Shown here: positions 1 to 64,000 of the stretch, in pieces
Position numbering within the stretch: position 1 is the first letter of the stretch
How the letters are laid out: every line of letters begins with the position of its first letter
Assembly: GCA_019115945.1 (NCBI GenBank)
Contig: DXCO01000035.1
Coordinates: 54,353-118,352, forward strand
DNA length: 64,000 nt
Direction: 5' to 3'
Source of the DNA: Candidatus Borkfalkia excrementavium
Lineage (GTDB): Bacteria; Bacillota; Clostridia; Christensenellales; Borkfalkiaceae
Notes under the pieces: generated by a model
Seen by the model: only the letters and a program-made list of their open reading frames with translations
The model's database searches: none
Told to the model about the DNA's origin: nothing
Translations under genes and position numbers: made by a program

Positions 1-1
1 T

Positions 2-433
2 CAGGAGGCGATCCATAAATATTGCCCCGCAGAGATGATGGTTACGTTGCTGCGTCGCTTCATGATGCGGATCGCGGAACGGATCTCTGAAAGGGTGGGG
101 TCGCAATGTATCATCACGGGAGAAAGTCTGGGGCAGGTGGCAAGTCAGACGATCGAGGGGATGACTTCCTCAAACGCCGTTGTCGAAAACTTGCCGGTTT
201 TGCGGCCGCTAGTGGGGTTTGATAAGACAGAAATTATAGAAATAGCAAGAAAAATCGGCACATACGATACTTCCGTATTGCCGTATGAAGATTGCTGTAC
301 CGTCTTTCTGCCGAAACATCCCCTGATCAAGCCCGACCTTGCAAAGGTTGAAGAAGCGGAAAAGAAATTGGATATAGGGGCTTTATTGGAAGAGGCCCTT
401 TCGTCCGAGGAAGAGGTTGTCTTCGGCAAATAA
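2..433 (+). CDS. thiI: tRNA 4-thiouridine synthase ThiI, C-terminal part (5' end outside window)
   Basis: Frame open from base 2 (QEAIHKYCPAEMMVTLLRRF...); ThiI PP-loop C-terminal motifs GESLGQVASQT and YEDCCTVFLPKHP. Confidence 0.93.
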   Translation, partial: QEAIHKYCPAEMMVTLLRRFMMRIAERISERVGSQCIITGESLGQVASQTIEGMTSSNAVVENLPVLRPLVGFDKTEIIEIARKIGTYDTSVLPYEDCCTVFLPKHPLIKPDLAKVEEAEKKLDIGALLEEALSSEEEVVFGK

Positions 434-477
434 GCGTTTGAATGAAAGGTCTCCGATTTTTCGGAGACCTTTTTGCA

Positions 478-2706
478 TCAATTTTCCCACCAGTCGAAAT
501 GATCGGATATCGTAGCGTTCTTTTTGGCGGATTTTGTGTAGACGACGGGGAGCCGGAGTTCTTTTCCGAATATTTTTTCGCCGCCGTCCGTCGTATAGTA
601 AGGGATTACGGTATACTCGTATTTTTCATTCGGAAGGATATTGTCATCTGTCAAAACCTGCTCGTGTTTTCCTTCATAAATCACCTTGCTTTTACCGTTC
701 AATGTCCGTTTTACCATAATATCATAGTACTCTGTCTGAGATAATTTGATAAAAACGCGATTATTTTTATATGCAACGGATGCTTTTGCTTCAGGGGCCT
801 TGAAAAATTTAGAGGTCTCTTTTGGCAGATTGCTCTTTCTGAAAATATCCGTAAAGGTATATTTTTTCGGCTGATTTTCGTCCGCCCGCACCACGGAATG
901 GTATTTGTCGAATGAGATTTTATCTAAAACGACCTCCTCAATATTCTCAGAATCGTGAAAGGAAGTCGGCCTCTTGTCCTTATAAATTTTTTTATCGATC
1001 AGCATTGCGTAATGGCAGGGAAGCCCTCCGCCCGTTATATCCGTAAGTTTGTTGTCGGCGTTTCCCATCCAGATATTGACGGTATAGTCTTTCGTATAGG
1101 AAACGGCGTATGCGTCCGTATTTCCCTTTTCGCTGCCGCAGGTGCCCGTTTTTGCGCAGACATCGAAGGGAAGTGCGGCCAGTTTTTTTGCGGTGCCCTC
1201 TTTTGCGGCGCTTTTTAAAATGTCGTTGACGATATAGACGGTATCTTCCGAAAAAACTTTTACCGGCAGAAGTTTTCTTTCGTATACGATATTTCCCTCC
1301 GAGTCCTCGATTTTTCTGATGAAGGCGGGCGGGCTGAAATATCCTTCGTTTGCAAACACGGAAAAGGCTCCCGTCAGTTGAGTCAGTGTGTATCCTTCGC
1401 TGACGCCGCCCAAAGCAAGTGATAGATTTTTATCTTTGCCGGATAGCCGCAGCCCCATTCGGGACAGATACTTTTCGCTCTTGTCGATCCCGAGCCGCGA
1501 AAGGGTCTTTACGGCCGGCACGTTCAGGCTTTGCGCAAGCGCCTGTCTGCATGTCACGTAGCCATGGTAAACATCTTTGTAATTGGACGGCGCATATCCG
1601 TCGAAGTTCGTCTTTTCATCTGCGATCGGAGTGCAGGCGGAAAGCAGATTTTCTTCAATGGCGGGCGCGTAGACGGCGAGCGGCTTGAACAGGGAACCGG
1701 GCTGGCGGGGGATATTCCCTTCGGTAGAGTAATAAGCGGCGATCCCGCAGGTCGCATTGTTTTCCACGACTATGCTTTTTCCCGACCGGTCGGCGTCCGT
1801 TTTCAGATTTTCCACATAATTTTGAAGCCCGCTGTCCATATAGGTGTAAATTTTATATCCTCGGGTGAAGGCGTAGGGCGAATAAATGGGCAGGTTTTCA
1901 AATTCCTCATAGGCGCACTGCAGGTACGATTTCGATGCGATTCCGTTGTCCTTTTTTTCGGGTAAAGGCGAAAGGATTTCTTTTTCGTAATCCGATTCGG
2001 AAATATAGCCTTGTTCGCGCATTCTTTTGAGCACGGCGTTTCGCGCGGAGAGGCATTTTTGCGGATTTATGAAGGGGGAATAATTTCCCGGCGAACGTAT
2101 GACTGCGGCAAGCATTGCGCTCTCTGCCTGCGATAGGCTTTCGGCGTCTTTCCCGAAATAATAGTTCGAAGCGCTTGCGATCCCGTAACAGTTGTGCCCG
2201 AAATAGATGGTATTCAGGTACATTTCAAGGATTTCGTCTTTTGAATACTTTTTTTCGAGCGCTCGCGTCAGTTTGATCTCTTTCAGTTTTCTCGACAAAG
2301 TTTTTTCGTTGGTGAGGTGGGTATTTTTTACGAGTTGCTGGCTGATTGTCGAGGCCCCCTGTTTGAAAGAGCGCGAGGTCAGATTTTTCAGGGTCGCTTT
2401 TGCGATGCGCGCATAGTCGAGGCCGTTATGTTTATAAAAGCGCTTGTCCTCCGTAGAGATGAAGGCGTTTTTTACGTGATCGGGCAGGCCGGAAAGTTTT
2501 ACTTTCTTGTTCGCGTTTTCAGAGGAAACGTCCGCGATCTTTTCGTCCGCTGCGTTGTAAACGGTGGCGTAACTTTCGGAAAGATATAGTTTGCCTTCAT
2601 CCAGCCGGCTGTTTTTTGTCGTGATGAAATAGAAAGCCGTTCCCGCGATCGCCGCGATCGCGACAAGGGCGAGGAAAACGATCAAAATCCTTCTCAATAT
2701 TTTCAT
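478..2706 (-). CDS. Class A penicillin-binding protein (transglycosylase/transpeptidase)
   Basis: N-terminal TM, GT51 motifs (EDKRFYKHNGLD, GASTISQQLVKN), transpeptidase motifs (RQPGSLFKP, KTGT). Start set at internal Met MKILRRILIVF rather than the 2811 ORF start. Confidence 0.92.
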   Translation of the reverse strand: MKILRRILIVFLALVAIAAIAGTAFYFITTKNSRLDEGKLYLSESYATVYNAADEKIADVSSENANKKVKLSGLPDHVKNAFISTEDKRFYKHNGLDYARIAKATLKNLTSRSFKQGASTISQQLVKNTHLTNEKTLSRKLKEIKLTRALEKKYSKDEILEMYLNTIYFGHNCYGIASASNYYFGKDAESLSQAESAMLAAVIRSPGNYSPFINPQKCLSARNAVLKRMREQGYISESDYEKEILSPLPEKKDNGIASKSYLQCAYEEFENLPIYSPYAFTRGYKIYTYMDSGLQNYVENLKTDADRSGKSIVVENNATCGIAAYYSTEGNIPRQPGSLFKPLAVYAPAIEENLLSACTPIADEKTNFDGYAPSNYKDVYHGYVTCRQALAQSLNVPAVKTLSRLGIDKSEKYLSRMGLRLSGKDKNLSLALGGVSEGYTLTQLTGAFSVFANEGYFSPPAFIRKIEDSEGNIVYERKLLPVKVFSEDTVYIVNDILKSAAKEGTAKKLAALPFDVCAKTGTCGSEKGNTDAYAVSYTKDYTVNIWMGNADNKLTDITGGGLPCHYAMLIDKKIYKDKRPTSFHDSENIEEVVLDKISFDKYHSVVRADENQPKKYTFTDIFRKSNLPKETSKFFKAPEAKASVAYKNNRVFIKLSQTEYYDIMVKRTLNGKSKVIYEGKHEQVLTDDNILPNEKYEYTVIPYYTTDGGEKIFGKELRLPVVYTKSAKKNATISDHFDWWEN

Positions 2707-2775
2707 TGTATATACTCCGTTTACAGTATTTGAAATTTCATAAAAATTATTTAAGCGTGAACGAAAGCGAAAGAC

Positions 2776-2804
2776 TTGAAAAATTTCCTCAAAAAAGTTA
2801 TAAT
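2776..2804 (+). promoter_or_regulatory. Putative sigma-A promoter for miaB-mutS-mutL operon
   Basis: TTGAAA (2776-2781), 17 nt spacer, TATAAT (2799-2804), about 30 nt upstream of miaB ATG. Confidence 0.6.
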
Positions 2805-2834
2805 AGAGCATGAATTTAAGCGATACGGTACTTT

Positions 2835-4160
2835 ATGGAAAAATATTATCACATCGTTACGTACGGCTGTCAGATGAACGTACACGAGTCGGAAAAGATC
2901 GCGGGGATCCTGCGTGCAAAGGGATATGTTGCCTGCGACGGTGCGGAAGAGGCGGATATCGTCGTATTCAATACCTGTTGCATCCGCGAGAACGCGGAAA
3001 ATCACGCTTACGGAAATATAGGGGCGTTAAAAAAACTGAAAAGATCCCGTCCCGAAATGCTGATCGCGGTGGGCGGCTGCATGACGCAGCAGGAGGGCGC
3101 CGCAGACAGGCTGCGGAAAAAGTTTCCCTTTGTGGATATCGTTTTCGGGACGCATAATCTGACCGCATTGGGCGATCTGATCGATCGCAAAACCGCGCAA
3201 AAGAAAGCAGTCGTGGAGATCGGTCGGGAAGAGCCCGTTTCGGATGAAGACGAGGATATTTCTTTCCGCACGAGTTATCCCAACGCATGGGTCAACATCA
3301 TGTACGGGTGCAATAATTTCTGTTCCTATTGCATCGTGCCTTACGTGCGGGGGCGCGAACGCAGCCGCCGTCCGGACAATATACTTTCCGAAGTCAGTGC
3401 CTTGCTCGATGGCGGCTATAAAGAAATTACCCTTTTGGGGCAGAACGTCAATTCTTATGGCAACGATATGGGCGGCGCCTTTTCCTTTCCCGGGCTTTTG
3501 GATCGGATCTGCGAAAGAAAGGGAAAATACAGGCTCCGTTTTATGACCAGCAACCCCAAAGATTTCGGCGAGCCGCTCATCCGTTCGATCGAAAAAAACG
3601 AACAGATCTGCCATCTTGTCCATCTTCCCGTGCAGGCGGGGTCGGACAGGATCCTGAAACTGATGAACCGAAAGTATACGGCTTCGGAATACCTGAAGAA
3701 AGTGGAACTTTTAAGAAAAATCGTGCCCGATTGCCAACTGACGTCGGACATCATGGTCGGGTTCCCCACGGAGACGGAGGAAGATTTCCGTGCGACGCTC
3801 GACCTTGTCAGAGAGGCGGATTTTTCTACTGCGTTCACGTTCGTATATTCGCCTCGGAGCGGCACGAAAGCGGCGGCCATGGAGGGGCAGATCCCCGAAG
3901 AGGTAAAAAAAGAGCGCATCATGCGCCTGGTGGAAGCGGTCAATGCGCGGACGAGGGAAAAATCTTCGGCATATCTCGGCAAAACGGCGGAGATTCTGTG
4001 CGAGGATTTCGACGAGAAAAAGAGCCTGTATCTGGGGCGCGACGAATACGGCAGGATGGGCTATTTTAAGAGCGATGCCGACGTTCGCGGACGATTTGTG
4101 AAACTGAAAATCAATGATGCATCGGGCGTTTCGCTCTACGGCGATCTGGTCGAAGAATAA
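2835..4160 (+). CDS. miaB: tRNA-2-methylthio-N6-dimethylallyladenosine synthase MiaB
   Basis: TYGCQMNVHESE, radical SAM CNNFCSYCIVP, C-terminal TRAM region; adjacent to mutS. Confidence 0.95.
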   Translation: MEKYYHIVTYGCQMNVHESEKIAGILRAKGYVACDGAEEADIVVFNTCCIRENAENHAYGNIGALKKLKRSRPEMLIAVGGCMTQQEGAADRLRKKFPFVDIVFGTHNLTALGDLIDRKTAQKKAVVEIGREEPVSDEDEDISFRTSYPNAWVNIMYGCNNFCSYCIVPYVRGRERSRRPDNILSEVSALLDGGYKEITLLGQNVNSYGNDMGGAFSFPGLLDRICERKGKYRLRFMTSNPKDFGEPLIRSIEKNEQICHLVHLPVQAGSDRILKLMNRKYTASEYLKKVELLRKIVPDCQLTSDIMVGFPTETEEDFRATLDLVREADFSTAFTFVYSPRSGTKAAAMEGQIPEEVKKERIMRLVEAVNARTREKSSAYLGKTAEILCEDFDEKKSLYLGRDEYGRMGYFKSDADVRGRFVKLKINDASGVSLYGDLVEE

Positions 4161-4175
4161 ACAGAGGATGAAGAT

Positions 4176-6779
4176 ATGAGCAGCGGATTGTCGCCGATGA
4201 TGCGGCACTATCTGGAAGTAAAAGAAAAGTATAAGGATTGCGTGGTATTTTACCGTCTCGGCGATTTTTACGAGATGTTTTTCGACGACGCGATCGAAGT
4301 GTCGCGCCTTTTGGACCTTACCTTGACGGGAAGAGACTGCGGGCTTTCAGAGCGCGCGCCTATGTGCGGGATCCCGTTTCATGCGGCGGATACTTACGTT
4401 GCAAAATTGGTCGCGCTCGGCAAAAAGGTCGCGATCTGCGAACAATTATCCGATCCCGCAACCAGTAAGGGGATCGTCGAAAGAGGGGTGATCCGGGTCA
4501 TATCGGCGGGTACGCTCATCGAAGAATCCCTTCTCGACGAAAAGAAAAACAATTATATTGCCTGCTGTTATAAAGAAAAGGAAAAAAATTCTGTCGCCTG
4601 GACGGATATCACCACGGGCGAGTTCAATGCGGCTATCTTTGACGGGGAAGGGGGATTGGAAGATCTTTGCGAGTATCTTTTCAAACTCGCTCCTGCGGAG
4701 ATCATTGCCAACGAAGAGTTTTTGCTCGCCTCCAAGGAAAACCCGAATCTTCGTTCGGGCGGGCTTCCCGCAGTATCCTGTTACGTGCCGTGGGCGTTCG
4801 GTTTAAGGCATGCGGAAAAAAATCTTCTTGAACAGTTCGGCACAAAAACCCTCGTTCCCTATGGAATAGACGAAAATCCAGAAGCGGTCTGCGCGGCCGG
4901 CGCGCTGATCGAATATCTTCGCGAAACACAAAAACATGCCCTGAAAAATATAGACGGGATCAGGCTTGTCAATAAAGATAAATATATGATGATCGACGGA
5001 GCGGCGATCAAAAATCTCGAATTGACCAAGACGCTCGGCGGAGGAAAGCGAAAGGGGTCTCTCCTGTGGCTGCTTGACAATACGCAGACCGCCATGGGCG
5101 CACGGCTGATGAATTCGGTGGTTCTGAATCCGCTCGGCAACAGAGAGGATATACTCTATCGGCTGGACGGAGTGGAAGAATTATTCAACGCCACGGTCGT
5201 GCGTGCGGGCCTTTCGGAAACGCTTGGGGGCGTGCATGACATCGAGAGGATCGCGGGAAAAATTTCCAACAACAATCTGACGCCGCGCGACTGCGTGAAT
5301 CTCGGCGCGTCGCTCGCGCTCGTTCCGGCGCTTCGTTTTCACCTTTCAGGGTTTACCTCCAAAGTGCTCAAAGACATTGTCGAAGGGTTGGGAGATTTTT
5401 CGGAACTGTCCGGTCTTTTGGCGAATGCCTTTATCGAAAATCCTCCCGTCAATGTTAAAGAGGGCGGATATATCAAAAAGGGATACAGTCAGGAACTGGA
5501 CGAACAGCGCGCCCTGCACGAGGGCGGTGCTCGCATGATCGCCGAAATGGAGGCGAGGGAACGGGAAGAAACGGGGATCCGCAACCTGAAGATCAAATAC
5601 AATCGGGTTTTCGGGTACGGGATAGAGGTGACGAATTCCTTCAAAGACAAGGTCCCGTACCGTTATCAGCGCCGTCAGACGCTCACCAATGCAGAGCGTT
5701 TTGTGACGGACGAACTCAAAGAACTGGAAACAAAAATCCTTTCGAGCGCGGAAAAGAGCCTCGCTTTGGAAATTTCCCTCTTTGAACAGATCAAGAGCAT
5801 TCTTGCCGAAAATATCGGGAAATTAAAATCGCTTTCTTCGGCAATCGCGCTTCTCGATTGCCTCTTGTCCTTTGCCTGCGTATCCAAAGAGCGCTCTTAT
5901 TGCCGTCCTCAGATCGTTTCCGCGGGAGCGGAAATGGTCATCAAAGACGGAAGACATCCCGTTGTGGAGGCGCTTTCGAAAGAACGCTTCGTGCCCAACG
6001 ATACGACGCTGGGAGATGATACGCGCACGATGGTCATTACGGGGCCGAACATGGCCGGCAAAAGCACATATATGCGCCAAACGGCCCTGATCGCCCTGAT
6101 GGCGCATATCGGATGTTTTGTTCCCGCGCGTTCGGCAAGCATCCCCGTGCTCGACCGCATCTTTACGCGCGTCGGGGCGAGCGACAATCTGATCCTCGAC
6201 CAGAGTACGTTTATGGTGGAAATGACGGAAGTCGCTTCGATTATCCGGAACGCTACGCCCGATTCACTGTTGATTCTCGACGAGGTGGGCAGGGGGACCA
6301 GCACGTACGACGGTCTGAGCATCGCGTGGGCGGTGCTCGAGTATCTGACGCAGAATATCCGCGCGAAGACGATGTTTTCCACGCATTATCATGAACTTAC
6401 GGAATTGGAAGGGAAGATAGACGGGATCAAAAATTATAAAGTTACGGTCAAAGAGACTGCCGGTTCCATCATTTTCCTGCGCAAGATCGTCCGGGGCGGA
6501 ACGAACAAGAGTTTCGGTATAGAAGTTGCACGACTTGCTGGCATTCCGCCGGCAGTGACTTCCCGCGCAAAAGAGATCTTGAAACAGTTGGAAAAAAGCG
6601 ATATAGCGAAAAACGGAAATCTTTCCGATGCGGATAGGGCGGCCGCGGGAAATGCGGAGCAGGCTCCTTCGGAGAGCGAAGCGGAGCGTATCCTTCGCGA
6701 GATCGACGTGAACAATCTCTCGCCGATGCAGGCGCTTCAGATCCTTGCGGACCTTACGGAGAGAGTGAAAGGGGAATAA
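4176..6779 (+). CDS. mutS: DNA mismatch repair protein MutS
   Basis: N-terminal FYRLGDFYEMF, Walker A TGPNMAGKSTYMRQ, DEVGRGTSTYDG, FSTHYHEL. Confidence 0.97.
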   Translation: MSSGLSPMMRHYLEVKEKYKDCVVFYRLGDFYEMFFDDAIEVSRLLDLTLTGRDCGLSERAPMCGIPFHAADTYVAKLVALGKKVAICEQLSDPATSKGIVERGVIRVISAGTLIEESLLDEKKNNYIACCYKEKEKNSVAWTDITTGEFNAAIFDGEGGLEDLCEYLFKLAPAEIIANEEFLLASKENPNLRSGGLPAVSCYVPWAFGLRHAEKNLLEQFGTKTLVPYGIDENPEAVCAAGALIEYLRETQKHALKNIDGIRLVNKDKYMMIDGAAIKNLELTKTLGGGKRKGSLLWLLDNTQTAMGARLMNSVVLNPLGNREDILYRLDGVEELFNATVVRAGLSETLGGVHDIERIAGKISNNNLTPRDCVNLGASLALVPALRFHLSGFTSKVLKDIVEGLGDFSELSGLLANAFIENPPVNVKEGGYIKKGYSQELDEQRALHEGGARMIAEMEAREREETGIRNLKIKYNRVFGYGIEVTNSFKDKVPYRYQRRQTLTNAERFVTDELKELETKILSSAEKSLALEISLFEQIKSILAENIGKLKSLSSAIALLDCLLSFACVSKERSYCRPQIVSAGAEMVIKDGRHPVVEALSKERFVPNDTTLGDDTRTMVITGPNMAGKSTYMRQTALIALMAHIGCFVPARSASIPVLDRIFTRVGASDNLILDQSTFMVEMTEVASIIRNATPDSLLILDEVGRGTSTYDGLSIAWAVLEYLTQNIRAKTMFSTHYHELTELEGKIDGIKNYKVTVKETAGSIIFLRKIVRGGTNKSFGIEVARLAGIPPAVTSRAKEILKQLEKSDIAKNGNLSDADRAAAGNAEQAPSESEAERILREIDVNNLSPMQALQILADLTERVKGE

Positions 6780-8741
6780 ATGGCGAAAATCAATATACTT
6801 GACAGCAACGTATATAACAGGATCGCCGCGGGAGAGGTCGTTGAACGTCCCGCTTCGGCGGTCAAAGAATTTGTCGAAAACAGCCTCGACGCCGGAGCAA
6901 AAAATATCGTGATCCGCATAGAGAGGGGCGGAAAGGATCTGATTTCCGTTTCAGACGACGGGGCGGGGATCGAAAAATCGGAAATGTATTCCGCATTTCT
7001 TCCGCACGCGACGAGTAAGATCGAAAAGGCGGAAGATCTCGATGCGATCACGACGCTGGGTTTTCGGGGCGAGGCACTCGCTTCCATCGCTTCCGTTTCT
7101 CGGGTCACTCTGCGCTCCAAGACTGCCGGGGAAGAGTCTGCCGGCGAACTTGTCTGTGCGGGCGGAAAGATGGGGGAGATATTGCCGTGCGCATTGAGCG
7201 GAGGGACGGAGATCGTTGCGGAAAATCTGTTTTACAATACGCCCGTCCGCGCAAAATTTATGAAGACGGACAAAGGGGAGGAGAGCGAGGTTTCCGCGGT
7301 CGTTTCCCGCTTCGTGCTCGGCAATCCTGAAGTTGCGTTCAAATATTACATTGACGGAAAATTGTCTTTGCAGTCTTTCGGCGGCGGACTGGACGAGGCG
7401 GTCGCGGCGGTTTATGGGGCGTCGGTGATTGCGGAATGCTATCAGATCGATGCGGTCAAACACGGGATCCGGCTGAGAGGGTATCTCGGCAAACCGACCT
7501 TTACCAAGGCAAACCGTACCTATCAAAGCGTATTTGTGAACGGCCGTTATGTCGTAAACAATACCATTTCTTCCGCAATTTCCAATGCGTATGCCAGTTA
7601 TCTGATGAAGCGCCAGTATCCTTTTTACGTACTGTTCGTAGACGTTCCGCCGGAAATCGTGGACGTCAATGTTCATCCGAATAAATCCGACGTCCGCTTT
7701 GAAAACAATCAGATCATTTACGGCAGTATTTATTCGGTCGTTTCCGCCGTTTTGGACGGAAATGCGTCGGCGATAGAATATGTCGTCGGCGGAACGGACG
7801 AGGCAGAGAAAGAAAAGTCTGCCGAGCATCCTTCAAACGGTGCGCTGCCCTCTTTTGATTCGGGCAAAATTACCGCCGATAGAAAGTTTGATCCCGGTTT
7901 GTCGGCGGAAGATTTGCGGAAAGGGGAAAAGGAAGAGAGAGCCTTTGCTTCTCCGACGTATACGATGCCCAAACGGCAAACGCCCGTCATGATAGAATTT
8001 CATGACAGCGCAGCGGTTTCGGAGCCTTTCAAACCTGAAAAAGCCGACCTTCAAAAGGCGGAAGAAAATTTTTCGGAAGATCTGCAAAAAACGACCGATA
8101 TTTTTGAAGAAAATAAGCGCTATCTCGACGCTTTGGAAAAAAAGGCGAAACAGCAAAAACTTATATTTGACAGCGCGGAATACAAAGGATGTCTTTTTAA
8201 CACTTATCTCATTTACGAAGCGGGCGACGATGCCTATATCATCGATCAGCACGCGGCGCACGAGCGCCTGATTTTTGACCGCCTACGCGCGGAGATGGAG
8301 GAGAGAAGAATTGTCCGTCAGCCGATGCTGGTGCCTTATATCGTCAATGCAAACCATGCAGAGGCACAATTTCTGTCGGACAATCTGACGAATATCGAAG
8401 AGATCGGGTTTGAGATCGAAGAATTCGGAGCTGGCAGTTTCAAAATTTCTTCCGTGCCTTTGGACCTGCAGGATATCGATCTTGACAGTTTTTTCCGCGA
8501 CCTTTTGGGCGAAATAGGAAATCTGAAGGGGATAAAACTGTCAGAACTTTTGCGGGATAAGATCGCCATGACTGCGTGCAAGCATGCGGTTAAAGGCGGG
8601 ATGTCTCTCACCGATTCGGAAAAAGAAAAATTATTTGAAATGCTCCGCGGCGATATGGGGCTGAAGTGTCCGCACGGCAGGCCGATCGCCGTAAAACTCA
8701 GTAAATATGAAATCGAAAAAATGTTCAAAAGGATTGTCTGA
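6780..8741 (+). CDS. mutL: DNA mismatch repair protein MutL
   Basis: IAAGEVVERPASAVKEFVENSLDAGA, DDGAGI, GFRGEALASI, NTPVRAKF; C-terminal QHAAHERL. Confidence 0.97.
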   Translation: MAKINILDSNVYNRIAAGEVVERPASAVKEFVENSLDAGAKNIVIRIERGGKDLISVSDDGAGIEKSEMYSAFLPHATSKIEKAEDLDAITTLGFRGEALASIASVSRVTLRSKTAGEESAGELVCAGGKMGEILPCALSGGTEIVAENLFYNTPVRAKFMKTDKGEESEVSAVVSRFVLGNPEVAFKYYIDGKLSLQSFGGGLDEAVAAVYGASVIAECYQIDAVKHGIRLRGYLGKPTFTKANRTYQSVFVNGRYVVNNTISSAISNAYASYLMKRQYPFYVLFVDVPPEIVDVNVHPNKSDVRFENNQIIYGSIYSVVSAVLDGNASAIEYVVGGTDEAEKEKSAEHPSNGALPSFDSGKITADRKFDPGLSAEDLRKGEKEERAFASPTYTMPKRQTPVMIEFHDSAAVSEPFKPEKADLQKAEENFSEDLQKTTDIFEENKRYLDALEKKAKQQKLIFDSAEYKGCLFNTYLIYEAGDDAYIIDQHAAHERLIFDRLRAEMEERRIVRQPMLVPYIVNANHAEAQFLSDNLTNIEEIGFEIEEFGAGSFKISSVPLDLQDIDLDSFFRDLLGEIGNLKGIKLSELLRDKIAMTACKHAVKGGMSLTDSEKEKLFEMLRGDMGLKCPHGRPIAVKLSKYEIEKMFKRIV

Positions 8742-9660
8742 AAAGACGGCCGTCGTGATCTGCGGTGCCACGGCCTCGGGCAAAACGGGTTTTTCCGTCG
8801 ATATCGCCGAAGCGGTCGGCGGAGAAGTTGTTTCGGCCGACTGCATGCTGGTATATAAAAGACTGAATATCGGCACGGCAAAACCGACGGTGGAAGAGCG
8901 CAAAGGGATTCCGCATTACATGATCGACGTAGCGGAACCGGAACAGGGTTATTCTGTAAGCGATTACGAAAACGCCGCTCTCCCGTTGGTTTATGATATC
9001 GTTCAAAGAGAAAAGGTGCCCGTTATCTGCGGGGGAACAGGGTTTTATATTCAATCTCTTTTGTTTGAAAGGCAAAACGGAAATGTTCCCGCCGATGCCC
9101 GCATCCGTGAAAAATACGAAAATCTTGCCCTCGAAAAGGGGAAAGGATACGTGCATTCGATGCTGGCCGAAGTTGATCCCGAAAGCGCGGAGAAATTGCA
9201 TCCGAACGATTTGAAGCGGGTCATCAGAGCACTGGAAATTTTTGAATGCACGGGCAGAAAAAAATCTGAACAGAGGGACGGATTTGAGCCTAGGATCCGT
9301 TACGCCGCTTTTGCCTTTGATTATCCCAGAAATATATTGTACGAGCGGATCGACAGGCGGGTGGATCAAATGCTTTCCGCGGGGTTGGTCGACGAAGTGG
9401 AGTCTCTGTACAGGGACGGAATAGATGAACGCTGTCAATGCATGCAGGGAATCGGATATAAAGAAGTGCTCGAATTTTTGAAAAACAGAATTTCGTACAG
9501 TACTATGTCAGACATGATCAAGCAAAATACGCGAAATTATGCAAAACGTCAGATCACTTTTTTTAAAAAGTTTCCGAATCTGATCTGGCTGGATCCGGAG
9601 GCGAAAGAGAACGTAGAGAGGGTTTCGGAATATGTTGTCGGCAGAAAAACTGATTTCTGA
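8707..9660 (+). CDS. miaA: tRNA dimethylallyltransferase MiaA
   Basis: GATASGKTGFSVDIA, SADCMLVYKRLNIGTAKP, GGTGFYIQ, QGIGYKE; overlaps mutL by 35 nt with this start. Confidence 0.94.
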   Translation: MKSKKCSKGLSEKTAVVICGATASGKTGFSVDIAEAVGGEVVSADCMLVYKRLNIGTAKPTVEERKGIPHYMIDVAEPEQGYSVSDYENAALPLVYDIVQREKVPVICGGTGFYIQSLLFERQNGNVPADARIREKYENLALEKGKGYVHSMLAEVDPESAEKLHPNDLKRVIRALEIFECTGRKKSEQRDGFEPRIRYAAFAFDYPRNILYERIDRRVDQMLSAGLVDEVESLYRDGIDERCQCMQGIGYKEVLEFLKNRISYSTMSDMIKQNTRNYAKRQITFFKKFPNLIWLDPEAKENVERVSEYVVGRKTDF

Positions 9661-10852
9661 AAGTGAAAAGAAATTAAAACTTTTGTTTGCGCAGGCGGAG
9701 GAAATTGCGCAGTTCAACCAAGGAAAAGTTCTGGATGCGTTCCGCAATGCAAAAATTGCTTTGCGGCATTTTGCGGCCTCTACCGGTTACGGCTATGGGG
9801 ATGAAGGGAGAGATACGCTGAACGCGCTCTTTGCGGATGTTTTCGGGGCGGAGGCTTCGCTCGTTTCTCCGCATTTGCTTTCCGGAACGCATGCTTTGAC
9901 GGCGGCGCTTTTCGGTGTTTTGAAAACGGGAGACGTCTTATACAGCATTTCAGGAAATCCTTACGATACGCTTTTGGAAGTGATCGGCGGCAAAAACGTA
10001 GGGTCTTTGGCGGATTACGGGATCGGATACAAAAAGACGGATTTGAAAGAGGGAAATTTTGATCTTGCTGCAATTCAGGAAGGGTTAAAAGATCCGCACG
10101 TGAAAGTGGTCTATATTCAAAGATCCCGCGGGTACGAGTGGCGCGATGCGCTGAGCGAAGAAAAAATCAAAAATGTATGCTCTTTTGTCCGCGGGCAGGG
10201 ATTTAGCGGTTGTATTTTTGTAGACAATTGTTACGGCGAATTTGTCGAAAAGACCGAGCCAACGCAATGCGGCGCGGATCTTGCGGTGGGTTCTCTGATC
10301 AAAAACGCGGGGGGCGGACTGGCGCCGACCGGCGGTTACATCGCGGGCAAAAAAGAGTATGTGGATGCGGTTGCGCGCAGGGTAACCGCGCCGTCCGTCG
10401 GGGCGGAGATCGGATCGTATGCTTTCGGGTATCAATATTTTTATCAGGGCATATTTATGGCACCGCATGTCGTAAGCCAGGCAGTGAAAGGGAGCCTGTT
10501 GATCGGGCAGTGCCTTCAGTCTCTCGGATACGAGACGTCGCCTTCGCTCGATTGTCTTCCTTTTGATATCACGAGGGCGATCCGTTTCAAGACGAAAAAC
10601 GAATTGATCGGGTTTATACAGGCTGTTCAGGAAGCCTCTCCGGTAGACAGTTTTCTGACGCTCGAACCTTGGGATATGCCGGGTTACGGCGATCAGGTCA
10701 TCATGGCGGCCGGTACGTTTGTGCAGGGTGCCTCGATCGAACTTTCTGCGGATGCACCGATCAAAGAACCTTACACTGCCTATTTTCAGGGCGGACTGAC
10801 TTACGAACATTGCAAATATGCCTTGGCAAAAGTTTTGCAGAAATTGATCTGA
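9632..10852 (+). CDS. ynbB: Methionine gamma-lyase family / YnbB-like PLP-dependent protein
   Basis: Motifs YGYGDEGRDTLNALFADVFGAEASLVSPHLLSGTHAL and SLIKNAGGGLAPTGGYIAGK; downstream of miaA as in other Bacillota. Confidence 0.85.
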   Translation: MLSAEKLISESEKKLKLLFAQAEEIAQFNQGKVLDAFRNAKIALRHFAASTGYGYGDEGRDTLNALFADVFGAEASLVSPHLLSGTHALTAALFGVLKTGDVLYSISGNPYDTLLEVIGGKNVGSLADYGIGYKKTDLKEGNFDLAAIQEGLKDPHVKVVYIQRSRGYEWRDALSEEKIKNVCSFVRGQGFSGCIFVDNCYGEFVEKTEPTQCGADLAVGSLIKNAGGGLAPTGGYIAGKKEYVDAVARRVTAPSVGAEIGSYAFGYQYFYQGIFMAPHVVSQAVKGSLLIGQCLQSLGYETSPSLDCLPFDITRAIRFKTKNELIGFIQAVQEASPVDSFLTLEPWDMPGYGDQVIMAAGTFVQGASIELSADAPIKEPYTAYFQGGLTYEHCKYALAKVLQKLI

Positions 10853-11001
10853 TTTTTTTGGGGGCCATGCTTTGCATGTTTCCGAGACGGGCTGTTTTTT
10901 AAGTAAAAATCTGCATCTCTTTGGTTTTGCAAAAGATTTTTACCTTGGGTAAGAAGTGCCTGCTCGTTATTGTAATTTGCTGATGGCAAAATGGGGGAAC
11001 G

Positions 11002-11841
11002 ATGAAATTTTATAATGAACTGATGCAGATGTTGCAACGGCCTCCGCTGTACAAAAGGTCGTCCGCACCATTTTGGGATGACGATCACATATCGGCACAG
11101 ATGTTGAAGGCACATCTCGATCCTTTATCCGATAACGCCAGTCGCAACGCGGCTTTTATTGATCGTTCAGTACAATGGATCAAAGGGCTTATTCCTCCTC
11201 AAAAGAAAGTAAATCTTTTAGATTTGGGGTGCGGGCCGGGATTGTATGCCGAACATTTTTCCGATTGCGGGTATCATGTCACGGGCATTGATATTTCCGG
11301 ACGTTCCATAGACTATGCTGTGCGTTCAGCAAATGAGCGCGGGCTGTCTGTCCGCTATTTCCGACAAAATTATCTTACGGCGGCATTGGAAGAACAGGCT
11401 TTCGACATGGTCGTCATGATTTACTGCGATTACGGCGCTTTGACGCCGCAAGAGAGGCAAATAATCTTAAAAAATATTTTTTCCTGCTTGAAAAAAGGCG
11501 GGAGATTTTTGTTAGACGTCTTTTCTACGGTTTTTTGGGAAAAATTTACAGAAAATCAAACCTGGGAGATTTATCCGTGCGGTGGTTTTTGGAATAATCA
11601 AGAGCATATCTCATGGTGCGGCCGCTATCGGTATCCTCAGCGAGTGACGTTGGAAAGAACGATTGTTTTAACAAAGCAAGAATTCTGCGAGTATAATATT
11701 TGGAATTCTTGTTTTTCGAGGGAGGAATTGATAGACGAGGTGAGTCGGGCGGGCTTTTCCGTGTGCGGCACATGGAGCGATGTTGCGGGAACGGTTTATT
11801 CCGTTGCCTCGCCGACTATAACTTTACTGGCGGAAAAATAG
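11002..11841 (+). CDS. SAM-dependent class I methyltransferase
   Basis: LLDLGCGPGLYAEHFSDCGYHVTGIDISGRSIDYA motif I/II; FLLDVFS. Confidence 0.85.
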   Translation: MKFYNELMQMLQRPPLYKRSSAPFWDDDHISAQMLKAHLDPLSDNASRNAAFIDRSVQWIKGLIPPQKKVNLLDLGCGPGLYAEHFSDCGYHVTGIDISGRSIDYAVRSANERGLSVRYFRQNYLTAALEEQAFDMVVMIYCDYGALTPQERQIILKNIFSCLKKGGRFLLDVFSTVFWEKFTENQTWEIYPCGGFWNNQEHISWCGRYRYPQRVTLERTIVLTKQEFCEYNIWNSCFSREELIDEVSRAGFSVCGTWSDVAGTVYSVASPTITLLAEK

Positions 11842-11860
11842 ATATTAAATCACATAAAGG

Positions 11861-11886
11861 AAGGACGCGGATAACTCCGCGTCCTT
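11861..11886. terminator. Hairpin between convergent methyltransferase and groEL
   Basis: AAGGACGCGGA-taac-TCCGCGTCCTT perfect inverted repeat in the convergent intergenic region. Confidence 0.55.
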
Positions 11887-11934
11887 CAGTATTTGTCTTA
11901 TTGTGTGGAAACTGCAGTCTGATCAACGAAAGAA

Positions 11935-13877
<1,943 letters not shown>

Positions 13878-13913
13878 ACAGATTTGCCTCCAATGTTTTT
13901 TACTCTTTCAGTT

Positions 13914-13940
13914 TTAGCACTTATTGCTCCTGAGTGCTAA
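13914..13940. promoter_or_regulatory. CIRCE operator, copy 1 (HrcA binding)
   Basis: TTAGCACTT-N9-GAGTGCTAA (one deviation from TTAGCACTC-N9-GAGTGCTAA) just upstream of groES. Confidence 0.93.
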
Positions 13941-14005
13941 TTTACTATATATTATATACAATAGAAATGAAATGTCAAATGTTTTAACGCCGAAAATAGA
14001 AAAAA

Positions 14006-14032
14006 TTAGCACTCTTTTTATAAAAGTGCTAA
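14006..14032. promoter_or_regulatory. CIRCE operator, copy 2
   Basis: TTAGCACTC-N9-AAGTGCTAA, 65 bp upstream of copy 1. Confidence 0.92.
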
Positions 14033-14127
14033 TTCATTCCGAAATGGATGCCGAAATAAAGATTGCGCTTGCATTTTGAAGGATTGTGTGGTAAAATATG
14101 CATAATAAGTCAAAAGAGGAAGCGCGT

Positions 14128-14592
14128 ATGGACAAGTGGGATAAAAGGTTTATGGAACTGACGGAAACCGTTGCCGGCTGGTCGAGTTGTTTTCAGGAAA
14201 ACAGGCATGTCGGGGCGGTGATCGTGTTGGATAAACGTGTTTTGACGACCGGTTATAACGGAGCGCCTGCGGGGATCCGCAGTTGCGTTGACAAAGGGGA
14301 GTGCCTCCGCAGGAAACTCGGCGTCGAAAGCGGAACTCGTCAGGAACTTTGTTACGCCGTCCACGCGGAACAGAATGCGATCATTCAGGCGGCGCGTCTC
14401 GGGATCAAGATCGGCGGCGCCACGCTCTATTGCACGCACCAGCCGTGCGTCATTTGTGCAAAGATGATCATCAATGCAGGGATCGCGCGCGTCGTCTATA
14501 AGTTTGGCTATCCGGACGATTTTTCCATGCAACTTTTCAAAGAGGCGGGCGTTACCGTTCAAAAATACGAGGAATTGGAAAAGGAGAACTGA
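14128..14592 (+). CDS. Deoxycytidylate deaminase / ComEB-like cytidine deaminase family
   Basis: HAEQNAIIQAA and PCVICAKMIINAGI zinc motifs; start chosen at MDKWDKRFMEL (RBS gaggaag) rather than 14098. Confidence 0.9.
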   Translation: MDKWDKRFMELTETVAGWSSCFQENRHVGAVIVLDKRVLTTGYNGAPAGIRSCVDKGECLRRKLGVESGTRQELCYAVHAEQNAIIQAARLGIKIGGATLYCTHQPCVICAKMIINAGIARVVYKFGYPDDFSMQLFKEAGVTVQKYEELEKEN

Positions 14593-14595
14593 AAA

Positions 14596-15120
14596 ATGAA
14601 AAATCCCGTAGTTACGTTTACGATGGAAAGCGGAAAAACTTTCAAAGCGGAACTGTATCCCGAAAAGGCTCCCAATACCGTCAACAATTTTCTTTCGCTT
14701 GTCAACGGCGGTTTTTACGACGGGCTGGGATTCCACAGGATCATTGAGGGATTTATGATCCAGGGCGGAGACCCCGCGGGCGTAGGAACGGGCGGTCCCG
14801 GTTATACGATCAAAGGGGAATTCCGCATGAACGGATTTTTGCAAAACGATATCAAGCATCTGCGCGGCGTGCTCTCGATGGCCCGTTCGATGATGCCGGA
14901 CAGCGCGGGTTCTCAGTTTTTTATCATGCACGAGGATGCGGCGCATCTCGACGGGCAGTATGCGGCGTTCGGTAAGATCATCGAGGGGATGGACGTTGTC
15001 GATGAGATCGCGTGTACTGAAACGGACATGCGCGACAGACCGCTCCGGCCGCAGACGATGCGCAAAGTGACGGCGGAGACTTTCGGGGTGTCCTATCCCG
15101 AGCCCAAAAAGGTAAAATAA
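14596..15120 (+). CDS. Peptidyl-prolyl cis-trans isomerase, cyclophilin type
   Basis: FHRIIEGFMIQGGDPAGVGTGGPGYTI, GSQFFIMHEDAAHLDGQYAAFGKIIEGMDVVD. Confidence 0.94.
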   Translation: MKNPVVTFTMESGKTFKAELYPEKAPNTVNNFLSLVNGGFYDGLGFHRIIEGFMIQGGDPAGVGTGGPGYTIKGEFRMNGFLQNDIKHLRGVLSMARSMMPDSAGSQFFIMHEDAAHLDGQYAAFGKIIEGMDVVDEIACTETDMRDRPLRPQTMRKVTAETFGVSYPEPKKVK

Positions 15121-15321
15121 ACTTGAACGGCCGCAAAAGGGCGGCGGTGCGGGGATCCCGCGGAGTCTTCCGCCGGATCCTTTTTATTATATGGTTGCGG
15201 ATGATTTAAAAGGCGATATTTGCGGCAGACGGAAAATTTTACAAATTTTTAACAAATTTTTATTGTTTCGGAAAAGCCGAAATGATAATCTGAGACAGTC
15301 AGAAGGCGAAGGAGGCATAAC

Positions 15322-15993
15322 ATGATTAAAATTCTTGTGGCGGAAGACGACAGGGCGCTGAACGATCTCGTGTGTTCTATGCTCCGCGGCAACGGAATGG
15401 AGGCGGTTGCCGCCTTTGACGGGAAGCAGGCGCTCGATCTGTTTGAAAGCGAGTCTTTCGATATGGTTATCAGCGACATCATGATGCCTCACACGGACGG
15501 CTTTGCGCTGGCGGAGAATATACGCCGTGCGGACAAACGCATTCCTATTTTATTTATGACGGCGTTGGACGATAAGCCCTCAAAACAGCGCGGGTTTCAG
15601 ACGGGGATAGACGATTATGTCGTAAAGCCCTTCGATGTGGACATACTGTTGTTGCGCGTGTGCGCTCTTTTGCGCCGGGCAAATATAGAACAAAGCCGCG
15701 AACTTGTCGCTGGCAATCTGCGCATGAACGAAGACGAGCATACCGCATACGTAGACGGCGAGGAATTGCCTCTTACGGTACGGGAGTTTGATCTGCTATT
15801 CAAACTGCTGTCCTATCCCAAACGCACTTATACGAGGACGCAACTTATGGATGAGTTTTGGGGATACGATGCTTCCGCCACCTCGAGGACGGTGGACGTA
15901 TATATGTCGAAATTGCGCGAAAAGACCTCCGCCTGCAACGGCTTCGAGATCGTGACCGTGCACGGCCTCGGTTATAAGGCGGTGCTGAAATGA
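15322..15993 (+). CDS. OmpR-family DNA-binding response regulator
   Basis: Receiver domain (ILVAEDDRALNDLV, SDIMMPHTDGF, KPFD) plus winged-helix (RTVDVYMSKLREK). Confidence 0.93.
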   Translation: MIKILVAEDDRALNDLVCSMLRGNGMEAVAAFDGKQALDLFESESFDMVISDIMMPHTDGFALAENIRRADKRIPILFMTALDDKPSKQRGFQTGIDDYVVKPFDVDILLLRVCALLRRANIEQSRELVAGNLRMNEDEHTAYVDGEELPLTVREFDLLFKLLSYPKRTYTRTQLMDEFWGYDASATSRTVDVYMSKLREKTSACNGFEIVTVHGLGYKAVLK

Positions 15994-17042
15994 AGAGGAA
16001 AAATCCGAACCGAATTTTTTCCGTTCTCGGATATGCTGCATTGTTCGTGACGATTGCCGTTATCATCATGGTGGCGCTTCTCGTCTATGATCTTGCCGAT
16101 CGCGCCCTGAATGGAAACGATGCGCTGATCGCGGTTGTCATGCTGACGGTCATCATATTTTTGGCGCTCATCTGTACTTTGGCGGATGGGATCCGCCGCA
16201 AAATATTGGTGAAAGGCCCCGTTGAAAAAATACTCGAGGCGACCCAGAAAATCGCTTCGGGTGATTTTTCTGTACGGATGGAACCGATCCACGCGTTCGG
16301 GCGATACAACGAGTATGACCATATCATGGAAAACATCAATAAAATGTCCGCGGAACTTGCAAAGACAGAGGTTTTGCATACGGATTTTGTTTCCAACGTA
16401 TCGCATGAACTGAAAACGCCTTTGGCGATCATCCAAAATTATTCTATGGCGATCCAAAGCGGAGATCTTGACAAAGAAACGCATGACAAATACGCAAACG
16501 TGCTCGCCATGACCGCGAAAAGACTGACCGATCTCGTCACCAATATACTGAAACTGAATCGGCTCGAAAATCAGGAGATCGCGCCGGTCCGCGAAGAAAT
16601 CCGCCTGAACGAAATGCTGGAACAGGCATTGCTTCGGTACGAAGAGAGGATAGAGGAAAAGTCGCTCGAGTTGGCTTGCGACCTGCAGCCCGTCACGGTG
16701 CATTCAGATCCCGCTTATCTGGAAATCGTATGGAACAATCTCATTTCCAACGCAGTCAAATTCACGGAACCGGAAGGCAGAATCTTTATTACGCTCGGAA
16801 CGGAAAACGGCAATGCGGTTGTAAAAGTGGAAGACAGCGGCTGCGGTATCCCGAAAGAGATAGGGGAACGCATCTTCGATAAATTTTATCAGGGGGATAC
16901 CTCGCACGCACAGGAAGGAAACGGACTCGGGCTTGCACTCGTAAAAAAGGTGATAGATGTGCTCGGCGGAGAGATTTCGGTGGAAAGCGAAGTGGGTAAA
17001 GGCAGTATCTTTACCGTAAAATTGCGTGGAGAGAATCAATGA
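15990..17042 (+). CDS. HAMP-domain sensor histidine kinase
   Basis: Two TM, HAMP, H-box FVSNVSHELKTPLAIIQNY, N-box WNNLISNAVKFT, DSGCGIP; ATGA overlap with the regulator. Confidence 0.93.
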   Translation: MKRKNPNRIFSVLGYAALFVTIAVIIMVALLVYDLADRALNGNDALIAVVMLTVIIFLALICTLADGIRRKILVKGPVEKILEATQKIASGDFSVRMEPIHAFGRYNEYDHIMENINKMSAELAKTEVLHTDFVSNVSHELKTPLAIIQNYSMAIQSGDLDKETHDKYANVLAMTAKRLTDLVTNILKLNRLENQEIAPVREEIRLNEMLEQALLRYEERIEEKSLELACDLQPVTVHSDPAYLEIVWNNLISNAVKFTEPEGRIFITLGTENGNAVVKVEDSGCGIPKEIGERIFDKFYQGDTSHAQEGNGLGLALVKKVIDVLGGEISVESEVGKGSIFTVKLRGENQ

Positions 17043-17986
17043 ATAAACTGAAAAAGTTGATCGCTTTTCTGAAAGATCCGAATTTTATTTTTCTTTGCGC
17101 TGTTTGGCTTATAACGCTTTGCCTGGTCGCTTATTCTATCGTCATGATGGTTTTTGGTGTAGGGTCATGGCTGGCGTATGTCGTTTTTGCCTGTACCGCG
17201 GTTTTTTTTGCCTACGCCATCTATACGATCGTGCGCGGCGTGCCCGCTCTCAAAGCGAAGGTCGTCGAACGGGCTAAACGCCACGCCTTTACAAACAATC
17301 TGATCACCGATTATGGTTTTCGGACGATCGCGTTTTCCGTCTTTTCCTTCGTGATCAATGTCGGATTTGCCGTATTCAACGCGGTGCTCGGCATTGTTGC
17401 CTCGTCCGTATGGTATGGCATTCTTGCAGGTTATTATATTTGTCTGAGTGCGCTGCGTTTTGGCCTGTTGGTCGGCGGATACAAGGCGAAAAAGCGTTCG
17501 GCAGACAACTCCGCGCTCTTTTCGGAATATAAGTTGCGTCTTTACCGGCTGTGCGGTGTCGCTCTGTTTGTGCTTGAGGTCGCGCTGGCCGCAGCCGTTA
17601 CGATGATGGTGCTTTCGGACAGGCCGACCGCATATACCGAGATCATGGCGATCACTTCTGCCGCCTATACTTTTTACAAAATTATTTTTGCGATCATCAA
17701 TCTTTTCAAGGTGCGGCGGCTGAACGATCCGCTTTTGCAATGCTTTCGGAACATCAATCTTACGGACGCAACGGTCTCTCTGCTTTCTCTGCAGGTTACG
17801 CTCGTTGCCGTATTTTCGGATGAGTCCGGCGTTGCTCCGAAATCCATGCGTGCGCTCAATGCGACTACCGGTTTTATCGTGTGCGCGCTGACCATCTTTT
17901 TGGGCGTGTTCATGATCGTGCGTGCGAGCGGAAAATTGAAAAGTTTACAGCAAAGAGGCGATAACGGTGAAAAACGAGAAGGATAA
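17039..17986 (+). CDS. Polytopic membrane protein of unknown function
   Basis: Multiple hydrophobic segments; starts at ATGA overlap with the histidine kinase. Confidence 0.75.
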   Translation: MNKLKKLIAFLKDPNFIFLCAVWLITLCLVAYSIVMMVFGVGSWLAYVVFACTAVFFAYAIYTIVRGVPALKAKVVERAKRHAFTNNLITDYGFRTIAFSVFSFVINVGFAVFNAVLGIVASSVWYGILAGYYICLSALRFGLLVGGYKAKKRSADNSALFSEYKLRLYRLCGVALFVLEVALAAAVTMMVLSDRPTAYTEIMAITSAAYTFYKIIFAIINLFKVRRLNDPLLQCFRNINLTDATVSLLSLQVTLVAVFSDESGVAPKSMRALNATTGFIVCALTIFLGVFMIVRASGKLKSLQQRGDNGEKREG

Positions 17987-18362
17987 AAAATTGATTTACT
18001 CTTATTCCGCCCCTACGGAGGATGAACGCCGGGAGGTAGAGAGCATACGAAAAATGTATCTCGATCCGGAAAAAGAGAACGATAAACTGACCCGTTTGCG
18101 CAAACTCAATGCGCGCGTAAAAAATACTGCGATGTGCGTCTCCCTGTCTGTCGGCATCGCAGGCGTCCTCTTATTCGGCGGCGGAATGAGCCTTACGCTT
18201 AGGCAGGTGAACTATGTTTGGGGGATCATCCTCTCGCTGATCGGAATCGTGCCGATTGCCATTGCGTATCCCGTGTACAACGCGCTTCTGAAACGGGGAA
18301 AGAAAAAATACGGGGAAGAAATTCTGCGCCTGTCGGGCGAGATCCTGAACGAAAAAAAGTAA
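17967..18362 (+). CDS. Small two-TM membrane protein, paralog of 23971..24318
   Basis: Shares layout and motifs with 23971..24318 (Y[GS][ED]EI.RLS..ILN tail, GxGMxL TM1). Confidence 0.75.
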   Translation: MKNEKDKKLIYSYSAPTEDERREVESIRKMYLDPEKENDKLTRLRKLNARVKNTAMCVSLSVGIAGVLLFGGGMSLTLRQVNYVWGIILSLIGIVPIAIAYPVYNALLKRGKKKYGEEILRLSGEILNEKK

Positions 18363-18406
18363 AATACCCGTACAAAATCGTCTGCGGATTCATATTTATA
18401 TATAAT

Positions 18407-19201
18407 ATGATAGCGGATTTTCATAACGACTTTTTAACGGAAGGGAAAGGATCTCTTTCTTTGTTCGGTACCGAAGCGGAATGCATGGTGTGCGCCTTGT
18501 TCCGCGGGCGCCGGAGAGAGGAAGAGATTTTTCAAATTTTGCGGAGATTTGCGGAAGAGAAAGCCGCAAATCAATTTTTAGGATTGGAAGACGTCGGGTA
18601 TCTTACGGATGAAAATTATGATGCGATCATGCAATATAGACCCGTATATGCCTCGCTTACCTGGAATTATGAAACGGCCTTTGCAAGCGGCTGCCTGTCT
18701 GCCGGCGGCCTTAAAAAAGAGGGAAAGCGGCTCGTGAAAAAACTGGCCGAAGACGGAATCTTTATCGATTGCGCGCATCTGAATGCCGAAAGTTTTTGCG
18801 ATCTTTTGGACTGCGGGGTCCGCATTCTCGATTCTCATACCTGTTCGGCGGCGCTGTGCGGACATCCCCGCAATCTCGAAGACTGGCAGATGAGCGAAAT
18901 TACGGCAAGAGGAGGGCTGATCGGCATTGCCTTCGTCTCCGATTTTCTGAAGGATGGCGGGGCGGATATGCATGACGTATTTCTGCATGCAGATCACTGC
19001 GTGCAGAAGTTCGGAATTGCGTCCGTCTGTTTCGGAAGCGATTTTTACGGTACGCAGAATCTTCCCGCCGGGCTGACGGACTATGCGCAAGCGGAAAATT
19101 TGTACAATGATTTTGCGGCGGCGGGATATAAAGATCGCGACATAGAGAGGATATTTTATGTGAATTTACATAATTTTCTTTATAATCATGAAAAAATATG
19201 A
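18407..19201 (+). CDS. Membrane dipeptidase (peptidase M19) family protein
   Basis: N-terminal MIADFHNDFLTEG, FIDCAHLNAESFCDLL, GSDFYGTQNLPAGLTDYAQ; start at internal ATG. Confidence 0.85.
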   Translation: MIADFHNDFLTEGKGSLSLFGTEAECMVCALFRGRRREEEIFQILRRFAEEKAANQFLGLEDVGYLTDENYDAIMQYRPVYASLTWNYETAFASGCLSAGGLKKEGKRLVKKLAEDGIFIDCAHLNAESFCDLLDCGVRILDSHTCSAALCGHPRNLEDWQMSEITARGGLIGIAFVSDFLKDGGADMHDVFLHADHCVQKFGIASVCFGSDFYGTQNLPAGLTDYAQAENLYNDFAAAGYKDRDIERIFYVNLHNFLYNHEKI

Positions 19202-19213
19202 TATTCTGTCTGA

Positions 19214-19241
19214 TTCGACAATAAATTTGTAAAATCGACAA
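19214..19241. promoter_or_regulatory. Tandem putative 0A boxes upstream of spo0A
   Basis: TTCGACAA (19214-19221; exact reverse complement of TTGTCGAA) and ATCGACAA (19234-19241; one mismatch), starts 20 bp apart. Confidence 0.65.
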
Positions 19242-19337
19242 AATTTGTAAAAATAAAATATAATATTTTACAAAAATAACTTTACTTTTGAAAACTGCTG
19301 TTGTATAATTGCCATATAAATCAATTCGAGGTGGAAT

Positions 19338-20105
19338 ATGTTAAAATCGATAGCAGTTGTGGAAGGTAACGGCGAATTCGCAAAAGAGACGGCGGAGTAT
19401 TTGAAGGGGAAAGGGTATTCGATCGCCGGGGTAACGGACGAAGGCGATCAGGGGCTGGAAATTATCCGCCGAAGCAGTCCCGACGTTATCATTTTAGGCA
19501 TGGTCCTCAAAGGGATCGACGGGCTTGAATTTTTGGATAAACTGCGCGAGATCCCGGGAAGAAAGAATGTGATCGTCACGGGGAATTTTTCCGATGACGC
19601 CGTCGTTTCAAAGGTGCTCGCAAAGGGGGCGAAATATTATCTGATGAAGCCCGTCCAGCCGGAAGTCATCGCCGCGCGGGTCGCGGAACTTGCGGAGGAG
19701 GAGCAGACGCGGTCTGTGCTGACGGGCGTTAAAGAGCGGCGCAGTTCCGTAAGTCTGGACGAAAAGATCAGCACGATCTTTATCAGTATGGGGATTCCTG
19801 CCAGCATCAAGGGGTATTCATACCTGAGGGAAGGAATTAAAATGGCCGTGCAGGATCCTGCCATTATCAACAATATCACGAAACAACTGTATCCGAAGAT
19901 AGCGGAAAAGTTTTCCACTACGGCAAGCAAGGTGGAACGGGCGATCCGACACAGCATCGAAGTCGCGTTCAATAAAGGCAGGATCGACGCGATCAATCAG
20001 ATTTTCGGCGTCCGCGTTTATATCGGTACGGAAAAACCTACGAACAGCGAATTTATTGCGCTGCTGGCGGACAAACTTCTGCTTGAATCCGTTTCGTCGA
20101 CCTGA
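19338..20105 (+). CDS. spo0A: Sporulation master regulator Spo0A
   Basis: Receiver domain plus Spo0A C-terminal domain (GIPASIKGYSYLREGIKMAV, ITKQLYPKIAEKFSTTASKVERAIRHSIEVAFNKG). Confidence 0.96.
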   Translation: MLKSIAVVEGNGEFAKETAEYLKGKGYSIAGVTDEGDQGLEIIRRSSPDVIILGMVLKGIDGLEFLDKLREIPGRKNVIVTGNFSDDAVVSKVLAKGAKYYLMKPVQPEVIAARVAELAEEEQTRSVLTGVKERRSSVSLDEKISTIFISMGIPASIKGYSYLREGIKMAVQDPAIINNITKQLYPKIAEKFSTTASKVERAIRHSIEVAFNKGRIDAINQIFGVRVYIGTEKPTNSEFIALLADKLLLESVSST

Positions 20106-20190
20106 TTGCGGAAAATGACCCGATTCTCTTTACTTTTGATGCGTGGGATGATATAATAAAGGAACAGAATTCAGCGCGGAGGAAATTGCA

Positions 20191-20412
20191 ATGGCAGAAC
20201 TGAAATATGAAATTACGGAAAAGCTCGGCACGCTCGGAGAATCCGCTAACGGCTGGACCAAAGAACTGAACATGGTCAGTTGGAACGATCGCGAGCCTGT
20301 ATACGATGTACGGACGTGGAGCCCCGATCACGACAGGATGGGAAAGGGGATCACGTTTGCGCCCGATGAAATGAAGATGTTGAAAGAACTTTTGGATAAA
20401 CTCGATATCTGA
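20191..20412 (+). CDS. YdbC/PC4-like small DNA-binding protein
   Basis: KELNMVSWNDREPVYDVRTWSPDHDRMGKGITF is the YdbC/PC4-family signature. Confidence 0.82.
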   Translation: MAELKYEITEKLGTLGESANGWTKELNMVSWNDREPVYDVRTWSPDHDRMGKGITFAPDEMKMLKELLDKLDI

Positions 20413-20548
20413 AAACGGAAAGACGGCCGTAAGGCCGTCTTTTTACGTTCGCGGCGAATCTTTTCGGATATTGCCCCGTTTTAGTGGAAAAATTTTTGTT
20501 TTTGTTATATAATATTGATTCGGAAAGAAAAATTACGGAGATTTGGTT

Positions 20549-21985
20549 ATGTTTGATACCTCTGTTTACGAAAACCCTCTGCTGACAAGATACGCGAGCC
20601 GCGAAATGGCGGAAAATTTTTCGGACGACAAAAAGTTCCGCCTGTGGAGAAGGTGCTGGATTGCCCTTGCCGAAGCGGAGAAAGAATTGGGCCTGAACAT
20701 TACGGATGCCCAGATCGCTGAAATGAAACAATATGCCGACGACATCAATTACGAAGATGCCAAAAAATTTGAAAGCGAGGTCCGCCACGACGTTATGGCG
20801 CACGTCAAGGCGTTCGGCAAACAGGCAAAATCGGCCATGCCGATCATTCATCTGGGCGCTACGTCCTGTTTCGTGACGGATAACGCCGAGGTGATGATCA
20901 TCGACGATGCTTTGGATATGGTATTGACGAAACTTGTCAACGTGATGGACAAGTTGAAAAAATTTGCGCTCAGATATAAGGATCTCCCCACCCTCGGGTT
21001 TACCCATCTGCAGCCGGCGCAACTTACGACGGTCGGCAAGCGCGCGACGCTGTGGCTTTCCGATCTTTTGATGGATTACGTTTCTTTGAAAAATCTGAAA
21101 GATACGGTAAAACTGCGCGGCGTAAAGGGTACGACCGGCACGCAGGCAAGTTTTCTGGATCTTTTCAACGGAGACGGGGAAAAGGTACAAGAACTCGAAA
21201 GGCGGGTCGTTCGCAAACTCGGCTATGAAAAAGTTTACGGGGTTACGGGGCAGACGTATCCGAGAAAGTTCGATTACAATGTTCTGTGCGTTCTCTCTCA
21301 GATTGCGCAGAGCGCCTATCGTTTTTCCAACGACATCCGCCTGCTGCAGCATATGAAAGAGGTGGAGGAGCCCTTCGAAAAACATCAGATCGGTTCTTCC
21401 GCGATGGCGTATAAACGCAACCCGATGCGCAGCGAACGCGTCGGATCGCTCGCGCGCTATGTGCTCAGCCTCCCGATCAATGCGGCGGTTACCGCATCCA
21501 CGCAGTGGTTCGAGAGAACGCTCGACGACAGCGCGAACAAGCGCATCGTGATCGCGCAGGCATTCCTCTCCGTAGATGCAATTCTCAATCTGTATTTGAA
21601 TATATCCGAAAATCTTGTCGTATACGACAAAGTGATCAAAAAGCATATCGATGCGGAACTTCCTTTTATGGCTACGGAAAACATCATGATGGAATGCGTG
21701 AAGGCGGGAGGGAACCGTCAGGAACTGCATGAACGTATCCGCGTGCTGTCTATGGAGGCCTCGAAAAACGTCAAAGCGGAGGGCAAAGAAAACAATCTGA
21801 TCGACCTGATCAAAGCGGACGAAATGTTCGCGCCGGTCCGGGACAAACTGGATAACATTCTCGACGCTAAAAATTTTATCGGCAGAAGCCCCGAACAGGT
21901 CGTAAAATTTATTTCGGAAGAGATCGACCCCGTCCTTGAACAGTATAAGGACAGGCTGGGCGAAAGCGGAGAAGTCCGCGTGTGA
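20549..21985 (+). CDS. purB: Adenylosuccinate lyase
   Basis: Motifs HDVMAHVKAFG, GSSAMAYKRNPMRSERV; start at ATG 20549 rather than upstream TTG. Confidence 0.95.
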   Translation: MFDTSVYENPLLTRYASREMAENFSDDKKFRLWRRCWIALAEAEKELGLNITDAQIAEMKQYADDINYEDAKKFESEVRHDVMAHVKAFGKQAKSAMPIIHLGATSCFVTDNAEVMIIDDALDMVLTKLVNVMDKLKKFALRYKDLPTLGFTHLQPAQLTTVGKRATLWLSDLLMDYVSLKNLKDTVKLRGVKGTTGTQASFLDLFNGDGEKVQELERRVVRKLGYEKVYGVTGQTYPRKFDYNVLCVLSQIAQSAYRFSNDIRLLQHMKEVEEPFEKHQIGSSAMAYKRNPMRSERVGSLARYVLSLPINAAVTASTQWFERTLDDSANKRIVIAQAFLSVDAILNLYLNISENLVVYDKVIKKHIDAELPFMATENIMMECVKAGGNRQELHERIRVLSMEASKNVKAEGKENNLIDLIKADEMFAPVRDKLDNILDAKNFIGRSPEQVVKFISEEIDPVLEQYKDRLGESGEVRV

Positions 21986-22041
21986 TCGGATAAGAAACAA
22001 ATTCGGCGGTAATTCAGACTGGGAATCATGCGCTCATTCGT

Positions 22042-22070
22042 TTGACAGGGCGCCCGTATGCGGATATAAT
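22042..22070 (+). promoter_or_regulatory. Sigma-A promoter for the SUF-like operon
   Basis: TTGACA (22042-22047), 17 nt spacer, TATAAT (22065-22070). Confidence 0.75.
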
Positions 22071-22136
22071 TTGAGGGCAAAAAGCGAATACTGTTATGGC
22101 GTGAAGACAAAAGAAACACGCAATCAAGGAGAAAGG

Positions 22137-22859
22137 ATGCTCGAACTGAAAAATATATCCTATTCCGTCAAAGACGAAACGACGGGAAGAAAACAGGATA
22201 TTCTGAAAGACGTCAATCTGACGTTCGAGGATAAAAGCATCAGCGTGATCACGGGCCCGAACGGGAGCGGCAAATCGACGCTGATCAAAATCATCATGGG
22301 CTTTGACCGTCCGACCGCGGGAAAAGTCCTGTTTGACGGAGAAGATATCACAGAACTCGGCATTACCGACCGGGCGCGCCGCGGCTTTACCATCGCCTTT
22401 CAGCAGCCGGTCCGTTTCAAAGGCATTACCGTAAAAAAATTATTGGAATTGGCCTGCGGAAAAAAACTGGGGATCGACGAAATGTGCGATTGCCTGTCCT
22501 CAGTGGGGCTCTGTGCGCGCAATTATATCGACCGCGCGGTGGACGGGACCCTTTCGGGCGGAGAACTCAAGCGTATCGAACTTGCCGTCGCGATGGCAAA
22601 GGGCGGAGATGTATTTCTTCTCGACGAGCCTGAAGCGGGTATCGATCTGTGGAGTTTTGAAGATCTCGTAAAAATATTCGATAAATTGCGGGACAAGACG
22701 GTCATTATCGTCAGTCACCAGCAGCGGATCCTCGAAACGGCGGATAAGATCATCCTGCTCGATCATGATACGGTCACTTCCGCGGATAAAAAGGACGATC
22801 TTTTTGCACTTTTGACGAGGCGGCCCTCCCTTTGTTGGAGAGAGGTCAAGGAGAGTTGA
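22137..22859 (+). CDS. SufC-like ABC ATPase (Fe-S cluster assembly)
   Basis: Walker A TGPNGSGKSTLIKII, signature GTLSGGELKRIELA, Walker B DVFLLDEPEAGIDLWS; start at MLELKNISYSV with RBS ggagaaagg. Confidence 0.9.
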   Translation: MLELKNISYSVKDETTGRKQDILKDVNLTFEDKSISVITGPNGSGKSTLIKIIMGFDRPTAGKVLFDGEDITELGITDRARRGFTIAFQQPVRFKGITVKKLLELACGKKLGIDEMCDCLSSVGLCARNYIDRAVDGTLSGGELKRIELAVAMAKGGDVFLLDEPEAGIDLWSFEDLVKIFDKLRDKTVIIVSHQQRILETADKIILLDHDTVTSADKKDDLFALLTRRPSLCWREVKES

Positions 22860-22861
22860 CT

Positions 22862-23779
22862 ATGGATAAGACAGATTCCGAACTTCTGGAAACGATTGCC
22901 GATCTCCACGGGATTCCCGAAGGAAGTTTTAATATCAGAAAAAACGGCAAATTGCTGGCCCGCAATTCCACGGCGGACATCGAGATCGTCCCGAAAAAGG
23001 ATAAAGACGGTATCGATATCATCGTTAAGGCGGGCGTGAAAAACAAATCCGTGCATATTCCCGTATTGCTGACGGTGGGCGATTTTCAGGATACGGTATA
23101 CAACGATTTCTTTATCGGAGAAAATGCGGACGTTACGATCATTGCGGGATGCGGGATCCATAACGAAACGTGCGGAAATGCCGAACATAACGGATTGCAT
23201 ACCTTTTATCTGGCAAAAAATGCAAAGGTCAAATATGTCGAAAAGCATTTTGCATCCGGAGACGGAACGGGAAAAAAGGTGTTTGATCCCATTACAAAGA
23301 TTTACTTAAAGGAAAATGCCTGCTTTGTCATGGAGGCGACACAACTGGGCGGGGTCACATATACGAACAGAAAGACGTACGCGACGCTCGGCAAAAAATC
23401 GCAGTTGATCGTGAAAGAAAAGATCCTGACCGATCACGAAGAGCAGGCGCTCACCGATTTCAAAGTTACCCTGAAAGGAAAGGGGAGCCGTGCGGATATT
23501 GTCAGCCGCAGCGTGGCAAAGGGAAGATCCGTTCAGAAATTTGCATCCGACCTGATCGGGAAAAACGAATGTTTCGGCCATGTGGAATGCGACGGGATCC
23601 TCCTTGACGGAGCGCGGATCGTTTCCACGCCGAAAATCGATGCGGTGAGTCCGGAGGCGAGCCTGGTACATGAGGCGGCCGTCGGTAAAATCGCGGGAGA
23701 ACAGTTGCTCAAATTGATGAGCCTCGGCCTTACCGAACAGGAAGCGGAGGATGCGGTCATCAAAGGATTTTTGAATTAA
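22862..23779 (+). CDS. SufB/SufD-like scaffold protein of a minimal SUF system
   Basis: SufBD core features (NKSVHIPVLLTVGD, TIIAGCGIHNETCGNAEHNGLHTFYLAKNAKVKYVEKH, LSPEASLVHEAAVGKI-type tail); start MDKTDSELLE. Confidence 0.88.
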   Translation: MDKTDSELLETIADLHGIPEGSFNIRKNGKLLARNSTADIEIVPKKDKDGIDIIVKAGVKNKSVHIPVLLTVGDFQDTVYNDFFIGENADVTIIAGCGIHNETCGNAEHNGLHTFYLAKNAKVKYVEKHFASGDGTGKKVFDPITKIYLKENACFVMEATQLGGVTYTNRKTYATLGKKSQLIVKEKILTDHEEQALTDFKVTLKGKGSRADIVSRSVAKGRSVQKFASDLIGKNECFGHVECDGILLDGARIVSTPKIDAVSPEASLVHEAAVGKIAGEQLLKLMSLGLTEQEAEDAVIKGFLN

Positions 23780-23970
23780 AGTACGGCGGCGGTCTTTTCT
23801 TTTTTGGAAAAAACCAAAATTAGCAAAACAGGCAGTTTTTTCGGACTGCCTGTTTTTTGTCGCATTTACAAAACATTAACAAAACAAATACAATAAATTA
23901 ATATCCGATTGATAAAACGGAAACATACCGGCTGTATAATAAGCCCATAAAAATCAAGGAGGCAACCTTT

Positions 23971-24318
23971 ATGTTGCAGGAAAAAGAAAAATCTTATGCG
24001 GAAGATCTCATGCGGGAGTACAGCCCCGAAAAAAAGACGGATCTGGATACGCTGCGCGCCCTTGACCGTAAGGTCAAACAGCCCGCGCAGATCGTGGCAT
24101 ATACGCTCGGGATCATCGGGGCGCTTGTTCTCGGCGTGGGAATGTGCCTTGCAATGAAAGTCATCGGCGAACTGATGCCGCTCGGGATCGTGATCGGGGT
24201 CGTCGGCATCGCGATCGTAGTTGCGAATTATTTTATCTATAAGGCGATTCTTAAAAAACGCAGAGAAAAATATTCAGACGAGATCGTCCGGCTGAGCAAT
24301 AAAATCCTGAATGATTAA
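23971..24318 (+). CDS. Small two-TM membrane protein (family sometimes labelled 'dihydropteridine reductase')
   Basis: LGIIGALVLGVGMCLAMKVIGELMPLGIVIGVVGIAIV; paralog of 17967..18362. Confidence 0.78.
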   Translation: MLQEKEKSYAEDLMREYSPEKKTDLDTLRALDRKVKQPAQIVAYTLGIIGALVLGVGMCLAMKVIGELMPLGIVIGVVGIAIVVANYFIYKAILKKRREKYSDEIVRLSNKILND

Positions 24319-24350
24319 AAAAGGGCGGGGGATCCCCGCCCTTTTTATCA
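24318..24350 (+). terminator. Rho-independent terminator
   Basis: aaaaaGGGCGGGGgatCCCCGCCCtttttat. Confidence 0.8.
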
Positions 24351-24449
24351 TAAAGTGCATGGCGTTGGAAAGCGGAGCGCATTTTTTATCACGCATACAC
24401 CTTGTTTTGCGTATGTATATAAGGAAGGGTTTTTACGGAGGATAAAAAA

Positions 24450-25223
24450 TTGGGCTTTCTTTCCGATCTGCCGTTATGGGTGCAGGCTCTTTTTGCAACT
24501 TTGTTTACGTATGCGATGACAGCGGCCGGGGCAGTTTTTGTTTTTCTGTCAAAAAATTTCAACAAAAAAATTCTGACCGTCATGATGGGGCTCGCTGCGG
24601 GGATCATGATCGCGGCGAGTTTTTTTTCGCTTCTGCTCCCGGCAAAGGAAAGATGCGAAGCGTCCGGGCAAAATCCCGCTTTTATTCTGACGGTGGGTTT
24701 TTTGGCGGGCGGTGCGTTTATCGTTCTGTCGGATATCCTGCTGGGAAGGCTGTCGGCATTTTCCGAAAGAGAAAAAAAGAGCGGATTTCTCATGAGTACG
24801 GCAATGACTTTGCATAATATACCGGAAGGGCTTGCTGTAGGGGTCGCCTTCGGTTCCATTGCCGGCGGCGCTCCGGCGGTGTCGGCCGTCATGCTGGCGC
24901 TGGGGATCGGCATTCAGAACTTTCCGGAAGGGCTTTGCGTCTCTGTTCCTTTGAGAAGACAGGGGATGTCGCCGGGAAAGGCATTCTTTGTCGGTCAGGC
25001 GTCCGGATTCGTCGAAGTACCGTCCGGCATCCTCGGGGCGCTTGCGGTCGGCGTCGTATCCTCGCTTCTTCCGTGGGCTCTGGCATTTTCCGCGGGCGCA
25101 ATGATCGCGGTCGTCTGTTCTGAACTGATCCCTTCGGGGTTTGCGGAAAACAAGACGGCTGCATCCTGCGGCGTTATATTCGGGTTTTCCCTGATGATGT
25201 TTTTGGATATTTTGCTCGGATAA
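24450..25223 (+). CDS. ZIP-family metal transporter
   Basis: TM-rich; TLHNIPEGLAVGVAFG and GIGIQNFPEGLCVSVPLR HNIPEG/QNFPEG motifs; TTG start. Confidence 0.92.
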   Translation: MGFLSDLPLWVQALFATLFTYAMTAAGAVFVFLSKNFNKKILTVMMGLAAGIMIAASFFSLLLPAKERCEASGQNPAFILTVGFLAGGAFIVLSDILLGRLSAFSEREKKSGFLMSTAMTLHNIPEGLAVGVAFGSIAGGAPAVSAVMLALGIGIQNFPEGLCVSVPLRRQGMSPGKAFFVGQASGFVEVPSGILGALAVGVVSSLLPWALAFSAGAMIAVVCSELIPSGFAENKTAASCGVIFGFSLMMFLDILLG

Positions 25224-25260
25224 AGGTATATTTTTTTTCAAACGGGCAAAAATCCTTATT

Positions 25261-26136
25261 ATGGAAACGCCGAAAGTCAACGAAGCGAAACAAACGGAAC
25301 TGAAAAAGCAACCGGAAACGCCGGAAAAGGCTGCGCCGGAAAAGAACAAAAAGACGGTCATCATCATCGGCGCCTCATCGGGGATCGGATACGAGAGCGC
25401 GCTGAAACTGATCGGGCGTAATTATCACGTCGTCAATATTTCCCGCACCCCCTGTCCGTTAGAGAGGGTAAAGAACTATGCGGCAGACATCACGGTAGGG
25501 AGCACGCTGGAAAAAGCGCTTCATGCCGTAGCGGAAAAGACGCAGTATTTTTACGCGCTCGTCTATTGTGCGGGCTTTTCGATGGCTGCGCCCATCGAAT
25601 ACGTCAATCAGAAGGACTACCGCTATCTCTTCGAGGTCAATTTTTTCGGAGCGCTCCGAGCGATCCAGTCCGCCGTGCCCTTTATGAAAAAGAAGGGCGG
25701 CAGGATCGTTCTGGTCAGTTCCATGGGCGGGCTTCTTCCCGTGGCGTTCGACAGTTTTTACAGCAGTTCGAAGGCGGCTCTGGATATGCTGGCAAAGAGT
25801 GCGGCGATCGAATTGGAGCCCTATAACATACGCCTCACTTCCGTACAGCCGGGCGGTACGTCCACAAGTTTTACCTTCAAACGCAAGGTGTACGGGGATG
25901 AAGACAACGGGGAATATGCTTCCCGCTTGAACAAAGCGACGGCCGCTCTGGCCAACATAGAGCAGGGCGGCATGAGCGCGGGCGAGGTCGCCAGAACGAT
26001 AGCCGACGTTCTCGACATGAAAAAGCCGCCAGCACAGGTGCAATGCGGCGGCAAAAATAAATTTTACGCTGTTGCGCAGAGGCTGTTGCCCGGAAATATG
26101 TCGCTCTATCTGAATAAGAAAAAATACAGGCAATAA
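25261..26136 (+). CDS. Short-chain dehydrogenase/reductase with charged N-terminal extension
   Basis: GASSGIGYESA, YSSSKAALDML catalytic YxxxK; roughly 35 aa Lys/Glu/Pro-rich N-terminal extension. Confidence 0.9.
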   Translation: METPKVNEAKQTELKKQPETPEKAAPEKNKKTVIIIGASSGIGYESALKLIGRNYHVVNISRTPCPLERVKNYAADITVGSTLEKALHAVAEKTQYFYALVYCAGFSMAAPIEYVNQKDYRYLFEVNFFGALRAIQSAVPFMKKKGGRIVLVSSMGGLLPVAFDSFYSSSKAALDMLAKSAAIELEPYNIRLTSVQPGGTSTSFTFKRKVYGDEDNGEYASRLNKATAALANIEQGGMSAGEVARTIADVLDMKKPPAQVQCGGKNKFYAVAQRLLPGNMSLYLNKKKYRQ

Positions 26137-26170
26137 AAAAGAGGGATCGGAAAAGATCCCTCTTTTTTAT
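26133..26170. terminator. Bidirectional terminator between SDR gene and leuS
   Basis: aataaaaaaGAGGGATCggaaaaGATCCCTCttttttatt. Confidence 0.8.
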
Positions 26171-26177
26171 TGTCGGA

Positions 26178-28610
26178 TCATACGATGATATTGACGAGCC
26201 TGTCTGGAACAATGATGAATTTTTTGATGACTTTTCCCTCGACAAAGGGCTTGATCGTCTCGTCTGCAAGCACGGCGGAGCGGATTTCTTCCTCCGTCAT
26301 ACCTTTTGCGATCATCAATTTTGCCTTGATCTTGCTGTTGACCTGCACGGCATATTCCGTTTCGCGCTTTTCAAGCGCGCTTTCGTCGCAGACGGGATAA
26401 CGCTGATCGAAAACGGAATATTTGTAACCGCACTGTTCCCACAATTCTTCCGCAAAATGGGGGGCAAACGGTGCCATCAAAAGGATAAGATCTTTAATAC
26501 AGGCTTTGAAGAAGGGGACGTTCTTTTCCTGCAATCCGTCATATTTATAGAGTGCGTTCACGTATTCCATCAGCCTGGCGACGGCGGTGTTGAAAGAAAA
26601 AGTTTCCAGATCTTTTGTGATCTGTTTGATGGAATTGTTTTTGACGTAAGAAAGTTCCGCTTCGGCTTCGCCCGTTTCCGTCTCTTTTCCCTTCATTTCG
26701 TTGACTTTGAGTACCAACCGTTCGGTGCGGTCGAGGAATTTTGCGACCGATTTGATCCCGTCGTCGCTCCACGGTCCGCCTTCGGTGTAAGAAAAGCCGA
26801 ACATAAGATAGAGCCTGAACGCATCCGAGCCGTATGTCTCGATATAATCGTCGGGGGAAACGATATTACCCTTTGATTTGGACATCCTGTTTCCGTCCGG
26901 CCCGAGGATAACGCCCTGATGGATGAGCGATTTGAAAGGTTCGTCGAAGTTGAGGTATCCCATATCGCGGAGGGCCTTGGTAAAGAATCGTGCGTACAGC
27001 AGATGCATGCAGGCGTGTTCCGCGCCGCCGATATATTTATCAACGGGGAGCATTTTATTCACGATTTCCGGATCGAATGGCTGTTTTTGGTTGTGCGCGT
27101 CGGCATATCTGAGATAATACCAACTCGAACAGACGAAGGTATCCAGCGTATCGGGATCCCTGAGCGCGTCTCCTCCGCAATGCGGGCATTTTGTGTGCAT
27201 GAACTCATCGCATTTTGCAAGAGGGGATTTTCCGTCCGGTTTGAATTCGACGTTGTGAGGAAGTTTAACGGGCAGATCTTTATAAGGGACAGGTACGATC
27301 CCGCAGTGCGGGCAGTGGATGACGGGGATCGGCGCGCCCCAGTAGCGCTGGCGGGAGACCAGCCAGTCGCGCAGGCGGTAATTGACTTTGCGCTCGCCCT
27401 TGCCGAGTTTGGTCAGATAATTGGTGATCTCCGTTCTCGCCTCTTCGCCGAATTTTCCGTCAAATTGCAAACTGTTCACGCAGATGCCGTCCTCGCAGAA
27501 GGGGAGCACGGTCTCTCCGTTTTTGTTTTCGATAACTTTGTTGATGGGCAGGCCGTATTTCGTTGCAAAGGCGAAATCGCGCTCGTCGTGCGCGGGAACA
27601 CCCATTACCGCGCCCGTGCCGTAAGAATACAGTACATAATCGGCGGCGTAGATCGGGACTTTTTTTCCGTTTACGGGGTTGATGGCATAGTGTCCGATGA
27701 ACACGCCCGTCTTTTCACGCGCGGAGGACAGTCTCTCGATCTCATTCGTTTTTGCCGTGTTTTCGATATATGCTTCCACTTCGGGCAACTGTTCCGCGGA
27801 AGCAAGTTTTCTCACCAGAGGATGTTCGGGGGCGAGCACCACGTAAGAAACGCCGAATATCGTGTCGCATCTGGTCGTAAAGACTTTGAATTTGTCTCCG
27901 CTTTCGCATTCGAACTCGATTTCGCAGCCGACGGATTTTCCGATCCAGTTTTTCTGCATGAGTTTCGTCTTTTCCGGCCAATCGATCGTGTTGAGTCCGT
28001 CCAGCAATTCTTCCGCATAGTCGGTGATCTTAAAGAACCACTGCGTCAGATTTTTTTTGTAAACGGGGGATCCGCAGCGTTCGCAGCAGTTGTCCACGAC
28101 CTGCTCGTTTGCAAGCACGGTATTGCAGTTGGGGCACCAGTTTACGGGCGCCTCTTTGCGGTATGCAAGGCCGTGCTCATAGAGTTTGAGGAACATCCAC
28201 TGCGTCCATTTATAGTAATCTTCCTCGCACGTTTTCACTTCCGCCGACCAGTCAAACATGGCGCCCATCGCTTTGAGTTGCTTTTCCATTGTCGCGATGT
28301 TTTTTTCCGTCGATTCTTTGGGGTGGATCTGCGTTTTGATCGCATAATTTTCGGCGGGCAGTCCGAACGCATCGAAGCCCATCGGCTGAAATACTTCGTA
28401 TCCCTGCATTTTTTTGAAGCGTGCAAAACTGTCGGAAGGGCCGTAATTGTACCAGTGCCCGACATGCAGTTTCGCTCCGGAAGGATAGGAAAACATTTCG
28501 AGAACATAATATTTTTTATCGATGTTCTTTTTGTTGAAATAATTCTCCTTCGTTTTCTCCCAGCGTTGCTGCCATTTGCTTTCGACAGATTTCATATCCA
28601 TAAAAGACAT
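26178..28610 (-). CDS. leuS: Leucyl-tRNA synthetase
   Basis: [22 protein letters not shown], editing domain, [16 protein letters not shown]. Confidence 0.97.
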
Positions 28611-28633
28611 CCTCCGCGCGGCGAACGCGCCGT

Positions 28634-28828
28634 TTATTTTTTCTTAGCGAAACATCTGTAAATCAGATAGGTCGAGGGGCCGACGATCGGAACGAGCAGA
28701 ATCACGAGATTCCACGGAATGATCGCTTTTACTACGCCCTTATCCCTGAGCAACAAATAAATGGTCAGAATTGCCATAAAATAATGTACTGCCAAAACGG
28801 CGATCAGGACGATTGCAATGGTCGGCAT
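28634..28828 (-). CDS. Small PLDc_N-type membrane protein
   Basis: Two TM with [20 protein letters not shown], typical PLDc_N pattern. Confidence 0.72.
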
Positions 28829-28981
28829 GCTTTTTCCTACCTATAATAATTCACTTGATTATATAATTTTTTACAATTTAAGTCAAGTTATGCGACGAAG
28901 AAGCGCGAAAAATTTATAAAAAATCCCTTTCGTTTTCCGTCAAGAGTAAATAAAAAAAGTGCCGCCGCATAAACTAACATT

Positions 28982-29695
28982 ATGGTAAATATAACCGTTT
29001 CCGAAAAAAACGAAAACAATCGTTACGTCGCTTATGTATACGGCTCTCTCTATTCACATCTGGAGGCGTGCGGCGCGAAAGCGGAATTGTCTTTCGACGC
29101 CGACAGGACGAATCTCAATATCAAAGCGGATAAAAGATTCGATCCATATATACGGCGGTTCGTGGAAGAAAAACTCGCCGAGGTGATCGCAGTCGGGTAT
29201 AAATATACGATGTTCAAAAAACAGGTGCGGCCGGCAGGGCTGGGGGCGGAGGATCTCGAAATTTTGCTTGCGGCCCTGATCGCCGCAGATTTTCGGGAGG
29301 ATAAAAATTATATTTTTACCCGCATCAAGGAAATGAAAGTTTATTCCGTGGACGGCTTTTATGCTTTCCGCCTGAAAATGCTTCGGGAAAAATGGCAAAG
29401 CGTGATCAACTGCGTTCCGGGTTATTTTACGGAAGATCGTCTCGCCGCCTTCATGGGATATCTTCTCAAAGACGACTGCGGGGAAAAAATATTTATCCGC
29501 GACGCGGAGATCTATGACAACCATTACAACAAACTCCGCCGCGCTTCTCTGATAGAAGGGGGCATCTCGGACATGAACACGGTCCGCGAAATTATTTTGA
29601 GTTGCGCCGGCGAGATCGAATGCGTCACCGCGCTGCCCGCGCGGCAGGAAAATTTTCTTCGCCGTTATTACTCGGGCAGGATAAGTTTTTTGTGA
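28982..29695 (+). CDS. YtxC-like putative sporulation protein
   Basis: Position immediately upstream of thrS as B. subtilis ytxC; sequence resembles the YtxC family. Confidence 0.65.
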   Translation: MVNITVSEKNENNRYVAYVYGSLYSHLEACGAKAELSFDADRTNLNIKADKRFDPYIRRFVEEKLAEVIAVGYKYTMFKKQVRPAGLGAEDLEILLAALIAADFREDKNYIFTRIKEMKVYSVDGFYAFRLKMLREKWQSVINCVPGYFTEDRLAAFMGYLLKDDCGEKIFIRDAEIYDNHYNKLRRASLIEGGISDMNTVREIILSCAGEIECVTALPARQENFLRRYYSGRISFL

Positions 29696-29723
29696 ATCTC
29701 CGTAAAATGCGCATGATTTCGGT

Positions 29724-29752
29724 TGACAAATTTAAGGCGAAAAGTTAAAATA
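29724..29752 (+). promoter_or_regulatory. Promoter of thrS T-box leader
   Basis: TTGACA ... 17 nt ... TAAAAT just before the T-box leader. Confidence 0.55.
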
Positions 29753-29759
29753 AAGGAAA

Positions 29760-29985
29760 ATCGAATTTGCGTTAAAGAAGAGACAAGTAATCCGAATGGA
29801 AAGGATGTTCAGAGAGCGGAACCGAGGCTGCAAGTTCCGCGATCCGGATTCGGGCGAAACCGCTTTTCCAGCAAAAGCCGCGCCGCTGTCGGCGCAAGCA
29901 AGAGGTCGGCGCAGTGCCGGCAATTAAGGTGGAACCGCGCATTCATGCGTCCTTAAACGAGTGTTTAGGGACGCATTTTTTATTT
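29760..29985 (+). ncRNA. T-box leader (tRNA-Thr sensing) upstream of thrS
   Basis: Stem I features (GAAGAGACAAGTAA; AGAGAGCGGAACC...GGTTCCGC-type AG-bulge/apical region), specifier GAA-ACC-G, T-box AAGGTGGAACCGCG (29926-29939), terminator GCGTCCTTAAAC-gagt-GTTTAGGGACGC + T-run. Confidence 0.93.
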
Positions 29986-30014
29986 TTCACAAACGCAAGG
30001 GAGGAGGTTTTACA

Positions 30015-31922
30015 ATGATTATCACATTAAAAGGCGGAGACAAGCGGGAATATTCCGCGCCCGTTTCCTGCAAGCAGATCGCGCAGGACATCAGCGAGGG
30101 GCTTGCCCGCGCGGCTGTTTGCGCGAAGGTGGATGGAAAACTCGTCGATCTGGCGCATGTGGTGGACGGAGACTGCGAACTTGAGATCGTCACGCTGAAA
30201 GACAAGGAAGGGCTTGACGTCTACCGTCATACGACGGCGCACGTGCTCGCGCAGGCTGTCAAGGCGATCTTTCCGACAAGCAAACTCGCCATCGGCCCTA
30301 CGATCGACAACGGTTTTTATTACGATATCGATTTTCAGACGCCGATCACGCAGGAAGATCTCGGAAAGATAGAGGCGGAGATGAAAAAGATCATCAAGAG
30401 CAATCTTCCCGTGGAGCGCTTTACCCTTTCCCGTTCCGACGCAATAAAACTTATGACCAAATATTCGGAAAAATATAAGGTTGCGCTGATCAAAGATCTT
30501 CCGGAAGGGGAAGAGATCTCCTTTTATAAGCAAGGGGATTTTACCGATCTTTGCCGCGGACCGCATCTTCCTTCGACGGGCAAGATCAAGGCGTTCAAAC
30601 TGACCAGCATTGCGGGTGCATATTGGCGCGGCAACGAGAAAAATAAAATGCTCACCCGTATTTACGGAACGGCGTTTGCGAAAAAAGACGAAATGGACGC
30701 CTATTTTGCAATGCTCGAAGAGGCCAAAAAGCGCGATCATACCAAACTCGGGAAAGAATTGGGGCTCTTTGCTTTGCTGAACGAAGGCAAAGGCTTTCCG
30801 TTCTTCCTGCCCAAGGGCATGGTCCTGAAAAATATTCTGGTGGATTACTGGCGGCAGATCCACACCCGCGAGGGATACGTGGAAGTGCAGACGCCCATCA
30901 TTCTCAACAGAAGCCTATGGGAAACTTCCGGCCACTGGGGGCATTATAAAGAAAACATGTACACGACCAAGATCGACGGGGAAGATTGCGCCATCAAGCC
31001 GATGAACTGCCCCGGCGGGCTTCTCGTATACAAACTCACGCCGCACAGTTATAAAGATCTGCCCATCCGCATGGGGGAACTCGGCATCGTGCATCGGCAT
31101 GAAAAGAGCGGACAACTGCACGGGCTGATGCGCGTCCGTTGCTTTACGCAGGACGATGCGCACATCTTTATGTTGCCCGAACAGATCAGGGACGAGATCA
31201 AAGGAGTCGTTCGCATTATCAACGAGGTTTATACGCAGTTCGGTTTCAAGTATCATGTAGAACTTTCCACCCGTCCGGAGAACAGCATGGGCAGCGATGA
31301 AGACTGGGAAAACGCGACGGATGCGCTCCGCTCGGCGCTCGAGGATATGCAACTTCCTTATGTCGTCAATGAAGGAGACGGGGCGTTCTACGGGCCGAAG
31401 ATCGATTTCCATCTGACCGATTCCATCGGCCGTACGTGGCAGTGCGGGACCATCCAGTTGGATTTCCAGTTGCCGCAGCGTTTCGAAGCGGAATATACGG
31501 GAGAGGACGGGCAGAAGCATCGTCCCATCATGATCCATCGCGTCGTGTTCGGCTCGATAGAAAGGTTTATAGGGATTTTGATCGAGCATTACGCGGGCAA
31601 ATTCCCCGTTTGGCTCTCGCCCGTGCAGGTAAAGATCCTTCCCGTTTCGGATAAATCCATGGACTATGCGAAGGAAGTGGAAAAGGTCCTGCGCGACAAG
31701 GGGCTGCGAGTCGAAACGGATGCCCGCAACGAAAAGATAGGCTATAAGATCCGTGAAGCGCAACTTGAAAAATTGCCGTATATGCTGATCATCGGCGACA
31801 AAGAAAAGGAGGAAGGCACGGTGTCCGTAAGGATGCGCGAAAAGGGAGATATCGGGGCCATGTCCCTTTCCGATTTTGCAGCCAAAGTCAAAAAGGAAAA
31901 CGATGAAAAAATAATTTTCTGA
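30015..31922 (+). CDS. thrS: Threonyl-tRNA synthetase
   Basis: TGS domain MIITLKGGDKREYSAP, HxxxH in YRHTTAHVLAQA, class II motifs (IGELGIVHRHEKSGQLHGLMRVRCFTQDDAHIF); start at MIITLK. Confidence 0.97.
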   Translation: MIITLKGGDKREYSAPVSCKQIAQDISEGLARAAVCAKVDGKLVDLAHVVDGDCELEIVTLKDKEGLDVYRHTTAHVLAQAVKAIFPTSKLAIGPTIDNGFYYDIDFQTPITQEDLGKIEAEMKKIIKSNLPVERFTLSRSDAIKLMTKYSEKYKVALIKDLPEGEEISFYKQGDFTDLCRGPHLPSTGKIKAFKLTSIAGAYWRGNEKNKMLTRIYGTAFAKKDEMDAYFAMLEEAKKRDHTKLGKELGLFALLNEGKGFPFFLPKGMVLKNILVDYWRQIHTREGYVEVQTPIILNRSLWETSGHWGHYKENMYTTKIDGEDCAIKPMNCPGGLLVYKLTPHSYKDLPIRMGELGIVHRHEKSGQLHGLMRVRCFTQDDAHIFMLPEQIRDEIKGVVRIINEVYTQFGFKYHVELSTRPENSMGSDEDWENATDALRSALEDMQLPYVVNEGDGAFYGPKIDFHLTDSIGRTWQCGTIQLDFQLPQRFEAEYTGEDGQKHRPIMIHRVVFGSIERFIGILIEHYAGKFPVWLSPVQVKILPVSDKSMDYAKEVEKVLRDKGLRVETDARNEKIGYKIREAQLEKLPYMLIIGDKEKEEGTVSVRMREKGDIGAMSLSDFAAKVKKENDEKIIF

Positions 31923-31974
31923 GAATCGATGAAAATCGTTTGACTTTTTTAAGGAGAATTGTTAATATAATAAA

Positions 31975-32116
31975 GTAAAGCAGAAGATACTTCTCGCCTT
32001 GCGGCAATCGCGTTGCAAGTGCCACAATTTATCCTGAACGATGAGCGCATATTCTGTGCGCATAATAATATTGGAAAGGATTGCGGGACGTATCTTATTG
32101 CGTCCCGCTTTTTTAT
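31975..32116 (+). ncRNA. Ribosomal protein L20 leader (infC-rpmI-rplT operon)
   Basis: AGCAGAAGATACTTCTCGCCTTGCGGC consensus near 5' end; ends in terminator GCGGGACG-N10-CGTCCCGC-TTTTTT (32093-32116). Confidence 0.85.
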
Positions 32117-32168
32117 GACCTGAACGACGAAGTTTTCGGGAAATATATCAAAAGGAAGGTAAAAAGTT

Positions 32169-32681
32169 ATCAAAGACCAGTATCAGATCAACGGAGAAAT
32201 TCGGGATCGCGAAGTGAGAGTGATCGGTTCGGACGGCGCGCAACTCGGAATTATGAGCGCTTTCGCCGCTTTGCGGCTTGCGGAAGAGAGCGATTTGGAT
32301 TTGGTTAAAATTTCGCCTACGGCAAATCCGCCCGTATGCAAAATCATGGATTACGGCAAATTCAAATTCGAACTCGGCAAAAAGGAAAAGGAATCCCGCA
32401 AGAACCAGAAAATGGTCGAAGTGAAAGAAGTGCGTCTGTCCATGACCATCGATACGAACGATTTGAACGTCAAATCGAGACAGGCACAGAAATTCCTTGA
32501 GGCGGGCAATAAAGTGATGGTGTCCATCCGCCTGCGGGGCAGGCAGAACGCCCATCCCGGGTTGGGTATCGAGGTCATGAATAAATTTTTCGAAACATTG
32601 GGCGGAAAGGCCGCAATGGACAAGAAACCGACCACGGAAGGAAGAAACATTTCCATGATGCTTTCGCCCGCAAAGCAATAA
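32169..32681 (+). CDS. infC: Translation initiation factor IF-3, apparent non-AUG (ATC) start
   Basis: IKDQYQINGEIRDREVRVIGSDGAQLGI...KIMDYGKFKFELGKKEKESRK; N-terminal IF3 conservation extends upstream of the GTG (32214) used by the ORF track. Confidence 0.93.
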   Translation: MKDQYQINGEIRDREVRVIGSDGAQLGIMSAFAALRLAEESDLDLVKISPTANPPVCKIMDYGKFKFELGKKEKESRKNQKMVEVKEVRLSMTIDTNDLNVKSRQAQKFLEAGNKVMVSIRLRGRQNAHPGLGIEVMNKFFETLGGKAAMDKKPTTEGRNISMMLSPAKQ

Positions 32682-32755
32682 GCGGCGCGGACAAACCCGT
32701 ACAGCGAACGGGTAAACTGAATCAAAAAATCATATAAAAATCGGAGGATACAGAT

Positions 32756-32956
32756 ATGCCTAAACAGAAATCGCATAGCGGCTCGAAAAAGCGTTTTGAC
32801 ATTACCGGCAGCGGCAAAGTCAAAAGAGCGCAGTCGGGTAAAAACCACAAGACGGGCGACAAACCCAGAAAGAGAAAGAGAAATTTACGCCAGACGGCTT
32901 TTGTCAGCGAGGCACAGGAATCGAACGTAAAGAATCTGATTCCTTACAAGAAATAA
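32756..32956 (+). CDS. rpmI: Ribosomal protein bL35
   Basis: MPKQKSHSGSKKRFDITGSGKVKRAQSGKNHKTGDKPRKRKRNLRQ. Confidence 0.95.
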   Translation: MPKQKSHSGSKKRFDITGSGKVKRAQSGKNHKTGDKPRKRKRNLRQTAFVSEAQESNVKNLIPYKK

Positions 32957-32976
32957 TTTTATAAGGAGAAGAAATC

Positions 32977-33330
32977 ATGCGTATCAAAAGAGGTGTGAAC
33001 GCTGTTAAAAAGCGCAGAAAAATATTCAGATTATCCAAAGGATACTTCGGTTCCAAGAGCAAATCGTACCGTATCGCGCGCGAAGCGGTGATGAAATCTC
33101 TCATGTATGCCTACATCGGCAGAAAGAACAGGAAGAGAGATTTCCGTCAGCTTTGGATTGCCAGGATCAATGCGGCTGCCCGCGTAAACGGACTTTCTTA
33201 CAGCAAATTTATGCACGGTCTGAAGGTTGCGGGGATCAATCTGAACAGGAAAGTTCTCGCGGATATCGCCGTGAACGACGCTGCCGCATTCGCCGCGCTT
33301 GCAGAAAAGGCGAAAGCAGCCATAGCGTAA
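32977..33330 (+). CDS. rplT: Ribosomal protein bL20
   Basis: [38 protein letters not shown]...[24 protein letters not shown]. Confidence 0.97.
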
Positions 33331-33332
33331 TC

Positions 33333-33364
33333 GAAAAAACCTTCTTTTTCAAGAAGGTTTTTTT
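33333..33364 (+). terminator. Terminator of infC-rpmI-rplT
   Basis: aaaaAACCTTCTTtttcAAGAAGGTTttttt. Confidence 0.8.
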
Positions 33365-33375
33365 AACATCCGTTT

Positions 33376-34104
33376 ATGATCACTTCCAGAAACAACGAAC
33401 TCGTCAAGAGGGCCAATTCCCTGAAAGAGAAAAAATACCGGGCGCTTTACGGCGAGTATATCGTCGAGGGGCGCAAGCAGATCCGTGAAGCAATCGGATC
33501 GGGGCAGGAAATTGTCGAAATTTTTTATTCTGCGGAATACAGAGGGGAGCGTTTTGCCTGCGGCAGGGAGATCGAGGTGTCGGAAAGCGTTTTTGCCAAA
33601 CTGTCGGAAGAGGTCGCGCCGCAGGGCGTGCTCGCCGTTCTGAAAATTCCGTACAGGCAGATTTCCGCACCGGAAAACAGTGCCCTGCTTTTGGACGGGA
33701 TTTCCGATCCGGGCAATTTGGGCACGATCATTCGGACGGCGAATGCGGCCGGAATAACCGATCTGTATCTCAGGAACTGTGCCGACCCGTATGCCCCGAA
33801 ATGTGTGCGTTCGGCAATGAGCGGTACGTTTTTCGTCAATCTGTTTCCGATTCAAGAGGAGGATCTGGCTGTGTTCGACGGGGTCTCGCTTATTTGTGCG
33901 GATATGTCGGGAGAGGATGTTTTTTCTTTCCAGCCTCCGCCAAGATTCTGCCTTGTGATCGGCAACGAGGCAAACGGCGTGAGTGAAAAGGTGCGGAAAA
34001 TGTGCAGTTATACCGTACGGATCCCGATGCGCTCTACGTGCGAAAGTCTGAATGCTGCGGTATCGGCGGGGATTTTGATGTACCAGATGATTCAAAAACA
34101 ATGA
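33376..34104 (+). CDS. SpoU/TrmH-family RNA methyltransferase
   Basis: LLDGISDPGNLGTIIRTANAAGITDLYL, LVIGNEANGVSEKV, IPMRSTCESLNAAVSAGILMYQ. Confidence 0.93.
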   Translation: MITSRNNELVKRANSLKEKKYRALYGEYIVEGRKQIREAIGSGQEIVEIFYSAEYRGERFACGREIEVSESVFAKLSEEVAPQGVLAVLKIPYRQISAPENSALLLDGISDPGNLGTIIRTANAAGITDLYLRNCADPYAPKCVRSAMSGTFFVNLFPIQEEDLAVFDGVSLICADMSGEDVFSFQPPPRFCLVIGNEANGVSEKVRKMCSYTVRIPMRSTCESLNAAVSAGILMYQMIQKQ

Positions 34105-34122
34105 TACGAAAAGGAGAATTTT

Positions 34123-34863
34123 ATGTCCGGACATAGCAAATGGCATAATATACAGGCAAAAAAGGGCAAGGCGGATGCCGCCCGCGGAAGAATTTTTACG
34201 AAGTTGGGAAGGGAAATTGCGGTCGCCGCAAAGGGAAATCCTAATCCCGATACAAACAGCAAACTTGCGGATGCGATCGCAAAGGCAAAGGCGAACAATA
34301 TGCCGAACGACAATATCATGCGTTGCGTAAAAAAAGCGGCCGGCGAGTTGGGAAATGTCAATTATGAAACGCTCGTTTATGAAGGGTACGGCGTGGGCGG
34401 CTCTGCGCTGATCATAAACACGCTTACGGATAATAAGAACCGCACCGCTGGCGACGTGCGCAGTACGCTTGCAAAATGCGGCGGCGAACTTGGAAACACC
34501 GGCTGTGTATCCTATATGTTCAGCAATAAAGGCTTGCTCGTGGTGGAGCGCACGCTGGATTTGGACGAAGATACGCTTACCGAATACGCGATCGAAGCGG
34601 GGGCGGACGATATCGTTACGCAGGACGACGTTTTCGAGATTTATACCGATCCCGCGTCTTTTTCCTCGGTGCGCAAATATCTTGAGGGGAAAGGGATCGA
34701 GTTTTTGGAGGCGGATGTCCGCATGATCCCTCAGAATAAAATTACTCTGAGCGACGAAAATGTGGAAAAGTTTTTGAAACTTCTCGATAAATTGGACGAA
34801 TTGGACGATGTGCAGGATGTCTATCATAACGTCGATTTGCCCGATGATGAGGAAGAAGAATAA
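34123..34863 (+). CDS. YebC/PmpR-family transcriptional regulator
   Basis: MSGHSKWHNIQAKKGKADAARGRIFTKLGREI. Confidence 0.96.
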   Translation: MSGHSKWHNIQAKKGKADAARGRIFTKLGREIAVAAKGNPNPDTNSKLADAIAKAKANNMPNDNIMRCVKKAAGELGNVNYETLVYEGYGVGGSALIINTLTDNKNRTAGDVRSTLAKCGGELGNTGCVSYMFSNKGLLVVERTLDLDEDTLTEYAIEAGADDIVTQDDVFEIYTDPASFSSVRKYLEGKGIEFLEADVRMIPQNKITLSDENVEKFLKLLDKLDELDDVQDVYHNVDLPDDEEEE

Positions 34864-34921
34864 TGATTTTACGTGTTTGCATGGTACTATGTGAGGCGTA
34901 AATCATAAAAGGAGGCCCGTT

Positions 34922-36160
34922 ATGTTATCAGTCAGCGATGCATGTTTGCGTGCTAAGGCCAATGCGGACGTTATCGCGCATGCGAGTGAAGAAGATATGA
35001 ACCGCATGCTTGCGGCGGCGGCAGACGCTTTGGTGAAAAATGCGGCGTATATTATTGAAGAGAATAAAAAGGATTGCGAAGCGTGTACGCGCGGCGACCA
35101 GTTTGTAGACAGACTCAGGCTGGATGAAAAACGGATCGGCGGGATTGCGGCAGGGCTTGCAAAACTGCAGGAATTGCAATGCCCCGTCGGGGAGATCCTG
35201 GAAGAGCGTACGCTTTATAACGGGCTTTTACTCAAGCGCGTGCGTGTGCCGATCGGCGTTTTGGGCATTATTTATGAAGCGCGACCCAACGTGACGGCGG
35301 ATGCCATCGGCCTGAGCATTAAAAGCGGCAATGCAGTCGTGTTGCGCGGCAGCAAGGATGCCATCCGCTCTAACATCGCCGTTACCGAAGTAATTAAAAA
35401 GGCGATCGAAAAGGCGGGATACGATCCCGGATTCATACAGTTGATCGAGGACACGACGAGAGAGGGTGCGACGCAGTTTATGCGCATGAACGGCGTTGTG
35501 GACGTCATCATCCCCCGCGGCAGCGCAGGTTTGATCAAAAATGCGGTGGAAAACGCTACCGTGCCCATCATAGAGACCGGCACGGGGAATTGCCACGTAT
35601 ATTTTGAAAAGAGCGCCGATATTTCCAAAGCGCTCCCCATTCTGATCAATGCAAAGACGCAACGCACATCTGTCTGCAATGCATGCGAAAGCCTGCTGAT
35701 CGACGAGTCCTTTGCCAAAGAACATCTGACGGAGATCTGTGCGGCGCTCGGTTCACACGGCGTGGAGATCGTGGCCTGCGAAAAATGCAGAGAGATCATG
35801 CCCGGACTGGCTCCCGCAACGGAAGAGGATTTTTATGCTGAATTTCTCGCGCTGAAAATTTCCGTCAAAATCGTGAACGGAGTCGATGAAGCGGTCGCGC
35901 ACATCAACCGGTACGGCACGCACCACAGCGACAGCATTGTAACGGAAGATCCTGCCGCGGCGGAAAAATTCCTGAACGGCGTAGACAGTGCGGCCGTTTA
36001 TTGGAACGCGAGCACCCGCTTTACGGACGGATTTGAATTCGGGCTCGGCGCGGAAATGGGGATCTCCACGCAGAAATTGCATGCGCGCGGACCGATGGGG
36101 CTTCGGGAACTCACTTCCTATAAATATATCGTCGTAGGCGACGGACAAATCAGAAAATAA
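34922..36160 (+). CDS. proA: Glutamate-5-semialdehyde dehydrogenase (gamma-glutamyl phosphate reductase)
   Basis: PIGVLGIIYEARPNVTADAIGLSIKSGNAVVLRGSKDAIRSN; VYWNASTRFTDGFEFGLGAEMGISTQKLHARGPMGL. Confidence 0.96.
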   Translation: MLSVSDACLRAKANADVIAHASEEDMNRMLAAAADALVKNAAYIIEENKKDCEACTRGDQFVDRLRLDEKRIGGIAAGLAKLQELQCPVGEILEERTLYNGLLLKRVRVPIGVLGIIYEARPNVTADAIGLSIKSGNAVVLRGSKDAIRSNIAVTEVIKKAIEKAGYDPGFIQLIEDTTREGATQFMRMNGVVDVIIPRGSAGLIKNAVENATVPIIETGTGNCHVYFEKSADISKALPILINAKTQRTSVCNACESLLIDESFAKEHLTEICAALGSHGVEIVACEKCREIMPGLAPATEEDFYAEFLALKISVKIVNGVDEAVAHINRYGTHHSDSIVTEDPAAAEKFLNGVDSAAVYWNASTRFTDGFEFGLGAEMGISTQKLHARGPMGLRELTSYKYIVVGDGQIRK

Positions 36161-36521
36161 AATTTTATATTTTTACGCATAAGATCCGAAACTCTGCAGA
36201 TAATACTATTGTCAGCAGCGATAAGACAGGTTTGTTGAATAAAGATTTCATTATGAGAAAAGTTTGTCGGAATATTATCGTTGCTTTCATATAGAGTTTC
36301 GCTTCGAATGCGGTAAAAATTCTTATATCGATGTTTCTTTTATGGTCAAAATCCGTAAAGTTTGATTGATATGAAAAATGCACCCGCAGGATGAGGCGGG
36401 GCACAATAGTGAGAGGAAAGGTGTAAGAGATTATGCGTTTCCTCTTATTTTTTTATTTTTCACACGGTTTACTTTTTCGTGCATATATGATAGAATAAAA
36501 ACGACGTTCAAAGGAGGCTGT

Positions 36522-36920
36522 ATGGCACGAAAAAATACGGAACTTCGCAGATCTGCGGAAAAATCTGCCGAAAAGGCGATAAAAAAGACGCATAAACTGA
36601 CTTTGTTTTTGGCGCTTTTGTTTCTGGCCGCGGGCGTCGTTGCGGGCGTCCTCGTTTCCGGATCGCTTACGAAAAATGACAAATTTGTTCTGAACGACCA
36701 AAAAGAGATCCGGCTCCCCGTCGGCGGCGACTACGTCGAATATGGCGCGACGGTCATTTCGTTCGGAAAGGATATTTCCGATAAAGTTACAATTTCTGGG
36801 GACAAAGTGGATACCTCCCGCGAGGGAGAATATCAGGTCGTCTATAAAGTCGACGATTGGCGGTGGTCGGATTATCAGTTGGTCAGGATCGTCTATGTCG
36901 GAGACGGGGAGGAGGCATAA
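36522..36920 (+). CDS. Single-TM protein with extracytoplasmic Ig-like domain
   Basis: N-terminal TM (LTLFLALLFLAAGVVAGVLV) then beta-rich Ig-like sequence; start at MARKNTELRRS with RBS aaaggagg. Confidence 0.7.
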   Translation: MARKNTELRRSAEKSAEKAIKKTHKLTLFLALLFLAAGVVAGVLVSGSLTKNDKFVLNDQKEIRLPVGGDYVEYGATVISFGKDISDKVTISGDKVDTSREGEYQVVYKVDDWRWSDYQLVRIVYVGDGEEA

Positions 36921-38047
36921 TGGCAAAGAGCAGAAAATTTTCTCCCTTTCTCACTTTTATCGCGTGCGTGCTTGCCCTTGTGATCGGCTTTATCGCCGGT
37001 TTCGGGATCTATACATATCTCAAACGGCCGAAGGGCGGCGACGTTTACGTCAGCGGAGATCTTTCCTTCCATTTCATGCAGTTGGGCAACGAATTTACGG
37101 GAGACAGCATTTATATCAAATCGGGTGATACGGATATTCTGATCGATGCGGGTTCCCGTTCGGGGAGCACCGAAACGACGTCAAAATACATTGATCAGTA
37201 TTGTACGGACGGTGTCCTCGAATACGTGATCGTCACCCATTCCGACCGGGATCATATCGCGGGATTTGTGGGCAGCGAAGAATCACCGAGCATCTTTGCG
37301 CGATACGAATGCAAAACGATTATCGATTTTCCCATGACGAATAAAAAAGCGACGACGGAAAAGGGGAATAAGACGGATTACGGCAAATATCTCGACAACC
37401 TGCAGCAGGAACTGGAGGATACGGAGGGTGCGGTGCATTACACCGCGCTGCAGTGCTGGAACGAGGCGGATGGGGCGAAACGGGAATATGAGATTTCCGA
37501 CGGCGTGACCATGCGGGTGCTCTACAACTATTTTTACGAGCATAAGTCATCGGACGAAAACAACTATTCCGTCTGCCTGATGTTCGACCAGGGAGATAAA
37601 CATTTTCTCTTTACGGGCGATCTGGAAAAGGAGGGGGAAGAACATCTCGTCGAATACAACGATCTTCCCGAAGTCGACCTGTTCAAAGCGGGCCATCACG
37701 GTTCCGGCACGTCGTCGACTTCCGCCCTTCTCGAAAAGATAAAGCCGGATATCGTCTGCGTCTGCTGTTGTGCGGGAACGTACGAATATGCGGACAGCAA
37801 GGAAAACACCTTTCCTTATCAGGCGATGATCGACCGCGTCGCGGAATATACGGAGCAGGTCTACGTTACGACGGCCGGGATCTTGGAGGGGGAAAGTACG
37901 GTGGGGTATGAACCTCTGCACGGAAACATCGTCGTGACGTCGAACAGAGACGGGGTCGCCGTAAAATGTTCGGCAAACGACGGAGTGCTTTTAAAAGATA
38001 CGGATTGGTTTAAGGAAAACAGGACCATGCCTTCTTTTTGGGAGTAG
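36920..38047 (+). CDS. Membrane-anchored metallo-beta-lactamase-fold hydrolase (ComEC C-terminal-like)
   Basis: N-terminal TM, VTHSDRDHIAGFVG metal motif, LFTGDLEKEGEEHL, FKAGHHGSGTSST; TAATG overlap with upstream gene. Confidence 0.87.
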   Translation: MAKSRKFSPFLTFIACVLALVIGFIAGFGIYTYLKRPKGGDVYVSGDLSFHFMQLGNEFTGDSIYIKSGDTDILIDAGSRSGSTETTSKYIDQYCTDGVLEYVIVTHSDRDHIAGFVGSEESPSIFARYECKTIIDFPMTNKKATTEKGNKTDYGKYLDNLQQELEDTEGAVHYTALQCWNEADGAKREYEISDGVTMRVLYNYFYEHKSSDENNYSVCLMFDQGDKHFLFTGDLEKEGEEHLVEYNDLPEVDLFKAGHHGSGTSSTSALLEKIKPDIVCVCCCAGTYEYADSKENTFPYQAMIDRVAEYTEQVYVTTAGILEGESTVGYEPLHGNIVVTSNRDGVAVKCSANDGVLLKDTDWFKENRTMPSFWE

Positions 38048-38185
38048 GAATTGTTCGGTTTGATCTTAAAAGATGCGGGCGGAGCAAAAAATATCCTTCG
38101 CCCGCTTTTTCATGGTTAAATTTCTTGATAATTCGGCAAAAAAGTATTAAAATAATGTCGTTATACTAAATTACGGAGAAAAACT

Positions 38186-40012
38186 TTGGTCAGGAACGAT
38201 TTACGGAACGTGGCGATCATCGCGCACGTCGACCACGGCAAAACGACGCTCGTGGATCAGATGCTCAGACAGAGCGGTACTTTCAGAGAAAATCAGGTCG
38301 TAGAGGACCGCGTAATGGATTCGAATGCGCTGGAAAGAGAGCGCGGGATCACGATCCTTGCGAAAAACACTTCCGTGCATTATCACGGGGTTAAGATCAA
38401 TATCATCGACACGCCTGGGCATGCCGACTTCGGCGGAGAAGTGGAGCGCGTGCTCAAAATGGTGAACGGCGTTTTGCTCCTTGTAGACGCGGCGGAGGGG
38501 CCTATGCCCCAGACGCGCTTCGTCATGCAGAAGGCGCTTGAACTCAATCACCGGCTGATCATCGTCGTCAACAAGGTGGACAGGCCGGATGCGCGCATCG
38601 CGGAAGTGGAGGACGAGATACTCGAATTGCTTCTCGATCTGAACGCGAGCGACGACCAGTTGGAAAGTCCGATCCTGTTCTGTTCGGGCAGGGCGGGCAC
38701 CGCTTCGCGTTATGCGGATAAAGAGGGAAAAGATCTTACACCCCTGTTCGATACCATCCTCAATCATATCCCACCCATGGAGGTGGACGAAAAGGCGCCT
38801 TTGCAGATCCTCGTCTCTTCCATCGATTACAACGATTACGTCGGGCGGATCGGCATCGGCAGGATCGAGCGTGGTACGGCGATCGCAAACCAGGAAGTCG
38901 TCATTTGCAACCACAATATCATCGACCTTAAAAAGCGCAGTAAGTTGGTCAACCTCTATCAGATCGAGGGGTTGAGCCGCGTCCCTGTCGACAGTGCAAT
39001 GGCGGGGGATATCGTTTGTTTTTCAGGAATGGAAGGGATCAATATCGGCGATACCGTCTGTGCGCCCGACTGCGTGGAAGCCGTTCCCTTTGTAAAGATC
39101 AGCGAGCCTACCGTAGAGATGACGTTTTCCGTCAATGACAGCCCTTTTGCCGGCAAAGAGGGAAAATTCGTTACCAGCCGGCATTTGCGCGACAGGCTGT
39201 ACCGCGAACTTCTCAAAGACGTTTCTTTGAAGGTGGAAGATACGGATTCTGCGGAGGCCTTCAAAGTGAGCGGCCGCGGTGAAATGCACCTTTCCATCCT
39301 CATCGAGACCATGCGCAGAGAAGGGTATGAATTTCAGGTAAGCACCCCTAAGGTGCTCTACAAGACGATCGACGGGCAGTTATACGAACCTGTGGAACGG
39401 CTGATCGTAGACGTTCCCGAAGACGGCACGGGCACCGTTTTTCAGAGCATGGGAGAGCGCAAGGGCGAACTCGTTCATATGAGTGCGGTCGGGTCTCGCA
39501 TGCGCCTTGAATTTCTGATCCCTGCGCGCGGATTGTTCGGCTATAAAAGCGAATTTCTGACGGCGACGAAGGGCGAAGGCGTCATGAACTCTATTTTCTT
39601 CGAGTATCAGCCTTATAAGGGAGATCTGAAGCGGCGGGATACGGGTTCGCTCGTCGCGTTTGAAACGGGAGAAGCGGTAACTTACGGGCTGTTCAACGCG
39701 CAGGACCGCGGCGTCTTGTTCATAGATCCGGGCACTCAGGTGTACGAAGGCATGGTCGTGGGCGTCTCGCCCAAAACGGACGATATCAACGTCAACGTCT
39801 GTAAAAAGAAGCATATGACCAATACCCGGGCGGCGGGCAGCGATGATGCTATGCGGCTGAATTCGCCCAAAAAGATGAGCCTTGAAGAGTGTCTCGAGTT
39901 TTTGAACGACGACGAACTTTTGGAAGTCACCCCCGTCTCGCTCCGCATCCGCAAACGGATTTTGGACAGCGAGCAACGCGCCAAAGCGCGTGCGCGCGAG
40001 AAAAAGGCATAA
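38186..40012 (+). CDS. typA: Ribosome-associated GTPase TypA/BipA
   Basis: [34 protein letters not shown]-terminal [14 protein letters not shown]; frame begins with a TTG start. Confidence 0.96.
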
Positions 40013-40070
40013 AAACGCTGCGGCGTTCATAGAATATTCCCGACGAAGATTTGCGGAGGGAATATTTTTT

Positions 40071-40328
40071 ATGGAAGAAGCAAGGACGGAAACCGCTCTG
40101 ATCGAACAGCAGAAAAAAGTAACGATGACGGGCGTGGCCGCCGTCGATTCCTTTACGCCCCAGCAGATCAATATCACGCTGGACAGCGGGCGCGCGGTGA
40201 TCACCGGAGAAGGGCTGAAGATCGTGAATTTTTCCAAATCGGCCGGGAATTTTTCCGCCGTAGGGAAAGTAACGGGGATACGGTTTTCCGGTAAAAAAGA
40301 AAAACTTTCCAAGAGGCTTTTCGGTTGA
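40071..40328 (+). CDS. yabP: Sporulation protein YabP
   Basis: MTGVAAVDSFTPQQINITLDSGRAVITGEGLKIVNFSKSAGNFSAVGKVTGIRF; followed by yabQ-like and divIC-like genes. Confidence 0.88.
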   Translation: MEEARTETALIEQQKKVTMTGVAAVDSFTPQQINITLDSGRAVITGEGLKIVNFSKSAGNFSAVGKVTGIRFSGKKEKLSKRLFG

Positions 40329-40687
40329 TTTCGGTCCAGGTCAGCGCGGTTTTCGTCTGCATAACGATCGGCGCGGCGGGCGGACTTTTATACGAGGGGA
40401 TCAGTGCGCTCCGGTCGTTTGCCGTACCCGCCGCGGTCAAAGCGGCGGCGGATGTCCTTTTCTTTATCGTTTGGGCGGGGCTTTCCTGCCTTCTTTGTAC
40501 GGTTTTCGAATTGCCATCTTACCGATTGTATATGTTTGTCGCAACCATGGCGGGCTTTTTATTGGAACGCAAAAGTTTGCATAGAATACTTGCCTTTTTT
40601 GCGGAAAAAATATATAATATATACAGGAGAAGTTTTAACCGTAACCGACGGAAACTTTTGAAAACGAATGAAAGAGGAAAAATTTAA
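40325..40687 (+). CDS. yabQ: Spore cortex biosynthesis protein YabQ
   Basis: TM-rich small protein between yabP and divIC, ATGA-like overlap, TTG start; YabQ pattern. Confidence 0.8.
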   Translation: MISVQVSAVFVCITIGAAGGLLYEGISALRSFAVPAAVKAAADVLFFIVWAGLSCLLCTVFELPSYRLYMFVATMAGFLLERKSLHRILAFFAEKIYNIYRRSFNRNRRKLLKTNERGKI

Positions 40688-40931
40688 GAAAATCGTCATA
40701 GGTGCCACGGTTACTGCGGTACTGCTTGTCGTTATCCTGGTCGTTTTCTGGATCTATCAACTCATATCCATTTCCGTCAAGGAGAATCGCATCAAAGAGT
40801 TGGAATCGCAGATAGCCTATTACGAGCAGATCATCGCGACTTCGCAGGACGAAAAAGAGTTGTACGAGGCGGAACTGTGGCTTGAATGGGCGGCGCGCCA
40901 ACTCGGTATGATCAAAGAGGGAGATAAGTAA
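40668..40931 (+). CDS. Septum formation initiator (DivIC/FtsB family)
   Basis: Short TM plus coiled coil (RIKELESQIAYYEQ) and WLEWAARQLGMIKEGDK tail. Confidence 0.85.
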   Translation: MKEEKFKKIVIGATVTAVLLVVILVVFWIYQLISISVKENRIKELESQIAYYEQIIATSQDEKELYEAELWLEWAARQLGMIKEGDK

Positions 40932-40933
40932 AT

Positions 40934-41794
40934 ATGAAAATATCCGCCATTGATGTCGGATCCAATTCCGTCCGCCTGCTTTTGTGGGCGGACGGTCGTA
41001 CTGTCTGCAAGAAATTAAAGACGACCCGGCTCGGCGAAGGACTGTCCCTTACGGGGAAGATCACCAAGACCGCCATTGAGAGAACGGCGGATGCGATCGC
41101 GGATTTCCAAAGAGAAGCCGTCGGATGGGGTGCGGAGCACCTGTATGTCTTTGCAACGGCTGCGGCACGCCGTGCGGAAAACGGAAGCGAGTTTGTCCGC
41201 TTTGTCCGCCAAAGGTGCGGGATCGACGTCGATGTGATTTCCGGCGAGTGCGAAGCGGAACTCGGTCTTTTGGGAGCGTTGGAAGGAAAAGACGGCGGCA
41301 TGATCGACGTGGGCGGCGCAAGCAGCGAAGTGACGGTAGGAAAGGGCGGAAAGATCGTTTATGCTTCGAGTATGGATCTGGGTGCTGTCAGACTGAAAGA
41401 TTTGTGCGGCGACGACAGGCGGTCTATCCTCGAAAAGATCGAAAATGAAATCCACGTTTACGGCAGTGTCCCGCAAACGGATTTCGTTGCGGTGGGCGGC
41501 ACGGCGACTTCGGTCGTTGCGCTCGATAAAAAAATGGTCGTTTATGAACCGGATGCTGTGCACGGCTCCGTTCTGGATATCGACCGGATCATCGGCTGGG
41601 CGGACAGGCTTTTGTCTATGACGCAGGAAGAGAGGATCGCGCTGCCCGGAATGGACCCCGCCCGCGCGGATATTTTAGGGGGCGGCGCATTGCTGTTGGC
41701 AAAAATCATGCAATATATCGGGCTGACGGAAATTGTCGTCAGCGAAAAAGATAATCTGGAAGGATACGTGCTTTCAAAGTTGAGGGATCTATGA
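40934..41794 (+). CDS. Ppx/GppA family phosphatase (exopolyphosphatase-like)
   Basis: AIDVGSNSVRLLLW, FATAAARRAENG, MIDVGGASSEVTV, VGGTATSVVAL. Confidence 0.92.
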   Translation: MKISAIDVGSNSVRLLLWADGRTVCKKLKTTRLGEGLSLTGKITKTAIERTADAIADFQREAVGWGAEHLYVFATAAARRAENGSEFVRFVRQRCGIDVDVISGECEAELGLLGALEGKDGGMIDVGGASSEVTVGKGGKIVYASSMDLGAVRLKDLCGDDRRSILEKIENEIHVYGSVPQTDFVAVGGTATSVVALDKKMVVYEPDAVHGSVLDIDRIIGWADRLLSMTQEERIALPGMDPARADILGGGALLLAKIMQYIGLTEIVVSEKDNLEGYVLSKLRDL

Positions 41795-42888
41795 CGCGCA
41801 GGGCGGAAAAAATTACGGATACAGTGCTTCTTATCCTTTCCTTTTTGCTCGGGATTGCCGTCGTTTGGCTGGGGTTCGTGCGCTGTTGGCGGTCGGTCGA
41901 TTCGGCTCTGCTGATCGTTTTATTGTTTTTGTGCGGTGCCTTTTCGAGCATTGTTTGTTCGGCATTTCATGAACTCGGGCATTTGATCTTCGGTGCGCTT
42001 TGCGGGTTTCGCTTTATATCCGTGCATATCGGGCCGTTGAAAATATATCGGAAGGGAAATAAAATTTCCTGCGCCTTTTATAAGATGTCTTCGGACGTTG
42101 CCGGCGTTGCGGAGATGGTCCCCGAGCGGACGGATGGACTGTGCCGGAAAACTGCTTTATTCATTTGCGGGGGACTGCTGTTTTCTCTCTTGTTTTTTGC
42201 GGGTACGGCGGTGGCTTTGGGACTGTTCAGAAGTATCCCCGTATGGGTGTATCTGCTGGTTTGTACCTCGCTCCCGTATGCGTTTTATCTGTTCTTCCGC
42301 AATCTGATCCCGTTCGAGGGGACGGACGGCGCATTTTTATTCGGACTTCTGAAAAGGGAAGATTCCTCCGCCGTCGCGCTCGATCTTCTCGCGATCGAAA
42401 GTTTTTTATATCGTGGCTATACCCCCTCGGAGATCCCCGCAGAATATTTTTTCAGCCTTCCGCAACTGCCCGAAGACGATTTGAATTTTATTCTGCTCAC
42501 CGTCTATCGGCTCGCCTATTATCAGGACGGAGGAGATGTGCAGGGTATGATCGCGGCATGCAATCGCCTTCGGGACCTTCTCGATTATGTGCCCGACTGT
42601 TATTTCCCTCAGGTCGCTTCCGAAGTGCTGTTTACCGAATGTCTGATCGCGGGAGGCGAGATCGTTGCGAAGGAGATGTTTCCCTCACTCAACAAGTTGC
42701 TGAAAAGGGAAAAACTGCCTCATTCACATCGCATTTTATCCGCATATGAGTTGTATATCAACGAAGACGTCGTTTCGGCGCTCAGCGAGTTGGAGGCGGC
42801 CGAAGAGGAGGCGGAAGAATGTCCTTTGAGCGGTATGAAAAAATACGAGAAAAAATTGCTCGCACACATCCGCGCGGACATGGCGTAA
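41791..42888 (+). CDS. Site-2 protease-like (M50-type) membrane protein
   Basis: Four or more TM; AFHELGHLIFGALCGF (HExxH) plus NLIPFEGTDGAFLFG (NxxPxxxxDG-like second motif). Confidence 0.7.
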   Translation: MTRRAEKITDTVLLILSFLLGIAVVWLGFVRCWRSVDSALLIVLLFLCGAFSSIVCSAFHELGHLIFGALCGFRFISVHIGPLKIYRKGNKISCAFYKMSSDVAGVAEMVPERTDGLCRKTALFICGGLLFSLLFFAGTAVALGLFRSIPVWVYLLVCTSLPYAFYLFFRNLIPFEGTDGAFLFGLLKREDSSAVALDLLAIESFLYRGYTPSEIPAEYFFSLPQLPEDDLNFILLTVYRLAYYQDGGDVQGMIAACNRLRDLLDYVPDCYFPQVASEVLFTECLIAGGEIVAKEMFPSLNKLLKREKLPHSHRILSAYELYINEDVVSALSELEAAEEEAEECPLSGMKKYEKKLLAHIRADMA

Positions 42889-42906
42889 ATATTCTGACAA
42901 TAAAGC

Positions 42907-42939
42907 AAAAACGGAGGAGCGTTTCGCCCTCCGTTTTTT
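42907..42939. terminator. Terminator between convergent M50-like gene and the small CxxC gene
   Basis: aaaaACGGAGGagcgtttcgCCCTCCGTtttttg. Confidence 0.75.
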
Positions 42940-42941
42940 GT

Positions 42942-43097
42942 TCAGGATAATCTATTCAAAAAGCCGTAGCAATCGGGGCAGACATCGCCCGCGTGATTTT
43001 TACATTCTTCGCAGAGAAAAGTGCCGCATTCGCTGCAAACGTAGACGGATGCGATGTCGCATTCCTTTCCGCATTTGCCGCAGTTCAATTTTTTCAT
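42942..43097 (-). CDS. 51-aa zinc-ribbon-like protein with four CxxC motifs (absent from supplied ORF track)
   Basis: Translation of minus strand: MKKLNCGKCGKECDIASVYVCSECGTFLCEECKNHAGDVCPDCYGFLNRLS; SD GGAGGT 8 nt upstream of ATG. Confidence 0.75.
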   Translation of the reverse strand: MKKLNCGKCGKECDIASVYVCSECGTFLCEECKNHAGDVCPDCYGFLNRLS

Positions 43098-43373
43098 GTC
43101 AAAAGACCTCCGGTTTGTTTTTTAAAAGATTGCGCAAAAAAGGATTTTTTATTCGCGCGCATTTTTCATGAAATGAATTTCTGAAAAGCGGTGCTTTTAC
43201 CCTATGGTCGATTTTTCGGGCCGTAGAGGCGTTTTTAAGGGGCTTATACGCGATTGCTTCCTATATAAATTGTGAAATCGGCGGCAAATCGCTTTCTTTT
43301 TTTGCCCTTTTATGGTATAATTATCTTAATCTTTACAGGCGCCGTGCGCGTCGATTATATCAGGAGAATTTCT

Positions 43374-45281
43374 ATGGCAGAAAAAGTTCAGGGCGAATAT
43401 GGCGAAGAGCAAATACAGGTTCTGGAAGGTCTGGAGCCGGTCAGAAAACGCCCGGGCATGTATATCGGATCTACGGACGAACGCGGGCTTCATCATCTCG
43501 TGCAGGAAATCGTCGATAACTCTATCGATGAAGCGCTTGCCGGCTATTGCGATACGATCCGCGTCAAGATCAATAAAGACGGCTCGTGTACCGTCACCGA
43601 CAACGGGCGGGGGATCCCCACGGGGATCCACCATAAAGAAGGGGTTTCTTCGGTCGAACTCGTGCTGACGAAACTGCATGCCGGCGGCAAGTTCGGGGGC
43701 GGAGGATATAAAATTTCGGGCGGCCTGCACGGTGTGGGGCTCTCGGTCGTAAACGCGCTTTCCGAATGGCTGGAAGTGGAGGTTTGCCAGAACGGGCACG
43801 TCTATAAACAGGTCTACAACAGGGGCGTTCCTCAACGCGCGCTGGCGATCGTGGGAGACACGGACAAGACGGGTACGCAGGTGACCTTTTATCCGGATAG
43901 CGAGATCTTCGAAACGACTGTCTTTAATTATGACAATCTGAAAGTGCGGCTTCGCGAACTTGCCTATCTGAACAAGGGGCTCACGATTTCTATTGAAGAC
44001 GACCGCGAGGAAAAGCCTAAATTCGATGAATTCCATTACGAGGGCGGCATTCTGCATTTCGTAGAAGATCTGAACAAAAATAAAGAGGTCCTGTTCGACG
44101 CGCCGCTTTATTTTGAAGAGATGCAGGCGGACAGCGGGATCGAGGTCGCGATTCAATATAACGACGGATATAACGAACTCATCATGAGTTATGCGAACAA
44201 TATCCATACCGAAGAGGGCGGTACGCATCTGGACGGATTCAAAGCCGCGCTGACGAAGGTGATCAACGATGCCGGCCATAAACTGAATATTTTGAAAGAA
44301 AACGATAAATTGTCCGGCGAAGACGTCCGCGAGGGGATCACGGCGATCGTTTCCGTCAAATTGACCGAGCCGCAGTTTGAAGGGCAGACAAAGACGAAAC
44401 TGGGAAACAGTTTCATGCGCTCGTTTGTGCAGAAGGCCACGGTCGAACATTTGGGCACGTATCTTGAAGAAAATCCCGCAAAAGCGAGGGAACTTGTTCT
44501 CCGCTGTGTGACGGCGCAAAAGGCGCGAGACGCTGCCAGAAACGCGCGGGAACTGACTCGCCGCAAGGGCGTTCTGGAAAGTACGACTCTTCCCGGAAAA
44601 CTTGCGGACTGCAGCGAAAAGCGAGCGGAACTTTGCGAAATTTATATCGTCGAGGGAGACAGTGCGGGCGGCACGGCGAAACAGGGCCGCGACAGGCGCT
44701 TTCAGGCGATTCTGCCCCTGCGCGGCAAGATCTTGAACGTGGAAAAAGCGCGTTTGAACCGCGTGCTCGAAAATGAAGAGATCAAGAGCATGATCACCGC
44801 TTTCGGATGCGGGATTTCCGATGACTTTGACGAGAGCAAACTCCGTTACGACCGCATCATCTGTATGACGGATGCCGATGTAGACGGAAGCCATATCCGC
44901 ATTCTGTTGCTGACTTTCTTTTTCCGCTTTATGCGCCCGCTGATCGCAAACGGGCATGTATATATCGCCCAGCCTCCGCTATACAAAGCGACGAGGGGCA
45001 AGGAAGAAAAATATATGTATTCGGATGCCGAACTTGAAGAATACAGAAATTCAAATCCCGGTAAATTCGAATTGCAGCGCTATAAGGGCCTCGGCGAAAT
45101 GAACAAAGAGCAACTTTGGGACACGACGATGAACCCCGCAACGCGGACGCTTCTCCGCGTCAATATGAAAGATGCGGTCGAGGCGGACGAGATGTTTTCC
45201 CTTCTCATGGGCGAAAAGCCTGAACTCAGAAGGCAATTCATTGAAGAAAACGCGAAACTTGTCGCGGAACTTGATATTTAA
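43374..45281 (+). CDS. gyrB: DNA gyrase subunit B
   Basis: [69 protein letters not shown]; start at [10 protein letters not shown]. Confidence 0.96.
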
Positions 45282-45292
45282 GGGGTACAGGT

Positions 45293-47890
45293 ATGGCCAA
45301 AAAAGAGACGAGTCCCGAACTTACTGAAGAGTTCAAAAAGACGCTCGCAATGACAAATATGCTCGACGTCGAAGTGGACGACGAGTTGAAAAAATCTTTT
45401 ATCGCGTATGCGATGGCGGTCAACGTCAGCCGTGCGATCCCGGACGTGCGCGACGGATTGAAGCCCGTGCACAGGCGTATCTTGTATTCCATGCACGAAA
45501 TGGGGCTGTACAACGATAAGGCGTACAGAAAATGCGCGAGGATCGTCGGCGACGTGCTCGGTAAATATCATCCGCACGGCGATTTTGCCGTTTACGATGC
45601 GCTGGTTCGCCTTGCGCAGGACTTCACCATCAATTTCCCTTTGGTAGACGGGCACGGGAACTTCGGTTCCGTTGACGGCGATCCTCCCGCAGCGATGCGT
45701 TATACGGAAGCGAGGATGTCGAAACTTGCGGCAGAAATGCTGCGCGATCTCGACAAAGAGACGGTAGACTATTATCCTACGTTTGACGACACGGGGATGC
45801 AGCCTTGCGTTTTGCCCTCGCGCTTTCCGAACCTTTTGGTCAACGGGAGCGACGGCATCGCGGTCGGTATGGCAACAAATATACCTCCGCATAATCTTTC
45901 GGAAGTGATCGGCGCGGTGATTGCGCAGATGGAAAATCCTGAGATCACGATCGAAGAATTGATGGAATACGTTCCGGCGCCCGATTTCCCGACGGGGGCG
46001 ATCCTGATGGGCCGGGCGGGGATCAAGAGGGCATACCGTACGGGGCGCGGCAACTACATCCTGCGCGCGAAATGTGAAATCGAAGATTATACTTCCAATA
46101 ATACGACCCGTACGCGCATCATCGTTACGGAGATCCCTTATCAGGTCAATAAAGCGCGCCTGATCGAAAACATCGCGGATCTGGTCAAAGATAAGCGAGT
46201 GGAAGGTATTTCCGACATTCGCGAAGAATCGGACAGAGACGGCATGCGCATCGTGATAGAACTTAAAAAAGATGCCAATGCGCAGGTCGTGCTCAATACG
46301 CTGTATAAACATACGCAGTTGCAGACTTCCAACGGGATCACGCTTCTGGCGCTTGTGGACGGAGAACCGAAGGTCCTGAACCTGAAAGAATGCATCCATT
46401 ATTACATCCTGCATCAGGAAGACGTCATCGTCCGCCGCACGAGGTTTGATCTGAATAAGGCGGAAGAGAGGGCGCATATCGTATCCGGCCTCGTTCTTGC
46501 GCTCGCGAACATCGATGAAGTGATTGCAATCATCAAGCAATCCGCCGATAAATTTGTGGCGATCGAAAAACTGACAAAAAGTTTTGAATTGTCCGAAAAA
46601 CAGGCGAATGCGATTTTGGAAATGCGCCTGCAGCGCCTCACTTCGCTGGAAGTAGAAAAACTGCAGGAAGAATTGGCGGAACTTGAAAAGACGATTGCCG
46701 ATCTGAAAGATATTCTCGAGCACGAGCATCGCGTACTTGAGATCATTAAGGCAGATCTGCTTACCATCAAAGAAAAATATCCCAGCGAAAGAAAGACGGA
46801 ACTTTCCTACGATTACGGCGAGATCGATATTGAAGATCTCATCGAAAAGGAAGATATCGTCATCACGATGACGCATTCGGGATATATCAAGCGCCAGCCC
46901 GTATCCGAATATAAGGCACAGCGCCGCGGCGGCATGGGCATCACGGCGCACAAGCCGAAAGACGAGGATTTTGTCGAAAAGTTATTTATATCCTCCACGC
47001 ACGACAATATTCTGTTCTTTTCCAGTTTCGGCAAAGTGTATTCCATCAAGGGCTATGAAATTCCGGAAGCCCAGCGCCAGGCGCGAGGCCGCGCGATCGT
47101 GAATCTTTTGCAGATCGATCAGGAGGAAAAGATTACGGCGGTCATCCCTCTTGCCGAGAATACGGAAGGATACATCGCCATGGCCACGCGAAAAGGACTC
47201 ATTAAAAAGACGGCGCTTGAAGAATTTTCAAATATCCGTAAGGTCGGTAAGATAGCGATCAAGATCACCGAAGGCGACGAATTGATCTCCGTCCAGTTTA
47301 CGACGGGAGACGACGAACTGATCATTGCGTCCAAAGAGGGCAAGTGCATCCGATTCAGCGAAAAGGATGTACGTCCGATGGGGCGCGACACGCAGGGTGT
47401 CCGCGCGATGAATCTCGGCAAAGACGACTATCTCGTCGATATGCTCGTCATCAAGGAGGGGTGCGAAATTCTGACGCTTACCTCCAACGGTTACGGCAAG
47501 AGATCGGATATCGAGGATTACCGTCTGCAGGGCAGAGCGGGTAAAGGCATCAAAGCGGGTGTATTCAACGAAAAGACGGGCTGGCTCGTCAACCTGAAGA
47601 TCGTCAGTGAAGATGAAGATCTGATGATCATTTCCAACAACGGCACGATCATCCGCATGCACGTTTCCGACATATCCAAGATCGGCAGAAACACGCAGGG
47701 CGTTCGCGTTATGAGGCTGAAAGATTCGACGGTAGCGACTGTGGCCGTTGCGCCGAGAGAGGAAGAAGAGCAGGAAGAGGGGGCGGACGATTCGGTCGCT
47801 TCGGATCCGGAAACGCCCGCGGAAGAAGGCCCCGAAATATCGGAAGATCAGGCGGTTGATGCCGCAGAGGATCCGGAACAGAGATCTTAA
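45293..47890 (+). CDS. gyrA: DNA gyrase subunit A
   Basis: SYAMAV-type N-terminus, [38 protein letters not shown] GyrA-box-like QAQRRGG; acidic C-terminal tail. Confidence 0.96.
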
Positions 47891-47913
47891 AACAGAGCGA
47901 TCAATTTTCAAAA

Positions 47914-47943
47914 GGCTGTCGGACTCATCCGACAGCCTTTTGC
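47914..47943 (+). terminator. gyrA terminator
   Basis: aaAAGGCTGTCGGactcatCCGACAGCCTTTtgc. Confidence 0.75.
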
Positions 47944-47962
47944 ATAAACGATTGACACAATA

Positions 47963-47995
47963 AAAAACCCCGCGTTTGCGCGAGGTTTTTTATAT
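47963..47995. terminator. Second hairpin terminator downstream of gyrA
   Basis: aaaaaACCCCGCGtttgCGCGAGGTtttttat. Confidence 0.7.
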
Positions 47996-48025
47996 TTTTG
48001 GTCAACTTTCGGATCGTTTGTCTAA

Positions 48026-48072
48026 ATTTATATAAGTTTATATAAGTTTATATAAGTTTATATAAGTTTATT
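48026..48072. repeat. 10-bp tandem repeat (TATAAGTTTA)n
   Basis: Four exact tandem units at 48031-48070 with partial flanking unit, between two convergent genes. Confidence 0.95.
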
Positions 48073-48088
48073 AAGCGATGTCATTTGA

Positions 48089-50842
48089 TCATATCCGTTT
48101 TTTCTCGGAAGATTTATTCAGTTTGTCCGTGATCCGAAGCAGCACGCCCGATAGCGGTATGCACAGCATGATGATCAGCAGGACATACATGATTTGTACG
48201 AATCCGAGAGGGGTATGATTTTTCTCAATGAATATATCCGGCAGCAATGTCAGCCCGATCAGGCTGATCGCGAACATGGCGATAAACAGGATCGCGCGGA
48301 AAAAGTTGAAAGGCTGGCAGACTCTGTACAACATGATCAGCCCCGCAAACGAGATGAGATAGACGGATATCGTCGTATAATATTCGTCGAAATAGTCGGG
48401 CTGAAAGTGCGCAATGATACTTGTGCTCTGTACCGCAAGAACGAGAATGATCGCGCCCGGCACGGCCCGGCTCAACACGAATGACAGAAATTTCCCGCTG
48501 ACTCTGTTTGTATTCGGCTGCAGAGAGAGGAAAAAAGTGGGAATGCCGATTACGAAGAATTCCAAAATCAGCATATTGCTCGTCACAAACGGATACATGG
48601 TTCCCGTAATGATGGAAATGAGTGCAAACACCGTCGTAAACAAAGTTTTCATCAGATAAAGGGAGGAAGAGTTCTGGATATTATTGATCACCCTCCTTCC
48701 TTCGAATACGACTTTGGGCATCGAGGCGAAATTGTTGTCCGTCAGAACGATGTGGCTGACGTTTTTGGCCGCTTCGCTGCCGGACATTACGGTCACCGCA
48801 CAATCTGCCTCTTTCAGAGCGAGTATGTCGTTGACGCCGTCGCCCGTCATGGCGACGGTATTGCCCTCCGATTTGATCGCCTTCACAAGGATGGCCTTCT
48901 GCTCGGGCGTCACGCGGCCGAAAACAGTATATTTGTTCGCGATGGCCGCAACTTCTTTTTCATTCAGTCCTTCCAGAGAAATATATTTATCGGCATTGAC
49001 CACGCCGACCCGCCTGGCGACTTCGGATACCGTAACCGGATTATCGCCCGAGATGATTTTGATTTCGACGTCATTGTCTTTGAACCAGCGGATCGTCTGG
49101 ATCGCATCTTCGCGTATATTGTCAGCAATGGAAATGATCGCAAGAGGTTTTAGTCCTGACGGCAGTTTATCGCCGTTTAGTTGGCCGCCCGAGAGCGCCA
49201 CGACAAGCACTCTGAGGCCCATGGAAGCGTACTGATTTATGATTTTATTGAGTTTTTCGGGGATGTTGCCCAAGACGAATTCCGGCGCGCCGACTACGAC
49301 CGTGCCGATTTTTTCAAAAGTTACGGCCGAAAGTTTCCGCTTTGAAGAAAAGGGCAGCGTTTTGATCGCTTTCAGCGCATTGCTGTGCCCGAAATAGTTA
49401 TACAGCGCGATAGAGGTCTGGTTATTGTCATCCAACGAGTGCAGGTAGGAGCCGACGATCTCATTGACGGAAAATTCCGTGGGGTTGTTCAGCAGCATAC
49501 AGTCGTTGACCTTCATGCGTCCGTCCGTGATCGTGCCCGTCTTGTCAAGGCAAAGCACATTGACGCGCGCGAGCATTTCCAGTGAATAGAGGTCCTGCAC
49601 GAGCGTATTATGCGTCATAAGCCGTAAAATCCCCATGGTAAGGGCAAGGCTTGTCAGCAGCAGCATTCCCGAAGGGATCATGCCGATCACGACGCTCACC
49701 GTCTTTTGAATGGCGTTGTCAAGTTGCGGGATGTTGATCACGGAAGGATCGTATGTGCGCCAGTTGACGATAAACATGAAGATGGATATGGGGATGATCA
49801 GAATGCCGACAATGGAGATGATGAGTTTGGTCGAACGCATCAATTCCGAGTTCGGCTTTTTATATTTTTTTGCCTTTGCGGAGAGCGAGTTGAGGTAAGT
49901 CGCTTTGCCCACCTTGTCTGCACGGGCCTTGCATGAGCCGCTCGAAATAAAACTGCCCGCATAGAGAAGATCGCCGGGTTCCTTTTTGACGGGAACGGAC
50001 TCTCCCGTAAGCAGCGATTCGTTGACCTCCACAAAGCCGTCGCAGAGGATACAGTCAGCGGGGATCTGATTGCCGAGAGACAAAACGACGATATCGTCGA
50101 GCACGATCTCCTTTGACGGTATGTCTATGGTTTCTCCGTTTCGGATGACTTTGACGGTCGGAACGGTCAGCAATGACAGTTTATCCATTTTCCGCTTTGC
50201 CTTGATTTCCATGGCAATACCGAAAAACAAGTTCGCTGCAAAGATAACGACGAACAGGAATTGCGAGATAGGGGCCTTCGCGTAAATGAGGGCGATCGCC
50301 GCGAGGACGCAGAGCAGGTTGAAGAACGTACACAGGTTGCCTACGAAAATACTCGCATACGATTTGGAATATTTCTGATTTACGTCATTAAAGAGGAATT
50401 GCGAAAAGCGTTCGTTGACCTGCGCAGCGGAAAGGCCGCTGTTCACGTCGGGGGTATATCTTGTTACCGAACCGTATGAAGGAACAGCGGTTTTCTTTTT
50501 CTTGAATTGTTTTTTTATGGCGTCCATATCCGGTTGAGCCGACTCTTCTTCCGCCGCAATGTTTTCAGCCAGTTTTTGCTTCACGTATGTTTCTACGGCG
50601 ACGGGTTTTTCGGCCGGTTTCCGGTTTTGGGGCGTTTGCGCAGCGTCGTTGCCCGTTTTGGTTCTTGCCGATTGCTTAGACGAAGCGGATGCGCGAGAAG
50701 AAGAGGCCTTTTCGGATGAAATGCCGGTTTCCCCGCTTTCTGTAGAAACAGTTTTGCGGGGTGCCCTGACGGCCTTTTGGCGTACAGTATCGCTTTGCCG
50801 GTTATCCGGCTTGTTTTCGGATGATTCTCTCTTTTCAGACAT
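48089..50842 (-). CDS. Cation-translocating P-type ATPase with disordered N-terminal extension
   Basis: DKTGTITDGRMKV, LTGESVPVKKEPG, MTGDGVNDILALKEADCAV; about 110 aa Ser/Lys/Ala-rich N-terminus. Confidence 0.93.
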   Translation of the reverse strand: MSEKRESSENKPDNRQSDTVRQKAVRAPRKTVSTESGETGISSEKASSSRASASSKQSARTKTGNDAAQTPQNRKPAEKPVAVETYVKQKLAENIAAEEESAQPDMDAIKKQFKKKKTAVPSYGSVTRYTPDVNSGLSAAQVNERFSQFLFNDVNQKYSKSYASIFVGNLCTFFNLLCVLAAIALIYAKAPISQFLFVVIFAANLFFGIAMEIKAKRKMDKLSLLTVPTVKVIRNGETIDIPSKEIVLDDIVVLSLGNQIPADCILCDGFVEVNESLLTGESVPVKKEPGDLLYAGSFISSGSCKARADKVGKATYLNSLSAKAKKYKKPNSELMRSTKLIISIVGILIIPISIFMFIVNWRTYDPSVINIPQLDNAIQKTVSVVIGMIPSGMLLLTSLALTMGILRLMTHNTLVQDLYSLEMLARVNVLCLDKTGTITDGRMKVNDCMLLNNPTEFSVNEIVGSYLHSLDDNNQTSIALYNYFGHSNALKAIKTLPFSSKRKLSAVTFEKIGTVVVGAPEFVLGNIPEKLNKIINQYASMGLRVLVVALSGGQLNGDKLPSGLKPLAIISIADNIREDAIQTIRWFKDNDVEIKIISGDNPVTVSEVARRVGVVNADKYISLEGLNEKEVAAIANKYTVFGRVTPEQKAILVKAIKSEGNTVAMTGDGVNDILALKEADCAVTVMSGSEAAKNVSHIVLTDNNFASMPKVVFEGRRVINNIQNSSSLYLMKTLFTTVFALISIITGTMYPFVTSNMLILEFFVIGIPTFFLSLQPNTNRVSGKFLSFVLSRAVPGAIILVLAVQSTSIIAHFQPDYFDEYYTTISVYLISFAGLIMLYRVCQPFNFFRAILFIAMFAISLIGLTLLPDIFIEKNHTPLGFVQIMYVLLIIMLCIPLSGVLLRITDKLNKSSEKKRI

Positions 50843-51046
50843 TTTCTACGCTTTCCTTCTCTGACTATTTGATCAATATTATTATACCATAAAAGGCTTT
50901 GGATTACAAATATTTTCAATTTATATTTATATGAAAGGGGAATTTATTAAATTCCGTTGCAGATTTGCCAAAACAGCGCTGATTTTATTGCAAAAAGCAG
51001 GTTTTTGGGGTAAAATAATAGGGAACAAAAACGGAGGCAAAATAGG

Positions 51047-52333
51047 ATGATCGATATCAATCTGCTCAGAAACAATCCCGACCTTGTACGGGAAAATATC
51101 AGAAAGAAGTTTCAGGATAAAAAACTTCCTCTCGTCGACGAAATCCTCGGGTTGGACGCGAAAAAGCGCGAATTGCAAAAAGAGGGAGATGCCCTTCGCG
51201 CAAAGCGCAACGCGGTCAGCGCGGAGATCGGAAAATTCATGAAGGAAAAGCGTAAAGAAGACGCGGAAAAGGCAAAGGCGGAAGTCGTCGCCGTCAACGA
51301 ACGCATCGCGGAGATCGAAAGGGAAGCGGAAGAAGTTTCTTCCAGACTGAAACAGGATATGATGTCCATCCCGAATATCATTGCCGACGATGTGCCGATC
51401 GGAAAAGATGATTCCCAGAATGTGGAGCGCCGTCGTTTTCTCGAGCCTGCAGAAAAGCCTTTCGAGGTTCCTTATCATATGGATATCCTCGATAAGTTGG
51501 GCGGGATCGATATCGACAGTGCCCGCCGTACCAGCGGGCAGGGATTCTATTACCTGATCGGCGACGTGGCGCGGCTTCATTCCGCAGTCTTGACGTATGC
51601 TCGCGATTTCATGATCGATAAAGGATTTACGTATGTGATCCCTCCCTTTATGATTCGCAGCGATGTAGTTTCCGGCGTCATGTCCTTTGAAGAAATGGAC
51701 GGGATGATGTATAAGATCGAGGGGGAAGACCTCTATCTGATCGGTACGAGCGAGCATTCAATGATCGGCAGGTTCATGAATACGGTCCTCGATGCGGATG
51801 CGTTGCCGCTCACGCTGACGAGTTATTCTCCCTGTTTCCGCAAGGAAAAGGGTGCGCACGGCATAGAGGAAAGGGGGATCTACCGCATCCATCAGTTTGA
51901 AAAACAGGAGATGATCGTCATTTGCAAACCGGAAGAGAGCAGCGACTGGTTTGAAAAATTGTACTCGTATACCGTCGAGTTGTTTGTGTCCATGAACATC
52001 CCCGTACGTACTTTGGAGTGTTGCTCGGGCGACCTTGCAGATCTTAAATATAAGAGCATTGACGTGGAGGCGTGGAGCCCCCGACAGAAAAAATATTTCG
52101 AAGTGGGCAGTTGTTCCAATCTGACGGATGCGCAGGCGCGCAGACTCGGGATCCGTTATAAGACGGAAAAGGGGAACGTATTCGCCCATACGCTGAACAA
52201 TACTGTCGTCGCTCCTCCGAGAATGTTGATCGCCCTTTTGGAAAATCATCTCAACGAGGACGGGAGCGTGAATATTCCGGAAGTCCTCCAAAAATATATG
52301 GGCGGAAAAAGTATCATTCTTCCGAAAAAGTAA
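51047..52333 (+). CDS. serS: Seryl-tRNA synthetase
   Basis: MIDINLLRNNPDLVRENIRKK, coiled-coil arm, class II motifs (CFRKEKGAHGIEERGIYRIHQFEKQEM). Confidence 0.96.
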   Translation: MIDINLLRNNPDLVRENIRKKFQDKKLPLVDEILGLDAKKRELQKEGDALRAKRNAVSAEIGKFMKEKRKEDAEKAKAEVVAVNERIAEIEREAEEVSSRLKQDMMSIPNIIADDVPIGKDDSQNVERRRFLEPAEKPFEVPYHMDILDKLGGIDIDSARRTSGQGFYYLIGDVARLHSAVLTYARDFMIDKGFTYVIPPFMIRSDVVSGVMSFEEMDGMMYKIEGEDLYLIGTSEHSMIGRFMNTVLDADALPLTLTSYSPCFRKEKGAHGIEERGIYRIHQFEKQEMIVICKPEESSDWFEKLYSYTVELFVSMNIPVRTLECCSGDLADLKYKSIDVEAWSPRQKKYFEVGSCSNLTDAQARRLGIRYKTEKGNVFAHTLNNTVVAPPRMLIALLENHLNEDGSVNIPEVLQKYMGGKSIILPKK

Positions 52334-52456
52334 AAATAAAATGAAGAACAGAACGGGCGCCGGATCGTACAGGCGCCCGTCTGATAATTTTAGCAAACGC
52401 TCTGAAAAATGTTTGCTTTTTTCAGAAAAATATTGTATCATATTAAAAGTTGAAAT

Positions 52457-52531
52457 GCTTCCGTAGTTAAATGGATATAACAGCCCCCTCCTAAGGGGCC
52501 GTTGTGGGTTCGATTCCCGCCGGGAGTACCA
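52457..52531 (+). tRNA. tRNA-Arg (anticodon CCT)
   Basis: Full cloverleaf foldable; anticodon arm GCCCC-CTCCTAA-GGGGC, T-arm GTGGG-TTCGATT-CCCGC, encoded CCA. Confidence 0.95.
52513..52531. repeat. att-like direct repeat, copy 1 (3' end of tRNA-Arg)
   Basis: ATTCCCGCCGGGAGTACCA, identical to 54133..54151. Confidence 0.92.
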
Positions 52532-52581
52532 AAAAACCGCTTGATTGAAAATAAAAATCAAGCGGTTTTTCTATGCCTTTT

Positions 52582-53730
52582 TTACATTTCAAAATCTCTT
52601 TTCTTTGCTCGTTTCAGCTCCAAGAAATCGAGATACTCTTCGTACTCTTCCAAAGTTTCAAAACCAAGCCGTTGCATTTCCGCTTTTAAGCGTCTGAATT
52701 CAGCCACAGTGTCGGTTTCTTCTGTTTCTGATACAGAATTCAATTCAAATGGTTTTACGGATTCTTGGGTCTTTTCTTCGGCTGAAAAGATACCGGCTAT
52801 TTTGTCTGCTGCCATCTTATCTGTGCTTCGCAAAGCATAGGCATAAATGTCGCTGGTCGTGCTTGCACGGGCGTGTCCCGCTCTCGCTGCAACGGTTACA
52901 ATGGGAACTCCTGCGGCGATCTGCAAAGTGATGTTCGTATGGCGCAAACTATGCAGGGAATAATGGTCGATATTCGCTTCCCGCAGCATCTTGTTCAGCC
53001 ACCCCGTGAATGTGCTTGGATAAAGCCGCTTTCCGTTCTCCTGCGTAAAAAGATAATCATTTTCTTCCATATAATCACCGAGTTCTGCGCGGCGTTTTGT
53101 TTGCCATTCTTTGTACTCTTTCAGCGTTTCAAGTAAGACTTCTGGAATTGCAAGAGTTCGTTTGGACATTTCCGTTTTAGGTTCTTTTTCTATCATTCCA
53201 AATCCCGTTACGGTCGTTACCGAACGGCTTACTGTAATCTCTCCCTTGTCAAAATCAATATCTTTCCATTCAAGTCCCGCAACTTCGCCGCGGCGAAAGC
53301 CCGCAAGCAGAAACAGAAGCATTGCAGATTTATAGCGAATATCGGGATAGTCCAAAATGAATTTGTAAAAGCGTTTGGCATCCTCGTCGGACATACATTC
53401 GATTTTATGAGGCGGGCGCTTCGGAAAATTGATATAATCCGCCGACGCATAGTTATCCGTAATCAAACGGTTTTTCTTTGCGAGGGATAGGACGGCTCGA
53501 ATGATACGCTTGAATTTATGTATCGTTTCGTAGGCGTAAGGTTCTTCCGTTATTTTCTCGTCAAAGAGTTCTTGGAACGGAATACCTGTCCTTTCAGCAA
53601 AGTCGCTGCTCCAATTTTTACTGACAGATTTACCGGCAAAAGCATTTGCCAGAGTGCAGCTTTGTATATATACTATAGGTATCTTTTTGAGTGGCGTTTC
53701 CGTTGTTACACGCAATAAAAAGCACTGCAC
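52582..53730 (-). pseudogene. Tyrosine recombinase/integrase, N-terminally truncated
   Basis: Catalytic C-terminal domain present (GFRRGEVAGLEWKDID, HSLRHTNITLQIAAGVPIVTVAARAGHARASTTSDIYAYA), but the arm-binding and first part of the core-binding domain are missing and replaced by out-of-frame lipoprotein leader sequence. Confidence 0.85.
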
Positions 53731-53782
53731 ATAAGATTGAAATTGTTGCGAGGAGAAATATTGCCAATAATTTTTTCTTCAT
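53630..53782 (-). pseudogene. 50-aa lipoprotein leader ORF, truncated at deletion junction
   Basis: MKKKLLAIFLLATISILCAVLFIACNNGNATQKDTYSIYTKLHSGKCFCR; signal peptide with lipobox LFIAC, SD aaaggagc; overlaps the integrase frame. Confidence 0.65.
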
Positions 53783-53806
53783 AGATATTGCTCCTTTTCA
53801 AATCAT

Positions 53807-53929
53807 TTATTTTTTCCGAATGCTGATCAAAATTTTCAGAATCAGCTGAATAATACGCAGGATTGCGATAATGAACTGTAATACGTATTCGACCAGATAA
53901 CTGCGGAAGATTTTTTTGACGGTGACCAT
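53807..53929 (-). CDS. Putative 40-aa hydrophobic/basic peptide
   Basis: MVTVKKIFRSYLVEYVLQFIIAILRIIQLILKILISIRKK; preceded by gcgaggaa SD-like sequence. Confidence 0.4.
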   Translation of the reverse strand: MVTVKKIFRSYLVEYVLQFIIAILRIIQLILKILISIRKK

Positions 53930-54010
53930 TTCCTCGCCGGTCAATTCGTTCTATTATTTGATTTTAATAGCAGTCACAATCATAACATTAGGTCTTTTTT
54001 TGCTGAATGA

Positions 54011-54048
54011 TTAAATTCCGCCCCTTGCTCTTGCAGGGGGGCGGAATT
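54011..54048. terminator. Strong hairpin near the distal end of the element
   Basis: aaaTTCCGCCCCttgctcttgcaGGGGGGCGGAAtttt. Confidence 0.65.
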
Positions 54049-54132
54049 TTGGTATTTCAATAGGGGAGGACCTGCCGCACGAAGTGCGGCGGTTCGCCCC
54101 GACGCAGTCGGCACAAGGGCGCAGCCCGAAGT

Positions 54133-54151
54133 ATTCCCGCCGGGAGTACCA
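54133..54151. repeat. att-like direct repeat, copy 2
   Basis: ATTCCCGCCGGGAGTACCA, identical to tRNA-Arg 3' end. Confidence 0.92.
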
Positions 54152-54609
54152 CTTTGACCACAAGATATTGTGTTCTTTTTCTTTATTTATACAATATTAA
54201 GGAGAAATTTTCAAAAATTATACCCGTCGTGCGATATACAAATGAATCAGATACACAAATGATCGACTTTTTTCTGATACCCGGCATTGATCACCGCGAT
54301 GTCGGAAGTGTCGTAAAAGTTGTTGAATACGGTGGTGTTTCCGGTGTTTCCCGTAGTTTTTCCGCCCTTATATTACATATTATATCACAGAACGCGTGGC
54401 TTTGTCAATGAAGGTTTGCATCTGCTGACGGACGATAACGGGCGGGCGGGGGATCTGTTTTATGATGCGCCTGATTTTTAGGAGCCTTCGGCGCGGCTGT
54501 GTGCGCCGAACCGAAGAATTGTAATAAAATTTTCGCAAGCGGACGGAAAATCGCTTGACACTTTCCGAATAGTTGTTATAATAGGATATGCTGTTTTTCG
54601 AAACAACAT

Positions 54610-54686
54610 TGAGGTGTAGCGCAGTTTGGTAGCGCGCTTGGTTAGGGACCAAGAGGTCGTGGGTTCAAGTCCCGTCACCTCAACCA
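54610..54686 (+). tRNA. tRNA-Pro (anticodon AGG)
   Basis: Acceptor TGAGGTG/CACCTCA, anticodon arm CTTGG-TTAGGGA-CCAAG, T-arm GTGGG-TTCAAGT-CCCGT, ACCA end. Confidence 0.93.
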
Positions 54687-54689
54687 ATG

Positions 54690-54736
54690 GACAAGAGGCT
54701 TCGAACAAAGAGATGTTTTCGAAGCCTCTTGTTTTA
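54690..54736 (+). terminator. Terminator downstream of tRNA-Pro
   Basis: ACAAGAGGCTTCGAAcaaagagatgttTTCGAAGCCTCTTGTtttat. Confidence 0.8.
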
Positions 54737-54772
54737 TAAATCTTACAGAATTTTACAGGAGAAGATGTGTTT

Positions 54773-57010
54773 ATGAGAAAGCGCCTGGCATCACTTTTTG
54801 CTGTTACGATAGGGCTGCTCTTATCGTTGGGGATTTTGACGGCTTGCAGGTTGCAACAGGAACCCGATCGGTTTCCGATATCATTTTATGACGACACGCA
54901 GCTTGTCGATGTCGTTGAAACGAGCGGGAACGAGCGGATCCGCCTTCCGGAGGCGTCGGAAAAAGAAGGATATATTTTTTGCGGTTGGTTTTTCGATCGG
55001 GACAGCTGGCAGGAACAGCTGACCGAGGATACTTATGCGGATCGGGCGCTGACGGCTGCGGTCGATGTCTATGCATATTACCGACAGGAGGAACCGTCGC
55101 AGCCTGAATCGCCTGCAACGTACACGGTGACGTTTGAAACAAACGGCGGGACGGCGGTGGCGCCTGTGACGACGTCGCTGATCGAAAGCGAACCGAAGAC
55201 GAGCCAAAGCGGCTATACGTTTTCGGGGTGGTATACGGAGAGCGGCTTTGTCAACAAGGCGGAATTTCCCTACGAAGTGACAAAGGCGCAGACGCTGTAC
55301 GCCAAATGGGAAAAGAACAAGTACACGGTGACGTTTGAAACGAACGGCGGGACGGCAGTGGCGCCCGTGACGACGTCGCTGATCGAAAGCGAACCGAAGA
55401 CGAGCCAAAGCGGCTATACGTTTTTGGGGTGGTATACGGAGAGTAGCTTTGTCAACAAGGCGGAATTTCCCTACGAAGTGACGAAGGTGCAGACGCTGTA
55501 CGCCAAATGGGAAAAGAACGCGCCGGAATCGATCGTATTCACGGTGGACAAGAACGGTGTATTGACGGGCGTCAGCGGGATCTCGGCGCAGACTGCGCGC
55601 GTAGAAGTTCCGTCCGAAGTGAACGGGATCACGGTGACAGAGATTGCGAAAGATGTGTTCAAAGACAATCGGGAGATAGAAGCGCTGATCTTGCCCGATA
55701 CGGTCGGAACGCTCGGATATCGGATGTGCAGCGGATGCTCCGCGCTGAAAGAACTGCGTCTTCCTTCCGGTCTTACGGTCATTCCGGACGAGGCATTTGC
55801 AGATTGTGTATCGCTGAAGGCGGTCGTTTTCCCCGATACGCTTGTTCAGATCCGTTCGGATGCGTTCAGCGGCTCGGGATTGACTGAATTTATTGCGCCG
55901 CGGGCGCTGGCTTCCATTTGGCTAAATGCATTTATGGGTTGCCGGGATCTTGAAAAAATCGACCTTGGACAGGTGCAGAGCATCCGTTCCGGCGCGTTCC
56001 AGGATTGCACGGCGCTGAAAGCTGTCAAAATTCCCGAAACAGTCGTATCGCTGACGAACGAAACGTATATTTTCGGCGGTTGCACGTCTCTGAAGACGAT
56101 CGATATGCCGGATAATCCTGTTCCGATCAGCTATACCTTATTGAACGGATCGGGCTATTATAACGATCCCGCGAATTGGGAAAACGGCGTTCTTTACGTT
56201 GACGGATATCTTGTGGATACGAACGATACGTTCCTGAACGTTACGGAGTACGCAGTGCGGGAGGGAACGATCGTCATCGCTGACAACGCATTCTATACGC
56301 CGGGATATGGCAGCAAACTCAAAACGTTGTCATTGCCGCAGCCTTTGCGTCATATCGGCAAGGCGGCGTTTTCCAAGTGTGTGTCGTTGGCGGAAATCGA
56401 TATGAAGGACGGCATTCGTTCTATCGGCTACAATGCGTTCGCCGGCACGGTATATGAAAAGAATGAAAAAAACTGGACAGACAACGGGCTCTATCTCGGA
56501 AATTGGTTGATCGCTGTCAAAAAGGTTTCCATGACGTCTTTCACCGTCCGCGAAGGAACGGTTGGCGTGGCGGACGCGAATGATGAGAGCGCCGGTTCGC
56601 TGTTCCCTTCTTTGGCGAGGAAAATTACTTCGTTGACGCTGCCTTCTTCGCTGAAATATATCGGTGTGCGGAGCTTTGCCCGTACTCAAATTACCGAAGT
56701 GACGCTTCCGAAGGGATTGCTGCAGATCGGGAAGGGCGCTTTTTATAGCTGTTCTTTTTTACAGAACGTCAATCTTGGCGATTGTGCTTCTCTGGAGAGT
56801 ATCGGCGATATGGCATTTCAGGAATGCATGATCGGAGAGATCGCCATTCCGGAAAGCGTAACGAAAATGGGCGAGCTGGTGTTCAATCATAATACGGTGG
56901 ATCTGACGATCCGCTGCGCTGTTTCCGAAAAACCCGAGGGGTGGGACAGCGATTGGGCGTACTCCTACCGGCAGGGCGTGACCGTCACGGTAGAGTGGAA
57001 AAAAGCATAA
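54773..57010 (+). CDS. BspA-like leucine-rich-repeat surface lipoprotein with two Listeria-Bacteroides (InlB B) repeats
   Basis: Lipobox LTAC; two TVTFETNGGTAVAPVTTSLIESEPKTSQSGYTFxGWYTESxFVNKAEFPYEVTKxQTLYAKWEKN units; BspA-type LRRs. Confidence 0.9.
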   Translation: MRKRLASLFAVTIGLLLSLGILTACRLQQEPDRFPISFYDDTQLVDVVETSGNERIRLPEASEKEGYIFCGWFFDRDSWQEQLTEDTYADRALTAAVDVYAYYRQEEPSQPESPATYTVTFETNGGTAVAPVTTSLIESEPKTSQSGYTFSGWYTESGFVNKAEFPYEVTKAQTLYAKWEKNKYTVTFETNGGTAVAPVTTSLIESEPKTSQSGYTFLGWYTESSFVNKAEFPYEVTKVQTLYAKWEKNAPESIVFTVDKNGVLTGVSGISAQTARVEVPSEVNGITVTEIAKDVFKDNREIEALILPDTVGTLGYRMCSGCSALKELRLPSGLTVIPDEAFADCVSLKAVVFPDTLVQIRSDAFSGSGLTEFIAPRALASIWLNAFMGCRDLEKIDLGQVQSIRSGAFQDCTALKAVKIPETVVSLTNETYIFGGCTSLKTIDMPDNPVPISYTLLNGSGYYNDPANWENGVLYVDGYLVDTNDTFLNVTEYAVREGTIVIADNAFYTPGYGSKLKTLSLPQPLRHIGKAAFSKCVSLAEIDMKDGIRSIGYNAFAGTVYEKNEKNWTDNGLYLGNWLIAVKKVSMTSFTVREGTVGVADANDESAGSLFPSLARKITSLTLPSSLKYIGVRSFARTQITEVTLPKGLLQIGKGAFYSCSFLQNVNLGDCASLESIGDMAFQECMIGEIAIPESVTKMGELVFNHNTVDLTIRCAVSEKPEGWDSDWAYSYRQGVTVTVEWKKA
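55121..55519 (+). repeat. Tandem 201-bp coding repeat (67 aa unit), about two copies
   Basis: TACACGGTGACGTTTGAAAC... at 55121 and again at 55322, with only a handful of differences. Confidence 0.92.
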
Positions 57011-57011
57011 A

Positions 57012-57056
57012 ATGAATGCCGTTCCGCGGAATTTCCGCGGAACGGCATTTTTTTGT
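57012..57056 (+). terminator. Terminator after the BspA-like gene
   Basis: AATGCCGTTCCGCGGAAatTTCCGCGGAACGGCATTtttttg. Confidence 0.85.
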
Positions 57057-57057
57057 G

Positions 57058-57813
57058 TCAGTTTTGCGTATCGGTCCCGTAGACGGAGACGCATCGGAAA
57101 TAAGAGGCAAACCGTTCGCCGTCATAGCGCATAAATTCCATGGTGTAACCGAATGCGTCCGCGTTATACAGTCCCGTAATGCGGCGCATAACGAGCAGGT
57201 GGAAGCGGTCGTCCGTGTTCACAAAGAAGGGGAGTACGGTATTGACGGCGGAGACGTCTGCGCCGACGGGGGCTTTCAGCGTGCCGTCTGCATTGTAAAG
57301 CCGATCCAGATATTCCATCCCGCGCAGATGAATATCGAGCGAATATTCCGTCGGTTCCGTGCTGTCCGTCACGCGGAGACGGTAGCCGTCGGCATACTCC
57401 GCCGCATACGGCATGGGAAGCTGTCCGAAATCAAAAATTTTGCTGACTTCTCCCGCAGAAAGGTCGTAAATATAGTAATATCCGAATCCGCCGCTGCCCC
57501 CGCTGTCCATGCCGAGGAAGATGTCCTGCAGCCCGTCGCCCGTAAAATCCGCGAGCAGGATCGCGGGAAGATACCCCGCGTTCTGTTCGGGAACGATCGT
57601 CGCGATCTCTTCGGAGGAATCGGCCTGCGTCACCGTGATGTGGATGTCGGTCGCATACAGTCCCTTGTTTTCGTAGGTCCCGTACAGCCGAACACGCTGT
57701 TCGCCTGTTCCCGTGACGCAGCCGCACCGCTCCATGATCTGTACCTGTGTCCCGTGCGCCGCTGCGGGGAGTACGGAAAGCAGCATTGCCGCCGCAATGT
57801 GTAAGATGCTCAT
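57058..57813 (-). CDS. Secreted protein with VCBS/FG-GAP-like motif
   Basis: Signal peptide MSILHIAAAMLLSVLPAAA; LLADFTGDGLQDIFLGMDSGGSGGFGYYYIYDL. Confidence 0.7.
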   Translation of the reverse strand: MSILHIAAAMLLSVLPAAAHGTQVQIMERCGCVTGTGEQRVRLYGTYENKGLYATDIHITVTQADSSEEIATIVPEQNAGYLPAILLADFTGDGLQDIFLGMDSGGSGGFGYYYIYDLSAGEVSKIFDFGQLPMPYAAEYADGYRLRVTDSTEPTEYSLDIHLRGMEYLDRLYNADGTLKAPVGADVSAVNTVLPFFVNTDDRFHLLVMRRITGLYNADAFGYTMEFMRYDGERFASYFRCVSVYGTDTQN

Positions 57814-57956
57814 GGCGGCAGGTTGTGCAAAAGCGGGAAAACTATGTCACATGTTGCGCAGCATCTGTCCGCCGCCCGAACAGCAGCTCAAAAATCGGCG
57901 CGTAACGGGCATTTTCTCAAGGTATATTTCGCCGTCCGGCGCGCCAAAATAGGGGT

Positions 57957-58049
57957 ATGAAGAAGATCCGGCAGAATCCGCTCGGCAAGACGCGGGACGA
58001 GCGCGAGACCTGCTTTCCCGCGGCGGGAAGGGAGGAATATCGTCCATGA
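57957..58049 (+). CDS. 30-aa ORF coupled to spoVAC
   Basis: MKKIRQNPLGKTRDERETCFPAAGREEYRP; stop codon overlaps the spoVAC start (ATGA). Confidence 0.4.
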   Translation: MKKIRQNPLGKTRDERETCFPAAGREEYRP

Positions 58050-58501
58050 CGGGGCGTTCGCGCGAAAATCTCAACAAAAACTATATCAATTATGTGCATT
58101 CTTTTGCACCGCCGACGCAGCATTTCAAGACGTGTATACGCGCCTTTTTTGTCGGCGGGCTCATTTGCTGCATCGGGCAGTTCATCCGCATGATGCTCGA
58201 ACTTGCGGGGCTGACGGGGGACGTGCTCTCCGGAACGGTGTCTGTGGCGCTCATTTTCTTTGGCGTTCTGCTGACGGGGCTGGGCGTCTATGACCGGATC
58301 GGCAAAAATGCGGGCGCGGGCAGCATCGTTCCCATCACGGGATTTGCCAATTCCGTGGCGTCTCCCGCCGTTGAATTCAAGACGGAGGGCTTTGTGTACG
58401 GCACGGCGGCAAAAATGTTCGTCGTCGCAGGTCCCATCATCGTGTTCGGCGTGACTGCGGGCGCGCTGGTCGGACTCGTCTATTGGCTGATCGCGCTCTG
58501 A
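58046..58501 (+). CDS. spoVAC: Stage V sporulation protein AC
   Basis: CIRAFFVGGLICCIGQFIRMML...GAGSIVPITGFANSVASPAVEFKTEGFVYGTAAKMFVVAGPIIVFG. Confidence 0.92.
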   Translation: MTGRSRENLNKNYINYVHSFAPPTQHFKTCIRAFFVGGLICCIGQFIRMMLELAGLTGDVLSGTVSVALIFFGVLLTGLGVYDRIGKNAGAGSIVPITGFANSVASPAVEFKTEGFVYGTAAKMFVVAGPIIVFGVTAGALVGLVYWLIAL

Positions 58502-58591
58502 TGCGGCGGAAGCCGCAGACAGGTGTAAAAAGTTTGCTTTTTTGAGCGGGATATGCTATAATACCCGCAAAAAGAACGGAGGAATACAACT

Positions 58592-58789
58592 ATGGCAAAG
58601 ATCACGAAGGATACGCTGATCGTCGATTGCCTGCAGATCAATCCCAACGCGGTGGAGATCCTTCAGAGCGCGGGAATGCACTGCTTCGGCTGTGCGATGG
58701 CGCACGGCGAGACGATCGCGGAAGCGGTTGCCGTTCACGGGGAAGATCTCGACAAGCTCCTCGCGAAGCTCAACGAAGGCATCGAATAA
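58592..58789 (+). CDS. DUF1858-family small protein
   Basis: MAKITKDTLIVDCLQINPNAVEILQSAGMHCFGCAMAHGETIAEAVAVHG; CxxC hybrid-cluster-associated-type motif. Confidence 0.88.
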   Translation: MAKITKDTLIVDCLQINPNAVEILQSAGMHCFGCAMAHGETIAEAVAVHGEDLDKLLAKLNEGIE

Positions 58790-58841
58790 CGTTATCACGG
58801 ACGAAACGCCGCCCGACGCATTGTTGCGTCGGGCGGCGCTG

Positions 58842-59564
58842 TTATGCGATTGCCTGTTCCGCGCAGACAAGGAGCGTTTCTGAAAATCCATCCACTTCGA
58901 TCAGAATGGCGGCATAGGCAAGGGGCTTTAACACCGTGACGGAGAAATAGGGCGCGATCCACGGATCGCCCTCGGCGGGCGGAAAGGCGTATGAAATTTC
59001 AAATGCCGTCTCATCGTATGAGAGGCTGATGCCCGCGCCGTCGAACATCGCATCTCTGCTTCCGCCCGTCAGAATGGGCGCGACGAAAAGCGTGTACGTC
59101 TCGTCGACCGTAAGGGTGTAGACGTCATTTTCGTCCCGGGGCGCGGCGTCGGCGCGGTCCCCAAAGTCCTGCATTTCTTCCGTCAGGTTCCCCTGAACGC
59201 CGACGACACGCGGTATGCTTCCGCCGACGGGTTGCTCTTCCGCGGAGAAGGCGGCGGCGACGGCGATGACGGCGGCAATGAGCAGGACGCAGGCGAGCGC
59301 AAGCCAGAGGATAATTTTTTTGGAGCGGGAGATGACGGCATTCTTTTTGACGTACGTCGTCTCGATTTCCGCGTCGCCGATGAGCTTTGTTCGCTCCACG
59401 CCGAAATAGTCGGCGAGCAGCTGCAAAGACTGCTCGTTGGGAAGGCTCAGCCCGTTTTCCCACTTTGCCACCGTGCTGCGGCTTGTAAGCACCGCGTTCG
59501 CGAGCATCTGCTGCGTGATCTGCTTTTCTGCCCGCAGCTTTTTCAGGGTATCTTTGAATTCCAT
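58842..59564 (-). CDS. XRE-family transcriptional regulator with a TM and extracytoplasmic domain
   Basis: HTH LRAEKQITQQMLANAVLTSRSTVAKWENGLSLPNEQSLQLLADYF; TM IILWLALACVLLIAAVIAVAAAF; 120 aa C-terminal domain. Confidence 0.85.
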   Translation of the reverse strand: MEFKDTLKKLRAEKQITQQMLANAVLTSRSTVAKWENGLSLPNEQSLQLLADYFGVERTKLIGDAEIETTYVKKNAVISRSKKIILWLALACVLLIAAVIAVAAAFSAEEQPVGGSIPRVVGVQGNLTEEMQDFGDRADAAPRDENDVYTLTVDETYTLFVAPILTGGSRDAMFDGAGISLSYDETAFEISYAFPPAEGDPWIAPYFSVTVLKPLAYAAILIEVDGFSETLLVCAEQAIA

Positions 59565-59662
59565 GGCGCCCTCCTCATACCGATTATATCACGGAATCAA
59601 GAAAAATGCATGTTCTTTTTTGTTCGTGCTTGTTCTTTATGCGTGCGAACAATTCCAAAAGA

Positions 59663-59693
59663 AAAAGCTCACGCGATCGCGTGAGCTTTTTTT
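59663..59693. terminator. Terminator downstream of PFOR
   Basis: aaaaAGCTCACGCgatcGCGTGAGCTttttt. Confidence 0.8.
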
Positions 59694-59704
59694 GCATGAG
59701 CAGT

Positions 59705-63397
<3,693 letters not shown>

Positions 63398-63631
63398 TTA
63401 TTATAAATGTTTTCCTTGGACAAGTCAACCCCCGTCGTGAAAAAATTTACTTTTTTCCGCAAGAATTTTCGGGCGCCGGGCGCCGCGTGCGCAAAGCACC
63501 GCGCGCGGACGGATATTTTTGCCCCATATCGGCGCTTTTACAAAAATATCACGGCGTTTTCATTGTAAAATGACGGACAATTTGCTATAATATGGTCAAA
63601 TCGCGCCGGGAAGGGCGCCATTGGGAGCAAT

Positions 63632-64000
63632 ATGAAGGCGATTGAATTTGCGGACGTCTCCTTCCGCTACGAAGAGGAAGGACCGTTCGCCGTCAGACAT
63701 CTGAATTTTTCCGTCGAAGAGGGCGAATTTGTCGCCGTGCTCGGGCATAACGGCAGCGGCAAAAGCACGCTGGCGCGGCTCGCGAACGGGCTTCTGACGC
63801 CCGACGAAGGGACCGTCAGCGTGTTCGGCACGCTTTTGGGCGAAAAAAACCTCTATGAAGTGCGCAGGAACGTGGGCGTCGTGTTTCAGAATCCGGACCA
63901 CCAGCCGGTGGCGACCATCGTCGAGGACGACGTGGCGTTCGGCGCGGAGAACGTGGGACTCCCCCGCGAGGAGATCGGCAGGCGCATCGACTTTGCGCTC
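63632..64000 (+). CDS. Energy-coupling factor transporter ATPase (EcfA-type), 3' end beyond window
   Basis: MKAIEFADVSFRYEEEGPFAVRHLNFSVEEGEFVAVLGHNGSGKSTLARL...VGVVFQNPDHQPVATIVEDDVAFGAEN; Walker A and Q-loop. Confidence 0.92.
   Translation, partial: MKAIEFADVSFRYEEEGPFAVRHLNFSVEEGEFVAVLGHNGSGKSTLARLANGLLTPDEGTVSVFGTLLGEKNLYEVRRNVGVVFQNPDHQPVATIVEDDVAFGAENVGLPREEIGRRIDFAL

What the first reader, a model, noticed from the sequence alone, without database searches (positions are those of the whole stretch)
52457..54151. Collapsed integrative element in tRNA-Arg(CCU) with intact 19-bp att-like repeats
Seen directly: the last 19 bp of tRNA-Arg (ATTCCCGCCGGGAGTACCA, 52513-52531) recur exactly at 54133-54151, and a tyrosine integrase gene ends about 50 bp from the tRNA. 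Established: tyrosine recombinases of ICEs and phages commonly integrate at tRNA 3' ends and rebuild the tRNA from the att core. Inference: the 1.6 kb between repeats is what is left of a larger island after internal deletion.
Basis: partly seen in the sequence, partly recalled or inferred. Interest (0 to 1): 0.72.

Follow-up and report, generated by a model that had tools for sequence, protein, structure and literature searches.

The report
Island remnant beside duplicated tRNA end
Next to an arginine tRNA gene lie the broken remains of a mobile DNA island, and the second copy of the tRNA's end that looked like the island's border is more likely the tip of a small hairpin unit that this bacterial group carries beside many of its tRNA genes.

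Summary
The sequence observation is right. tRNA-Arg(CCU) ends at 52531, its last 19 bp recur exactly at 54133-54151, these are the only two copies in the genome, and a tyrosine integrase ORF ends 51 bp from the tRNA. The integrase is broken: about 178 of ~473 N-terminal residues are missing, and it abuts fragments of a lipoprotein gene and a Zn-peptidase gene. Relatives with a single copy (serS-tRNA-Arg-PBP) and a distant taxon with a near-identical integrase end at tRNA-Arg(CCU) support a mobile island that decayed here. What does not hold well is that the 19-mers are this integrase's intact att sites. In nine relatives the displaced tRNA fragment starts at the anticodon loop (42-44 bp, CTCCTAAGG...), including all three with the same integrase end. 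The window's distal copy is 19 bp and is the 3' arm of a terminator-inverted-hairpin-direct unit. Their hairpins sit in the T loop and recur across different tRNAs and several families of the order. This tRNA-end hairpin system is the interesting part; how it arises is unknown.

The parts
51047..52333 (+). serS, conserved left neighbour of the tRNA in relatives
   Evidence: ORF list; synteny with L270, L271, L273
52413..52441 (+). sigma-70-like promoter of the tRNA (TTGCTT-17-TATCAT)
   Evidence: read by eye from sequence; same place in relatives
52457..52531 (+). tRNA-Arg(CCU), intact
   Evidence: ARAGORN, Rfam RF00005 59.9 bits
52513..52531 (+). proximal 19-mer (T loop to CCA)
52535..52570 (+). 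terminator-like hairpin of the integrase element's left end (AACCGCTTGATT..AATCAAGCGGTTTTT)
   Evidence: sequence; same segment next to tRNA-Arg(CCU) in G016, G034, L069 and, diverged, G037
52582..53655 (-). remnant of tyrosine integrase 'int A': catalytic domain kept, about 178 N-terminal residues missing
53669..53784 (-). N-terminal fragment of a lipoprotein gene, abutting the integrase remnant
   Evidence: 53669-53893 is 95% identical in G007, where it abuts a different integrase fragment
53806..53950 (-). C-terminal fragment of a Zn_peptidase_2-like membrane protein, longer in G002 and G004
   Evidence: PF04298, 3.2e-5 for the G002 relative, just below the curated cut-off
54014..54049 (+). 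terminator-like hairpin opening the tRNA-end unit
   Evidence: fold
54050..54132 (+). tRNA-end hairpin unit: degenerate inverted tRNA end (TGGTATTTC..), long hairpin 54063-54100, T-loop-like GGTTCG 54091-54096, short GC palindromes CCGACGCAGTCGG 54099-54111 and GGGCGCAGCCC 54117-54127
   Evidence: RNA fold of 54045-54151 -48.9 kcal/mol, z=-3.7, 0 of 200 shuffles as good; DNA z=-2.7
54133..54151 (+). distal 19-mer, direct 3' arm of the hairpin unit
54152..54219 (+). remnant of the left end of a second element type ('type B', GACCACAAGATATTGTG..), its integrase absent
   Evidence: 84-90% identity of 54133-54219 (or its first 77 bp) to G007, G011, G002, G017
54610..54686 (+). tRNA-Pro(AGG), on other contigs than serS-tRNA-Arg in relatives

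Best explanation
Two things are layered here. (1) Shown: a fragment of a tRNA-Arg(CCU)-targeting island, namely the island's left end with terminator plus the catalytic half of a tyrosine integrase, the rest gone and replaced by gene fragments. (2) Shown: a tRNA-end hairpin unit (terminator, degenerate inverted tRNA end, hairpins in the T-loop position, direct copy of T loop to CCA) followed by the left-end remnant of another island type. Inferred: the distal 19-mer belongs to the unit and is not, or is no longer, a working attR of this integrase. The likely order is type-B island at the tRNA, hairpin unit between tRNA and that island end (the state still seen in G031), entry of the int-A island at the tRNA, then a deletion that removed the front of the integrase, the cargo and the island's own right end. 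The integrase cannot act as it stands because its arm-binding and most of its core-binding region are missing (inference from family architecture).
For: int A truncated at residue ~179 of ~473. Same left end at tRNA-Arg(CCU) in G016 (98% over 202 bp), G034 (97% over 209 bp), diverged in G037 (88% over 136 bp), and in distant L069 with leuS as neighbour (88% DNA over 586 bp, 84% aa). Single-copy sites in G010, G013, G043. Displaced tRNA fragments start at the anticodon loop in 9 of 9 relatives, including G016, G034 and G037. The distal 19-mer instead closes a structured unit (TGGTATTTC/GGGAGTACCA stem, z=-3.7). T-loop-bounded units without integrase occur at tRNA-Arg(CCU) in G031 and G044 and downstream of many other tRNAs: cognate 13-nt tail copies follow 14 of 100 tRNA genes against a mean of 0.165 (max 3) for non-cognate tails. 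The window's own genome has such a unit beside tRNA-Thr (L188).
Against: The native right end and excision product of the int-A island were not seen; every contig breaks near it. The T loop is a recognised integration subsite (three subsites in Islander, PMC4383910), so a 19-bp T-loop core is possible in principle. In G016 the attR itself has a hairpin in its T loop (L155), so the window's copy could be an eroded attR with a hairpin in it. The window's hairpins share architecture with, but not clear sequence similarity to, the alpha/beta/gamma families. Fragments in G016, G034 and G037 lie on other contigs than the integrase end.
Confidence: 0.62

Rival explanations
1. One reading: the two 19-mers are attL and attR of the int-A island, which crosses over in the T loop; the 1.6 kb is what is left after internal deletion.
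For: Correct configuration (downstream, same orientation, integrase between, no other copies); truncated integrase; single-copy relatives; the T loop is a recognised subsite (PMC4383910).
Against: Same-type left ends go with anticodon-loop fragments of 42-44 bp in G016, G034, G037; the same duplication exists without integrase in G031 and G044; the distal copy closes a hairpin unit.
Confidence: 0.22
2. The distal copy is a real attR of the int-A island that began at the anticodon loop, later opened in its T loop by a mobile hairpin (as in G016 L155) and eroded on its left side.
For: G016 L155: CTCCTAAGG...GGTTCG, a ~52-bp beta hairpin, ATACCCGCCGGGAGTACCA; the window has GGTTCG followed by hairpins followed by ATTCCC.
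Against: The left 25 bp of the fragment and the island right end seen in G016/G034/G037 are absent; a terminator and an inverted tRNA end precede the unit as in integrase-free units.
Confidence: 0.13
3. Assembly artefact: the joint near 53665, where the integrase fragment meets the lipoprotein fragment, was made by the assembler.
For: Metagenome-style assembly (42 contigs, 89.8% complete); contigs of G007, G036 and G005 end in the same 53669-53917 segment.
Against: G007 independently joins the same segment to a different integrase fragment at the same tRNA; the segment is single-copy in this genome.
Confidence: 0.1

Closest known systems
tRNA-targeted genomic islands (Islander class, PMC4383910)
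   Same: tRNA gene, downstream fragment of it in the same orientation, tyrosine integrase between
   Different: 1.6 kb (below Islander's 2-kb limit), integrase broken, no cargo, fragment border in the T loop and embedded in a hairpin unit
Type-B tRNA-Arg(CCU) elements of the same genus (G017, G035, G004)
   Same: same tRNA, integrase at the tRNA-proximal end
   Different: they split the host tRNA at the anticodon loop and carry a complete replacement tRNA gene about 190 bp inside; the window keeps the host promoter and tRNA
tRNA-Tyr 3'-end repeats of the E. coli tyrT operon (RtT, from memory)
   Same: downstream tandem units that each contain the tRNA's last ~19 bp
   Different: here many tRNAs are affected, with inverted copies and T-loop hairpins; no Rfam RtT match was found
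REP palindromes and RAYT transposases (PMC3733652, PMC2817692)
   Same: short palindromes; the alpha insert read on the other strand starts GTAAG and has a GAGCGGC..GCCGC hairpin in its longer members
   Different: few copies per genome, tied to tRNA 3' ends, and not beside Y1 transposase genes

Membership tests
tRNA-targeted genomic island (Islander signature) | intact tRNA gene plus displaced fragment downstream, same orientation | tested here: met
tRNA-targeted genomic island (Islander signature) | integrase ORF between tRNA and fragment | tested here: met
   PF00589 hit, but the gene is truncated
tRNA-targeted genomic island (Islander signature) | length 2-200 kb | tested here: not met
   repeats 1,620 bp apart; limit from PMC4383910
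tRNA-targeted genomic island (Islander signature) | single-copy (empty) site in relatives | tested here: met
   G010, G013, G043
tRNA-targeted genomic island (Islander signature) | fragment border agrees with the integrase's crossover site elsewhere | tested here: inconclusive
   42-44-bp anticodon-loop fragments in G016, G034, G037 against 19 bp here, but on other contigs than the integrase end
functional integrative element (ICE or prophage) | full-length integrase | tested here: not met
functional integrative element (ICE or prophage) | conjugation or virion genes between the repeats | tested here: not met
   only gene fragments between the repeats
tRNA-end hairpin unit (defined in this report) | terminator, inverted tRNA end, T-loop hairpins, direct cognate 3' end | tested here: met
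   window 54014-54151, compared with L177, L187, L204 and others
tRNA-end hairpin unit (defined in this report) | sequence membership of alpha, beta or gamma insert family | tested here: inconclusive
   no significant DNA match to a fetched unit outside the 19-mer; layout closest to gamma by eye
REP element | GTAG/CGTC-type tag with hairpin | tested here: inconclusive
   alpha insert starts GTAAG on the other strand
REP element | high copy number and link to a RAYT/Y1 transposase | tested here: not met
   at most 8 exact alpha copies per genome; no full units beside Y1 genes; none of these genes in G044, which has units
RtT repeats of E. coli tyrT | Rfam RtT family match | tested here: not met
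   no hit even at E up to 1

The most novel reading that the evidence does not exclude
Bacteria of this order carry small mobile hairpin elements that insert into the T loop of tRNA gene copies. The T loop is nearly universal in sequence, so one element can enter tRNAs of any specificity; it is tolerated only in duplicate copies and leaves cognate tRNA ends beside working tRNA genes. The window's distal 'att' would be one such insertion rather than a recombinase core.
Probability: 0.4. Interest if true: 0.75.

Novelty: new variant of a known kind. Interest (0 to 1): 0.5.

Why it matters
A tRNA gene, a downstream copy of its 3' end and an integrase are the standard signature for calling islands. 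In this bacterial group copies of tRNA 3' ends also arise as hairpin units with no integrase, so island borders called by this rule can be wrong. If the T-loop hairpins prove mobile, they would be a site-specific miniature element that uses the most conserved sequence in tRNA genes as its target, testable by comparing strains.

Tried and rejected
A dispersed 19-mer was rejected (only two copies in the genome). A known RNA family for the units was rejected. Reading the units as right ends of type-B islands was rejected because those right ends are A+T-rich and end at CTCCTAAGG. Mobilisation by Y1/RAYT transposases got no support. The weak match of 54045-54083 to G012:C4 falls in an ORF recognised by eye as polyphosphate-kinase-like and was put down to chance. 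The cargo of the int-A island could not be read because contigs of G016, G034, G037 and L069 break in or next to the integrase end. Phage and plasmid collections gave only integrases below 60% identity. Literature searches for repeats or hairpins at tRNA 3' ends found no description of such units; the library is partial.

Full report
Observation. The repeat, the tRNA and the integrase are as described. The 19-mer occurs twice in the whole genome, both times here. The integrase ORF 52582-53730 belongs to the phage integrase family but is truncated: full-length relatives have about 473 residues and the match begins at residue ~179. Upstream of the break the ORF runs into the N-terminal fragment of a lipoprotein gene, preceded by the C-terminal fragment of a Zn_peptidase_2-like protein that is longer in G002 and G004. 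The same lipoprotein/peptidase segment (95% over 225 bp) in G007 abuts a different integrase fragment beside the same tRNA, so this is not simply one random joint.

Surroundings. In G010 and G013 the order is serS, tRNA-Arg(CCU), a penicillin-binding protein gene, with one 19-mer: the empty state. G010 continues collinearly with window 532-9530. In this genome the PBP sits at window 478-2706, beside a gene read as thiI, some 50 kb before serS, so the chromosome was rearranged with a breakpoint just right of the tRNA-Arg. The locus is a hot spot. Type-B elements (G017, G035, G004) split the tRNA at its anticodon loop and carry a complete replacement tRNA gene; in G004 its sequence differs from the host half. 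Integrase remnants of various lengths lie there in G002, G007, G018 and G034.

Who else has int A. The segment tRNA-terminator-integrase end recurs in G016 (98%) and G034 (97%), diverged in G037 (88%), and in a contig of another taxon (L069, leuS neighbour; 84% amino-acid and 88% DNA identity) at a tRNA-Arg(CCU) with a different anticodon stem. This is good evidence for a mobile element with a tRNA-Arg(CCU) target.

The distal copy. Displaced tRNA fragments were found in nine relatives; all start at the anticodon loop (CTCCTAAGG..., 42-44 bp; in G016 interrupted by a hairpin), including G016, G034 and G037. The window's copy starts in the T loop. It is the right arm of a structure: terminator 54014-54049, inverted tRNA-end remnant TGGTATTTC, a long hairpin ending in GGTTCG, two short GC palindromes, then ATTCCCGCCGGGAGTACCA. 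It folds better than all 200 shuffles (z=-3.7). Just right of it lies the left-end remnant of a type-B element. G031 has tRNA, hairpin unit, 19-mer (1 mismatch) and type-B left end with no integrase between; G044 has three exact copies in 171-bp units.

The units are general. The beta hairpin (GCCGAGGGG..GGGGTTTCGGC) was found at 20 sites in 13 of 40 genomes of the genus; the sites read lie at tRNA 3' ends, among them Ser, Val and Arg. The alpha hairpin was found in 8 of 297 genomes of the order, in several families; nearly all sites read are followed by a tRNA 3' end, the exceptions being one decayed site, one with only a T-loop-like sequence, and those nested inside other units. In G000, G015 and G038, 14 of 100 tRNA genes have a copy of their own last 13 nt within 600 bp downstream, against a mean of 0.165 (max 3) for tails of other tRNAs and none for reversed tails; all 14 are in G015 and G038 (7 of 41 and 7 of 39), and none of 20 in G000 passes this strict test, though its tRNA-Thr has a diverged unit. 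Copy boundaries lie 13-21 nt from the CCA end in 16 of 20 cases, 29-33 in the rest. Hairpin stems vary with compensation (beta: AU/UA/GC at one pair, CG/GC at another; alpha: four pairs with double changes); these are counts, not a test against phylogeny. Tandem units of G038 tRNA-Tyr and neighbouring gamma units differ by presence or absence of the alpha insert at the TTC of the T loop, the most direct sign that alpha moves or is exchanged as a piece.

Mechanism. Shown: island decay; duplicated tRNA ends with T-loop hairpins. Inferred: the 19-mer copy came with the unit, and the int-A island landed between tRNA and unit and then lost its right part. Not decided: whether hairpins insert into T loops by a transposase or recombinase acting in trans, or whether snap-back copying at hairpins makes the direct-inverted-direct pattern. 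Y1 transposase genes do not track the units.

Verdict. The finding is real; the island part is ordinary decay of a known kind of element; the 'intact att repeats' label is probably wrong; the tRNA-end hairpin units deserve separate study.

Noticed in passing
L028 (G016), L029 (G007), L030 (G015): Upstream of tRNA-Arg(CCU), behind what looks like the same promoter, tandem units of about 141-165 bp each hold a pseudo-tRNA-Arg with a beta hairpin in its T loop, followed by the intact tRNA.
   Followed up: partly
L032 (G017), L144 (G035), L044 (G004), L145 (G037): Elements that split tRNA-Arg(CCU) at the anticodon loop carry a complete replacement tRNA-Arg gene about 190-200 bp inside their left end; in G004 and G037 its sequence differs from the host's.
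   Followed up: partly
L226 and L259 (G038): Neighbouring tRNA-end units differ by presence or absence of an alpha hairpin at the T-loop TTC, a filled/empty site pair.
   Followed up: partly
window 478-2706 and 51047-52531: The penicillin-binding protein gene that follows tRNA-Arg in relatives sits 50 kb upstream of serS here: a rearrangement with a breakpoint just right of the tRNA-Arg.
   Followed up: partly
L142 (G034): The C-terminal 27 residues of int A are fused in frame to a different small ORF beside tRNA-Arg, another form of integrase loss at this site.
   Followed up: no
L070 integrase and relatives: The integrases of this subfamily seem to carry an XRE-like helix-turn-helix insert between core-binding parts; the HTH_3 match is weak (E=0.006, below cut-off). 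The window's break falls inside that region.
   Followed up: partly
window 54767-57010: Putative lipoprotein with two 199-bp repeats 96% identical (55120-55519), by eye of the InlB B-repeat type, and downstream leucine-rich-repeat-like sequence.
   Followed up: no
L041 (G009), L040 (G012): tRNA-Pro genes with downstream or upstream tandem units of 206-222 bp containing tRNA halves and different hairpins.
   Followed up: partly
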